A DNA stretch of 34,217 nt, taken from a virus. Below the pieces are notes generated by a model, which worked only from the letters and a program-made list of their open reading frames with translations, searched no databases and was not told the origin of the DNA. Below are positions 1 through 34,217 of this stretch, one piece after another. The stretch covers positions 1 to 34,217 of IMG/VR virus record IMGVR_UViG_3300043409_001579; one strand, given 5' to 3'. Position 1 is the first letter of the stretch. Each line of letters starts with the position of its first letter. The position numbers were made by a program, and so were the translations under genes.

Positions 1-2734
1 TTGTAACACCATCTACATAACCTATTTCAGTACTGCTAACATTTCCGATTGATGTGGTTGCTGGTAGCACAACAGTTCCCGTAAATGTCGGAGATGCTAA
101 TGGAGCTAATGCACTCAAATCTTGGTCACCCGTATTCGTACCGCTTAAATTACTTGCTGAAATTGCACCGCTAAAAGTTTTCGCACCAGCAATTGTTTGC
201 GTTCCCGTTGTTATGACACCCCTTGCTGTTGCACTTGCATCAGGCAAATTTAAAGTGTGTGTTGTCCCTACCGAAGAAACTGCAAAGTCACTTCCACTTG
301 TTCCTGCAACTATTGTTTGTGATGCTCCAGTCAAAGAATTGATTGCAGTGATTCCCGTTCCAGCCATTATACCGCTTTGCTGAGTAACAGTCAAAACAAC
401 AGATGCTGTTGATGGCGGTGGTGTTCCAGCTGGTTGAAAAGATAAATAAACAGATGTATCTGTTGTACTCCAAACAAATTCATAATAATCGTTTGCAACA
501 GCATCAAGGAGAAAATTCCACGAAGGCAAAACGTGTCCATCAAATGCTCCATGCTTAGCTGGTACTGCTACAATTCCACTCGAACCTACAACATCAACAC
601 CATTTTTTCGTAGCCATATAGTCACATCGTGAATTGTAGCTGTTGGATTGGTAAATTGTGCACTCCATTGAATGTTATAAATTCCTGTGTTAGCAATTGT
701 AACTCGTGAACCACTGACTATTGTAACACCATTTGTTAAATCAGTAACACCCAAAAGCATTGGATAGCCCGTATTTATAACAGCAGCAAATTGGTCTGTT
801 ATATCAGAAAAAGCTCCATAATATCCCAAAGGTGTTGGAGCAGTATTTGTTCCCCATTTTAATCCCGTTGTTTGAGTGCTGTCAGCTAATAAAATTTGCG
901 TGTCTAGACCTACCGGAAGTCTTGTATCAACACTTGCATCCCTCACAAAAATATCTCCTTTAGTTGTTAATGGAGATGTATATGTTGCTGTATTATTTAA
1001 TGTTCCTGCACTTAAAGATAGTCCAGTTCCAATAGTGATTTCCTCCATTATACCAGTTCCTGCTGTACTTCTACCAACAAGTTTATTGGTATTCATGTCA
1101 GTGGTAATTGTTCCTGTTGTTGTTATTGTACCGCCAGATATAAGACCTGCTGTTGCAACTGATGTAACACCTCCTGAAGAAGCGTTAACCCAAGATGTAA
1201 CACCAGAACCATCTGTTTGTAAAACTTGATTTGCAGTTCCATCATCTATAGGAAGTGTTAATGTCCATGTGCCAGCTGCTGCAGCTGTTTGTATTGTTAC
1301 GGTTCCAGAAGTTGATCCAGTCATTTTTAACAATCCTGTTCTTGTACCTGCAATTCCAAGTGTCATAGACCCTGTAGCAGAATCTATAGTTACTAAATCA
1401 GAACCACTAGGATCTGTAAAAACATAAGATAATGGTGCGCCTGAAAAAAATCTTGCTCCCATAGCAATTGCATTTCCACCTGTACTTTTAAAGGTTAAAA
1501 ATGCTGAGTCTGGATTAGCTGCAGATTCTGCTAATACTATATATTGATTTACAACATCTCCTCTGTTTATTAAAAAAGTTCCTGTTGAACCTGTTCCTGA
1601 ACCAACTAAAGTTAATTGAGTGTTTAATGCATTATATAAAAATGTAGAGTCAGATGTTAATGCGTTTCCAGCGCTACCATAACCAACTTGTCCTGCTGTT
1701 AAAGAAACAGTTGTTAAATAAGTGTTTGTATCAAGTGCAAATGTTCCTGATGCTGTCATTTTTACAAATGAAGTTGATGCATAGGTGAGGCTTGATAAAG
1801 ATGTTAGATTTATTGATATAGGTTGCCATAAAGCATCATAAGCAGGGTCAATATCAAAAACGTTTGAACCACTTATAGTTATTCTGCTTGCAGTTCCAGT
1901 TAATGCAACAGCTCCTGTCAATAAATTAACACTAGAAACTCCAGTGACTAATGCTAATGCATTTCCATTAAGTTTTTGTATTGCTTGTAATATACTATCA
2001 GAAGCTGAAACTATTCCAGCTCCACTTAAATATCCTGTAAGAACTTTTCCTATAACAGCAGAATTTACTAAACTAGGATTAGCATAAGTTCCACTTAATT
2101 CTCCTCCAGCTGCAATTCCATTAATAGTACTAAGTTTATTATTAAATGTTGTCCAATCAGCACTTGACAAAGCTCCTCTATTTAATGAGCTTGCTGTAGG
2201 TAAATTGAATTTATGATCACCCAGTCCATCATCAACAATAGTGAAATCTGTTCCAGAAGTTCCTGTTGTTAATGTTTGAGAAGCTGACATGTCTCCATTA
2301 ATGGATGTCAATCCTATAACATAAGAAGATGATGAGTTTTTTATGCTACCAAAAGAATCAAGTGTTTTCCATCCATCTCCATGAACATATTCTAGCTGAT
2401 CTCCTACAGCTAATGTAACTGATATTATTGTAAAAAGAGTTCCATTTCTAGAATAATAAACATATACTAGTTTAGATGTAGTGTCTTCATTTACTATGGT
2501 GATAGTATCAATATCTCTTATTGATTCAGTTGTTGGAGGAGGGCATATGTCAACAATGGTTGATCCATTGGAAATTGTGGATTGAGTTCCACCTATATAA
2601 TGAGATTCAGTTTTATCAGAATACGAAACAACAATAGACAACTCTTTTGAAGTGACTGCTACAGATGTTTTAAATTGTAATTTAGTAAATAATTCAGGGC
2701 TTAAATATTTAGCTGCCGATGTTAATCTAATCAT
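1..2734 (-). CDS. Large phage tail fibre/adhesin, 3' end beyond window
   Basis: The reading frame is open from an ATG at 2734 to the left edge (911 codons, no stop), so the C-terminus is missing. The N-terminus (residues 1-130) is a non-repetitive, probably virion-attaching part beginning [12 protein letters not shown]. Beyond it come low-complexity Gly/Thr/Ser-rich segments with motifs familiar from Bacteroidota phage fibres: SSADWTTFN near 190, [13 protein letters not shown] near 555, and near the break [32 protein letters not shown] and [11 protein letters not shown]. Residues about 650-765 ([11 protein letters not shown] to [10 protein letters not shown]) look like a C1q-type beta jelly roll, a fold often used for receptor binding. 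It is last in the run of virion genes, 5 nt after the preceding stop. Receptor binding is inferred from the motifs; the specificity domain is probably outside the window. Confidence 0.88.
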
Positions 2735-2739
2735 TATAT

Positions 2740-3012
2740 TTAATTTGCTGCAGCAAAAGCTGCTATTTCTCCTAAATTTATAGTATTAAGCTTAATTTGC
2801 ATTACAGATGCATTATTTGTAATTTCATCTGTAGATTCTTGAACATTAGAAGTGTTATTATTAATTACAACTTGTGAAGCTTTTTCTAATAATTGAAGTC
2901 TCCCTCCAGGAGTTCCTAAATATACTTGATCATCATCTCCATAGTATTTCCTACCAGGAGTTGCTAGCCTTCTTAAGTGTATACTTTTTAAAGCCTCTGA
3001 TGACAATGCCAT
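2740..3012 (-). CDS. Small phage protein of unknown function
   Basis: A 90-aa product beginning [20 protein letters not shown]. The N-terminal half has a basic stretch and a Gly/Tyr/Asp-rich turn ([19 protein letters not shown]). The C-terminal half is polar and Asn/Thr-rich and ends in an Ala-rich tail. No catalytic motif, signal peptide or membrane segment is visible. It starts 2 nt after the preceding gene and stops 5 nt before the fibre gene, so it is co-transcribed with tail genes and may be a small fibre-associated or virion protein. I do not recognise the family. Confidence 0.7.
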
Positions 3013-3014
3013 TA

Positions 3015-3260
3015 TTATTTTTTATTAAGAGTCTTAATTTCTGTAGTTAAATCAACAATAACATCTTTTAATTCATCAAGCTTCTCTTCAAGCCTTTCAT
3101 GCTTTAAACTTGTTTCTTGTTTTAACAATGCTATAGAACCTGAATTGACATCAGTTTTAGTAGCTGTTTCATCTAATTTATTCATTGTTTTTGTTAAAAA
3201 AAATACTACAATAGTTACTAATCCACCTATTAATAGTACTAATATATCTGTTATATTCAT
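3015..3260 (-). CDS. Small membrane protein with coiled coil (holin-like candidate)
   Basis: The 81-aa protein has one strongly hydrophobic N-terminal segment (about residues 3-23, ITDILVLLIGGLVTIVVFFL). A charged helical region with heptad-like spacing follows (residues 40-81, rich in Lys, Glu and Leu). A short N-terminal anchor with a charged coiled coil matches the architecture of BhlA/UviB-type holin-like proteins and some phage membrane accessory proteins, and the place at the end of the structural genes would suit lysis. No lysis partner is clear nearby, so holin is a hypothesis. It lies 3 nt downstream of the 48-aa gene. Confidence 0.72.
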   Translation of the reverse strand: MNITDILVLLIGGLVTIVVFFLTKTMNKLDETATKTDVNSGSIALLKQETSLKHERLEEKLDELKDVIVDLTTEIKTLNKK

Positions 3261-3263
3261 AAT

Positions 3264-3410
3264 TTAATCTTTTTTACAGGTGCATAAATTTTCTTTTATT
3301 TTATTAAAAGATGTTTCTAATGCAATATGTTCTTGCTTTGTTCCCTTAAAATTTCCTAAAACTAAATCAACATTAATTAATGCTTGTTCTAAAGTTATTT
3401 GATTTTCCAT
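3264..3410 (-). CDS. Very small phage protein, 48 aa
   Basis: The ATG at 3410 overlaps the stop of the preceding gene in a TAATG arrangement, and the stop lies 3 nt before the next start, so spacing on both sides is that of a translated gene. The product begins MENQITLEQALINVDLVLGN, is predicted helical, and ends with two Cys in a basic tail (CTCKKD). It has no membrane segment. Small helical proteins beside holin-like genes are common in Bacteroidota phages, but I cannot assign a role. Confidence 0.65.
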   Translation of the reverse strand: MENQITLEQALINVDLVLGNFKGTKQEHIALETSFNKIKENLCTCKKD

Positions 3411-3760
3411 TATTTATAGTATTGAACGTGTAATTTATGAGTGCCTCCTTGTGCTTGTGTCACTTGAAAGCCAGTTATGTTTTGAGCGTTTGTAATATTG
3501 TAAGTGTCTAAATTTGACAGGCCTATTCCTACAGTTGTAGTGACAGCTGTAGATTTAAACTCTAAAATTCTTACAGCTATTCCAGTTGCGCTAGATTCTA
3601 ATTTTATAAATGCATGTGTTGCACCTGCTGTTGGAGTTAAGCTTTTAATTGTTCCGTCCACTGTTATAGTTTCATAACCAATTGCTGCAGGGGTATTTAA
3701 TGCAGCTCTTAATGATCTTGATTGATAACTTTTACTTTGATTTCCAAATTCTAATGACAT
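3410..3760 (-). CDS. Small virion structural protein candidate, 116 aa
   Basis: The protein is beta-rich, with alternating hydrophobic and Thr/Val/Ile residues through most of its length (for example TITVDGTIKSLTPTAGATHA and VRILEFKSTAVTTTV) and an aromatic C-terminus. There is no signal peptide or Cys. This composition is typical of small beta-sandwich phage decoration or tail proteins. It sits between other virion candidates in the late operon and overlaps the next gene by one base. Function is inferred only from composition and position. Confidence 0.7.
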   Translation of the reverse strand: MSLEFGNQSKSYQSRSLRAALNTPAAIGYETITVDGTIKSLTPTAGATHAFIKLESSATGIAVRILEFKSTAVTTTVGIGLSNLDTYNITNAQNITGFQVTQAQGGTHKLHVQYYK

Positions 3761-3795
3761 GGTATATTATATTTTTATATTATTATATTTTTATA

Positions 3796-4362
3796 TTATT
3801 GTGGTGTATCTCTTACTATATAATCAAAAACAACCCAAGCTTTTGCTAGTGAGTTTATTTCTGGTGTCCCATTGAATTGTCCATATATAAAAACAGAAGA
3901 TTCATTTTGATCTAATTGTGTTCCTCCTATGTAAAATTTTGGTTGTGTTAATTTACCTGTTTGATCATCAAATCCTGGAAACACCTTATTTGCAACTTCT
4001 GTTGATGTAAAAATATCTGTAGTGTTTATTTTAAAATCTTGAGCTCCTTGACCTTGATAAATGTCTATTGTGTTTAAACTAAAATCACCTACTACAAACG
4101 CTACATCATTTCTGTAAATTAGCGGAGTATTTACTATTTCAATTATCTTTCCAGCAACTTGTGGCAGTGCCATTATTCCATATCCATCATTAGCACTATT
4201 AAGGTCCATGAAGTTTGTTGAGTTGATTTCAATAATTATTCTATTAGTTCCTGAACCATTATTTAAATATTGAATTATTTCATTAATTTTTTCAAAGAAT
4301 GTTTTAACATTATTAATAAATGATCCTAATGCAAACTTAGTTTTTAATTTTTCTATTGCCAT
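3796..4362 (-). CDS. Phage structural protein candidate, 188 aa
   Basis: It starts with a short helical region (MAIEKLKTKFALGSFINNVK to about residue 35) and continues as a mixed beta-rich domain with IIIEINSTNF, YGIMALPQVAGKIIEIV, and a C-terminal aromatic strand pattern (AWVVFDYIVRD). A helical start followed by a beta domain fits a trimeric fibre-like or baseplate accessory protein, which often has an N-terminal coiled coil. No enzymatic motif is seen. It lies between the 211-aa and 116-aa genes, all on one strand with short gaps. Confidence 0.7.
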   Translation of the reverse strand: MAIEKLKTKFALGSFINNVKTFFEKINEIIQYLNNGSGTNRIIIEINSTNFMDLNSANDGYGIMALPQVAGKIIEIVNTPLIYRNDVAFVVGDFSLNTIDIYQGQGAQDFKINTTDIFTSTEVANKVFPGFDDQTGKLTQPKFYIGGTQLDQNESSVFIYGQFNGTPEINSLAKAWVVFDYIVRDTPQ

Positions 4363-4375
4363 TTTATATTGTTTA

Positions 4376-5011
4376 TTAGTTTATTATTAATACTCCGTCA
4401 ATTAATATATATCCTTCAGGTATTTCATATGTGTAACCAATTGGTTTAAAGCATATTCCTGTAAGAACTCCTATGTTTTCTATTAATACTTGTATTTCTT
4501 CTTCTGTATAACAATTATCATATTTTACAATTCCAGCACATGTTCCTTCACTAAAAACTATAGGCGGTATCGATTTATTGCTTGATTCAACACTTGCTCC
4601 AGAACAGGGTCCTGTAAAAGTTATTGAATACTCTGACTCTCCAATATCATTGCCTACAATACTATATCCAGTTATTGTAGAATTAAATAATGCTACAAAA
4701 TCATTTAATTCTGTAAGATTGTTTATAGAAGACAATATAGTTGATCCATTTCCAAGCGTATATGTTGAATCTAAATCAGAATAAGAACCATAAGTTATCG
4801 CTGTTGGTAACACTTCTGATAATTCTACATCCACTCTATAACAAGACAATATTTCTAATAGAACACCTAAAGTGGCTAAATTAATTCTGTCTTTAATAGT
4901 GCATTTTGTTCCAAAATTTAAATCATTAGCAAATTGTGCACTCAAATCTGAGTAGCAACATCTTGCTAATTGTAAATATGTGTTTATATCAAGTTGTGAT
5001 AATACTGCCAT
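4376..5011 (-). CDS. Phage protein with Cys-containing helical N-terminus, 211 aa
   Basis: The N-terminal part (about residues 1-60) is predicted helical and holds Cys residues (LARCCYSDLSAQF, FGTKCTIKDR, LEILSCYR). The middle contains a Leu/Asn-rich segment and a beta region (EYSITFTGPCSG). Near the C-terminus EEEIQVLIENIGVLTG is helical and PEGYILIDGVLIIN ends in strands. The Cys-rich helical segment resembles the C-terminal domain of the 196-aa protein upstream in the same operon, so the two may be related virion components. The start overlaps the previous stop by one base. Confidence 0.7.
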   Translation of the reverse strand: MAVLSQLDINTYLQLARCCYSDLSAQFANDLNFGTKCTIKDRINLATLGVLLEILSCYRVDVELSEVLPTAITYGSYSDLDSTYTLGNGSTILSSINNLTELNDFVALFNSTITGYSIVGNDIGESEYSITFTGPCSGASVESSNKSIPPIVFSEGTCAGIVKYDNCYTEEEIQVLIENIGVLTGICFKPIGYTYEIPEGYILIDGVLIIN

Positions 5012-6015
5012 TAGCTTCTAAATGCTTCTAATACTATAAGTGCTTTACCACCTGCAGTGGCCTTAACTGGTGTAACTGTAATTATATCTCCAGCAACAAA
5101 TGTATTGTTCCCTGATACGTTACTTGAATATGTTGTATTTATTAAATCTGATGCTGCAAATACAATTGGTGTTCCTACGGTCATTGTTGTTCCAGCGTTA
5201 TCTCTTATTGTAACAGTTCCGTCATCTGTTCCTGCAATATCTTTAATTGCTCTAGCATATATATTTACAATTGAACCAGAATAAGTCATTCTTAATGGAT
5301 ATGCAGCTTGCTCTCCTGATTCAAATGAAATTTGAATACTTATAACCTCTGATCTTAATTCACTATCAAGTTTAGCTGCAGTTATATTAGCATCCGTAAT
5401 ATTTGTTGTTACAACTGAATTTGCTGAAAGAGTTGTAACTCCTACGCCATTTATTGTAACATCTCCTGACATAGCAGCACTAGTTAAATCAACTCCATCA
5501 CCTATAAGTAAGTTACCAGAAGTGATAGCATTAAATGTTTCTACAACACCACCTTGACCTGCTCTAAAAGCGTATCCTCTTGCTGGTGAAACCGCTATCT
5601 TAGTTAATCCAATATTTCCTGCTAATTTAGCATTGTTAACTGTTCCGTCTACTATGTCCCCTCCATCTACATCATCTGTATTACTATTAGTAACTGACAT
5701 TACATATACAACCCACCCTGAATTTCTATACAATACAGTTATAATTTGTTGATATAATGCTTGAGCTGTTGTTAGGTTTGTTCCAAAAAAGTTAACGGCA
5801 AATGCCCCTGTTGTCACTCCTCCCTCATAGAAGAAATTAAACATATCATTTTCTTCTGGAGTTCCAGTGCTATTAAAATTCATATTTGCACTAAGTGCAA
5901 CAGCCCCACTGTCTGGAACTATATGATAATTTTGAACGTCTTCTGTTACATCAAATGATTTAGTTGCTCCTGCAGCTAATATTGTATATGTATCGTATGT
6001 TAATAATTTTGGCAT
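5011..6015 (-). CDS. Fibre- or spike-like virion protein, 334 aa
   Basis: The N-terminal domain (about 1-110) is a beta-rich module beginning MPKLLTYDTYTILAAGATKS. A Gly/Asn/Asp-rich linker follows with repeated short motifs typical of trimeric phage fibres (DGTVNNAKLAGNIGLTKIAV, NITDANITAAKLDSELRS). The C-terminal domain (about 235-334) is again beta-rich (PLRMTYSGSIVNIYARAIKD to ALIVLEAFRS) and resembles modules found on many phage structural proteins. The start is 1 nt after the collagen-like gene. A role as tail or head fibre is inferred from repeats and context. Confidence 0.78.
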   Translation of the reverse strand: MPKLLTYDTYTILAAGATKSFDVTEDVQNYHIVPDSGAVALSANMNFNSTGTPEENDMFNFFYEGGVTTGAFAVNFFGTNLTTAQALYQQIITVLYRNSGWVVYVMSVTNSNTDDVDGGDIVDGTVNNAKLAGNIGLTKIAVSPARGYAFRAGQGGVVETFNAITSGNLLIGDGVDLTSAAMSGDVTINGVGVTTLSANSVVTTNITDANITAAKLDSELRSEVISIQISFESGEQAAYPLRMTYSGSIVNIYARAIKDIAGTDDGTVTIRDNAGTTMTVGTPIVFAASDLINTTYSSNVSGNNTFVAGDIITVTPVKATAGGKALIVLEAFRS

Positions 6016-6016
6016 G

Positions 6017-6973
6017 TTATAATTTATTATAGTATTTAACTAACATTTGATTTGCTCTAATTGTTTGTGAGCCTCCTGAACTGTTTCTTCCAAATAATTC
6101 AATTACATTTGTTAAGCTGTCTAAATCATTTACTGGAATTGATGTTTCAAAGAAATTTTGTCCATTTGTTAATGTGTATCTTGCGCTGCTTGTAACTATA
6201 TCAAATTTAATAAAAACTGATGTTGCAGTTTGTCTTGTAATCACTGCAATTAAAGACATATATTTACTACCAGAATTTAAATTAAATGTAGTTGCTTTTG
6301 AATGACAAATAACTCCAGCAAGTCTTAATTCAGCTCTTTTTATTTCAGTTGTTAAATTTGAATCTATTGCAAAAACAACTTCAAGAGTGTCATCATTAGT
6401 TTTTAATTGCCCTGCTGGCAAAGTGTATGACATTAAAGAAGTCATTATTCCTGCAGATGTTGATACAGCTGTAGTATTATTACTAAGTATGCTTGGTGAA
6501 GCAGCACCTGCTGGACTAAATGTTAGTACAATAGAATCTGAAGCTCCAAATATACTTGTAATTGCTGCATTGCTTGCAGAAATATAAACAACAGTTATAG
6601 TTGAATAAGTTCCACTATCTACAACATTTGTAATTCTACCCATCCAAAATTTAGTTGAGTCATCAGTTTTAAATATTCTAATGTAACCATATTTAGAATT
6701 ATTAGATAATGAATTTAAAAAATCTGAATAATTTACTAAACCAGGTCCAGTTTCTGCAACAGTAATTGTTGTAACGTTTGCTGAAACTGTTAATCCATTA
6801 AATCTTAAAAAAGTATCTATAGGTGCTCCTCCAGTACTAGTTGTATCAAACATCCAGTCTCCAGAAAACCCTCCATATAATCCTTGATCACCATTAGCGC
6901 CTTTTGCACCTGTATTTCCTGTTGGTAATATTCCTGTATTTAGAGATTCACAACCTCCGCATCCACATCCCAT
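6017..6973 (-). CDS. Collagen-like virion protein, 318 aa
   Basis: The N-terminus is very Cys/Gly-rich (MGCGCGGCESLNTG) and runs into Gly-x-y repeats (GNTGAKGANGDQGLYGG, residues about 19-36), a collagen-like trimerising stalk. The rest is beta-rich, with Ser/Thr/Ile-rich strands and a C-terminal module ending RANQMLVKYYNKL. Collagen-like stalks joined to a beta head are common in phage fibres. The clustered Cys at the extreme N-terminus could cross-link trimers or bind a metal. It is co-oriented with structural genes on both sides. Confidence 0.8.
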   Translation of the reverse strand: MGCGCGGCESLNTGILPTGNTGAKGANGDQGLYGGFSGDWMFDTTSTGGAPIDTFLRFNGLTVSANVTTITVAETGPGLVNYSDFLNSLSNNSKYGYIRIFKTDDSTKFWMGRITNVVDSGTYSTITVVYISASNAAITSIFGASDSIVLTFSPAGAASPSILSNNTTAVSTSAGIMTSLMSYTLPAGQLKTNDDTLEVVFAIDSNLTTEIKRAELRLAGVICHSKATTFNLNSGSKYMSLIAVITRQTATSVFIKFDIVTSSARYTLTNGQNFFETSIPVNDLDSLTNVIELFGRNSSGGSQTIRANQMLVKYYNKL

Positions 6974-7017
6974 GTGTATATATTATTAAATGATTATATT
7001 GTTATATGTATGTTCTT

Positions 7018-7608
7018 TTATTGTCTACAGTTATTGCAATTTGCATTTAAGCATAATTTTTGTAATGTAGCTAAATTTGTATTAAAATTATCTGTACTAC
7101 CACATCCTGAAGAGTATTGTAATCCCTTAAATAAAAGCCAAGCATCTAATGCTTTGGTTTTTGCATCTTGTGAACAATCACATGAAAAATCTATAGATTT
7201 AAACATACTATATACACAACACTCTACGTTGCATATAAATGATTGAACTAATGTTTTTATATATGTTATACCGCTAGCGTCTACAACAATATAATTAATT
7301 GTGTATATTCCATCAGGAATAGTTCCATTAGCAACTCCACCAATTAGGTCAGCTGTAATTTCAAATTCTAATGTACTAGTAGAAGACGGAAACCCTTGTG
7401 AAAATAAATCTATTGTATATATTGTTCCGTTAGGTGCTGTGATAGCTAATTCAGCAGCTGTAGCTCCTGCTGTAGTAGGAGTGGGAGGACCCCATCCTCC
7501 AGGATTAGAGATTGCATCATAAACTCCAGTTGTTTCTTTAAAAATTAGTGACTTACAGTTACTTGTCTGACAAACTTCTGTATTAAGCACCAATGCAAAT
7601 ATTGCCAT
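7018..7608 (-). CDS. Cys-rich virion protein with Ig-like N-terminus, 196 aa
   Basis: Residues about 1-120 are beta-rich with a Pro/Gly/Trp turn (NPGGWGPPTPT) and strand patterns such as NGTIYTIDLFSQG and DGIYTINYIVVDASG, like an immunoglobulin-type fold. The C-terminal 70 residues are helical and Cys-rich: ICNVECC, FSCDCSQDAK, SSGCGS, LCLNANCNNC. Proteins with this layout recur among structural genes of Bacteroidota phages, to my knowledge without a defined role. A dyad hairpin lies just upstream (7635-7692). Confidence 0.75.
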   Translation of the reverse strand: MAIFALVLNTEVCQTSNCKSLIFKETTGVYDAISNPGGWGPPTPTTAGATAAELAITAPNGTIYTIDLFSQGFPSSTSTLEFEITADLIGGVANGTIPDGIYTINYIVVDASGITYIKTLVQSFICNVECCVYSMFKSIDFSCDCSQDAKTKALDAWLLFKGLQYSSGCGSTDNFNTNLATLQKLCLNANCNNCRQ

Positions 7609-7634
7609 TTTATTTTAGTTTATAAATTAAAAGA

Positions 7635-7692
7635 GTTGCTAACCTCTCTAGGAAAGAAAAAGGAAGGAAATTAAAACCTAGAGAGGGGCAAC
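7635..7692 (-). terminator. Intergenic hairpin after the 424-aa gene
   Basis: CCTCTCTAGG (7643-7652) pairs perfectly with CCTAGAGAGG (7677-7686). The outer GTTGC (7635-7639) pairs with GCAAC (7688-7692) across a small internal loop. The hairpin loop is 24 nt, long for an intrinsic terminator, and no strong U run follows in the minus transcript. It may act as a partial terminator, an RNA-processing site, or a 3' stabilising structure for the probably abundant 424-aa gene message. Confidence 0.55.
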
Positions 7693-7732
7693 AATGTATA
7701 ATAGCAATTCCTTCAATTACTATTTATTCTTA

Positions 7733-9007
7733 TTATAAACTTACAGCTGTAAATGGAACTGGTGTAGTTAACATGTAAGCATTAAGCAATGTCTGAATAT
7801 CTGTTGTGCTAGTTGAAGCAACAGTCATGTCAGTATTTGTTGTATTAATTGCAGGACTTGCAACCATAATTTGCTTGTTAGAAAATTGTCCAACATTTGC
7901 ACCAGCAGTAGTTGTGATGTCATTAAATGAAATATTAAATACATCATAACCAGCTTTACCTTGAACGTCAACAGCAGAAACTGAAGCAACCATAACAATT
8001 GTTAAAACAGCAACTGTAGTAGAAATGTAATATTTAATTTCATATGCAGCACCATCTAAAAGAATAAATGAACCTGCTGGAAGCTCTGTTGAAGCAGCAG
8101 CTGAAAAAGTAACTGTATCTTCAGAAATTGTAGCAGTAGCAGTGAATGCACCTAATACATCTGATGTAGTTAATGCTGTTGCTGTTAATGTAGCTAATAC
8201 AGGAATAGGGAATGATGTTCTGTTAAGAACTCCTTCAAATTGATAATTGAACAATTCAATTCCAGAGATTTGCTCTAATGTTCCAGAACCATAATCATTA
8301 GCTTGAATTTGTGTACAAGTTGTTGTTCCTTCAAATCCAGATGCATCATTTACATGTACAGAAAAATAAACACGTAATGGTTTATATTGTGTATTAGCAA
8401 ATTGATTTACATCAAGAGACCAGATTTCAACACCATAATCAGTTGCACCTGTTAATCCATAAACACCAGTTCCATCTCCAACAACTACAGCTTTAACAAC
8501 TTTAATTCCAGCTGGTTGAGAACCAAAAGAAGATCCGTTGATTGCTCCTGCAATTTGAGTTGCAATAGATAATTGTGTTGCAGCAGCTGCAGATGTAAAT
8601 GTTACATCAAGAACTTCTGGTCTTTCAGAAAAAAACATTTTGTCCCATTTGAATCTAATAGAAAAAGCATAGTCTGTTGAGTTATTAACTTCAATAGTAC
8701 CAGTTGCTGTTTTTCTGTTGTGTCCAATTGCCCACACTTCTCTTGTAGCAGGAACATATGATTGACCTTTCCAGCCAGTGATATTTGCTCCTTTGATAGG
8801 GAATGAACGTTTTAAATCTCCATTAGCAAGTTTGTTAACTGCATATAGAATTGGATCTGTTGCAGTGGTAATACTAGCGCCTTCAGCAACTGTCATGTCT
8901 CCACCAACAAAGTTTAATTGAGCTGTGATTGCTGCGATGTTAGTTGTGTCCACATTAAATGCTCCACCGTCACTGATAAAAATTTCGTTTACATTACGAG
9001 TATTCAT
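7733..9007 (-). CDS. Probable abundant virion structural protein, 424 aa
   Basis: It begins MNTRNVNEIFISDGGAFNVD. An N-terminal region of about 280 residues contains DLKRSFPIKGANITGWKGQS and EVWAIGHNRKTATGTIEVNN, followed by an Ala/Thr/Val-rich beta domain (about 285-370) resembling an Ig-like or decoration module. There are no enzyme motifs. The gene is bracketed by intergenic spaces and followed by a stable hairpin, a layout often seen for strongly expressed phage structural genes. It could be an auxiliary capsid protein or a tail tube-type protein. No tape-measure gene is visible nearby, which does not favour a long-tailed interpretation but cannot exclude it. Confidence 0.75.
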   Translation of the reverse strand: MNTRNVNEIFISDGGAFNVDTTNIAAITAQLNFVGGDMTVAEGASITTATDPILYAVNKLANGDLKRSFPIKGANITGWKGQSYVPATREVWAIGHNRKTATGTIEVNNSTDYAFSIRFKWDKMFFSERPEVLDVTFTSAAAATQLSIATQIAGAINGSSFGSQPAGIKVVKAVVVGDGTGVYGLTGATDYGVEIWSLDVNQFANTQYKPLRVYFSVHVNDASGFEGTTTCTQIQANDYGSGTLEQISGIELFNYQFEGVLNRTSFPIPVLATLTATALTTSDVLGAFTATATISEDTVTFSAAASTELPAGSFILLDGAAYEIKYYISTTVAVLTIVMVASVSAVDVQGKAGYDVFNISFNDITTTAGANVGQFSNKQIMVASPAINTTNTDMTVASTSTTDIQTLLNAYMLTTPVPFTAVSL

Positions 9008-9067
9008 TATTTTTTAATTTTAAAATTTAATTATTATTGTTGTTTTTGTTTATTATTTATTTTTAAT

Positions 9068-9544
9068 TTATGGATATACTTCTATTGAAATATATGACAG
9101 ATAAAGTAATCCATTTGCTAGTGTTTCTGATAATGGGTCTCCAGCCATTTTAAATGTCTTTATTCTTATTGAATCTGAATCCCAGTAAACTGTTCTTACA
9201 AATGGAGTTTTTTCTCCAGCACTTACTACAGCTTCTATCGGAGATATTAAAGTTTTATTTTCAGTGAATGCACCTACTAAAGTTGCTATATATACACCTG
9301 TTGAGTTGTATGTCCAAACTAGTGTTCCTCCCAGAGTGTTTTCCACTACTGTTGCTACTGGTGCACTTGCTCCTGATTGACTTAAAAGAGCCTTATATTT
9401 TAAAGCAGTTACTGGAAGAGCACTGATAGCAGCTGTATTAGTATTTACTGCTTCTATAATTTCTACTATTTTTTCATATTGTTTTTTTGGGAATGGTTTT
9501 ACTTCACTGCCTAAAGAGTAATTTTCTGGATAATTTATTGTCAT
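9068..9544 (-). CDS. Phage structural protein candidate, 158 aa
   Basis: It begins MTINYPENYSLGSEVKPFPK, followed by a short helix (YEKIVEIIEAVNTNTAAIS) and a beta-rich body (KYKALLSQSG, GTLVWTYNSTGVYIATLVG, RTVYWDSDSIRIKTF) ending in aromatic strands. The helix-then-beta layout recalls trimeric fibre modules or tail accessory proteins. It lies between the connector candidate and the 424-aa structural gene on the same strand. Family not recognised. Confidence 0.7.
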   Translation of the reverse strand: MTINYPENYSLGSEVKPFPKKQYEKIVEIIEAVNTNTAAISALPVTALKYKALLSQSGASAPVATVVENTLGGTLVWTYNSTGVYIATLVGAFTENKTLISPIEAVVSAGEKTPFVRTVYWDSDSIRIKTFKMAGDPLSETLANGLLYLSYISIEVYP

Positions 9545-9572
9545 TTTATTTAATATATTTTTAATTAATTAA

Positions 9573-10262
9573 TTATTCGTTTGTTTTTTCTATTGGGTTA
9601 TAGGTCTGCTGCCTTCTAGCTTCTATATCTTCTAATGCTAACAATACAGCTTGGTCAACTATTTCATCATGTAAATGATTTGATAATTCACAATCAACAG
9701 GTGTTGTTCCTATTGAAACTATTGAAACTGGTTTCTTAATATATCTAAGCCTGTAATTTGTAATTGTTGTTGTTGAATCATGTATTAATTCAACTCTTCC
9801 AGCTTCCATCAGTCTTAGTATTCTTTGCTTGTTAGCCTTAAGAAATGCATTGTTAATTATGTTGCTAGCATCATTATGTTGTATTGGATAAACTGGAATT
9901 ATGTCCACTTTAGGTATCCCTGTACAATCATTATAAACTATGCTAGCTCTTTCATTTACAATAAACCAATGATCTGTTGGCAATGTTACAAATTGAGCAT
10001 TTACATCTATATTATCAACAGCATTTAATGCTGGTGTTATAATTGCATTAACTACAATTGCTTTTAGGTCTTCAGTTCTTTTTTGAGTTTCCTCAAATGA
10101 TTCTCTTTTGATGTTGTTTAAACCATATCTTTGTTTGACTATTCTTTCTTGAGCTTGATTTAATAATAAATCAATTTCTGTACCGTCAAAGTTTGGATAG
10201 TTTAAACTATCAGTTTTATCTAGTCTGAATCTAAAAGCGGTAACCATTTCTGCCGCTGTCAT
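9573..10262 (-). CDS. Putative head-tail connector/adaptor, 229 aa
   Basis: It begins MTAAEMVTAFRFRLDKTDSL. The N-terminal helical region includes EIDLLLNQAQERIVKQRYG (about residues 29-47), a pattern recalling ring or adaptor proteins that sit below the portal in Bacteroidota phages. The middle is beta-rich (FVTLPTDHWFIVNERASIVY) and the C-terminus helical (HDEIVDQAVLLALEDIEARR). Position two genes after capsid and ahead of other tail-related genes suits a connector. Length and secondary-structure order agree with that role; homology was not tested. The stop is 29 nt upstream of the next start. Confidence 0.65.
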   Translation of the reverse strand: MTAAEMVTAFRFRLDKTDSLNYPNFDGTEIDLLLNQAQERIVKQRYGLNNIKRESFEETQKRTEDLKAIVVNAIITPALNAVDNIDVNAQFVTLPTDHWFIVNERASIVYNDCTGIPKVDIIPVYPIQHNDASNIINNAFLKANKQRILRLMEAGRVELIHDSTTTITNYRLRYIKKPVSIVSIGTTPVDCELSNHLHDEIVDQAVLLALEDIEARRQQTYNPIEKTNE

Positions 10263-10265
10263 TTA

Positions 10266-11075
10266 TTATTCCTTTTCTTTAGATTTATTTTTAAGATCAT
10301 TTCCAGCTGCAATTTTAATTGATTGCTTTCTAGGATCTTTGAAGAATTCAATAACTCCATCAATTGATGAGCCAAGAGATTCTCCTTCATAAACATAATA
10401 GTTAGACTTTTTAGTTAACATTCCTTTTTCAAGTAGGTCTGCCACTAATATTCTTGTTGTCAAATCTTTATCTGTAACCACTCTAATGAATTCCTTTGGA
10501 TCAGATTTAAGTTCTTTATATAATTCAGCTTTGATGATTGTCTCTGAAAGGTTTTCAATTCCTCTCATTGGCATTTTCTTAGTGCTGTTTAATATTTTAA
10601 AAATTCCTTTCTTTTCAGCTGTAGTTGTCTCAGAGAATTTTTCCATTGCTTCCAACTCTAAGTTAGCTTCAATTTCAAGTGCTTTTGCCTGAGCTTCTAA
10701 ATCCTCAACAACAAATTCCGTGTTTGGATTGTTTCTAGCTTCTAATTGATTTTTAGCAACATTATTTCTTTCTGTAAGCGCTCTAAATCTAATAACATCC
10801 ATTATGGATGATGTAGGGAACTTTGTTGCTTTATCATTGTTAAGTCTTAATTCTAAGTTTCCCCAGAATGTACCATTTGTTCTTCCTAATGTTCCTTTTG
10901 CAAGTCCAAGTTCTGCTTCATATAAAGCTTCTTCTTCTTGTGTCAGTCCTGTCTTATATAAACCATCTGCATCTAAAGCTGCTCCTGTGTAAACTGTTCT
11001 TGTTTTTGGCAATGAACTTACACCTGAAAATTTAACTCTTGGGTGTGGCTTAATTGTATATACTTTTATTTCCAT
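10266..11075 (-). CDS. Phage protein downstream of capsid, possible winged-helix C-terminus, 269 aa
   Basis: The N-terminal half contains VYTIKPHPRVKFSG, an acidic helix (LTQEEEALYEAELGLAKGTL) and NGTFWGNLELRLNN. The middle is a Glu/Ala-rich helix (VEDLEAQAKALEIEANLELE). The C-terminal third (about 190-255) has the length and pattern of a small winged-helix domain: PKEFIRVVTDKDLTTRILV, then LLEKGMLTKKSNYYVYEG and SIDGVIEFFKDPRKQ. The family seems common in Bacteroidota phages next to capsid genes, role unknown to me. It has its own promoter candidate (11125-11158) and ends 3 nt before the connector gene. Confidence 0.72.
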   Translation of the reverse strand: MEIKVYTIKPHPRVKFSGVSSLPKTRTVYTGAALDADGLYKTGLTQEEEALYEAELGLAKGTLGRTNGTFWGNLELRLNNDKATKFPTSSIMDVIRFRALTERNNVAKNQLEARNNPNTEFVVEDLEAQAKALEIEANLELEAMEKFSETTTAEKKGIFKILNSTKKMPMRGIENLSETIIKAELYKELKSDPKEFIRVVTDKDLTTRILVADLLEKGMLTKKSNYYVYEGESLGSSIDGVIEFFKDPRKQSIKIAAGNDLKNKSKEKE

Positions 11076-11124
11076 TTTAATTTTTCCTTCTTTATTTGTT
11101 TTCCTTTTGTTTTTTTTGTATTCT

Positions 11125-11158
11125 ATAATATAAACCTTTTAATCTTAATAAACAACTT
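11125..11158 (-). promoter_or_regulatory. Promoter upstream of the 269-aa gene
   Basis: On the minus strand AAGTTG (11158-11153) is followed, 20 nt after TTG, by TATATTAT (11132-11125). Spacing and boxes match the other members of the promoter set in this window and the Bacteroidota TTG / TAnnTTTG type. It lies between the terminator hairpin after the capsid gene and the ATG at 11075, so it would restart transcription after capsid. Confidence 0.7.
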
Positions 11159-11163
11159 AATTT

Positions 11164-11217
11164 AATGAATAAAACACAGAGAAGAGATTTTTAGTCTCTC
11201 CTCTATGTTATTCATTA
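11164..11217 (-). terminator. Strong terminator hairpin after the capsid gene
   Basis: The arms at 11193-11217 and 11164-11188 are complementary over more than 20 bases with only small bulges (AATGAATAA...GAGGAGAGAC against TCTCTTCTCTG...TTATTCATT), with a short A/T loop. The structure starts a few bases after the capsid stop and is followed in the minus transcript by A/T-rich sequence. It closes the scaffold-capsid unit, or stabilises the 3' end of that message. Confidence 0.75.
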
Positions 11218-11223
11218 ATTTAT

Positions 11224-12678
11224 TTAAGAAATGTTATCCACATCTAAAATGAACTGAGCAGCATTGCTTGGATCACGTAACATGATTCCTTGCTCTGTCA
11301 TGATATGAAATTCATATCCATCAACAGCTGTTGCAGAAGTTCCGTTCTTTTTAGGACCGTAAGGACCATACATACCTTCAACATATGTGCTAACTGTCTC
11401 ACGACCTTTAGTGTACACCTTTTGAATGCTTGGCTCACCTTTTGAATAAGCTTTGAAATTCAAGAAAGTTGCTTTATAAGACTCAGCTGGTAAACCAGTT
11501 TGAGGGTGCAACAAACGATTTCTCATTGTTGAGTTATAAGGCTTGTATTCTTGAAGAACAAATGAATCTCCATTTAATCCTGTGTATTTAGTAAATTGAC
11601 CACCCAATCCCAAATCCTGACCAGTTCCTGAGATGAATTTAGAATCTACTAGTGTAAAGTTAGAAGCAGAAGCTTTCATAGCTTGATCAAACAAGTCCAT
11701 AAATCCACGTCCACAAAGAGCAACATACTCACGAGGACCATCTTCAGTTCCATTGTATGACAAGTCATTCATGAACTTACGGATTGTAGCCTCTGTTAGT
11801 GTTGTGTAATATCTCTTGTTACCAGCAGCAATTTGTTGTTCAAGTCCAGCACCTGTGTAAATTGTATTTCCACTTGCACCTTTCATGTCTGTAGTTCCAT
11901 TAGTCTTAACGTTAGATTTACCATACATTAACATAATTTCAACTTCATCCATCCACTGACACCAGAATTCCCACTCATTGTATTTAACCCATGTAGAAGC
12001 TGTTTCATTTCCTTCTGGACTCATCAATTTGATGTTCAACACTTTGTCATGAGCAGCACCTGTAATAGAATAAGACTTACGCAATGTAGTCATGTAATTC
12101 TCTAACATTAATGGTGTAGCATAATGAGTTTCTCCAGATGTTCTAGAATGGTCATTTTCAACAATGTTGAAATCTTTAGACAATTCTTTACCCACTGACA
12201 ATAAAGCTGCAGGAACGAAATCTGTTTGGCTAGCTGTAACCATTTGACATGTTAAAATGAAATCAACGCCATCATATTCAACTGGTCCAACCACTCTAAA
12301 TGAATAACGTGCATCATCTGGAATTAAAACGTCACCTTCTGTAAACCATTTTTCTCCAATACCAATTTTGAATGTAGAACCTGAAATACCTGGATAGGCT
12401 GTTGCTCCTTCAAATACTGCCTTAGTGATAGGAACAGCTTTACGGCTATCTCCCATAACACCCCAACGGTAGATGATATCATTCATTTCTTTAGCCTTAC
12501 CAACACCACCTGTCAATAATGACAATGCGTTTTTAAAACCATTTTGTTTGTTATAAATACGTGTTACCACTTGACTAGCCATTTCTGGTTCTGTCAAAAA
12601 GAATGTACGTAGATGGGTTGCTTGTGTCAAACCCGCGTGCCAGTTACCTTGGCTTATCTGTAAATTACTAATTTGCAT
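11224..12678 (-). CDS. Major capsid protein (HK97-type)
   Basis: The product is 484 aa, the usual size for crAss-like capsid proteins (about 490). It begins MQISNLQISQGNWHAGLTQA and contains ALSLLTGGVGKAKEMNDIIY near residue 52 and VMGDSRKAVPI near 74. Near the C-terminus, YVEGMYGPYGPKKNG (about 440) is a motif I associate with capsid proteins of Bacteroidota phages. Codon use is slightly richer in C-ending codons than its neighbours, as expected for high expression. The gene follows an acidic scaffold-like gene and is followed by a strong hairpin, the classical place for capsid. The HK97 fold is inferred from family resemblance and synteny. Confidence 0.88.
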   Translation of the reverse strand: MQISNLQISQGNWHAGLTQATHLRTFFLTEPEMASQVVTRIYNKQNGFKNALSLLTGGVGKAKEMNDIIYRWGVMGDSRKAVPITKAVFEGATAYPGISGSTFKIGIGEKWFTEGDVLIPDDARYSFRVVGPVEYDGVDFILTCQMVTASQTDFVPAALLSVGKELSKDFNIVENDHSRTSGETHYATPLMLENYMTTLRKSYSITGAAHDKVLNIKLMSPEGNETASTWVKYNEWEFWCQWMDEVEIMLMYGKSNVKTNGTTDMKGASGNTIYTGAGLEQQIAAGNKRYYTTLTEATIRKFMNDLSYNGTEDGPREYVALCGRGFMDLFDQAMKASASNFTLVDSKFISGTGQDLGLGGQFTKYTGLNGDSFVLQEYKPYNSTMRNRLLHPQTGLPAESYKATFLNFKAYSKGEPSIQKVYTKGRETVSTYVEGMYGPYGPKKNGTSATAVDGYEFHIMTEQGIMLRDPSNAAQFILDVDNIS

Positions 12679-12715
12679 TTTGTTATATATTTGATTGTTT
12701 AATTAAAAAACTTTT

Positions 12716-13849
12716 TTACACTGGCATCTTTTTAAAGCCAGCAAAACTGTTTCCTTCTTCTTTTTCCAGTCTAGGTGATCCAGATTTCATTTTATTTCTT
12801 CCATCTGAATAATTAGAAAGTTTCTTTTTAACTTCACTAACCACCTTGTTCTTCATTTCTTTTTCAAGCTTACTTGCATCCCAATTGTTCTTCATTAAGT
12901 ATGCAAATATATATCTTGCTTCTGGTCCCTTTTCTTTAGAATCTATTTGATATTGTGTAAGTCCTTCTTTCTTACTTACCACTTTAGTCATATAATCCCA
13001 AACTTCTTCTTTCACTTTTGGTGTAAGCTTAAATCCAGATATTTGTTCTTTATCAAACAATCCTTTTTTAAATTCTACCCATTCTTGCTTTTGAATCTCT
13101 TTTTGTTCTTCAGCGTATTTTTTTTGAGCTGCTACAAGTAAGTCCTTGTTGTCTGCTTCAATTTTTTGCAGTCTCTTTAAATGAGATTCAGCTTTAGCTT
13201 CAAGCTTCCCAGCGTCCTCATATAAACTAATTTCATCTGCTACATCTTCTTCACTCCATCCAGATGCAATAAGTCCTTCTCTAATTACATACTTTTGAGT
13301 GTCTTCATCATCAAGTTTTAAATCTGCAAATGATGCATCTTGATAATAATACTTATGAAAATCAGAAGGTCTTCCTCCGTTTTCAACAAACTCTAAATAT
13401 TTTTGAGTGTCTTCATCATATCCAGCTTTCCACTTGTTAATACCATTTGATATTGTTTTAGCTTGTAGCTTTTCTATGCCTTCTTCTGAATCATCAAATT
13501 CTTCTCCTTCTTCCCAGTCAATTAATCCCTTGCTAGCCATATGGCTTACAAATGGTTTTAATGAACCTTCTTCATCTTCTTCTTTAAAATCTTCACCATC
13601 CTCTTCTTCTTCATCTGTTCCAGGTTCTTCTTTAGAACTTGTTTTAGACTTCTTAGCAAGAATATCATCAGCTTCTTTTTTAGCAAGTTCTAAAGCATCT
13701 TCTGCTTCTTTTGCTTTCTTGTCTTCTGCAGACAATTCTTCCTTGATTTCTTCTTTGGGTTTTTTAGCTACTTTTTCTGGTGCGGCTAATGCGCCATCCT
13801 TTAATAGATTGAATCCTTCAAATAGATTCTCTTCTTGTTCTTCTGACAT
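12716..13849 (-). CDS. Scaffolding-like acidic protein, 377 aa
   Basis: The N-terminal third is very rich in Glu, Asp and Lys (EEIKEELSAEDKKAKEAEDA, DEEEEDGEDFKEEDEEG), then come helical segments (EDVADEISLYEDAGKLEAKA, IEADNKDLLVAAQKKYAEEQ) and a basic C-terminus (MKSGSPRLEKEEG...FAGFKKMPV). Strong charge, coiled-coil tendency, a basic tail that could contact capsid, and its place directly before the capsid gene are the hallmarks of phage scaffolds. No protease motif is seen. A promoter of the window's own set lies upstream (13869-13902). Confidence 0.78.
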   Translation of the reverse strand: MSEEQEENLFEGFNLLKDGALAAPEKVAKKPKEEIKEELSAEDKKAKEAEDALELAKKEADDILAKKSKTSSKEEPGTDEEEEDGEDFKEEDEEGSLKPFVSHMASKGLIDWEEGEEFDDSEEGIEKLQAKTISNGINKWKAGYDEDTQKYLEFVENGGRPSDFHKYYYQDASFADLKLDDEDTQKYVIREGLIASGWSEEDVADEISLYEDAGKLEAKAESHLKRLQKIEADNKDLLVAAQKKYAEEQKEIQKQEWVEFKKGLFDKEQISGFKLTPKVKEEVWDYMTKVVSKKEGLTQYQIDSKEKGPEARYIFAYLMKNNWDASKLEKEMKNKVVSEVKKKLSNYSDGRNKMKSGSPRLEKEEGNSFAGFKKMPV

Positions 13850-13868
13850 GTTTTCCTTCTTTTAGTTT

Positions 13869-13902
13869 ATAATATATGGTATTATTGTTCAATATGCAAC
13901 TT
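13869..13902 (-). promoter_or_regulatory. Promoter upstream of scaffold and capsid
   Basis: On the minus strand AAAGTTGC is followed, 20 nt after TTG (13899-13897), by TATATTAT (13876-13869). The spacing equals that of the four other promoters described here. It sits 19 nt upstream of the scaffold ATG at 13849 and downstream of the broken 65-codon gene, so it would drive scaffold and capsid separately from the long late transcript. Confidence 0.72.
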
Positions 13903-13933
13903 TCATTATTAAGTTGTCTTTTTACTATAGCTA

Positions 13934-14265
13934 TTAATTCTTAGCCCCTGTTACTTTAATTTTATAATTAGGAACATGCACTTCAAATTTTCCGTTATTA
14001 TTTACAACTTTAGATTTTGTTGTTTCTCCTAATTTTAACATATAGTCATCCATTCTTTTAGATCCTTCTATTGCTGCTTTTTCTGATTTAAAATTTGCAG
14101 AAGCAGACCACTCCTCAGAATAAATTGATTAGCTGTAGCAGCTCCACCATGTTGCATTTTTCTAGCTTCAGGATGAGCTTTAAAGAAAGCTTCTTCTGTT
14201 GGATATTTCTTGTAGAAGTCCTTCTCTGACTTTACCTTTGCAATTTTTAAAAAGTTAGCTTTCAT
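13934..14265 (-). pseudogene. Small virion-type gene split by a -1 frame change
   Basis: From ATG 14265 the frame reads MKANFLKIAKVKSEKDFYKK, then PTEEAFFKAHPEARKMQHGG, and stops at 14068 after 65 codons, the last part looking unnatural. In the -1 frame an open segment overlaps this tail and continues to a stop at 13934 with natural composition: SEEWSASANFKSEKAAIEG, then MDDYMLKLGETTKSKVVNNN and GKFEVHVPNYKIKVTGAKN. Joining the frames near 14120 gives a protein of about 110 aa. One missing base (for example one T of the run read as TTTATTC) would explain it. It could be a mutation, an assembly error or programmed -1 shifting, though I see no classical X-XXY-YYZ heptamer. FYKKYPTEEAFFKAHPEA is a motif of virion-associated proteins in Bacteroidota phages. 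Confidence 0.6.
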
Positions 14266-14360
14266 ATGGTATATTTATGTAATATATTGATCTAATGATA
14301 ATTAGCAAATTTAATGGTATTCATAGTAATTTACTAATTTTTTTTGATATATTTAAGTAT

Positions 14361-17243
14361 TTAGCTGTATTTATTTAACCAGTTATTTTGTCCACCTTGT
14401 TTCTTTTCATTTAATGCTGCTGCTCCAATTAATGTTGGAAATAAAGCTTTGTAAATATTAGGATTAGTCATATCAAACATTCCATTATTACCTCTTGCTG
14501 ATTTTAATTTACTTTTATTCAAATTATGTATTGTCTCCCTTTCTATATAAAAAGGATCTATTATATTTTTTATTTCTAAACTTGAAAAATTAGATTTTTC
14601 TAATGCTTCAGCAATATCATCTGTAAAATATGTTTTTTTATTTGGCAAATATTCTAATAATTCTTTTGGTATGTCTGATTTTTTAATATCATTAAAATCA
14701 CTGTTTTTAAAATCTGCAATAATTTTGTCTTTATTTGTATAGTATAATTCATGCATTCCTGCTTCATTAGAATGCATAATATCAGCTCTATATGATTTAT
14801 TAGTAACTGGTTCTTTCATTCCATATTTTTTAGCTCCAATAGATATTTGCTCTTCTATATTAGGAATATTTGGATTAAAATATTTATTTTCCATTCCTTT
14901 TCTAGTATAACCTGATGCACCAGCTTTATCTGCTGTAAAAACACTATTATAATTATCTGTTAAATTATTATTATGAATAGTTGTTCCTCTATATGTTCTA
15001 TTTGCTCCTTCAGGAAAAGCTTTTTTAAAATTACTACTATTCTGTTGTACAAATTGTTCTGGTGTACCTTGAAATAAAGAACCATCAGGATTCTTCATCC
15101 AACTGCCATTAGCTTTAGTAGATTGTTCTATAGCATTGTATTCATTCATTAAAGCTTTATTGTTTAGTATTTCTTTGTTCCAGTTTCCCCAGTTTATTTC
15201 TGATTTAAAATTTGATGTATTTTTTGGAACTTCTGGATATCCTTTTAACCAATGTGGTTTATTTATTTGATTATACTCTTCCATGAGTTTTGATAAATCA
15301 TCAACTGAATATCTTTCAGCTTGTTGAACCATATCTTTAGGAAGAATATATTCTGTATCATGTAAATTTGAAATAGTTTTTGCATCTTCAAAATTTTTAA
15401 CATTATATTTAGCAGCTTCTGATTTTGGCATACGAGCTTTTAATATTTCTATTTGAGCATTATCTGCAAAATTTCTTGTTCCTGGATTTATATAAAAATC
15501 TAAATCTGAAGGGTTATCTGCAAACCACTGACCAAAATATTTTTCTCTTGCTGCCATCTGAGGATTAGTCTGAGGATTCAATAAATTCTTTTGATACCAA
15601 GTAAGTTGTTCTCCTGCTGCTTGTTTAGCTTTTAATTGTTCTGCCATATTTATATATGGATCTTGTCCAACAGGTCTTGCTCTTACAAGCATTTGTTCTT
15701 GAGCTTCTTTTAAAGCTTTTGGATTTAATTTATAAGCATTAGATAATACTCCTGATTCTGTTCCTATAGCTTTGCCTGCTGCATTTAATCCTTTTCTGAT
15801 ATAAGGAGATGCATATTCTATTCCTTTTCCTATAAGTTTACCACCTACTTCATTAGCTAAACCCCATGCTGCCATGTTAGCGGCTATACCTAATCTATTA
15901 CCCATTGAACCATCACCAGTTATACTAGCTAACTCATCTTCAGATAATCCTTTAAATCTTGTTAGGTAAGATGCAAGCTGTCCACTTGGTTCATTGAACC
16001 ACGGATTATTTATTTTCTCTTGTATAAGATTAATATTTTCATCACTTTTTCCTGGATATCTTTTTTTAAGCTCTTCTCTTTCTTGATGTTGATTATATAA
16101 AGTTTCAGCAGAACCTTCTACTGCCGCCTTACCAGCTGCCTTAGCTTGTTCTTGAGCTTTGTATTTACTAGGAAGAACTTGAGCAGTCTCATCTTTTTGG
16201 AATCCACTAGTATCTATAGTTATTGGTTCCATTCTAGGAACAAACTTTGCTTTTGGTTTTAAGTTTTTAGATCCTTCATCTTGCCAAGTAATATTTTCAT
16301 CATCAGTTTTACCTCCATGAGTAAACTTTTCTTTTTCACATGAATCACATGGAACTCTTCCTCCATACATACGAACTGGTAATTTAATTTCTTCTGGGAA
16401 ATTACCGTCTTGATCAACAAGCTCTTGTCTCACTGGAATACCTCCTTGATTATTTAAATCAACTTGTGCTTGTCTATATTGATTTTCTAGCTCAGCTTTA
16501 TTTCCAACATATGTTTGATATTTCATTCTGACATTGGGATTGTTATTAGTCATTTTTAAAACAGGCATATTTTTATAAGAATATCTGCTTCCACCTTGAG
16601 AATTAGCAATCATTAAGTTTTCTCCTCCTTGAGTAACTACTCCTGAATGTGCGGTATAATATCCAGGAGATAATTGATTTCCTTGATAATCTTTTTCTCT
16701 AAAAATTTGTTCTCTAGCAACATCTCCTGGTTGTGGATTATCTGTCCATTCAAATCCAAGATCATTTATTTTTGAATCCCATTGTATATTTCCAGGAATT
16801 ATAGGCATTTTTTTACCACTTTTTGTTGTAGCTCCTGCATCTTGCAAACATTCTCCTGTATGTGTATTACAATAAAAAGCTCCTGATTTAATATAACTTA
16901 AATCAGTTCTTGTGCTAGGGTCTAATGACTTAGATTTTGCCAATGCAATTTCAGCAGTTTTTTCTCTTACGTCTTTAACTCTTTTATTTTCATTGCTTAA
17001 TCTTAATCCGCTATCTGTAAGATTATTTAAGTATTTATCAGTGTTATTGTAATATGTTTCTAAATTATTATTATAATTTGTATTTGTTGTAGGAGGTGAT
17101 TCTGATTCATCTTTTTCTCTACCTTCAGCAAATTTCTGATATGAATCATTGTAATCATCAACCATTTCCCTATATGAATATCCGCCATTTCTATATGACT
17201 TCATTAATTCATGCTTCTGTTTATAATGTAATTTATTCCACAT
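14361..17243 (-). CDS. Large virion-associated protein with peptidase-like N-terminus, 960 aa
   Basis: It lies directly after portal (1 nt gap) and before the scaffold region, the position of minor head or ejected proteins. Residues about 115-230 resemble an NlpC/P60 or CHAP cysteine peptidase/amidase: FYCNTHTGECLQ with candidate Cys125, NPQPGDVAR at 169-177, YTAHSGVV with candidate His199, and MIANSQGG with Asn214. A CxxC follows near 305 (RVPCDSCEKE). The middle is helical with a weakly amphipathic Ala/Gly stretch (GIAANMAAWGLANEVGGKLI). The C-terminal third has TYRGTTIHN near 748, YNSVFTADKAGASGY near 764 and NEAGMHELYYTN near 822, spaced like the R, S-T-S and E motifs of ADP-ribosyltransferases. 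The peptidase call is moderate, the transferase call weak. Cell-wall passage during entry and modification of a host target would be the corresponding roles. Confidence 0.75.
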   Translation of the reverse strand: MWNKLHYKQKHELMKSYRNGGYSYREMVDDYNDSYQKFAEGREKDESESPPTTNTNYNNNLETYYNNTDKYLNNLTDSGLRLSNENKRVKDVREKTAEIALAKSKSLDPSTRTDLSYIKSGAFYCNTHTGECLQDAGATTKSGKKMPIIPGNIQWDSKINDLGFEWTDNPQPGDVAREQIFREKDYQGNQLSPGYYTAHSGVVTQGGENLMIANSQGGSRYSYKNMPVLKMTNNNPNVRMKYQTYVGNKAELENQYRQAQVDLNNQGGIPVRQELVDQDGNFPEEIKLPVRMYGGRVPCDSCEKEKFTHGGKTDDENITWQDEGSKNLKPKAKFVPRMEPITIDTSGFQKDETAQVLPSKYKAQEQAKAAGKAAVEGSAETLYNQHQEREELKKRYPGKSDENINLIQEKINNPWFNEPSGQLASYLTRFKGLSEDELASITGDGSMGNRLGIAANMAAWGLANEVGGKLIGKGIEYASPYIRKGLNAAGKAIGTESGVLSNAYKLNPKALKEAQEQMLVRARPVGQDPYINMAEQLKAKQAAGEQLTWYQKNLLNPQTNPQMAAREKYFGQWFADNPSDLDFYINPGTRNFADNAQIEILKARMPKSEAAKYNVKNFEDAKTISNLHDTEYILPKDMVQQAERYSVDDLSKLMEEYNQINKPHWLKGYPEVPKNTSNFKSEINWGNWNKEILNNKALMNEYNAIEQSTKANGSWMKNPDGSLFQGTPEQFVQQNSSNFKKAFPEGANRTYRGTTIHNNNLTDNYNSVFTADKAGASGYTRKGMENKYFNPNIPNIEEQISIGAKKYGMKEPVTNKSYRADIMHSNEAGMHELYYTNKDKIIADFKNSDFNDIKKSDIPKELLEYLPNKKTYFTDDIAEALEKSNFSSLEIKNIIDPFYIERETIHNLNKSKLKSARGNNGMFDMTNPNIYKALFPTLIGAAALNEKKQGGQNNWLNKYS

Positions 17244-17244
17244 A

Positions 17245-19836
17245 CTATTTCTTTTTAGCTGGTTTCATTTTTGCCACTTTAATGGCAGTGTCAGCTTTTA
17301 GTTTATCTGACTTTTCTTGAGCTTTCATTTTCTCTCTTTCCAACTTTGTGTGTTGAGTGGCAATCTTTTCTTGAGAAATGTTTTGAACCCTAATAGCTTC
17401 TATCTTCTTATTCTCTATATCTTGCTTAGCTTTAAGTTCTTTTTCTTTTTGACTCATTTCTTTAGAATGTTTGTCTTTATCATTATAAAGTTTTTGTTGT
17501 TCATTAAAATGCTTGGATTCTATAGACTGGCGCTCTAATGCTTGTGCTCCAATTTCTAATGCATCTGGAATTCCATCTACATCAGCATCCACTTCTGTAG
17601 CTTGAAAATAATTAGCTATTTCTTGAACTTCTATTTTAGTTCTATTATTAGAATCAGCGATGTATTGTTTTAAATCTCTTTCTTTTTGAGCTTCTCCTAA
17701 TTGTTCATCATGAATTTGTTTAGCTTGAGCTAAATTTTGTTCATTCATTTTTCCTTGCTGTTCAGACTTTTTATTCTCTCTTTCATAGAAAGCTTCTTCT
17801 GATTTTCTAAGTGTAGCTATGATGTCTTTAGGAGAGTCATTTAATATTGTATCAATAATAGTGGATAAATCTGCTTTGTTTTGTTTCATTGCTTCTCCAG
17901 CAAGTGCTTCTAATTTAGATAGAATAGTCTTGTCTTTAGAACTGTTTGTTAAGAATACAGAAAATTCAGAGTTTTCAAATTCAAATTCTTCTAATTGTAA
18001 CAATTCAATTCCCATGTCATCAGCAACATATTGTTGAACCATTCCGTCTTTGTAAGCAATTTTTGCCACTTCTATTAAAGCTGTGTATACGCGTCTAATA
18101 ACTTCTGAATGTGCTGAAAACAAATACTCTGTAATTAAACTAGATTGATTAACAGCGCGTTCTGTATTCCCTACAAGTTCATTGTTACTAATTGCTCCTA
18201 AACGTTGCGGTGTAATACCAGATACAGTGTATATTTGTTGCTCTATGTATTGTAAATAGTTGATATACTGTTGAATAGAATTAGCAAGACTTAAATCAAT
18301 AGCATTAAATTGATTAAAGTTTGATGTCTTTCCAGTGGTTGCCCCTTTATTGCTCTCTTCATGAGAGTTTATAAAAGCTATTTTAGTTTCTTTTAAATAA
18401 TACATCCATTGGTCAATATCAATTCCCTCACTTCTAGGAACTTGAGCAAGGTCCATTAAAAATACTTTCCCTTGGTCTGAAGCAAATGCTAATTCAAGTC
18501 TGAATGCAATGATGTCATATAAATATTGATATGGTTTTAGCCTGTCTATTAATGACACACTCTTAGAATTAGTTGCTTCATATATATATCCTGTATATCC
18601 TAGCTTACAGAAATAAGGATTGTCCATTCTACGTCTCTGGTTTTCTTTAGCTTTAATGTCTAAATATAAATCAGTTCCAATTTTAACTCCTTCCCAAGCT
18701 TCATTAATCCAATCCCATTCTAATTCCGCATCAGGATACATCTCCTGAAATAATTTAAAAGAACTAGCAAATGTATCATCAACTATGTCTTCAATTGGCT
18801 GACCTTCTTCATTTGTGTATGATAGATAGCCAATTTTTTTCATTGATATCCATTCAACTCTTGCCACTCTAACTGCGTAATTGTCTGTATTGTTTGTTGC
18901 ATTTACATTAGAAGGAGTTATTCCTGCCATTACATTCTGGCCTCCAACAATTGTTAATGCAGGTTCAAATCCTCCCGCAGTGTTAAAAGATCCAAATGAA
19001 CCTCTTGACATTTCTATTAGTTTATCTCTAGAAGCGTTGTCTAATTGATCACCATATTCATCTATAATTGATGGAACTGTTAACATGCGCTCTTCAACTA
19101 CAGCAATAGCATCATCATAAAACACACAATCATCATCTAATATCACAGTGATGTTTAATGTATTACACTTTCTTAATGCTGGTTCACCATTTAATATTCC
19201 AGTCCAATAGATTTCTTCTCCTGCAATTAGGGCGTCTTTAAATCCTTGATTAAATATCCATTTTGTATTAAGTTTCTTTTTTAGAATTTTTAACAGTCTA
19301 TTTGCTTTAGATTCTATTAAATCTGATGGGGAGTATTTCTCAGCTTTAATAACTTGCTCAGGTGTTGGAGGAGGATTATTAGGATCAACTGTAGAAGGGT
19401 CAATTTCTCCTTGTAATTGTTGTTGTAATATTTGTAATATTTTTGACTTAAGTCCTTCTTGTTTTCTGTTAATATCATCTGGAGCTTCTGATAGCACCAT
19501 TGAATTATCAGGTTTGGCTGACTCTTCTCCTATTAATAATCTAATAGGTTCTGATATCTTATCATAATGCATAAACTTATCTGCCCATGTATTTCCTGTG
19601 TAGCCCAATGGATTGCAAATAGCTTCTACATCATTTTTGTTTATAATGCCATTGTATAAATCATAATTAGTCATCTTTTTTGATCTATCACTTCTTAAAT
19701 TAGATCCATTTGTGTATCTAAAATTTAAATAATAATCAACAGAAGATTCTTTCCATGATTTAGTTCTTTGTCCTGTAGTTACTTTTTGCATTGGCAAGGA
19801 ACTAGAACTTGCGTTGTCTATAATTGAGTTTGACAT
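17245..19836 (-). CDS. Portal protein, 863 aa
   Basis: Size, place between large terminase and capsid genes, and sequence character identify the portal, the dodecameric ring through which DNA enters the head. The N-terminal part has TNYDLYNGIINKNDVEAICN and ISEPIRLLIGEESAKPDN (about residues 55-105), a pattern common in portals of Bacteroidota podovirus-type phages. Helical stretches and a Trp-rich segment (DAELEWDWINEAWEGVK) follow. The C-terminal 170 residues are Lys/Glu/Gln-rich and probably coiled coil, extending the length beyond most portals. Its start overlaps the terminase stop by one base (TAATG), implying coupled translation. Confidence 0.88.
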   Translation of the reverse strand: MSNSIIDNASSSSLPMQKVTTGQRTKSWKESSVDYYLNFRYTNGSNLRSDRSKKMTNYDLYNGIINKNDVEAICNPLGYTGNTWADKFMHYDKISEPIRLLIGEESAKPDNSMVLSEAPDDINRKQEGLKSKILQILQQQLQGEIDPSTVDPNNPPPTPEQVIKAEKYSPSDLIESKANRLLKILKKKLNTKWIFNQGFKDALIAGEEIYWTGILNGEPALRKCNTLNITVILDDDCVFYDDAIAVVEERMLTVPSIIDEYGDQLDNASRDKLIEMSRGSFGSFNTAGGFEPALTIVGGQNVMAGITPSNVNATNNTDNYAVRVARVEWISMKKIGYLSYTNEEGQPIEDIVDDTFASSFKLFQEMYPDAELEWDWINEAWEGVKIGTDLYLDIKAKENQRRRMDNPYFCKLGYTGYIYEATNSKSVSLIDRLKPYQYLYDIIAFRLELAFASDQGKVFLMDLAQVPRSEGIDIDQWMYYLKETKIAFINSHEESNKGATTGKTSNFNQFNAIDLSLANSIQQYINYLQYIEQQIYTVSGITPQRLGAISNNELVGNTERAVNQSSLITEYLFSAHSEVIRRVYTALIEVAKIAYKDGMVQQYVADDMGIELLQLEEFEFENSEFSVFLTNSSKDKTILSKLEALAGEAMKQNKADLSTIIDTILNDSPKDIIATLRKSEEAFYERENKKSEQQGKMNEQNLAQAKQIHDEQLGEAQKERDLKQYIADSNNRTKIEVQEIANYFQATEVDADVDGIPDALEIGAQALERQSIESKHFNEQQKLYNDKDKHSKEMSQKEKELKAKQDIENKKIEAIRVQNISQEKIATQHTKLEREKMKAQEKSDKLKADTAIKVAKMKPAKKK

Positions 19837-21920
19837 TATCTTGGTTTAAATGTAAATTTATTTTTTGAATCAAAGTCTTTCTTCTCCCATAATTTCTTTA
19901 GAAATGGATCATTACTAAATGACCTTGAACTATTAGACATAATTCCTACATGTATTCTATGTAAGTCTTTAGTCTGTAGTATGCATAACATAAACGCAAT
20001 AACTCTATCAAAGTTGCCTTCTATGTCATATGCTATTAATTCTTTTAATAGTGCTATTGATTTAATTGTATGTAAATTAAGAATCTTATTTCCATCTACA
20101 TCTTCTCTTTCTGTATACAGCCAATCTTTTAAATATAGCTCACATGTATCTTTAATTCCAGAACTTCCATTATTTCCTCTTGACATATGTATTCCATATC
20201 CGCGCTGCACCTTTGAGTCTTTAACTATGTCTCTTATAATCTGTGGTTGTTCATATAAATAATGTAAAGAGTGCTTTTGTTCAAAGTATCCCTTAAACCC
20301 TTTTAACATATTTTCGTATAACACTTTGGCATTATAATACATACAAAGCTTTCTGCAGTTTTCATAAAAGTCATCTGCAAACTTTGGTCTTCCTGTGCAT
20401 TCTGCCACTATAATATCATGTGACTTTCCTGCTGAATAGAATCTTTTGTATACAAAAAAAGAACCAAGAGAATTGGTACCTGATTTATCCATGTCATAAG
20501 GATCACATCCTGCTACATATAATGCATACGGTATTTCACCGTTAATATATTCTGGTCTTTCAAATATTGCTATACATCCAGATGCATCTAAATATTGATT
20601 AGATTCTTTGTTAGAGTTTAATGGAAATTCTGTAATGTAATTCACCTCATCTGATGGTTCAAATTCAATTTTACCACTTTTTAAAATCAACATTCCTGTT
20701 TCCACTTGATTTCTAATTGAAGGAGTGGTCTCAAGAGTTCCTAGCCAATCTAGCATTTCTGGAGAGGAGAATATTGCTCCCTTATCTCTTAAGAATGCTT
20801 CTTTATATGATAGAGGGAATTGTGTTAATATAGAATGCAAAGCTTTAGGATCTAGTCCAGACTTAGCACGGCTTCTTAAATATTCTAAATCATCTATTGC
20901 TGCCTCTTCATTTGAATTGCCATCATCATCAACCATTGGTTGTTTATACCATTTTGATTCTGGATTTAAACATAATCCCCAACGTCCTCTGCTAGCAGAA
21001 GAAAAGAATCCTGTAAATTTAGACTGGTCTTCTGGGTCTGGAAATTCTAGCATGTTATATTTGCCTGGATTCATAAACATCTCATAGAAATATTTAGAGC
21101 CTGAATCCATATTACCTGATGAACCAAACAAGAGGGCAACACCTGTGTAGATGCTACCGTCTTTGATTAGTGGTTCCGTATATCCGTATGTATCTGTTAT
21201 ATTTGGAAATACACCTGCTTCATCTAGAATTAGCCAATTGGCTGAAAGTCCGACAGCTGATGTAGGATTGTCTTTAAATGATATACATTTAACATTACTC
21301 TTATATCCTTTCCAAACTTTAATACCACCTAAATCCACTTGATATCTAGCAACAATGTTATCCTTCAAATCTGGATTACGTTGCTTTCTAAATTCTGTAT
21401 GCGCGTTTAAATGATTTAAATTGTCTATCACCATGTTCATAGTGTTCTGACTAAATGCTGATAGGAATGCTCCTATTAATGTTTTACTATCTGGATAGAA
21501 TGTAAACTCATGCGATCCAATTGCTCCTGCTTTATAACTCCATCCTTGACGTCTACCTTTAACAGCAATTAAGCTCTTTTGATTATGTCTGCAATAATCA
21601 ATCATCCAAAAATATTCATAATCTAAATCTACAAACTTAGGAAATATCTTACTCTTTCTCAATGTCTCTTCATTGTATCCAAGAATTGGACAGAAGTTTA
21701 AATAGAAAAAATGAATTCCTGTAATTTTAATGCCATCTGAATTCTCAAATCCATTAAGACACTTTTCTCTTACATCTTCCCAAAATAATTTGTATTCTTC
21801 TGTTTCCCTAGGGAATAATGTATATGCATCATTATTGTTAAAGAACTCTGCTAAATAAGAGAACTCTTTAGAACTTGTAAATGCATCTACGTGTGGTATA
21901 AATTTATTGTTTATTTTCAT
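19836..21920 (-). CDS. terL: Terminase large subunit
   Basis: The 694-aa packaging motor has an ATPase domain with a Walker A-like KGRRQGWSYK (residues 121-130) and Walker B WLILDEAGVF (about 231-240). A C-terminal RNase H-like nuclease domain follows, with YVAGCDPYDMDKSGTNS near 470 and YENMLKGFKGYFEQ near 535. The protein translocates DNA into the head through the portal and cuts concatemers. Length fits crAss-like and related large terminases. Start and stop each overlap a neighbouring gene by one base. Confidence 0.95.
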   Translation of the reverse strand: MKINNKFIPHVDAFTSSKEFSYLAEFFNNNDAYTLFPRETEEYKLFWEDVREKCLNGFENSDGIKITGIHFFYLNFCPILGYNEETLRKSKIFPKFVDLDYEYFWMIDYCRHNQKSLIAVKGRRQGWSYKAGAIGSHEFTFYPDSKTLIGAFLSAFSQNTMNMVIDNLNHLNAHTEFRKQRNPDLKDNIVARYQVDLGGIKVWKGYKSNVKCISFKDNPTSAVGLSANWLILDEAGVFPNITDTYGYTEPLIKDGSIYTGVALLFGSSGNMDSGSKYFYEMFMNPGKYNMLEFPDPEDQSKFTGFFSSASRGRWGLCLNPESKWYKQPMVDDDGNSNEEAAIDDLEYLRSRAKSGLDPKALHSILTQFPLSYKEAFLRDKGAIFSSPEMLDWLGTLETTPSIRNQVETGMLILKSGKIEFEPSDEVNYITEFPLNSNKESNQYLDASGCIAIFERPEYINGEIPYALYVAGCDPYDMDKSGTNSLGSFFVYKRFYSAGKSHDIIVAECTGRPKFADDFYENCRKLCMYYNAKVLYENMLKGFKGYFEQKHSLHYLYEQPQIIRDIVKDSKVQRGYGIHMSRGNNGSSGIKDTCELYLKDWLYTEREDVDGNKILNLHTIKSIALLKELIAYDIEGNFDRVIAFMLCILQTKDLHRIHVGIMSNSSRSFSNDPFLKKLWEKKDFDSKNKFTFKPR

Positions 21921-22243
21921 TATTCAAATTGTCCTAAATCTGCTGAGCCCCTCACCTTGCTATTAACTCCTTCATCACTTGCCACTTTCTTTTCTAATAC
22001 AGAAAGAGTTTCTATATTCTTTCCAAGTTTCTCTCCACATTTTAATATAGAGTCCATCACTTTCATAGTTTTGTCTACATCTTCTGTGACATCAAAATCT
22101 TTAATAGAATCAAAAAACTCTTTCATCTTATATAGAGCTCCTCTGTATGATGTAAGCAATTCTTCAGAGAGTGTTTTATTCTCTTCTTTTTGCTTGTTAA
22201 GTTTTTTTGATTCTATTGTAATCCCCTTCTTTTCTTTTGTCAT
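21920..22243 (-). CDS. Small coiled-coil protein, small terminase candidate, 107 aa
   Basis: The protein is highly charged and helical: a Lys/Glu-rich start (MTKEKKGITIESKKLNKQKE), then helices LLTSYRGALYKMKEFFDSIK and VDKTMKVMDSILKCGEKLGK, and a short polar tail. Overlap of its stop with the terminase start (TAATG) and its size are compatible with a small terminase subunit that recognises DNA and stimulates the motor. No clear helix-turn-helix is visible. The alternative is an unrelated accessory protein. Confidence 0.72.
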   Translation of the reverse strand: MTKEKKGITIESKKLNKQKEENKTLSEELLTSYRGALYKMKEFFDSIKDFDVTEDVDKTMKVMDSILKCGEKLGKNIETLSVLEKKVASDEGVNSKVRGSADLGQFE

Positions 22244-22256
22244 TCCTTCTTTAATT

Positions 22257-22496
22257 CTATTTTCCTAATATAATCTTAGCTTCATTCTCACCAAACACTT
22301 GTATTGTTGGTTCAAGTTTCTTAAGTCTTAAGTCTATTGTCTCTGCCCATTTAGCTTGTCCCTGTATCACTTCTTTTAATTCATCTATTACAGCATAGGC
22401 TGTTTTTAATCTAGCTTCCATTTCTACAAAAGCTCCTGCAATGTTAAAGCCTTTTTCTGTGCAGTGTCTTGTGAATATATCATTTCCTTCTTTCAT
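22257..22496 (-). CDS. Small helical phage protein, 79 aa
   Basis: It begins MKEGNDIFTRHCTEKGFNIA and forms one long predicted amphipathic helix (MEARLKTAYAVIDELKEVIQ to LRLKKLEPTI), likely a coiled coil. The start overlaps the stop of the metallopeptidase gene by one base and it ends 13 nt before the small-terminase candidate. No catalytic motif or membrane segment is visible. Its place in the packaging cluster suggests an accessory role, which is inference. Confidence 0.68.
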   Translation of the reverse strand: MKEGNDIFTRHCTEKGFNIAGAFVEMEARLKTAYAVIDELKEVIQGQAKWAETIDLRLKKLEPTIQVFGENEAKIILGK

Positions 22497-22777
22497 TATT
22501 CTTCGCTTGTTGTTAATATCTGATGTAAAGCTTTAGCCATTCTATCTATAAACACCTCATCATTATTTAGCTTTTCATATCCTAAATTATGAAGCATGCA
22601 ATGTACCACTTCATGACAATATGTTTGTTCTTGCTGTTCTTTGTTTAGAGTCTTTTTAATTTTTATTGTATTTTTTGATTCATCATATTCTCCCCATGAA
22701 TGCTTTGAATCTATTTTTAATATTCTTTTCACCTTAATAGTTTCTCCAAATATTTTAAACTTTTTTGGCACCACCAT
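22496..22777 (-). CDS. Small HExxH metallopeptidase-like protein, 93 aa
   Basis: The chosen start is the ATG at 22777 because GGAGG (22790-22786) precedes it at 8-nt spacing. An upstream TTG at 22792 would use that GGAGG as coding sequence and is less likely. The protein has MVVPKKFKIFGETIKVKRIL, a beta segment, then the zinc motif HEVVH (residues 55-59) and a downstream NNDEVFIDRMAKAL where Glu74 could be the third ligand. This is the layout of small phage zinc peptidases related to SprT/ImmA-type folds. Target unknown. It overlaps the 94-aa gene by 23 nt. Confidence 0.75.
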   Translation of the reverse strand: MVVPKKFKIFGETIKVKRILKIDSKHSWGEYDESKNTIKIKKTLNKEQQEQTYCHEVVHCMLHNLGYEKLNNDEVFIDRMAKALHQILTTSEE

Positions 22778-23039
22778 ATTTGAATCCTCCAATTTTTACA
22801 TGCTGAGTTAATTTCTCTATTTCTTCAAACTTATGATTCACTCTAAAATATTCCTCCCCAACTTTTAATGTGCACCATTTCTTTGAAATCTTTCCAGATG
22901 GTGTTATGTATTGTTCTGCTAATATCTGCACGGTATCAAACTGCTTCTTAGATATTACGTTCCTTTTAATTATTTTTTGTATTCCAGCTTTGTCTGGCTT
23001 TGAATATACGTCTGAAAGAATTTCAAGGGTAATAACCAT
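22755..23039 (-). CDS. Small phage protein, unknown function, 94 aa
   Basis: Begins MVITLEILSDVYSKPDKAGI, continues with a helix (QKIIKRNVISKKQFDTVQIL), a short beta segment (KKWCTLKVGEEYFRVNHKFE) and a Lys/Gly-rich C-terminus (KIGGFKYGGAKKV). The C-terminal codons overlap the start region of the metallopeptidase gene and include the GGAGG used to start it. Its own start overlaps the end of the HNH gene by 17 nt. The tight overlaps support real translation. Family not recognised. Confidence 0.68.
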   Translation of the reverse strand: MVITLEILSDVYSKPDKAGIQKIIKRNVISKKQFDTVQILAEQYITPSGKISKKWCTLKVGEEYFRVNHKFEEIEKLTQHVKIGGFKYGGAKKV

Positions 23040-23469
23040 TGCTATGTTTTTTAATGTATAATATCATTTTTTCAGCTATTTCTATATCTTCTTTTATATG
23101 CCCTAATCCAAAATTACAATGATTACACAATAAGCTTCTTATTTTACCAGTTTCATGATTGTGATCTACAAATAAAGCTTTTTTAAAATTAGATTGATGA
23201 TTTCCACATATATCGCAACAACCATTTTGTTGCTCAAACATTTTATTATATTCATCTATTCCTATTCCATGATCTCTTTTTAAGCTAAAATTTTTTTGAG
23301 TTCTCTTGTTGTATTTTTTGTAAACTTCAGATGTTTTTCTCCATTCTTTTAATCTTTTATTCTTTTTTTCTTTATTGTCTTTTTGCCATTTAATAGATGC
23401 ATCATTTTTCTTTTTAGAATTTTTAATATGATACTCATGGTCGTATTTTGCTTTCTCTTTTTTTGTCAT
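23023..23469 (-). CDS. Endonuclease VII-type HNH nuclease, 148 aa
   Basis: A Lys-rich helical N-terminus (residues 1-65) precedes a recombination endonuclease VII-like domain: CCDICGN with Cys85 and Cys88, FVDHNHETGKIRSLLC at about 100-115 with the catalytic DHNH core, and a second zinc knuckle Cys115/Cys118 (LLCNHCNFGLG). T4 endonuclease VII resolves branched DNA before packaging, but small proteins of this family are also homing nucleases or packaging-associated nickases. The place near the terminase genes fits packaging, while free-standing homing cannot be excluded. It overlaps the next gene by 17 nt. Confidence 0.85.
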   Translation of the reverse strand: MTKKEKAKYDHEYHIKNSKKKNDASIKWQKDNKEKKNKRLKEWRKTSEVYKKYNKRTQKNFSLKRDHGIGIDEYNKMFEQQNGCCDICGNHQSNFKKALFVDHNHETGKIRSLLCNHCNFGLGHIKEDIEIAEKMILYIKKHSNGYYP

Positions 23470-23473
23470 GTTA

Positions 23474-23680
23474 TCACCATTTATCTATTGGGCATGAACT
23501 TGATGAACTTCTAACCTTTGCTTTTAAATAACACCCGCATAACGAGCATGTCAACTTTTCTCTTTTATCACAATTAAAGCATCTCTTCAGTCTTTCTTCA
23601 GCTATGCTCTCAATCTTTTCATCCTTAAATAGTAAGTTTTTAAATCCCTGGAATATTTTTGGTATGTCTTGTAGTTCCAT
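23474..23680 (-). CDS. Zinc-ribbon phage protein, 68 aa
   Basis: After a helical N-terminus (MELQDIPKIFQGFKNLLFKD) there are four to five spaced Cys: RCFNCDKREKLTCSLCGCYL then SSSSCPIDKW. CxxC...CxxC-G-C with a terminal SSCPxxKW is a compact zinc-binding pattern found in many phage small proteins, function not established to my knowledge. The start overlaps the end of the HU-like gene by 41 nt in another frame, and it stops 5 nt before the HNH gene. Confidence 0.75.
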   Translation of the reverse strand: MELQDIPKIFQGFKNLLFKDEKIESIAEERLKRCFNCDKREKLTCSLCGCYLKAKVRSSSSSCPIDKW

Positions 23681-23852
23681 TGAAATTCTTTTTAGTGTAA
23701 AATTTACCTAGATGTATGCAATTTATGCAAGTCTTTCCTTCTTTAATCATTTGAAGAATAAACTTAAATTCACTCCTGCACACTTCTTCTGATAGCTCTA
23801 TTGATATCTGAAGCTCTTCAGCCACTCTTTTAGTTATTCCCTCAATTTGCAC
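23640..23852 (-). CDS. Truncated HU/IHF-like DNA-binding protein, 70 aa
   Basis: The frame begins with GTG at 23852. The pattern IEGITKRVAEELQISIELSE, then CRSEFKFILQMIKEGKTCIN and HLGKFYTKKNF matches the helical body and first strands of HU/IHF proteins (usual length about 90), where 'GKFY' corresponds to the conserved 'GtF' turn. The DNA-gripping arm and last helix seem absent or reduced. HU-like proteins are known in crAss-like phages. It could aid DNA bending in packaging or transcription. Homology is by eye only. Confidence 0.6.
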   Translation of the reverse strand: MQIEGITKRVAEELQISIELSEEVCRSEFKFILQMIKEGKTCINCIHLGKFYTKKNFNGTTRHTKNIPGI

Positions 23853-24033
23853 ACTCTTCTAGCTTTAATGTTCTTATCATAATGTAATTCTCATCAGGAT
23901 GTCTTTCTATTATACAAGTGAAGTCTGAATGCTTTAAAGCATATTCTTGCATTTTCTCTCTTGTGACATCTTCCAATTCTTCTAATGATTCATCAATGTT
24001 TGGTATTAGCTTTGCATTAATCAATTTTATCAT
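23842..24033 (-). CDS. Small acidic phage protein, 63 aa
   Basis: Begins MIKLINAKLIPNIDESLEEL, acidic helical middle (EDVTREKMQEYALKHSD) and a short strand region (FTCIIERHPDENYIMIRTLK). No motif recognised. It overlaps the preceding winged-helix gene by 17 nt and the following HU-like gene by 11 nt, a chain of overlaps supporting co-translation in the late operon. Confidence 0.62.
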   Translation of the reverse strand: MIKLINAKLIPNIDESLEELEDVTREKMQEYALKHSDFTCIIERHPDENYIMIRTLKLEECAN

Positions 24034-24346
24034 CTATTTTCTTAATGGTGATATTTACTTCCCCATTGTTTATAAGCATTGTTATGTTTGGATTAATAAT
24101 TAATCCTTTGTCTTTCTCCACTAATGTTCCTTTGTCTTTTAAGCGTTTGATGTAGTTATTAAAGCTCATTGTCTTTAATGAAAGCTTTTCAACTAATTCT
24201 GCTCTTGTCTTAGTTGTTAATGATGTAATGTTATTATTTAACATTCCCACTATGATGGATATTTCATATTCACTCATATCTAGAAAGCAGTTTAATAGCT
24301 TAATAGCTGCTTTGTTGAATCCTTCCTTTGAAACTGGTATTTGCAT
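24017..24346 (-). CDS. Winged-helix-like protein heading the late operon, 109 aa
   Basis: The pattern FLDMSEYEISIIVGMLNNN, then TKTRAELVEKLSLKTMSFNN and YIKRLKDKGTLVEKDKGLII fits a winged helix-turn-helix: a dimer helix, a helix-turn-helix (residues about 43-72) and a beta wing ending in NPNITMLIN. Related small proteins are frequent in Bacteroidota phages. As the first gene after the late promoter (24380-24413) it could regulate late transcription or assist DNA packaging; neither is shown. Start ATG at 24346 with no Shine-Dalgarno. Confidence 0.68.
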   Translation of the reverse strand: MQIPVSKEGFNKAAIKLLNCFLDMSEYEISIIVGMLNNNITSLTTKTRAELVEKLSLKTMSFNNYIKRLKDKGTLVEKDKGLIINPNITMLINNGEVNITIKKIDDKID

Positions 24347-24379
24347 TGTATATAATATTATGTATTATTGACCTGTTTA

Positions 24380-24413
24380 CCAATATACATTATTATATTA
24401 TAATATGCAACTT
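24380..24413 (-). promoter_or_regulatory. Late-operon promoter
   Basis: Minus strand: ATATAAGTTGC with TTG at 24410-24408, then a 20-nt gap and TATATTGG (24387-24380), followed by TAAACA. The same boxes with the same gap and the same flanks (AATATAAGTTGC and TATATTGGTAAACA) occur at 24730-24763. It lies 34 nt upstream of the winged-helix ATG and just after the terminator of the small RNA, so it is the probable start of the late transcript. Confidence 0.75.
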
Positions 24414-24449
24414 ATATTATAACTATTTTTATTATTCTTTATTATTAGA

Positions 24450-24723
24450 ACAATAAAGAGTTTAAGCAGCACTTAGCCACTTAAACTCAATTTCTATAAA
24501 ATGAGAAGATTTAGAACTTGTTTAGTTAACGGTTCTCCTATTTGTCTTGTATTGCTATTTAGACTCTTAGGATTATTCTGTTATGTGAGTATTGCCTTTA
24601 CACCTTGATGTATCACATTTAACCTATTCTGTTCTTTCACCATTAGCTTCTAATGAGGTCCTTATAACTTTCAAGTTTCCTTGTTTTGAATTAGGGCATT
24701 AGAAAGGAATGAACTTTCTCTCT
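24450..24723 (-). ncRNA. Candidate small non-coding RNA, about 270 nt
   Basis: The 450 bases between the winged-helix gene and the 134-aa gene hold no credible gene (longest frame begun by ATG about 20 codons). They have a promoter (24730-24763) at one end and a terminator hairpin (24458-24488) at the other. Inside, TTCTAATG (24704-24697) can pair with CATTAGAA (24655-24648), enclosing CAAG-GAAA-CTTG (24683-24672), a GNRA-type tetraloop. CATTAG can alternatively pair with CTAATG at 24646-24641, so two folds compete. This suggests a stand-alone structured RNA or a leader that ends before the late promoter. Exact ends are estimates. Confidence 0.55.
24458..24488 (-). terminator. Intrinsic terminator of the small RNA
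   Basis: GAGTTTAAG (24488-24480 read on minus) pairs perfectly with CTTAAACTC (24466-24458) around a 13-nt loop, and TTTATTGTT follows in the minus transcript. It would end transcription from the promoter at 24730-24763 before the late promoter begins. Confidence 0.7.
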
Positions 24724-24729
24724 TGTTTA

Positions 24730-24763
24730 CCAATATAAGACATTGTTCTCCTAAAAGCAACTT
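24730..24763 (-). promoter_or_regulatory. Promoter of the small RNA
   Basis: Minus strand: AAGTTGC with TTG at 24760-24758, a 20-nt gap, then TATATTGG (24737-24730) followed by TAAACA. Boxes and both flanks are almost identical to the late promoter at 24380-24413, while the spacer differs, which argues for conserved promoter elements rather than recent duplication of the whole region. Confidence 0.75.
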
Positions 24764-24799
24764 ATATTGAATAAATCTTTTGTTCTATAATCTGTGAGA

Positions 24800-25183
24800 T
24801 TATAGCATCTCAGGCAAGTCTGAATCCACTGTGATTTTCTCTGCAAACTTCATTTTAATCTTTTCTTCTGTTTCTACATGTGGATAATTCTCTGAATACA
24901 ATCTAGATATTAAAGAACTTTGTTCTTCAAATGTCATTTTTTCTTTTCTCTTGATCACTTCTTCCATTATTAATGCTCTTTCGGCTGATTCAATTGATTT
25001 GCTTATCCCTTGCATGTTAAAATTAACACTTATATATAATAAAAAAATATCTTCATCTTCTAGTTCTGACAAGTTCTCACTATTTACAATCATTTTATAT
25101 GCTAAGTCATTAGCATCTTTGTCATTACCTTGTAAGAATTCATTAAACTTACTTATTTTACTTTCTTTAAATTTTGTCATCAT
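24800..25183 (-). CDS. Phage protein of unknown function, 127 aa
   Basis: The proposed start is ATG at 25183 (MMTKFKESKISKFNEFLQGN), giving a 17-nt overlap with the upstream gene; an ATG at 25204 would add seven residues and a 38-nt overlap. The protein is acidic and helical (YKMIVNSENLSELEDEDIFL, SAERALIMEEVIKRKEKMTF) with no catalytic or metal-binding motif. It is the last gene of the small-gene operon, followed by the promoter of the small RNA. Function unknown. Confidence 0.68.
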   Translation of the reverse strand: MMTKFKESKISKFNEFLQGNDKDANDLAYKMIVNSENLSELEDEDIFLLYISVNFNMQGISKSIESAERALIMEEVIKRKEKMTFEEQSSLISRLYSENYPHVETEEKIKMKFAEKITVDSDLPEML

Positions 25184-25391
25184 TGTCCCAGTTTTTGTTA
25201 TCATCTATAAATGTTTCTATTTTTTTCATTCCTGCTGCCCAATAATTGTATTGATGTGATTCATCAGAATGCATTATTGGATAGCTTAGTCTATGCACTC
25301 CTTCTTTTAAATGGATGTCTCCGTTTGTGTCTTTGAATAAGATTTCATCATCATAGAATGTCTTACTTATTGTTCTTGGTCTTTCTTTCAT
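25167..25391 (-). CDS. Small phage protein, 74 aa, unknown
   Basis: Begins MKERPRTISKTFYDDEILFK, continues with a Gly/Asp turn and a His/Tyr/Trp-rich segment (HSDESHQYNYWAAGMKKIET) and ends in an acidic tail (FIDDNKNWDNDDKI). No family recognised. Overlap with the next gene and a 3-nt gap to the previous one support translation within the small-gene operon. Confidence 0.65.
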   Translation of the reverse strand: MKERPRTISKTFYDDEILFKDTNGDIHLKEGVHRLSYPIMHSDESHQYNYWAAGMKKIETFIDDNKNWDNDDKI

Positions 25392-25394
25392 ATA

Positions 25395-25643
25395 TTATTT
25401 AGTTTGTTTTGCTAGCATATGTTTAAACATCTCACATGCCAATGTTCTGTTTTGTTCATCATTACTGTCATACAATTGGTCTAGGAAGTCTATCTCTCCT
25501 TGTTCTAATTCTAGATTGAATGTCTTAGACATGTTCTTAAACACTTCATTAATTTTAGGTGTGGTGTAGTAGGTTCCTGTTCCGCTACTAGTTGTTATGT
25601 AGCCTGTATTGTCATAAATGGTGCTTGTTGTTCCTGATGCCAT
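25395..25643 (-). CDS. Small phage protein, 82 aa, unknown
   Basis: The start at 25643 (MASGTTSTIYDNTGYITTSS) is preferred over ATG 25676 because it lies directly behind the stop of the 51-aa gene (TAAA then ATG), whereas the earlier start would overlap it by 32 nt. The N-terminal half is Thr/Gly/Ser/Tyr-rich. The C-terminal half is helical and acidic (KINEVFKNMSKTFNLELEQG to CEMFKHMLAKQTK). No function can be assigned. Confidence 0.65.
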   Translation of the reverse strand: MASGTTSTIYDNTGYITTSSGTGTYYTTPKINEVFKNMSKTFNLELEQGEIDFLDQLYDSNDEQNRTLACEMFKHMLAKQTK

Positions 25644-25644
25644 T

Positions 25645-25800
25645 TTATTTATTGTTGTATTTAGGTTTATGCTCATTATAGTTTAATCCATACATTAATT
25701 TAAGTTCTTGTTTTGTTTTCCAAGTTATCATGTTTTCCCATTGTCCTTGTCTACTTTTCCAATATTTATATGAATTCTTTCTCTTATTTTTGATTGTCAT
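25645..25800 (-). CDS. Small basic protein with shared NKRK leader, 51 aa (array member 4)
   Basis: Reads MTIKNKRKNSYKYWKSRQGQ, then WENMITWKTKQELKLMYGLN and a polar tail. The first eight residues match the leader of the three genes upstream (M-x-I-x-N-K-R-K), after which the sequence is unrelated. Its ATG lies inside the last codons of the preceding gene (17-nt overlap), the same junction geometry seen across the array. Basic N-terminus and aromatic residues could bind nucleic acid; this is a guess from composition. Confidence 0.62.
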   Translation of the reverse strand: MTIKNKRKNSYKYWKSRQGQWENMITWKTKQELKLMYGLNYNEHKPKYNNK

Positions 25801-25960
25801 TTTTTGTATGTGCTAAATCATTCATAAATTGTCTTAATCCTTCTTCTGTTAATGGAGCGGTGTATTTGGTGGTAATAGCTTTTTGTATTTGACTCCATAG
25901 TCCACTTCCTAATACAAGTCTATTGGCATATATTCTCTTTCTTTTATTCTTTATATTCAT
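25784..25960 (-). CDS. Small basic protein with shared NKRK leader, 58 aa (array member 3)
   Basis: Reads MNIKNKRKRIYANRLVLGSG, then LWSQIQKAITTKYTAPLTEE and GLRQFMNDLAHTKNDNQK. The leader M-N-I-K-N-K-R-K is identical to that of member 2. The rest is a helical domain (about residues 20-50) unlike its siblings. It overlaps both neighbours by 17 nt; its final codons (N-D-N-Q-K-stop) are the start region of member 4 in another frame. Confidence 0.62.
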   Translation of the reverse strand: MNIKNKRKRIYANRLVLGSGLWSQIQKAITTKYTAPLTEEGLRQFMNDLAHTKNDNQK

Positions 25961-26120
25961 TTATTATTTTTTCCACTTCTTGTTTACAAGATGCCATTCT
26001 TATTAATGCAATTTGTTGAATCTTTAGGTTTTGAATCTTCATATAATTGCATTCTTCAACTAAACTCTTTCTTTTAGTCCTTGCTAATAATGAATGCTTG
26101 CGCTTATTCTTAATATTCAT
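25944..26120 (-). CDS. Small basic protein with shared NKRK leader, 58 aa (array member 2)
   Basis: Reads MNIKNKRKHSLLARTKRKSL, then VEECNYMKIQNLKIQQIALI and a helical tail ending NEYKE. A second KRK follows the leader at residues 16-18. The C-terminal part is a long amphipathic helix. The stop codon lies inside the start region of member 3 (17-nt overlap), so translation is probably coupled by re-initiation. Confidence 0.62.
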   Translation of the reverse strand: MNIKNKRKHSLLARTKRKSLVEECNYMKIQNLKIQQIALIRMASCKQEVEKIINEYKE

Positions 26121-26322
26121 TTTCTACAGCTGAATAAAGGCGTTGAAAGTCTTTTGGAGATGGCTTTAATAATGTAAGGCAGTCATTTCCGTTTGTTATC
26201 TTCTCTAGGTGTTTACCTATGCATCTATATTGGTTTCCTGATGCATCCATATAAACATTTCCTTCTTGGAAATATGATGATGTTGCCTTATGTGCTCTTT
26301 TCCTTTTATTTGATATATTCAT
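26110..26322 (-). CDS. Small basic protein with shared NKRK leader, 70 aa (array member 1)
   Basis: The start is placed at ATG 26322 (MNISNKRKRAHKATSSYFQE) because the promoter -7 box lies at 26346-26339, which puts an upstream ATG at 26367 outside the transcript. After the leader there is a compact beta-like segment (GNVYMDASGNQYRCIGKHLE) and a C-terminal helix (PSPKDFQRLYSAVENEY). It is first in the operon and overlaps member 2 by 11 nt. Function unknown; only the leader links the four. Confidence 0.68.
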   Translation of the reverse strand: MNISNKRKRAHKATSSYFQEGNVYMDASGNQYRCIGKHLEKITNGNDCLTLLKPSPKDFQRLYSAVENEY

Positions 26323-26338
26323 TATGTCTAATTTTATA

Positions 26339-26372
26339 CAAAGGTACGACAACATTCTATAGCTCACAACTT
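26339..26372 (-). promoter_or_regulatory. Promoter of the small-gene operon
   Basis: Minus strand: TATAAGTTGT with TTG at 26369-26367, a 20-nt gap, then TACCTTTG (26346-26339), a perfect match to the Bacteroidota -7 box TAnnTTTG. Transcription would begin near 26332, about 10 nt before the ATG of array member 1. This is the best match to host consensus in the window and suggests early expression by host polymerase. Confidence 0.78.
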
Positions 26373-26562
26373 ATAATGTATTTTTATTTTTCTAATATTC
26401 TTGTCTGGTGAAAACCCTGCACAGAATATTAGCTCTTGAATGATTTTTATATAAAATTAGTGTGAGTTTTTTGATTTTTTTTAAAATTTTTGTGTGTGTT
26501 AATTGATGAGGGTACCACTAAACATCACCCCTACTTAAAAGTAACCAAAAAACTTAAATAAA
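26373..26562. other. Divergent intergenic region between minus and plus modules
   Basis: This stretch separates leftward and rightward transcription. It holds an imperfect inverted repeat (AATATTC near 26393 against GAATATT near 26425), a long A/T-rich tract, and TTG (26490-26492) followed after exactly 20 nt by TACCACTA (26513-26520), a weak plus-strand promoter candidate for the gene at 26563. No gene of credible length is present. Confidence 0.4.
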
Positions 26563-26811
26563 ATGATAAGATTAAGCGATGTAATGGCAGAGTATGCCGC
26601 AGAAAAAGCAGCAAAAGTAAAGAAATATACTATTGATGCTAAAAGTGAAGATGGTAGACTATTCCAAATTGTAGGACCAAATGGCTACAAGAAAACTTGG
26701 GCCAAATCACAATTCATTGAACAAGTGCAACAAGGCAAGCTTGTAGAAAATGAAGATGGTACATTCAGCTACGCTGAAATGAACAATAAGGATATTGTTT
26801 GGGTAAAGTAG
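26563..26811 (+). CDS. Small phage protein, 82 aa, unknown
   Basis: Begins MIRLSDVMAEYAAEKAAKVK, followed by a beta-rich middle (KYTIDAKSEDGRLFQIVGPN) with basic and aromatic residues (GYKKTWAKSQFIEQVQQGKL) and an acidic tail. The compact alpha-then-beta pattern might be a small nucleic-acid or protein-binding fold, but no family is recognised. It is the first plus-strand gene and is followed directly by a terminator hairpin, so it seems monocistronic. Confidence 0.72.
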   Translation: MIRLSDVMAEYAAEKAAKVKKYTIDAKSEDGRLFQIVGPNGYKKTWAKSQFIEQVQQGKLVENEDGTFSYAEMNNKDIVWVK

Positions 26812-26812
26812 T

Positions 26813-26839
26813 GAGAAAGGACTAACGTCCTTTTTCTCT
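26813..26839 (+). terminator. Intrinsic terminator after the 82-aa gene
   Basis: GAGAAAGGAC pairs with GTCCTTTTTCTC around the loop TAAC, starting 2 nt after the TAG stop. The 3' arm carries the T-run, as in compact phage terminators. Confidence 0.72.
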
Positions 26840-26979
26840 ATCTCTTTATCCATATATCATACTGTCCATTTGTCTGAAATAGTTTATCAATCATATTAGT
26901 CACTTACCATGAGTAGGTTGAAAATGGAGCACCATTACTAATGTGTATTCTTTATTATTAATCTTTAAATAAACCGCTT

Positions 26980-27228
26980 ATGAAAAAGACATACATTGTC
27001 TCCATTTATAATAATCATGAATGGATACACACAGAAGATGCATATTGTAAACTTCAATTGATGATTAAATATCAATTAAAAGGATACAAGGTTTGGGATT
27101 ATCCAATTTGGTTAGTTAAATTCATTAAAAAACATTTTGGCGTTCTTCTTAATTGGGGAAATCAAAATGTAATTATTGAAAAAAGAATAAAAGGTTCTGA
27201 CCAAGTCACTTGGTATACACCATATTGA
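26980..27228 (+). CDS. Small basic phage protein, 82 aa, unknown
   Basis: Begins MKKTYIVSIYNNHEWIHTED and is rich in Lys, Tyr and Trp, with DYPIWLVKFIKKHFGVLLNW in the middle (possibly amphipathic) and a beta-like end (VIIEKRIKGSDQVTWYTPY). No signal peptide. The sequence AACCGCTTA directly abuts the ATG and recurs upstream of other plus-strand genes. A terminator overlaps its stop codon. Function unknown. Confidence 0.68.
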   Translation: MKKTYIVSIYNNHEWIHTEDAYCKLQLMIKYQLKGYKVWDYPIWLVKFIKKHFGVLLNWGNQNVIIEKRIKGSDQVTWYTPY

Positions 27229-27257
27229 AGGGATTGAGCTTTAATTAGCTCTCCCTT
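27228..27257 (+). terminator. Intrinsic terminator after the basic 82-aa gene
   Basis: AAGGGA and GAGCT pair with AGCTC and TCCCTT around TTAATT, with a two-base bulge, followed by TATTATAATTT. The first base of the stem is the last base of the stop codon. Confidence 0.68.
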
Positions 27258-27309
27258 TATTATAATTTCTTTAGAATAGATGCAAATTCACTAAACAATA
27301 TATAAACAA

Positions 27310-27432
27310 ATGACTGAAACAATATATTATCATCCAGATCAATCCTTACATTATGTTGTTCATACATATTTAGACAATAATAATGAGGTGTTAGCAAGTC
27401 CTAATAGAACTTTGTTGATTTATTTGAATTAA
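27310..27432 (+). CDS. Very small protein, 40 aa, tentative
   Basis: ATG at 27310 preceded by an A/T-rich leader, reading MTETIYYHPDQSLHYVVHTY then LDNNNEVLASPNRTLLIYLN and a TAA stop. Natural amino-acid composition, and hairpins after its stop, support translation, but it is short and has no recognisable motif. Confidence 0.45.
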   Translation: MTETIYYHPDQSLHYVVHTYLDNNNEVLASPNRTLLIYLN

Positions 27433-27455
27433 AAGAGTGTTAAAAGCTCTGAATA

Positions 27456-27480
27456 GGCTGTATCTATTAGTGGTACAGCC
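27456..27480 (+). terminator. Hairpin after the 40-aa gene
   Basis: GGCTGTA (27456-27462) pairs with TACAGCC (27474-27480) around an 11-nt loop; TTAACC follows, so there is no strong U run. It may be a weak terminator. The rest of the gap to 27,615 is A/T-rich leader with one AACCGCTCA motif at 27563-27571. Confidence 0.45.
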
Positions 27481-27615
27481 TTAACCTCTAAGACATTCAC
27501 ATATTTAGCCATCCGTATAAATACACAACATATATTATATAGCTTTTAATTGATTAATTACTAACCGCTCAATTGCATATAATTATAAACAAATTTAAAC
27601 CAAGGAGGACATATT

Positions 27616-27807
27616 ATGAATAATGTTATTGAATTTTTAGATAGCATAGCAACATCAACTGAATCTGATGAATCATTAAAATTACAAATCTATAATTCTG
27701 AAATAGGTATTGAATTTTATATGGATATATTACATTCAGAAGATAGTACAAAACAACATCCTATGTTTAAAAAGGTGTTTGAATGGTTTTGTAATGCTTA
27801 TGTTTAA
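27616..27807 (+). CDS. Small acidic protein with strong ribosome-binding site, 63 aa
   Basis: The ATG is preceded by AAGGAGG at about 8-nt spacing, a near-perfect Shine-Dalgarno sequence unusual for this genome. The product is acidic and helical (MNNVIEFLDSIATSTESDES, IGIEFYMDILHSEDSTKQHP, FKKVFEWFCNAYV). No family recognised. An A/T-rich leader with an AACCGCTCA motif precedes it, and attC-like DNA follows directly, so it may be the last native gene before an inserted cassette. Confidence 0.68.
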   Translation: MNNVIEFLDSIATSTESDESLKLQIYNSEIGIEFYMDILHSEDSTKQHPMFKKVFEWFCNAYV

Positions 27808-27822
27808 AGTATTCAGATTGTA

Positions 27823-27875
27823 CATAACGGTCGGGGCTAAACAATCGTTTTAATGTTGTTTTAGACCTTGTTAGA
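27823..27875 (+). repeat. attC-like imperfect palindrome, first site
   Basis: TAAC-GGTC (27825-27832) and CTAAA (27837-27841) pair with TTTAG (27860-27864), GACC and GTTA (27870-27873), with unpaired bases between blocks. Outer TAAC/GTTA ends and interrupted inner arms are the general layout of integron attC sites and of related intergenic elements in Flavobacteriia genomes. Base composition is more GC-rich than the phage around it. Confidence 0.4.
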
Positions 27876-27982
27876 AGAATGTGTTTTTGGAGTGAGCTTG
27901 TCCGTTTTAAATGTAACGGCATTGGATAACAGCTTAATAGTATTTGACGATAAATACAGCTCCAAAAACATTTCTTTCTAAC
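27870..27982. repeat. 113-bp element bounded by 23-nt inverted repeats
   Basis: GTTAGAAGAATGTG...TTTTGGAG (27870-27892) is nearly perfectly complementary to CTCCAAAAACATTTC...CTAAC (27960-27982). Between them are two smaller stem-loops: CCGTT/AACGG and GTATTT/AAATAC. The ends GTTAG and CTAAC are shared with the two attC-like sites on either side. It could be a MITE-like element, a degenerate cassette, or a branched RNA. No gene fits inside. Confidence 0.5.
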
Positions 27983-28050
27983 GTTTTGCAGCTATGCGCA
28001 GCCTTGTGTTGCGCCTGCGGCAAGGTTGCGACATAGGTGCTGTTATAGGC
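27978..28050 (+). repeat. attC-like imperfect palindrome, second site
   Basis: CTAAC (27978-27982) pairs with GTTA-TAG (28042-28048). GCAGCTATG pairs with CATAGGTGCTG with two extra-helical bases, and CGCAGCCTTG (27997-28006) pairs with CAAGGTTGCG (28021-28030). The top loop is GC-rich. Terminal CTAAC/GTTAG, an offset spacer and bulged bases on one strand are diagnostic features of attC recombination sites, though sequence similarity to named attC sites was not tested. Confidence 0.5.
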
Positions 28051-28102
28051 TGTATTTAAAAGTTTTGAGGGAAAGAAACGATTAATCAATTAAATAATAA
28101 AA

Positions 28103-28459
28103 ATGAATATACAAGATTTACTAAAGTATCATTTAGGGCAAGAGTTTTATATGATACACAATTTAGGGGATGTAAAAATTACAAAACATTACATAACATC
28201 ATTATCAATCCATTATTCAAAAGAATATTTAGAAGCAGGATTGAAAACTGGAATAAATGATGTTGGAGTAACACCTATAAAAATTTTCATAAAAGATGGA
28301 AGGATTGAAATACCCGAAAATCATATTCCTATTTATGATAAAATAGAGGATGCCGAAAAAGCCTTGCAGTCAAAATTAAAAGAAGATTTTGAAAGGTTAG
28401 AACAACAGGAAAAAAATATTGCTGAACGAAAACTAAAATTAAAGACATTAATTCATTAG
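28103..28459 (+). CDS. Cassette-like gene, 118 aa, unknown
   Basis: Begins MNIQDLLKYHLGQEFYMIHN, has a beta-rich middle (KITKHYITSLSIHYSKEYLE, VGVTPIKIFIKDGRIEIPEN) and a C-terminal coiled coil (EDFERLEQQEKNIAERKLKL). It lies between attC-like DNA (ending 28050) and the start of another attC-like half-site (28490), the position a gene has in an integron cassette. This suggests it came from the bacterial host or a cassette array. Family not recognised. Confidence 0.65.
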   Translation: MNIQDLLKYHLGQEFYMIHNLGDVKITKHYITSLSIHYSKEYLEAGLKTGINDVGVTPIKIFIKDGRIEIPENHIPIYDKIEDAEKALQSKLKEDFERLEQQEKNIAERKLKLKTLIH

Positions 28460-28489
28460 TGCGTTGGTAAAAAAACTTTTAAATATTGC

Positions 28490-28521
28490 CACTAACGGTT
28501 CTCGGCTTTGCGAAGCGGTGG
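28490..28521 (+). repeat. attC-like half-site after the cassette gene
   Basis: CACTAACGGTTCTCGG followed by CTTTGCGAAGCGG resembles the left half of the sites upstream, with the same CTAACG start and a small GC-rich stem (CTT-TGCG-AAG). A matching right half with GTTAG is not seen downstream, so the element is truncated or was joined here to phage DNA. Confidence 0.4.
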
Positions 28522-28589
28522 ACTTTAAAAAACAAATGTTGAATTTAAAACTAAAGATAAAATGAAAAACAAAAATGTTGTAGTAACCT

Positions 28590-29590
28590 AACAGCAGTGA
28601 TGCAGATAAAACACTAAATGCCTATGGTAATGTCAGCTATATGACAACTAACAACATTATATACCTTGAATAAGTATAGACTATCCTGTAATGGGATTCA
28701 TTCAGTATGTTGTTAAAAGCAATCTTTGATTACTACCTTCAGAGGTCTTAGGGTCTCACGGTGATTGCGTAAGTAATAAAACCCCTTAAGTTGGGGTTAT
28801 GAAACTAAGTGTATTGGGCTGATTTCAAGTCCTTAGAATAACTTGTGAATTCATAAGCAAGGAAAGTGTGCGCCCTCTCAAGAGCATATGCACAGATATA
28901 AATATCTGGTCATTAGAAAATCAATATCATAACATATTATGTAGTAACTTCGGGCAGAGGTGAATGTAGTGTGTGTTAGGGCAAACCACCTTAACTTGAG
29001 CAGTAATGCTGACAATCTGATATTGCTTCATCTCCAAAAGCTCGTCAAGCTTATAGAGATGTTGATGAAAATGTTATTTTATTCCTATTAGTTGCCAACA
29101 ACTTATGCTTGTGGAAAAGCATCAGAAATGGTAGGAGTATAGACAGAAGTAAATTGAGTAGCCTTGACAGGTGAAAATAAGAATGTGTTTATAGCTAAAC
29201 TACTCAAAAGGTGGCATGCTGTTAAATGCAATCACACGTTCTAAAATGGTATTGAGATTAACTATATATAAACTATATATAAATCGAAAAGAGTATTGCA
29301 TCCATAGTATTGAAAATACAGTTATCCTACTGCAATATGTAGGCTTCATTAGTACCTCAAGGAACGTGAATGGTTTGAAACAAGTAAACAATTATTAAGT
29401 GCAGGGATGCATTGAGCTCTTCCAAGAGGATAAGGTTGAAAGGAGTAATTCATAATATATTATGGAGTTTGTTGCTAGTCATAACTAGTCTGTATGCTTG
29501 TGTACCAACAGAAATGTAGGTGTGTAATACAATCGAAAGATTGTTGAAAATCACAAGCTTTAAGGGTCAATTACTCAGCCCTTATTTTTA
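28590..29590 (+). ncRNA. Large structured RNA candidate, about 1 kb (GOLLD/ROOL-like style)
   Basis: No credible gene lies between 28,460 and 29,655; stops are dense in all frames. The block has long, nested, perfectly paired stems enclosing further stem-loops: TAACAACAT (28649-28657) with ATGTTGTTA (28707-28715); CAATATCA (28922-28929) with TGATATTG (29018-29025), enclosing AGGTG/CACCT and AGCA-GTAA-TGCT (28999-29010, GNRA loop); TTGAGTAG (29154-29161) with CTACTCAA (29200-29207), enclosing GTTTA-TAGC-TAAAC; TATTGCA (29294-29300) with TGCAATA (29331-29337), enclosing GTATT-GAA-AATAC; and CAATC-GAAA-GATTG (29530-29543, GNRA loop). Simple hairpins include AACCCC/GGGGTT (28780-28798), CAGATA/TATCTG (28893-28908) and ATGCTT/AAGCAT (29105-29122). 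A terminator ends it. Size, multibranch layout and nearby tRNA-like genes recall giant phage RNAs. The 5' end is not fixed. Confidence 0.6.
29561..29590 (+). terminator. Terminator of the large RNA
   Basis: TAAGGG (29561-29566) pairs with CCCTTA (29579-29584) around a 12-nt loop and is followed by TTTTTATTC. A second hairpin (TTCTTAT against ATAAGAA, about 29588-29633) follows before the next gene. Confidence 0.65.
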
Positions 29591-29655
29591 TTCTTATCAG
29601 CTAGACTGTGCATCTTTGATGATAAATAAGAACTAACCCTTAAATTCCACAAAAA

Positions 29656-29877
29656 ATGAAAAACACAATTATTATGGTTGTATATATTATAACCTTTTTT
29701 GCAATGTATTTTGTTATATCTATGTTTGGTATAGCTCTTGGATTTAATTATAAATCAGTTATAGAAGATGAAGCATGGTTTATTGTTTATTCTATATTTT
29801 TAGGCTGGTGGATTGCATTTTTAACAGCACAAGATGTATATGAACTAATTGAAAAAAAATCAAACAATTATCTTTAA
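29656..29877 (+). CDS. Small membrane protein, two hydrophobic segments, 73 aa
   Basis: Segments about residues 5-28 (IIMVVYIITFFAMYFVISMF) and 40-58 (AWFIVYSIFLGWWIAFLTAQ) are long enough to span the membrane. A short charged tail follows (YELIEKKSNNYL). No signal peptidase site. It is first of five very small genes, at least four membrane-associated, between the large RNA and the 49-nt repeat. Possible roles include holin, superinfection immunity, or membrane remodelling; none is shown. Confidence 0.7.
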   Translation: MKNTIIMVVYIITFFAMYFVISMFGIALGFNYKSVIEDEAWFIVYSIFLGWWIAFLTAQDVYELIEKKSNNYL

Positions 29878-29903
29878 CTTATAATAAATTAATATTAAAA
29901 TAA

Positions 29904-30017
29904 ATGAAATATCAAACAAATAAACAACCTCCTGATGGAGATGAAATTGTAGTAGCTATTTGTATTGCTTGTGGGATACTAGCAATAATAGCTTTTGTAT
30001 ACACACTAATATTTTAA
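29904..30017 (+). CDS. Single-span membrane microprotein, 37 aa
   Basis: A short polar head (MKYQTNKQPPDGDEI) precedes one hydrophobic helix (VVAICIACGILAIIAFVYTL) with two Cys, then the stop. It is 26 nt behind the 73-aa gene and preceded by an A/T-rich leader like its neighbours. Composition and spacing support translation although it is very short. Confidence 0.55.
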   Translation: MKYQTNKQPPDGDEIVVAICIACGILAIIAFVYTLIF

Positions 30018-30028
30018 AACTAAATCAA

Positions 30029-30112
30029 ATGAAAGAATCAACTTACAATATAATATTTTATAGTATTATATCAATTATTGTTATTATAATAATAACAGTA
30101 ATAATAAAATAA
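30029..30112 (+). CDS. Single-span membrane microprotein, 27 aa
   Basis: Reads MKESTYNIIFYSIISIIVII then IITVIIK: almost entirely a hydrophobic Ile-rich helix. It shares MKES with the 27-aa gene at 30384. An 11-nt gap separates it from the preceding microprotein. Because A/T-rich random sequence also encodes Ile, confidence is limited. Confidence 0.42.
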   Translation: MKESTYNIIFYSIISIIVIIIITVIIK

Positions 30113-30201
30113 ATACAAGCAAAAATCTCCTAATAAAGATTGAGATATAGAACTAGGACTCAATTATGCTTGTTAATTATAAACAATTTAAAACAAATCA
30201 A

Positions 30202-30366
30202 ATGAAAAAATTCCACATTTTTATTGTATTAGCAATAAATATTACAATTGTTAGTTGCAAAACAACTAAAGAACAAAGAAGAGAACACAGAAAAACAGAT
30301 TATGTTAATAAATGTCCTAATTGGAACAATAATAATGTATATTTTTCAGGTAATTATAAACATTAA
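30202..30366 (+). CDS. Small lipoprotein, 54 aa
   Basis: The start at 30202 (MKKFHIFIVLAINITIVSC) gives a short lipoprotein signal: two Lys, a hydrophobic core and a lipobox IVSC with Cys19; an in-frame ATG at 30166 would add 12 residues and spoil the signal. The mature part is basic then polar (KTTKEQRREHRKTDYVNK...FSGNYKH). Phage lipoproteins of this size include outer-membrane spanin subunits and superinfection-exclusion proteins. A partner inner-membrane spanin is not evident, so either role is open. Confidence 0.68.
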   Translation: MKKFHIFIVLAINITIVSCKTTKEQRREHRKTDYVNKCPNWNNNNVYFSGNYKH

Positions 30367-30383
30367 CTAAAAACAAATTCCAC

Positions 30384-30467
30384 ATGAAAGAATCATTTAA
30401 AGAGTCAATATATGCGCTATTATTAATAATTTTTGCATTATTAGTTAATATATTGGCTATAGGGTAA
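30384..30467 (+). CDS. Single-span membrane microprotein, 27 aa
   Basis: Reads MKESFKESIYALLLIIFALL then VNILAIG, one hydrophobic helix after a short charged start. MKES is shared with the gene at 30029. It begins 17 nt after the lipoprotein stop. Short length makes it tentative. Confidence 0.45.
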   Translation: MKESFKESIYALLLIIFALLVNILAIG

Positions 30468-30489
30468 ACAATTAATTAAAGATTTATGT

Positions 30490-30570
30490 GTAAGCGGTTA
30501 CCATGAAAACAGTTATTAGTCTGTAAAACTAACAAATGGGTGTAATGCCCTGTTATTTCTTAGCGGTTAA
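30490..30570 (+). repeat. 49-nt repeat, copy 1, flanked by GCGGTTA motifs
   Basis: Positions 30506-30554 are identical to 31587-31635. The unit folds as AACAG/CTGTT closing two hairpins: TTAGT-CTGTAAA-ACTAA and GGG-TGTAATG-CCC. The first hairpin has the exact loop of a tRNA-Tyr anticodon arm (T33, GTA, A37). Only in this copy it is bracketed by GTAAGCGGTTAC (30490-30501) and TTAGCGGTTAA (30560-30570). It may be a small RNA, a leader element, or a tRNA-derived remnant. Confidence 0.6.
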
Positions 30571-30581
30571 CTAGTTATATT

Positions 30582-30630
30582 AAGGGCAAGTGGTAAGGTA
30601 GTAATACCTTGCCATCCCTTTTTTCTTTTT
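30582..30630 (+). terminator. Strong intrinsic terminator
   Basis: GGTAAGGTA (30592-30600) pairs with TACCTTGCC (30605-30613) around GTAA, and outer AAGGG (30582-30586) can pair with CCCTT (30616-30620). TTTTCTTTTTT follows. It ends the microprotein/repeat transcript and insulates the gene at 30689. Confidence 0.75.
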
Positions 30631-30640
30631 TCCCCGCACT

Positions 30641-30671
30641 TTGTAAAACCCGCACATTTTTAGTATAAACC
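30641..30671 (+). promoter_or_regulatory. Weak plus-strand promoter candidate
   Basis: TTG (30641-30643) is followed after exactly 20 nt by TATAAACC (30664-30671). The spacing equals that of the minus-strand promoter set, but the -7 box lacks the TTTG half. Place between a strong terminator and the ATG at 30689 supports it. Confidence 0.4.
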
Positions 30672-30688
30672 CTTAAATTTAAGAAACA

Positions 30689-31027
30689 ATGGCAACATTA
30701 TCAGAACTAATAGAATTAGAAAATGAATTGCACAGTGCAGAGATAGCACTAAATACAGTTCAAGCACCTAGTATATCTTATGAAGACATAGAAGATGTAT
30801 CAGATAGGTATCAAGACAGACTTGAGTATAACTGGTGGGTTGAAGAACAGAAAGGTTTAATACAAGAACTTAAACAGGCAATAGGTATATGCAGACAAGG
30901 GATTGATAAAGAATCTCTTGAAGCACATGATGCTTGGTCTAGTATACCGGAAGATACAGGTTTTGCAGGATATCATACTGCAGATGGTAGACATACCTGG
31001 GATTTTGAAGAGTCAATAGGGGAGTAA
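30689..31027 (+). CDS. Acidic phage protein, 112 aa, unknown
   Basis: Helical N-terminus (MATLSELIELENELHSAEIA), a long acidic segment (SYEDIEDVSDRYQDRLEYNW), a second helix (EEQKGLIQELKQAIGICRQG) and an aromatic acidic end (GYHTADGRHTWDFEESIGE). Coiled-coil tendency, no enzyme motif. It stands alone after a terminator and before the tRNA-like block. Function unknown. Confidence 0.72.
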   Translation: MATLSELIELENELHSAEIALNTVQAPSISYEDIEDVSDRYQDRLEYNWWVEEQKGLIQELKQAIGICRQGIDKESLEAHDAWSSIPEDTGFAGYHTADGRHTWDFEESIGE

Positions 31028-31106
31028 TATCCCCTTACTACTTTATACTAGGTAGTATACAATACAAGATTGCACCATAACTTACCTAACTTCCTATAAG
31101 GGTGAG

Positions 31107-31199
31107 CAGTTGTAATAGAGGAAGATGTTCCGAATGGTGATGGCTCATTTTGTTATTCAAGATGGTAGGCAGTTCGATTCTGCTAGTCTATTACAACTG
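31107..31199 (+). ncRNA. tRNA-like cloverleaf with 13-bp acceptor-type helix
   Basis: CAGTTGTAATAGA (31107-31119) pairs perfectly with TCTATTACAACTG (31187-31199). Inside are GGAA-GATG-TTCC, then CATTTTG-TTATT-CAAGATG, then a canonical T arm GGCAG-TTCGATT-CTGCT (31168-31184). Four-way geometry and the TTCGATT loop are tRNA-like, but the closing helix is nearly twice normal length, the anticodon-position loop has only 5 nt, and there is no encoded CCA. It is probably a degenerate or repurposed tRNA. Confidence 0.5.
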
Positions 31200-31215
31200 A
31201 GTGCAAAGGGATGTT

Positions 31216-31345
31216 AGTCAGGTGGTGGAATAGTAAACACGCAAGGTTCAGGGACCTTGTAGGGATTAAGTGAAATGTAGTAAACTAGATTTATCTAGGT
31301 CACAAATGAAAACTCCCTTTACAGGTGCAAGTCCTGTCCTGACTA
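31216..31345 (+). tRNA. Aberrant tRNA-Leu(CAG)-like gene with insert in the variable arm
   Basis: Acceptor AGTCAGG/CCTGACT (31216-31222, 31338-31344), a Leu-type D region (TGGTGGAATAGTAAACAC), anticodon arm CAAGG-TTCAGGGA-CCTTG with CAG at 31249-31251, and T arm ACAGG-TGCAAGT-CCTGT (31321-31337). Oddities are an 8-nt anticodon loop, TG instead of TT at the start of the T loop, and a variable arm AGGGA/TCCCT that carries nearly 50 nt (with CTAGAT/ATCTAG) instead of a few bases. No CCA is encoded. It may be nonfunctional or a specialised RNA. Confidence 0.55.
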
Positions 31346-31415
31346 CAAAGCTGACAACCAAGTGATTGGTATCTGAGGCTAAGATACAAGTTGTTGACTA
31401 CTTGGAAAGACAAGC

Positions 31416-31497
31416 TATTAAATAGGTGCTATAGTACTGACATTAAGTTGGGTGTGAAACTATAGTTAAATGGCTACATCGTACAGCCTATTTTATA
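31416..31497 (+). ncRNA. Branched RNA element between tRNA-like genes
   Basis: AAATAGG near 31420 pairs with CCTATTT near 31490. Inside, CTATAGT pairs with ACTATAG, and GGCT with AGCC. Closing helix length (7 bp) and overall size (about 73 nt) match a tRNA, but there is no TTC-type T loop. Just upstream GTATCT-GAGGCTA-AGATAC (near 31370-31388) forms another 7-nt-loop hairpin. Confidence 0.4.
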
Positions 31498-31498
31498 T

Positions 31499-31587
31499 GG
31501 TCAAATGGTGTAAGTGGAAATAAATACCACCAAGGGTAACAGCTCTGAGAAAGAGAGATGCAGGTTCGAGTCCTGCTTTGACCACCA
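31499..31587 (+). ncRNA. tRNA-like gene with encoded CCA but no normal anticodon arm
   Basis: Acceptor GGTCAAA/TTTGACC (31499-31505, 31577-31583), discriminator A, encoded CCA (31585-31587) and a perfect T arm GCAGG-TTCGAGT-CCTGC show tRNA origin. A D-like arm TGGTG/CACCA has a 17-nt loop with GG. The middle gives only CTCT/AGAG stems, with no loop having T33 and an anticodon. It could be charged or processed at its 3' end like a tRNA yet be unable to decode. The second 49-nt repeat begins at its last base. Confidence 0.5.
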
Positions 31588-31635
31588 AAACAGTTATTAG
31601 TCTGTAAAACTAACAAATGGGTGTAATGCCCTGTT
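31587..31635 (+). repeat. 49-nt repeat, copy 2
   Basis: Identical to 30506-30554, about 1.1 kb apart. It starts at the terminal A of the CCA of the preceding tRNA-like gene, so 3' processing of that gene would release the repeat. The TTAGT-CTGTAAA-ACTAA hairpin is kept. The flanking GCGGTTA motifs of copy 1 are absent. Confidence 0.6.
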
Positions 31636-31714
31636 TAATGCATCATTCTAATTTTCAAAGGATTAGGCTATACAATATAGTAATGCAGATGAAACTAATA
31701 ATTTAAATATATAA

Positions 31715-31966
31715 ATGGAGATTTTAAGAAATTACGAAGAAGTTAAAAAATTACAGAATTTATTTAGTTGGGCACAATTTTATCAAAATTCAGATCAATT
31801 ATCTGCATTAAGATATCCAAAGTCATATTATTATGATAGTAAATATGGAGGAAAATTTGTATTAACATCTACAAAAGGATTTAGTGCAACTACATATATT
31901 CCTGAATATGATCAAAAAAGATATGACAAATGTCAAGAAGAAATTAAGCTTATAGGAAACAAATAA
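31715..31966 (+). CDS. Small phage protein, 83 aa, unknown
   Basis: Begins MEILRNYEEVKKLQNLFSWA and is rich in Tyr and Lys (RYPKSYYYDSKYGGKFVLTS, YIPEYDQKRYDKCQEEIKLI). No family recognised. Its leader (31679-31698) has a segment nearly identical to the start of the large RNA (28596-28617), so its expression might be linked to that element. Downstream, 31,967-32,131 is a leader with short hairpins (AACTAA/TTAGTT, AATTCCA/TGGAAATT). Confidence 0.68.
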   Translation: MEILRNYEEVKKLQNLFSWAQFYQNSDQLSALRYPKSYYYDSKYGGKFVLTSTKGFSATTYIPEYDQKRYDKCQEEIKLIGNK

Positions 31967-32131
31967 GCAATAAAAATATTAATTTAATATCCATTACAAT
32001 TCCACGTGTCTTAGACAAACTAATAGTTAGTTGGAAATTACGTTTTTGATGTTAGATTAAGCTTGAGGACTATCCCTTTCCTTATAAACTGGGGTACTAA
32101 TTAAAAAACAATTATTTAAATACAAACGATT

Positions 32132-32683
32132 ATGAAAACTATTGCAACAATCAACAAAGGAGAAACTTTATTAACAAGTGTTAGAAAAGTATCTGGCGGT
32201 AAATTTCAAATAGAAATTGCCGAAATGGTAGAAAATCCAAATGCTAAAGTGAATGTAGCATCTCTGTTAAACGCAGGTGATGACCGTTTCACTCAAGCTT
32301 CATCTAAGCCACGCAGAGCTTGGCAATCTGCAACTCCTGAAGGATTAAAATTAATTGGATTAGATGTAACTAAACTTGCATTTAAATCAGTTGAAGGCAA
32401 AGAAATTGCTGAAGTTAATATGTTAAACCCTACACTTGGTGGAGAGCGTTTACATGTTAGATTGGTGGATTCTTTAGAGCCATCTTATGCTGGTCAAGCA
32501 CCTAAGCAAGTGATTGACAAAGATGGTAAAATTACTTTCTTTATGAAAGATGGTAAGAACATCTATCAAAGTTCACAGATTGTAGCAGGCGAGCCATCTC
32601 ATGCTATAATTGCTAGCTCTGAAAGAGTTAAAGCAGGAGAAACTGTTGCTAGCGCATCAGCTTCTAAAGCTTTAAATGCTTAA
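32132..32683 (+). CDS. Well-expressed phage protein, 183 aa, possible nucleic-acid binding
   Basis: Begins MKTIATINKGETLLTSVRKV, then beta-rich segments (SGGKFQIEIAEMVENPNAKV, LNPTLGGERLHVRLVDSLEP, ITFFMKDGKNIYQSSQIVAG) and an Ala/Ser-rich tail. Codons ending in C or T of the preferred kind, an own leader and a very strong terminator suggest high expression. The beta content and charge could suit an OB-fold single-stranded DNA-binding protein, but no diagnostic motif is visible. Unknown with that as a weak guess. Confidence 0.75.
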   Translation: MKTIATINKGETLLTSVRKVSGGKFQIEIAEMVENPNAKVNVASLLNAGDDRFTQASSKPRRAWQSATPEGLKLIGLDVTKLAFKSVEGKEIAEVNMLNPTLGGERLHVRLVDSLEPSYAGQAPKQVIDKDGKITFFMKDGKNIYQSSQIVAGEPSHAIIASSERVKAGETVASASASKALNA

Positions 32684-32695
32684 AAGCAATAGATT

Positions 32696-32732
32696 ATAGG
32701 CTAATACAGAAATGTGTTAGCCTATTTTCTTT
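32696..32732 (+). terminator. Strong intrinsic terminator
   Basis: ATAGGCTAATACA pairs with TGTGTTAGCCTAT around GAAA (32696-32725), followed by TTTCTTTTTT. It is the clearest intrinsic terminator in the window, 13 nt after the 183-aa gene. Confidence 0.85.
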
Positions 32733-32784
32733 TTTAAATTAATCAACCGCTTATTAAAAAATATATAATAAACAAACAAGAAAA

Positions 32785-33303
32785 ATGACACAAATAAAAT
32801 GTTACTGCGGACATACTACAACTTGTGATTGTGTTCCATTAGAAAAACAAACAAGACTAATGAAAACACAAGAAGAAATAGAACAGTTAGCTGAAAGATT
32901 TGCAGATAATTGTACATTAATATCTGATGCCGCAGCTTATGAAGGTTTTATCAAAGGCTACACTCAATGCCAACAAGATATTGTTGAGAAATATACAGAG
33001 CAAGATATGATTAAATTTGCATTTGATACTTACTACAAAGAGGATATGGCTAAGAAATACACAGAGGAAGATTTAAGAAAAGCGTTTAATAGCGGTGTTT
33101 CAAGTGGATGGAATGCACAAGAAAACAAAGAAGCTATAAATGCTGATGAATATATCCAATCACTAAAAAACAAGACAATGAATAAATTTATATGTAGTGA
33201 GTGTGGTACCAAGTATAGCTCACCAGAATTAACACCTCCTCCAGGTATTAAATGGAGTGATGGTCATATATGTACACCTAAACCTGTAGAGAATGGAAAA
33301 TGA
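32785..33303 (+). CDS. Phage protein with two Cys clusters, 172 aa
   Basis: N-terminus MTQIKCYCGHTTTCDC has a zinc-knuckle-like Cys set (CYCGH...CDC). The middle is helical with repeated 'YTEEDLRKAF'-type segments (EKYTEQDMIKFAFDTYY, KKYTEEDLRKAFNSGVSSGW), a repeat common in Bacteroidota phage proteins. The C-terminus has FICSECGTKYSSPELTPPPG and HICTP, another possible zinc site. Function unknown. AACCGCTTA lies 32 nt upstream of the start, and the end overlaps the next gene by 11 nt. Confidence 0.75.
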   Translation: MTQIKCYCGHTTTCDCVPLEKQTRLMKTQEEIEQLAERFADNCTLISDAAAYEGFIKGYTQCQQDIVEKYTEQDMIKFAFDTYYKEDMAKKYTEEDLRKAFNSGVSSGWNAQENKEAINADEYIQSLKNKTMNKFICSECGTKYSSPELTPPPGIKWSDGHICTPKPVENGK

Positions 33304-33730
33304 GTTTATACCTTATGAACAAGCATTAGAACTTAAGGAATTAGGTTTTGATGAACCTTGTGTAGCTTCGTGGGATGAAACAACCATGAAGGATACGCAA
33401 ACAGGTAAAGAAACTCCTATTATTGCATTAAATCAGTTAAATGGTTACAAACAATATAATAGTGACCATGACTATAATAAATCTTTAGGTAGTAAAAGTG
33501 GAATATCTGCTCCACTCTACCAACAAGCATTTAGATGGTTTAGAGAGAAGTATGGGTTGTGTTCTTGGATAACAATGGAATTAGGTAATAAATCTACATT
33601 TTGTTGGGTATTATCAGGTGAGCATACTTTAACTCAATATGCAGCATACTTCTATACTTATGAAGAAGCAGAACAAGCATGCTTAGATAAATTAATTGAA
33701 ATAGTTAAAAATGATAAAAGAATTAAGTAG
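33293..33730 (+). CDS. Conserved phage protein of unknown function, 145 aa
   Basis: FIPYEQALELKELGFDEPC near the start, SAPLYQQAFRWFREKYGLCS in the middle and YFYTYEEAEQACLDKLIEIV at the end form a pattern I recognise from many Bacteroidota phages and prophages, without a known role. The protein seems a small alpha/beta domain. It overlaps the preceding gene by 11 nt and the radical-SAM gene by 20 nt, implying one operon. Confidence 0.78.
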   Translation: MENEFIPYEQALELKELGFDEPCVASWDETTMKDTQTGKETPIIALNQLNGYKQYNSDHDYNKSLGSKSGISAPLYQQAFRWFREKYGLCSWITMELGNKSTFCWVLSGEHTLTQYAAYFYTYEEAEQACLDKLIEIVKNDKRIK

Positions 33731-34217
33731 AAAGTCTATGATTATTAGACCAAGTGGTAGGTCAACTGATTTTATTAGTCCAAGCTTTGGTCACGGTTGT
33801 TTATATAATTGTTCATATTGCTACATGAAAAGACATAAGCCTGAAGGTTTAGATGTTGCAAAAAATACAATGGATATATTAACAGAAATTAATAATCATT
33901 GTATGTTTGCTGATGTTAGTAAGCCAAATCAAACTCATTCTAATTTTATAACTTATGACATATCTTGTAATGAAGATTTTGCATTGCATGCTAAATATCA
34001 TGAATGGGAAAAAATATTTGACTTCTTTAAGCATCATCCTGTAGCTATGGGTTCATTTGCTACTAAATATGTTAATGTAAATCTAATAAACTATGATCCT
34101 CAAGGCAAGATTAGAATAAGATTTAGTTTGATGCCACAAAATATATCTGATAAATTAGAGCCTAACACCTCTAAAATAATAGATAGGATTAAGGCTATTG
34201 ACGCATTTATAGACGCT
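33711..34217 (+). CDS. Radical-SAM protein, spore photoproduct lyase-like, C-terminus beyond window
   Basis: The frame is open from ATG 33711 to the right edge (169 codons); ATG 33738 is an alternative start. Cys30-x3-Cys34-x2-Cys37 (GHGCLYNCSYCYMKRH) is the signature that binds the iron-sulphur cluster of radical-SAM enzymes. SPSFGHGCLYNCSYCYM with a following Lys/Arg-His segment most resembles the spore photoproduct lyase family, which reverses a UV lesion; phage members may act on other substrates. The substrate domain is cut off, so the reaction is uncertain. Confidence 0.82.
   Translation, partial: MIKELSRKSMIIRPSGRSTDFISPSFGHGCLYNCSYCYMKRHKPEGLDVAKNTMDILTEINNHCMFADVSKPNQTHSNFITYDISCNEDFALHAKYHEWEKIFDFFKHHPVAMGSFATKYVNVNLINYDPQGKIRIRFSLMPQNISDKLEPNTSKIIDRIKAIDAFIDA

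Follow-up and report, generated by a model that had tools for sequence, protein, structure and literature searches.

A gene-free block in a fragment of a crAss-like phage is, with a probability of roughly 0.9, a phage gene that encodes a divergent GOLLD RNA about 1 kb long. The block is homologous to GOLLD and has a conserved, strongly covarying two-domain fold joined in the GOLLD manner, and its place in crAss-like phages is fixed: it lies upstream of the terminase/portal/capsid module, in divergent orientation. The window, by which we mean the whole stretch of DNA analysed (34,217 nucleotides), had been read before from its letters alone. That sequence-only reading proposed a member of GOLLD or ROOL or a new class like them; a full-length covariance-model match, conserved GOLLD helices and covariation narrow this to a divergent GOLLD, neither ROOL nor a new class. 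The features of the gene are collected in Table 1.

Table 1. Features of the proposed GOLLD RNA gene, in window coordinates
Feature	Positions	Strand	Evidence and remarks
Whole RNA gene, divergent GOLLD, about 1,016 nt	28577..29592	+	Colinear 71% identity to G013
5' leader	28577..28714	+	Helix 28649-28657/28706-28714; well conserved only in G013
Core	28715..29583	+	Aligned with 10 further records
5' domain of core	28715..29179	+	Alignment A2
Pseudoknot 28822-28825/28918-28921	28821..28922	+	97.7% paired, 3/4 pairs changed on both sides
Long-range helix 28922-28929/29018-29025	28922..29025	+	Encloses further helices and GNRA hairpin 28999-29010
3' domain (GOLLD model positions 1-416)	29180..29581	+	RF02032
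First 3'-domain hairpin, (U)CAAAAG loop, internal loop	29180..29242	+	Rfam alignment, pair-count helices 15-17
7-bp pseudoknot 29226-29232/29295-29301	29226..29301	+	Spans AT-rich linker (about 29243-29290)
Pseudoknot 29316-29321/29490-29495	29316..29495	+	98.5% paired, 4/6 pairs changed on both sides
Pair of hairpins equated with GOLLD L21a/L21b	29399..29428	+	Rfam alignment
GAAA-capped hairpin	29530..29543	+	GAAA in 11/11, stem covaries
3'-terminal hairpin (CUCAG loop) and T-rich run	29562..29592	+	Rfam alignment, pair-count helix 27

Inside the block we found just two overlapping antisense ORFs (60 and 63 aa), in agreement with its earlier description as free of genes. A conserved protein frame and an absence of covariation had been named as findings that would speak against a structured RNA. 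We looked for both: the 11 homologues have many stops in every frame, 32 of their 273 internal gaps are multiples of 3 and no frame is conserved, while covariation is present, leaving the reading unrefuted. One of 50 terminase relatives, G013, has a copy with 71% identity along 1,016 nt, and from where this identity starts and stops we put the RNA at about 28577 to 29592; the earlier reading had left the 5' end unplaced. It had also seen no promoter, and our scan, for sigma-70 types, gave no signal above chance. As a single sequence the block is unremarkable, and its stems are not above chance: it has 12 perfect stems of at least 7 bp, against 7.2 ± 3.0 in shuffled sequences (10 of 100 shuffles equal or exceed it), and its fold energy is just modestly low (z -2.6 on the plus strand and, lower still, -5.7 on the minus strand; 20 shuffles). 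The comparative evidence is decisive.

In an Rfam search at a permissive threshold, the GOLLD model (RF02032) matched the 3' domain along all of its 416 positions (59.3 bits, E 1.4e-14), and the ROOL model had no match in the window up to E 10. The curated (gathering) cut-off for GOLLD is 150 bits, and a scan at the gathering threshold reported the tRNA-like element described below alone; at 59 bits, far under the cut-off, the RNA is overlooked by routine annotation. Nine other distinct copies match RF02032 at full length with 65-104 bits (maximum 103.5), and three more (G037, G057 and G062), unreported by the model at E 0.1, were found only by profile. Four canonical GOLLD phages (L176-L179: Streptococcus, Acinetobacter and Mycobacterium phages and one 635-kb phage), taken through the same route as positive controls, scored 190-287 bits. 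The window and every other copy fall short of 150 bits; as this line serves curation and describes no structural trait, we file the block as a divergent GOLLD with this reservation.

Homologues were gathered by the terminase search, by DNA patterns from conserved pieces and then by profile searches. Besides G013, these yielded G034, G044, G037 (identical to G054), G057, G058, G059, G060, G061, G062, G063 and G064, making 13 distinct copies: the window and twelve further. Eleven core sequences, all but G060 and G062, were aligned without structure (alignment A2). RNAalifold predicted 154 pairs on A2, 120 of them with changes on both sides. Covariation was assessed against a home-made null modelled on R-scape, in which substitutions are reshuffled over columns along the tree; at E<0.05, 35 of 191 RNAalifold pairs (ribosum scoring) and 15 of 94 Rfam-projected pairs were significant. 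A helix scan gave 19 helices with a score of at least 4.0 (12 null alignments reached 2.0 at most) and revealed three pseudoknots.

The resulting 143-pair structure (three pseudoknots included), partly derived from the alignment on which its pairs were counted, has 97.1% of cells paired, against 70.2 ± 0.8 when shuffled and 35-45% when slid, and both sides changed in 113 of the 143 pairs, against 33-39 in slid controls. The GOLLD structure projected from the window's Rfam model alignment provides a test independent of these copies. It is 75.6% paired (62.4 ± 0.8 shuffled, 36-43% slid), both sides changed in 52/94 pairs, beyond all shuffles and slides, and its covariation is 0.453 against 0.193 ± 0.012; its helices 5-8, 10, 11 and 14 are weakly kept in A2. 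In per-sequence shuffle tests the pseudoknots were mostly not significant on their own, all of their support coming from the alignment, and when pseudoknots were searched for again with loose anchors, the expected strands were not recovered.

Of all helices in the RNA, the 8-bp long-range helix of the 5' domain covaries best, with 100% of cells paired, 6/8 pairs changed on both sides and a scan score of 13.0 (null maximum 2.0). The sequence-only reading had picked it out (28922/29025), together with a stem 28649/28715; the latter exists as the leader helix and is kept in G013, where two pairs are changed on both sides. The GNRA hairpin at 28999-29010 (AGCA-GUAA-UGCU), also noticed then, is retained with compensatory changes. 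A model of the 5'-domain element 28917-29029 (R1) found no match in the four canonical GOLLDs (L176-L179) or in 21 reference phages, in agreement with the lower conservation of the GOLLD 5' region (PMC12286853). By eye, a short ACAGGTGGTGCTG motif is common to the 5' domains of G057-G059 and of the canonical L176 and L179.

In the 3' domain, consensus GOLLD helices are retained with covariation, some helices not being kept, and the variable linker with structured arms is present as an AT-rich segment of variable length. The pseudoknot across this linker has 100% of cells paired and 5/7 pairs changed on both sides, one pair being significant among all column pairs. The second GNRA-type hairpin of the earlier reading (29530-29543) is conserved throughout A2, and the terminator it had placed at 29561-29590 proved to be the conserved GOLLD 3'-terminal hairpin (5 bp, 5/5 pairs covary) followed by a T-rich run, which is likely the 3' end or terminator of the RNA; a simple terminator scan, covering loops of 3-8 nt, did not report this hairpin. 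Two other stems were not borne out. No helix forms at 29154/29207, where 29200-29214 is a conserved hairpin of its own with a CAAAA loop, nor at 29294/29337, whose arms belong to the cross-linker pseudoknot and to a hairpin at 29326-29330/29339-29343. Of the earlier observation there thus stand the lack of genes, two of the stems, both GNRA hairpins and the 3' hairpin.

The block might instead belong to a different large phage RNA class that has converged on GOLLD-like hairpins. The score under the Rfam cut-off, the failure to find the 5' element in the four canonical GOLLDs and the weakness of some Rfam helices would all fit such convergence, but it sits poorly with a colinear full-length model match in ten distinct copies and with the covariation of the projected GOLLD structure. 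Moreover, a 7-bp complementarity equivalent to the cross-linker pseudoknot, which is absent from the Rfam structure line, occurs in three of the four canonical GOLLDs. We consider convergence quite unlikely.

The genomic position of the gene is shared among its carriers. The window has a terminase (matching phrog_6681, E 2e-115), a portal and a major head protein of crAss-like families, so the RNA is phage-encoded as in GOLLD; the nearest named relatives of the terminase are Crassvirales, at about 34% identity, and from the phage group we infer a Bacteroidota host. Structural genes lie on the minus strand and, beginning at about 26.5 kb, small genes on the plus strand; the RNA gene is on this plus side, 6.7 kb from the terminase in the upstream direction and in divergent orientation. 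CrAss-like phages hold 11 of the 13 copies (all but G059, whose group is not assignable, and G062, whose structural genes are those of other tailed phages; the synteny count excludes both), and in 11/11 of these carriers the RNA lies on the strand opposite to the terminase, 4-13 kb upstream of it, where genes are sparse. A phrog_6681 TerL is present in nine further records.

This location near the boundary of divergent gene modules, where several relatives without GOLLD have gene-poor gaps of 0.5-1 kb, would also fit a mainly cis-regulatory or replication region (a divergent promoter or an origin) with incidental folding. However, those gaps do not match the window RNA, which itself sits about 2 kb inside the plus-strand module, away from the strand switch, and compensatory changes run throughout 870 nt, which points to selection on RNA pairing; we regard this explanation as highly improbable. 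Least probable of all is a GOLLD RNA that has decayed or lost its function in the window phage: the window has the lowest score of the ten copies reported by RF02032, but the covarying helices are still paired in its sequence and pairing is near complete overall.

The GOLLD RNA remains recognisable where terminase identity to the window drops to 22-25%. In the terminase tree, carriers are spread over several deep branches, intermingled with non-carriers, and the groups of the RNA tree differ from it (G044 groups with G058, and their terminases lie apart). The discordant trees and scattered carriers would fit an ancient RNA that was lost many times, or else one that moved from one crAss-like phage to another while keeping its position. 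Among close TerL relatives (about 60-68% identity), the majority had no GOLLD RNA, which is weak evidence of absence since viral records are fragments. Likewise, neither RF02032 nor R1 found GOLLD in the 21 reference phages sharing the TerL family of the window, a negative that is no proof of absence given that RF02032 misses 3/13 copies and R1 misses G060 and G062. A blast search of the RNA in annotated phages returned nothing relevant (matches of only 26-28 nt in Listeria and Enterococcus), and a pattern scan of genome contigs gave three matches, none significant against the profile. In the literature searched, with subscription journals mostly outside it, we found no paper naming GOLLD together with crAss-like phages or crAssphage.

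Several other elements were observed in these genomes. Gene-poor gaps of 0.5-1 kb that hold no GOLLD occur upstream of terL in L012, L027, L031, L006, L010 and other terminase relatives, and some of these gaps are patchily related to one another. In the gut phages cr272/cr273, an unannotated gap shares a 60-bp element with the flank of G060 and contains no GOLLD; in the pig-gut crAss-like phage cr273_1 (NC_055904.1) this gap measures 2 kb (L153:9369-11366) and includes a twister-P1-like ribozyme match below the cut-off (L153:9485-9540, 32.7 bits, E 1.2e-4), the 60-bp element lying directly 3' of GOLLD in G060. The 172-kb carrier G037 (L141) has in-frame TGA codons within its terminase, which suggests TGA recoding. 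GOLLD RNAs are often encoded beside tRNA genes: in G034, tRNA and tmRNA genes lie within 5 kb of the copy, and none are near the copy of G044.

In the window, a tRNA-like element (31499-31587; 33.8 bits in Rfam) lies 1.9 kb downstream of the RNA. It has a clear acceptor stem, a T arm and an encoded ACCA end; ARAGORN gave no anticodon for it. A direct repeat of 55 nt, 96% identical, occurs at 30500-30554 and 31581-31635 (spacing 1,081 nt), the second copy starting at the ACCA end. Upstream of the RNA, palindromes resembling integron attC sites (27824-27881, 27975-28052 and about 28487-28545) flank small plus-strand ORFs, and 53 bp of the third are common to Flavobacterium phages (81-83%); these may be candidate cassette-like insertions. 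A partial ORF at 33711-34217 matches spore photoproduct lyase (Pfam SPL, E 4e-13), and in G034 its relative consists of two pieces, about 1 kb from each other, with 83-86% identity.

The most distinctive variation concerns the loops that would mediate cage contacts. In the env-38 GOLLD, the self-kissing loops L21a and L21b hold two half-shells together (PMC12286853). The branch pattern, together with the GC/CG dinucleotide described in that work, leads us to infer that the hairpins at 29399-29428 are L21a/L21b. Their loops in the window, GGGA (29404-29407) and UUCC (29420-29423), are mutually complementary, and this pair occurs in six copies (window, G013, G034, G037, G057 and G059), in which self-complementarity of the loops extends to no more than 2 nt. 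In the other seven copies GGGA and UUCC are both absent, and almost all loops contain GC- or CG-type dinucleotides. The mutual complementarity suggests a heterotypic contact, as a hypothesis drawn from the sequences of related copies that are not independent. More tentatively, the RNAs could form a separate crAss-like GOLLD branch, with one genomic position across deep lineages, its own 5' domain and a heterotypic L21a-L21b kissing pair (GGGA/UUCC) in place of two self-kissing loops. If heterotypic kissing is true, the RNA cage would be assembled by a different contact rule.

GOLLD RNAs build hollow cages larger than a ribosome, env-38 GOLLD forming 14-mers (a homo-14-mer cage), and ribosomes or tRNAs have been proposed as cargo; we know of no established function for any GOLLD cage. 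By analogy, the RNA described here would be transcribed as a discrete species during infection, fold without protein and self-assemble like env-38 GOLLD into a closed multimeric cage that has the AT-rich linker in its interior. Such a cage may enclose or sequester a host or phage macromolecule, the leading idea for GOLLD, and its likely role would be that of an infection-time self-assembling RNA cage. The cryo-EM structure of env-38 GOLLD is a closed cage, and for other GOLLDs, expression is reported to rise as phage-infected cells lyse, and pull-downs to show binding to ribosomes (PMC12286853).

Our results add crAss-like phages, with one fixed position in their genomes, to the places where GOLLD occurs; annotation had missed these copies because every one of them scores under the Rfam cut-off. 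With relatives at the same position in eleven crAss-like records, a well-defined phage group becomes available for studying GOLLD; the divergent copies supply the covariation required for resolving its variable 5' domain, and offer a testable change in cage contacts.

Among known systems, ROOL is, like the window RNA, a large ornate phage RNA; it forms a hollow multimer, is often found near tRNAs, and was published as distinct from GOLLD in sequence and fold. The ARRPOF RNA (RF02933) is likewise large and structured; it has no match in the window, and its score in G034 is at chance level (13.3 bits against a cut-off of 127). With GOLLD, the window RNA shares its phage origin, a length above 800 nt, a less conserved 5' domain, the cross-linker pseudoknot and the order of the 3' domain: hairpins, variable linker, closing helix, two-hairpin branch and CUCAG-loop hairpin. 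Unlike canonical GOLLD, the branch described here scores 59-104 rather than 190-287 bits, occurs in a crAss-like phage context, has a 5' element for which the four canonical GOLLDs gave no match and, in six copies, carries paired GGGA/UUCC loops in contrast to the self-complementary L21a/L21b loops of canonical GOLLD.
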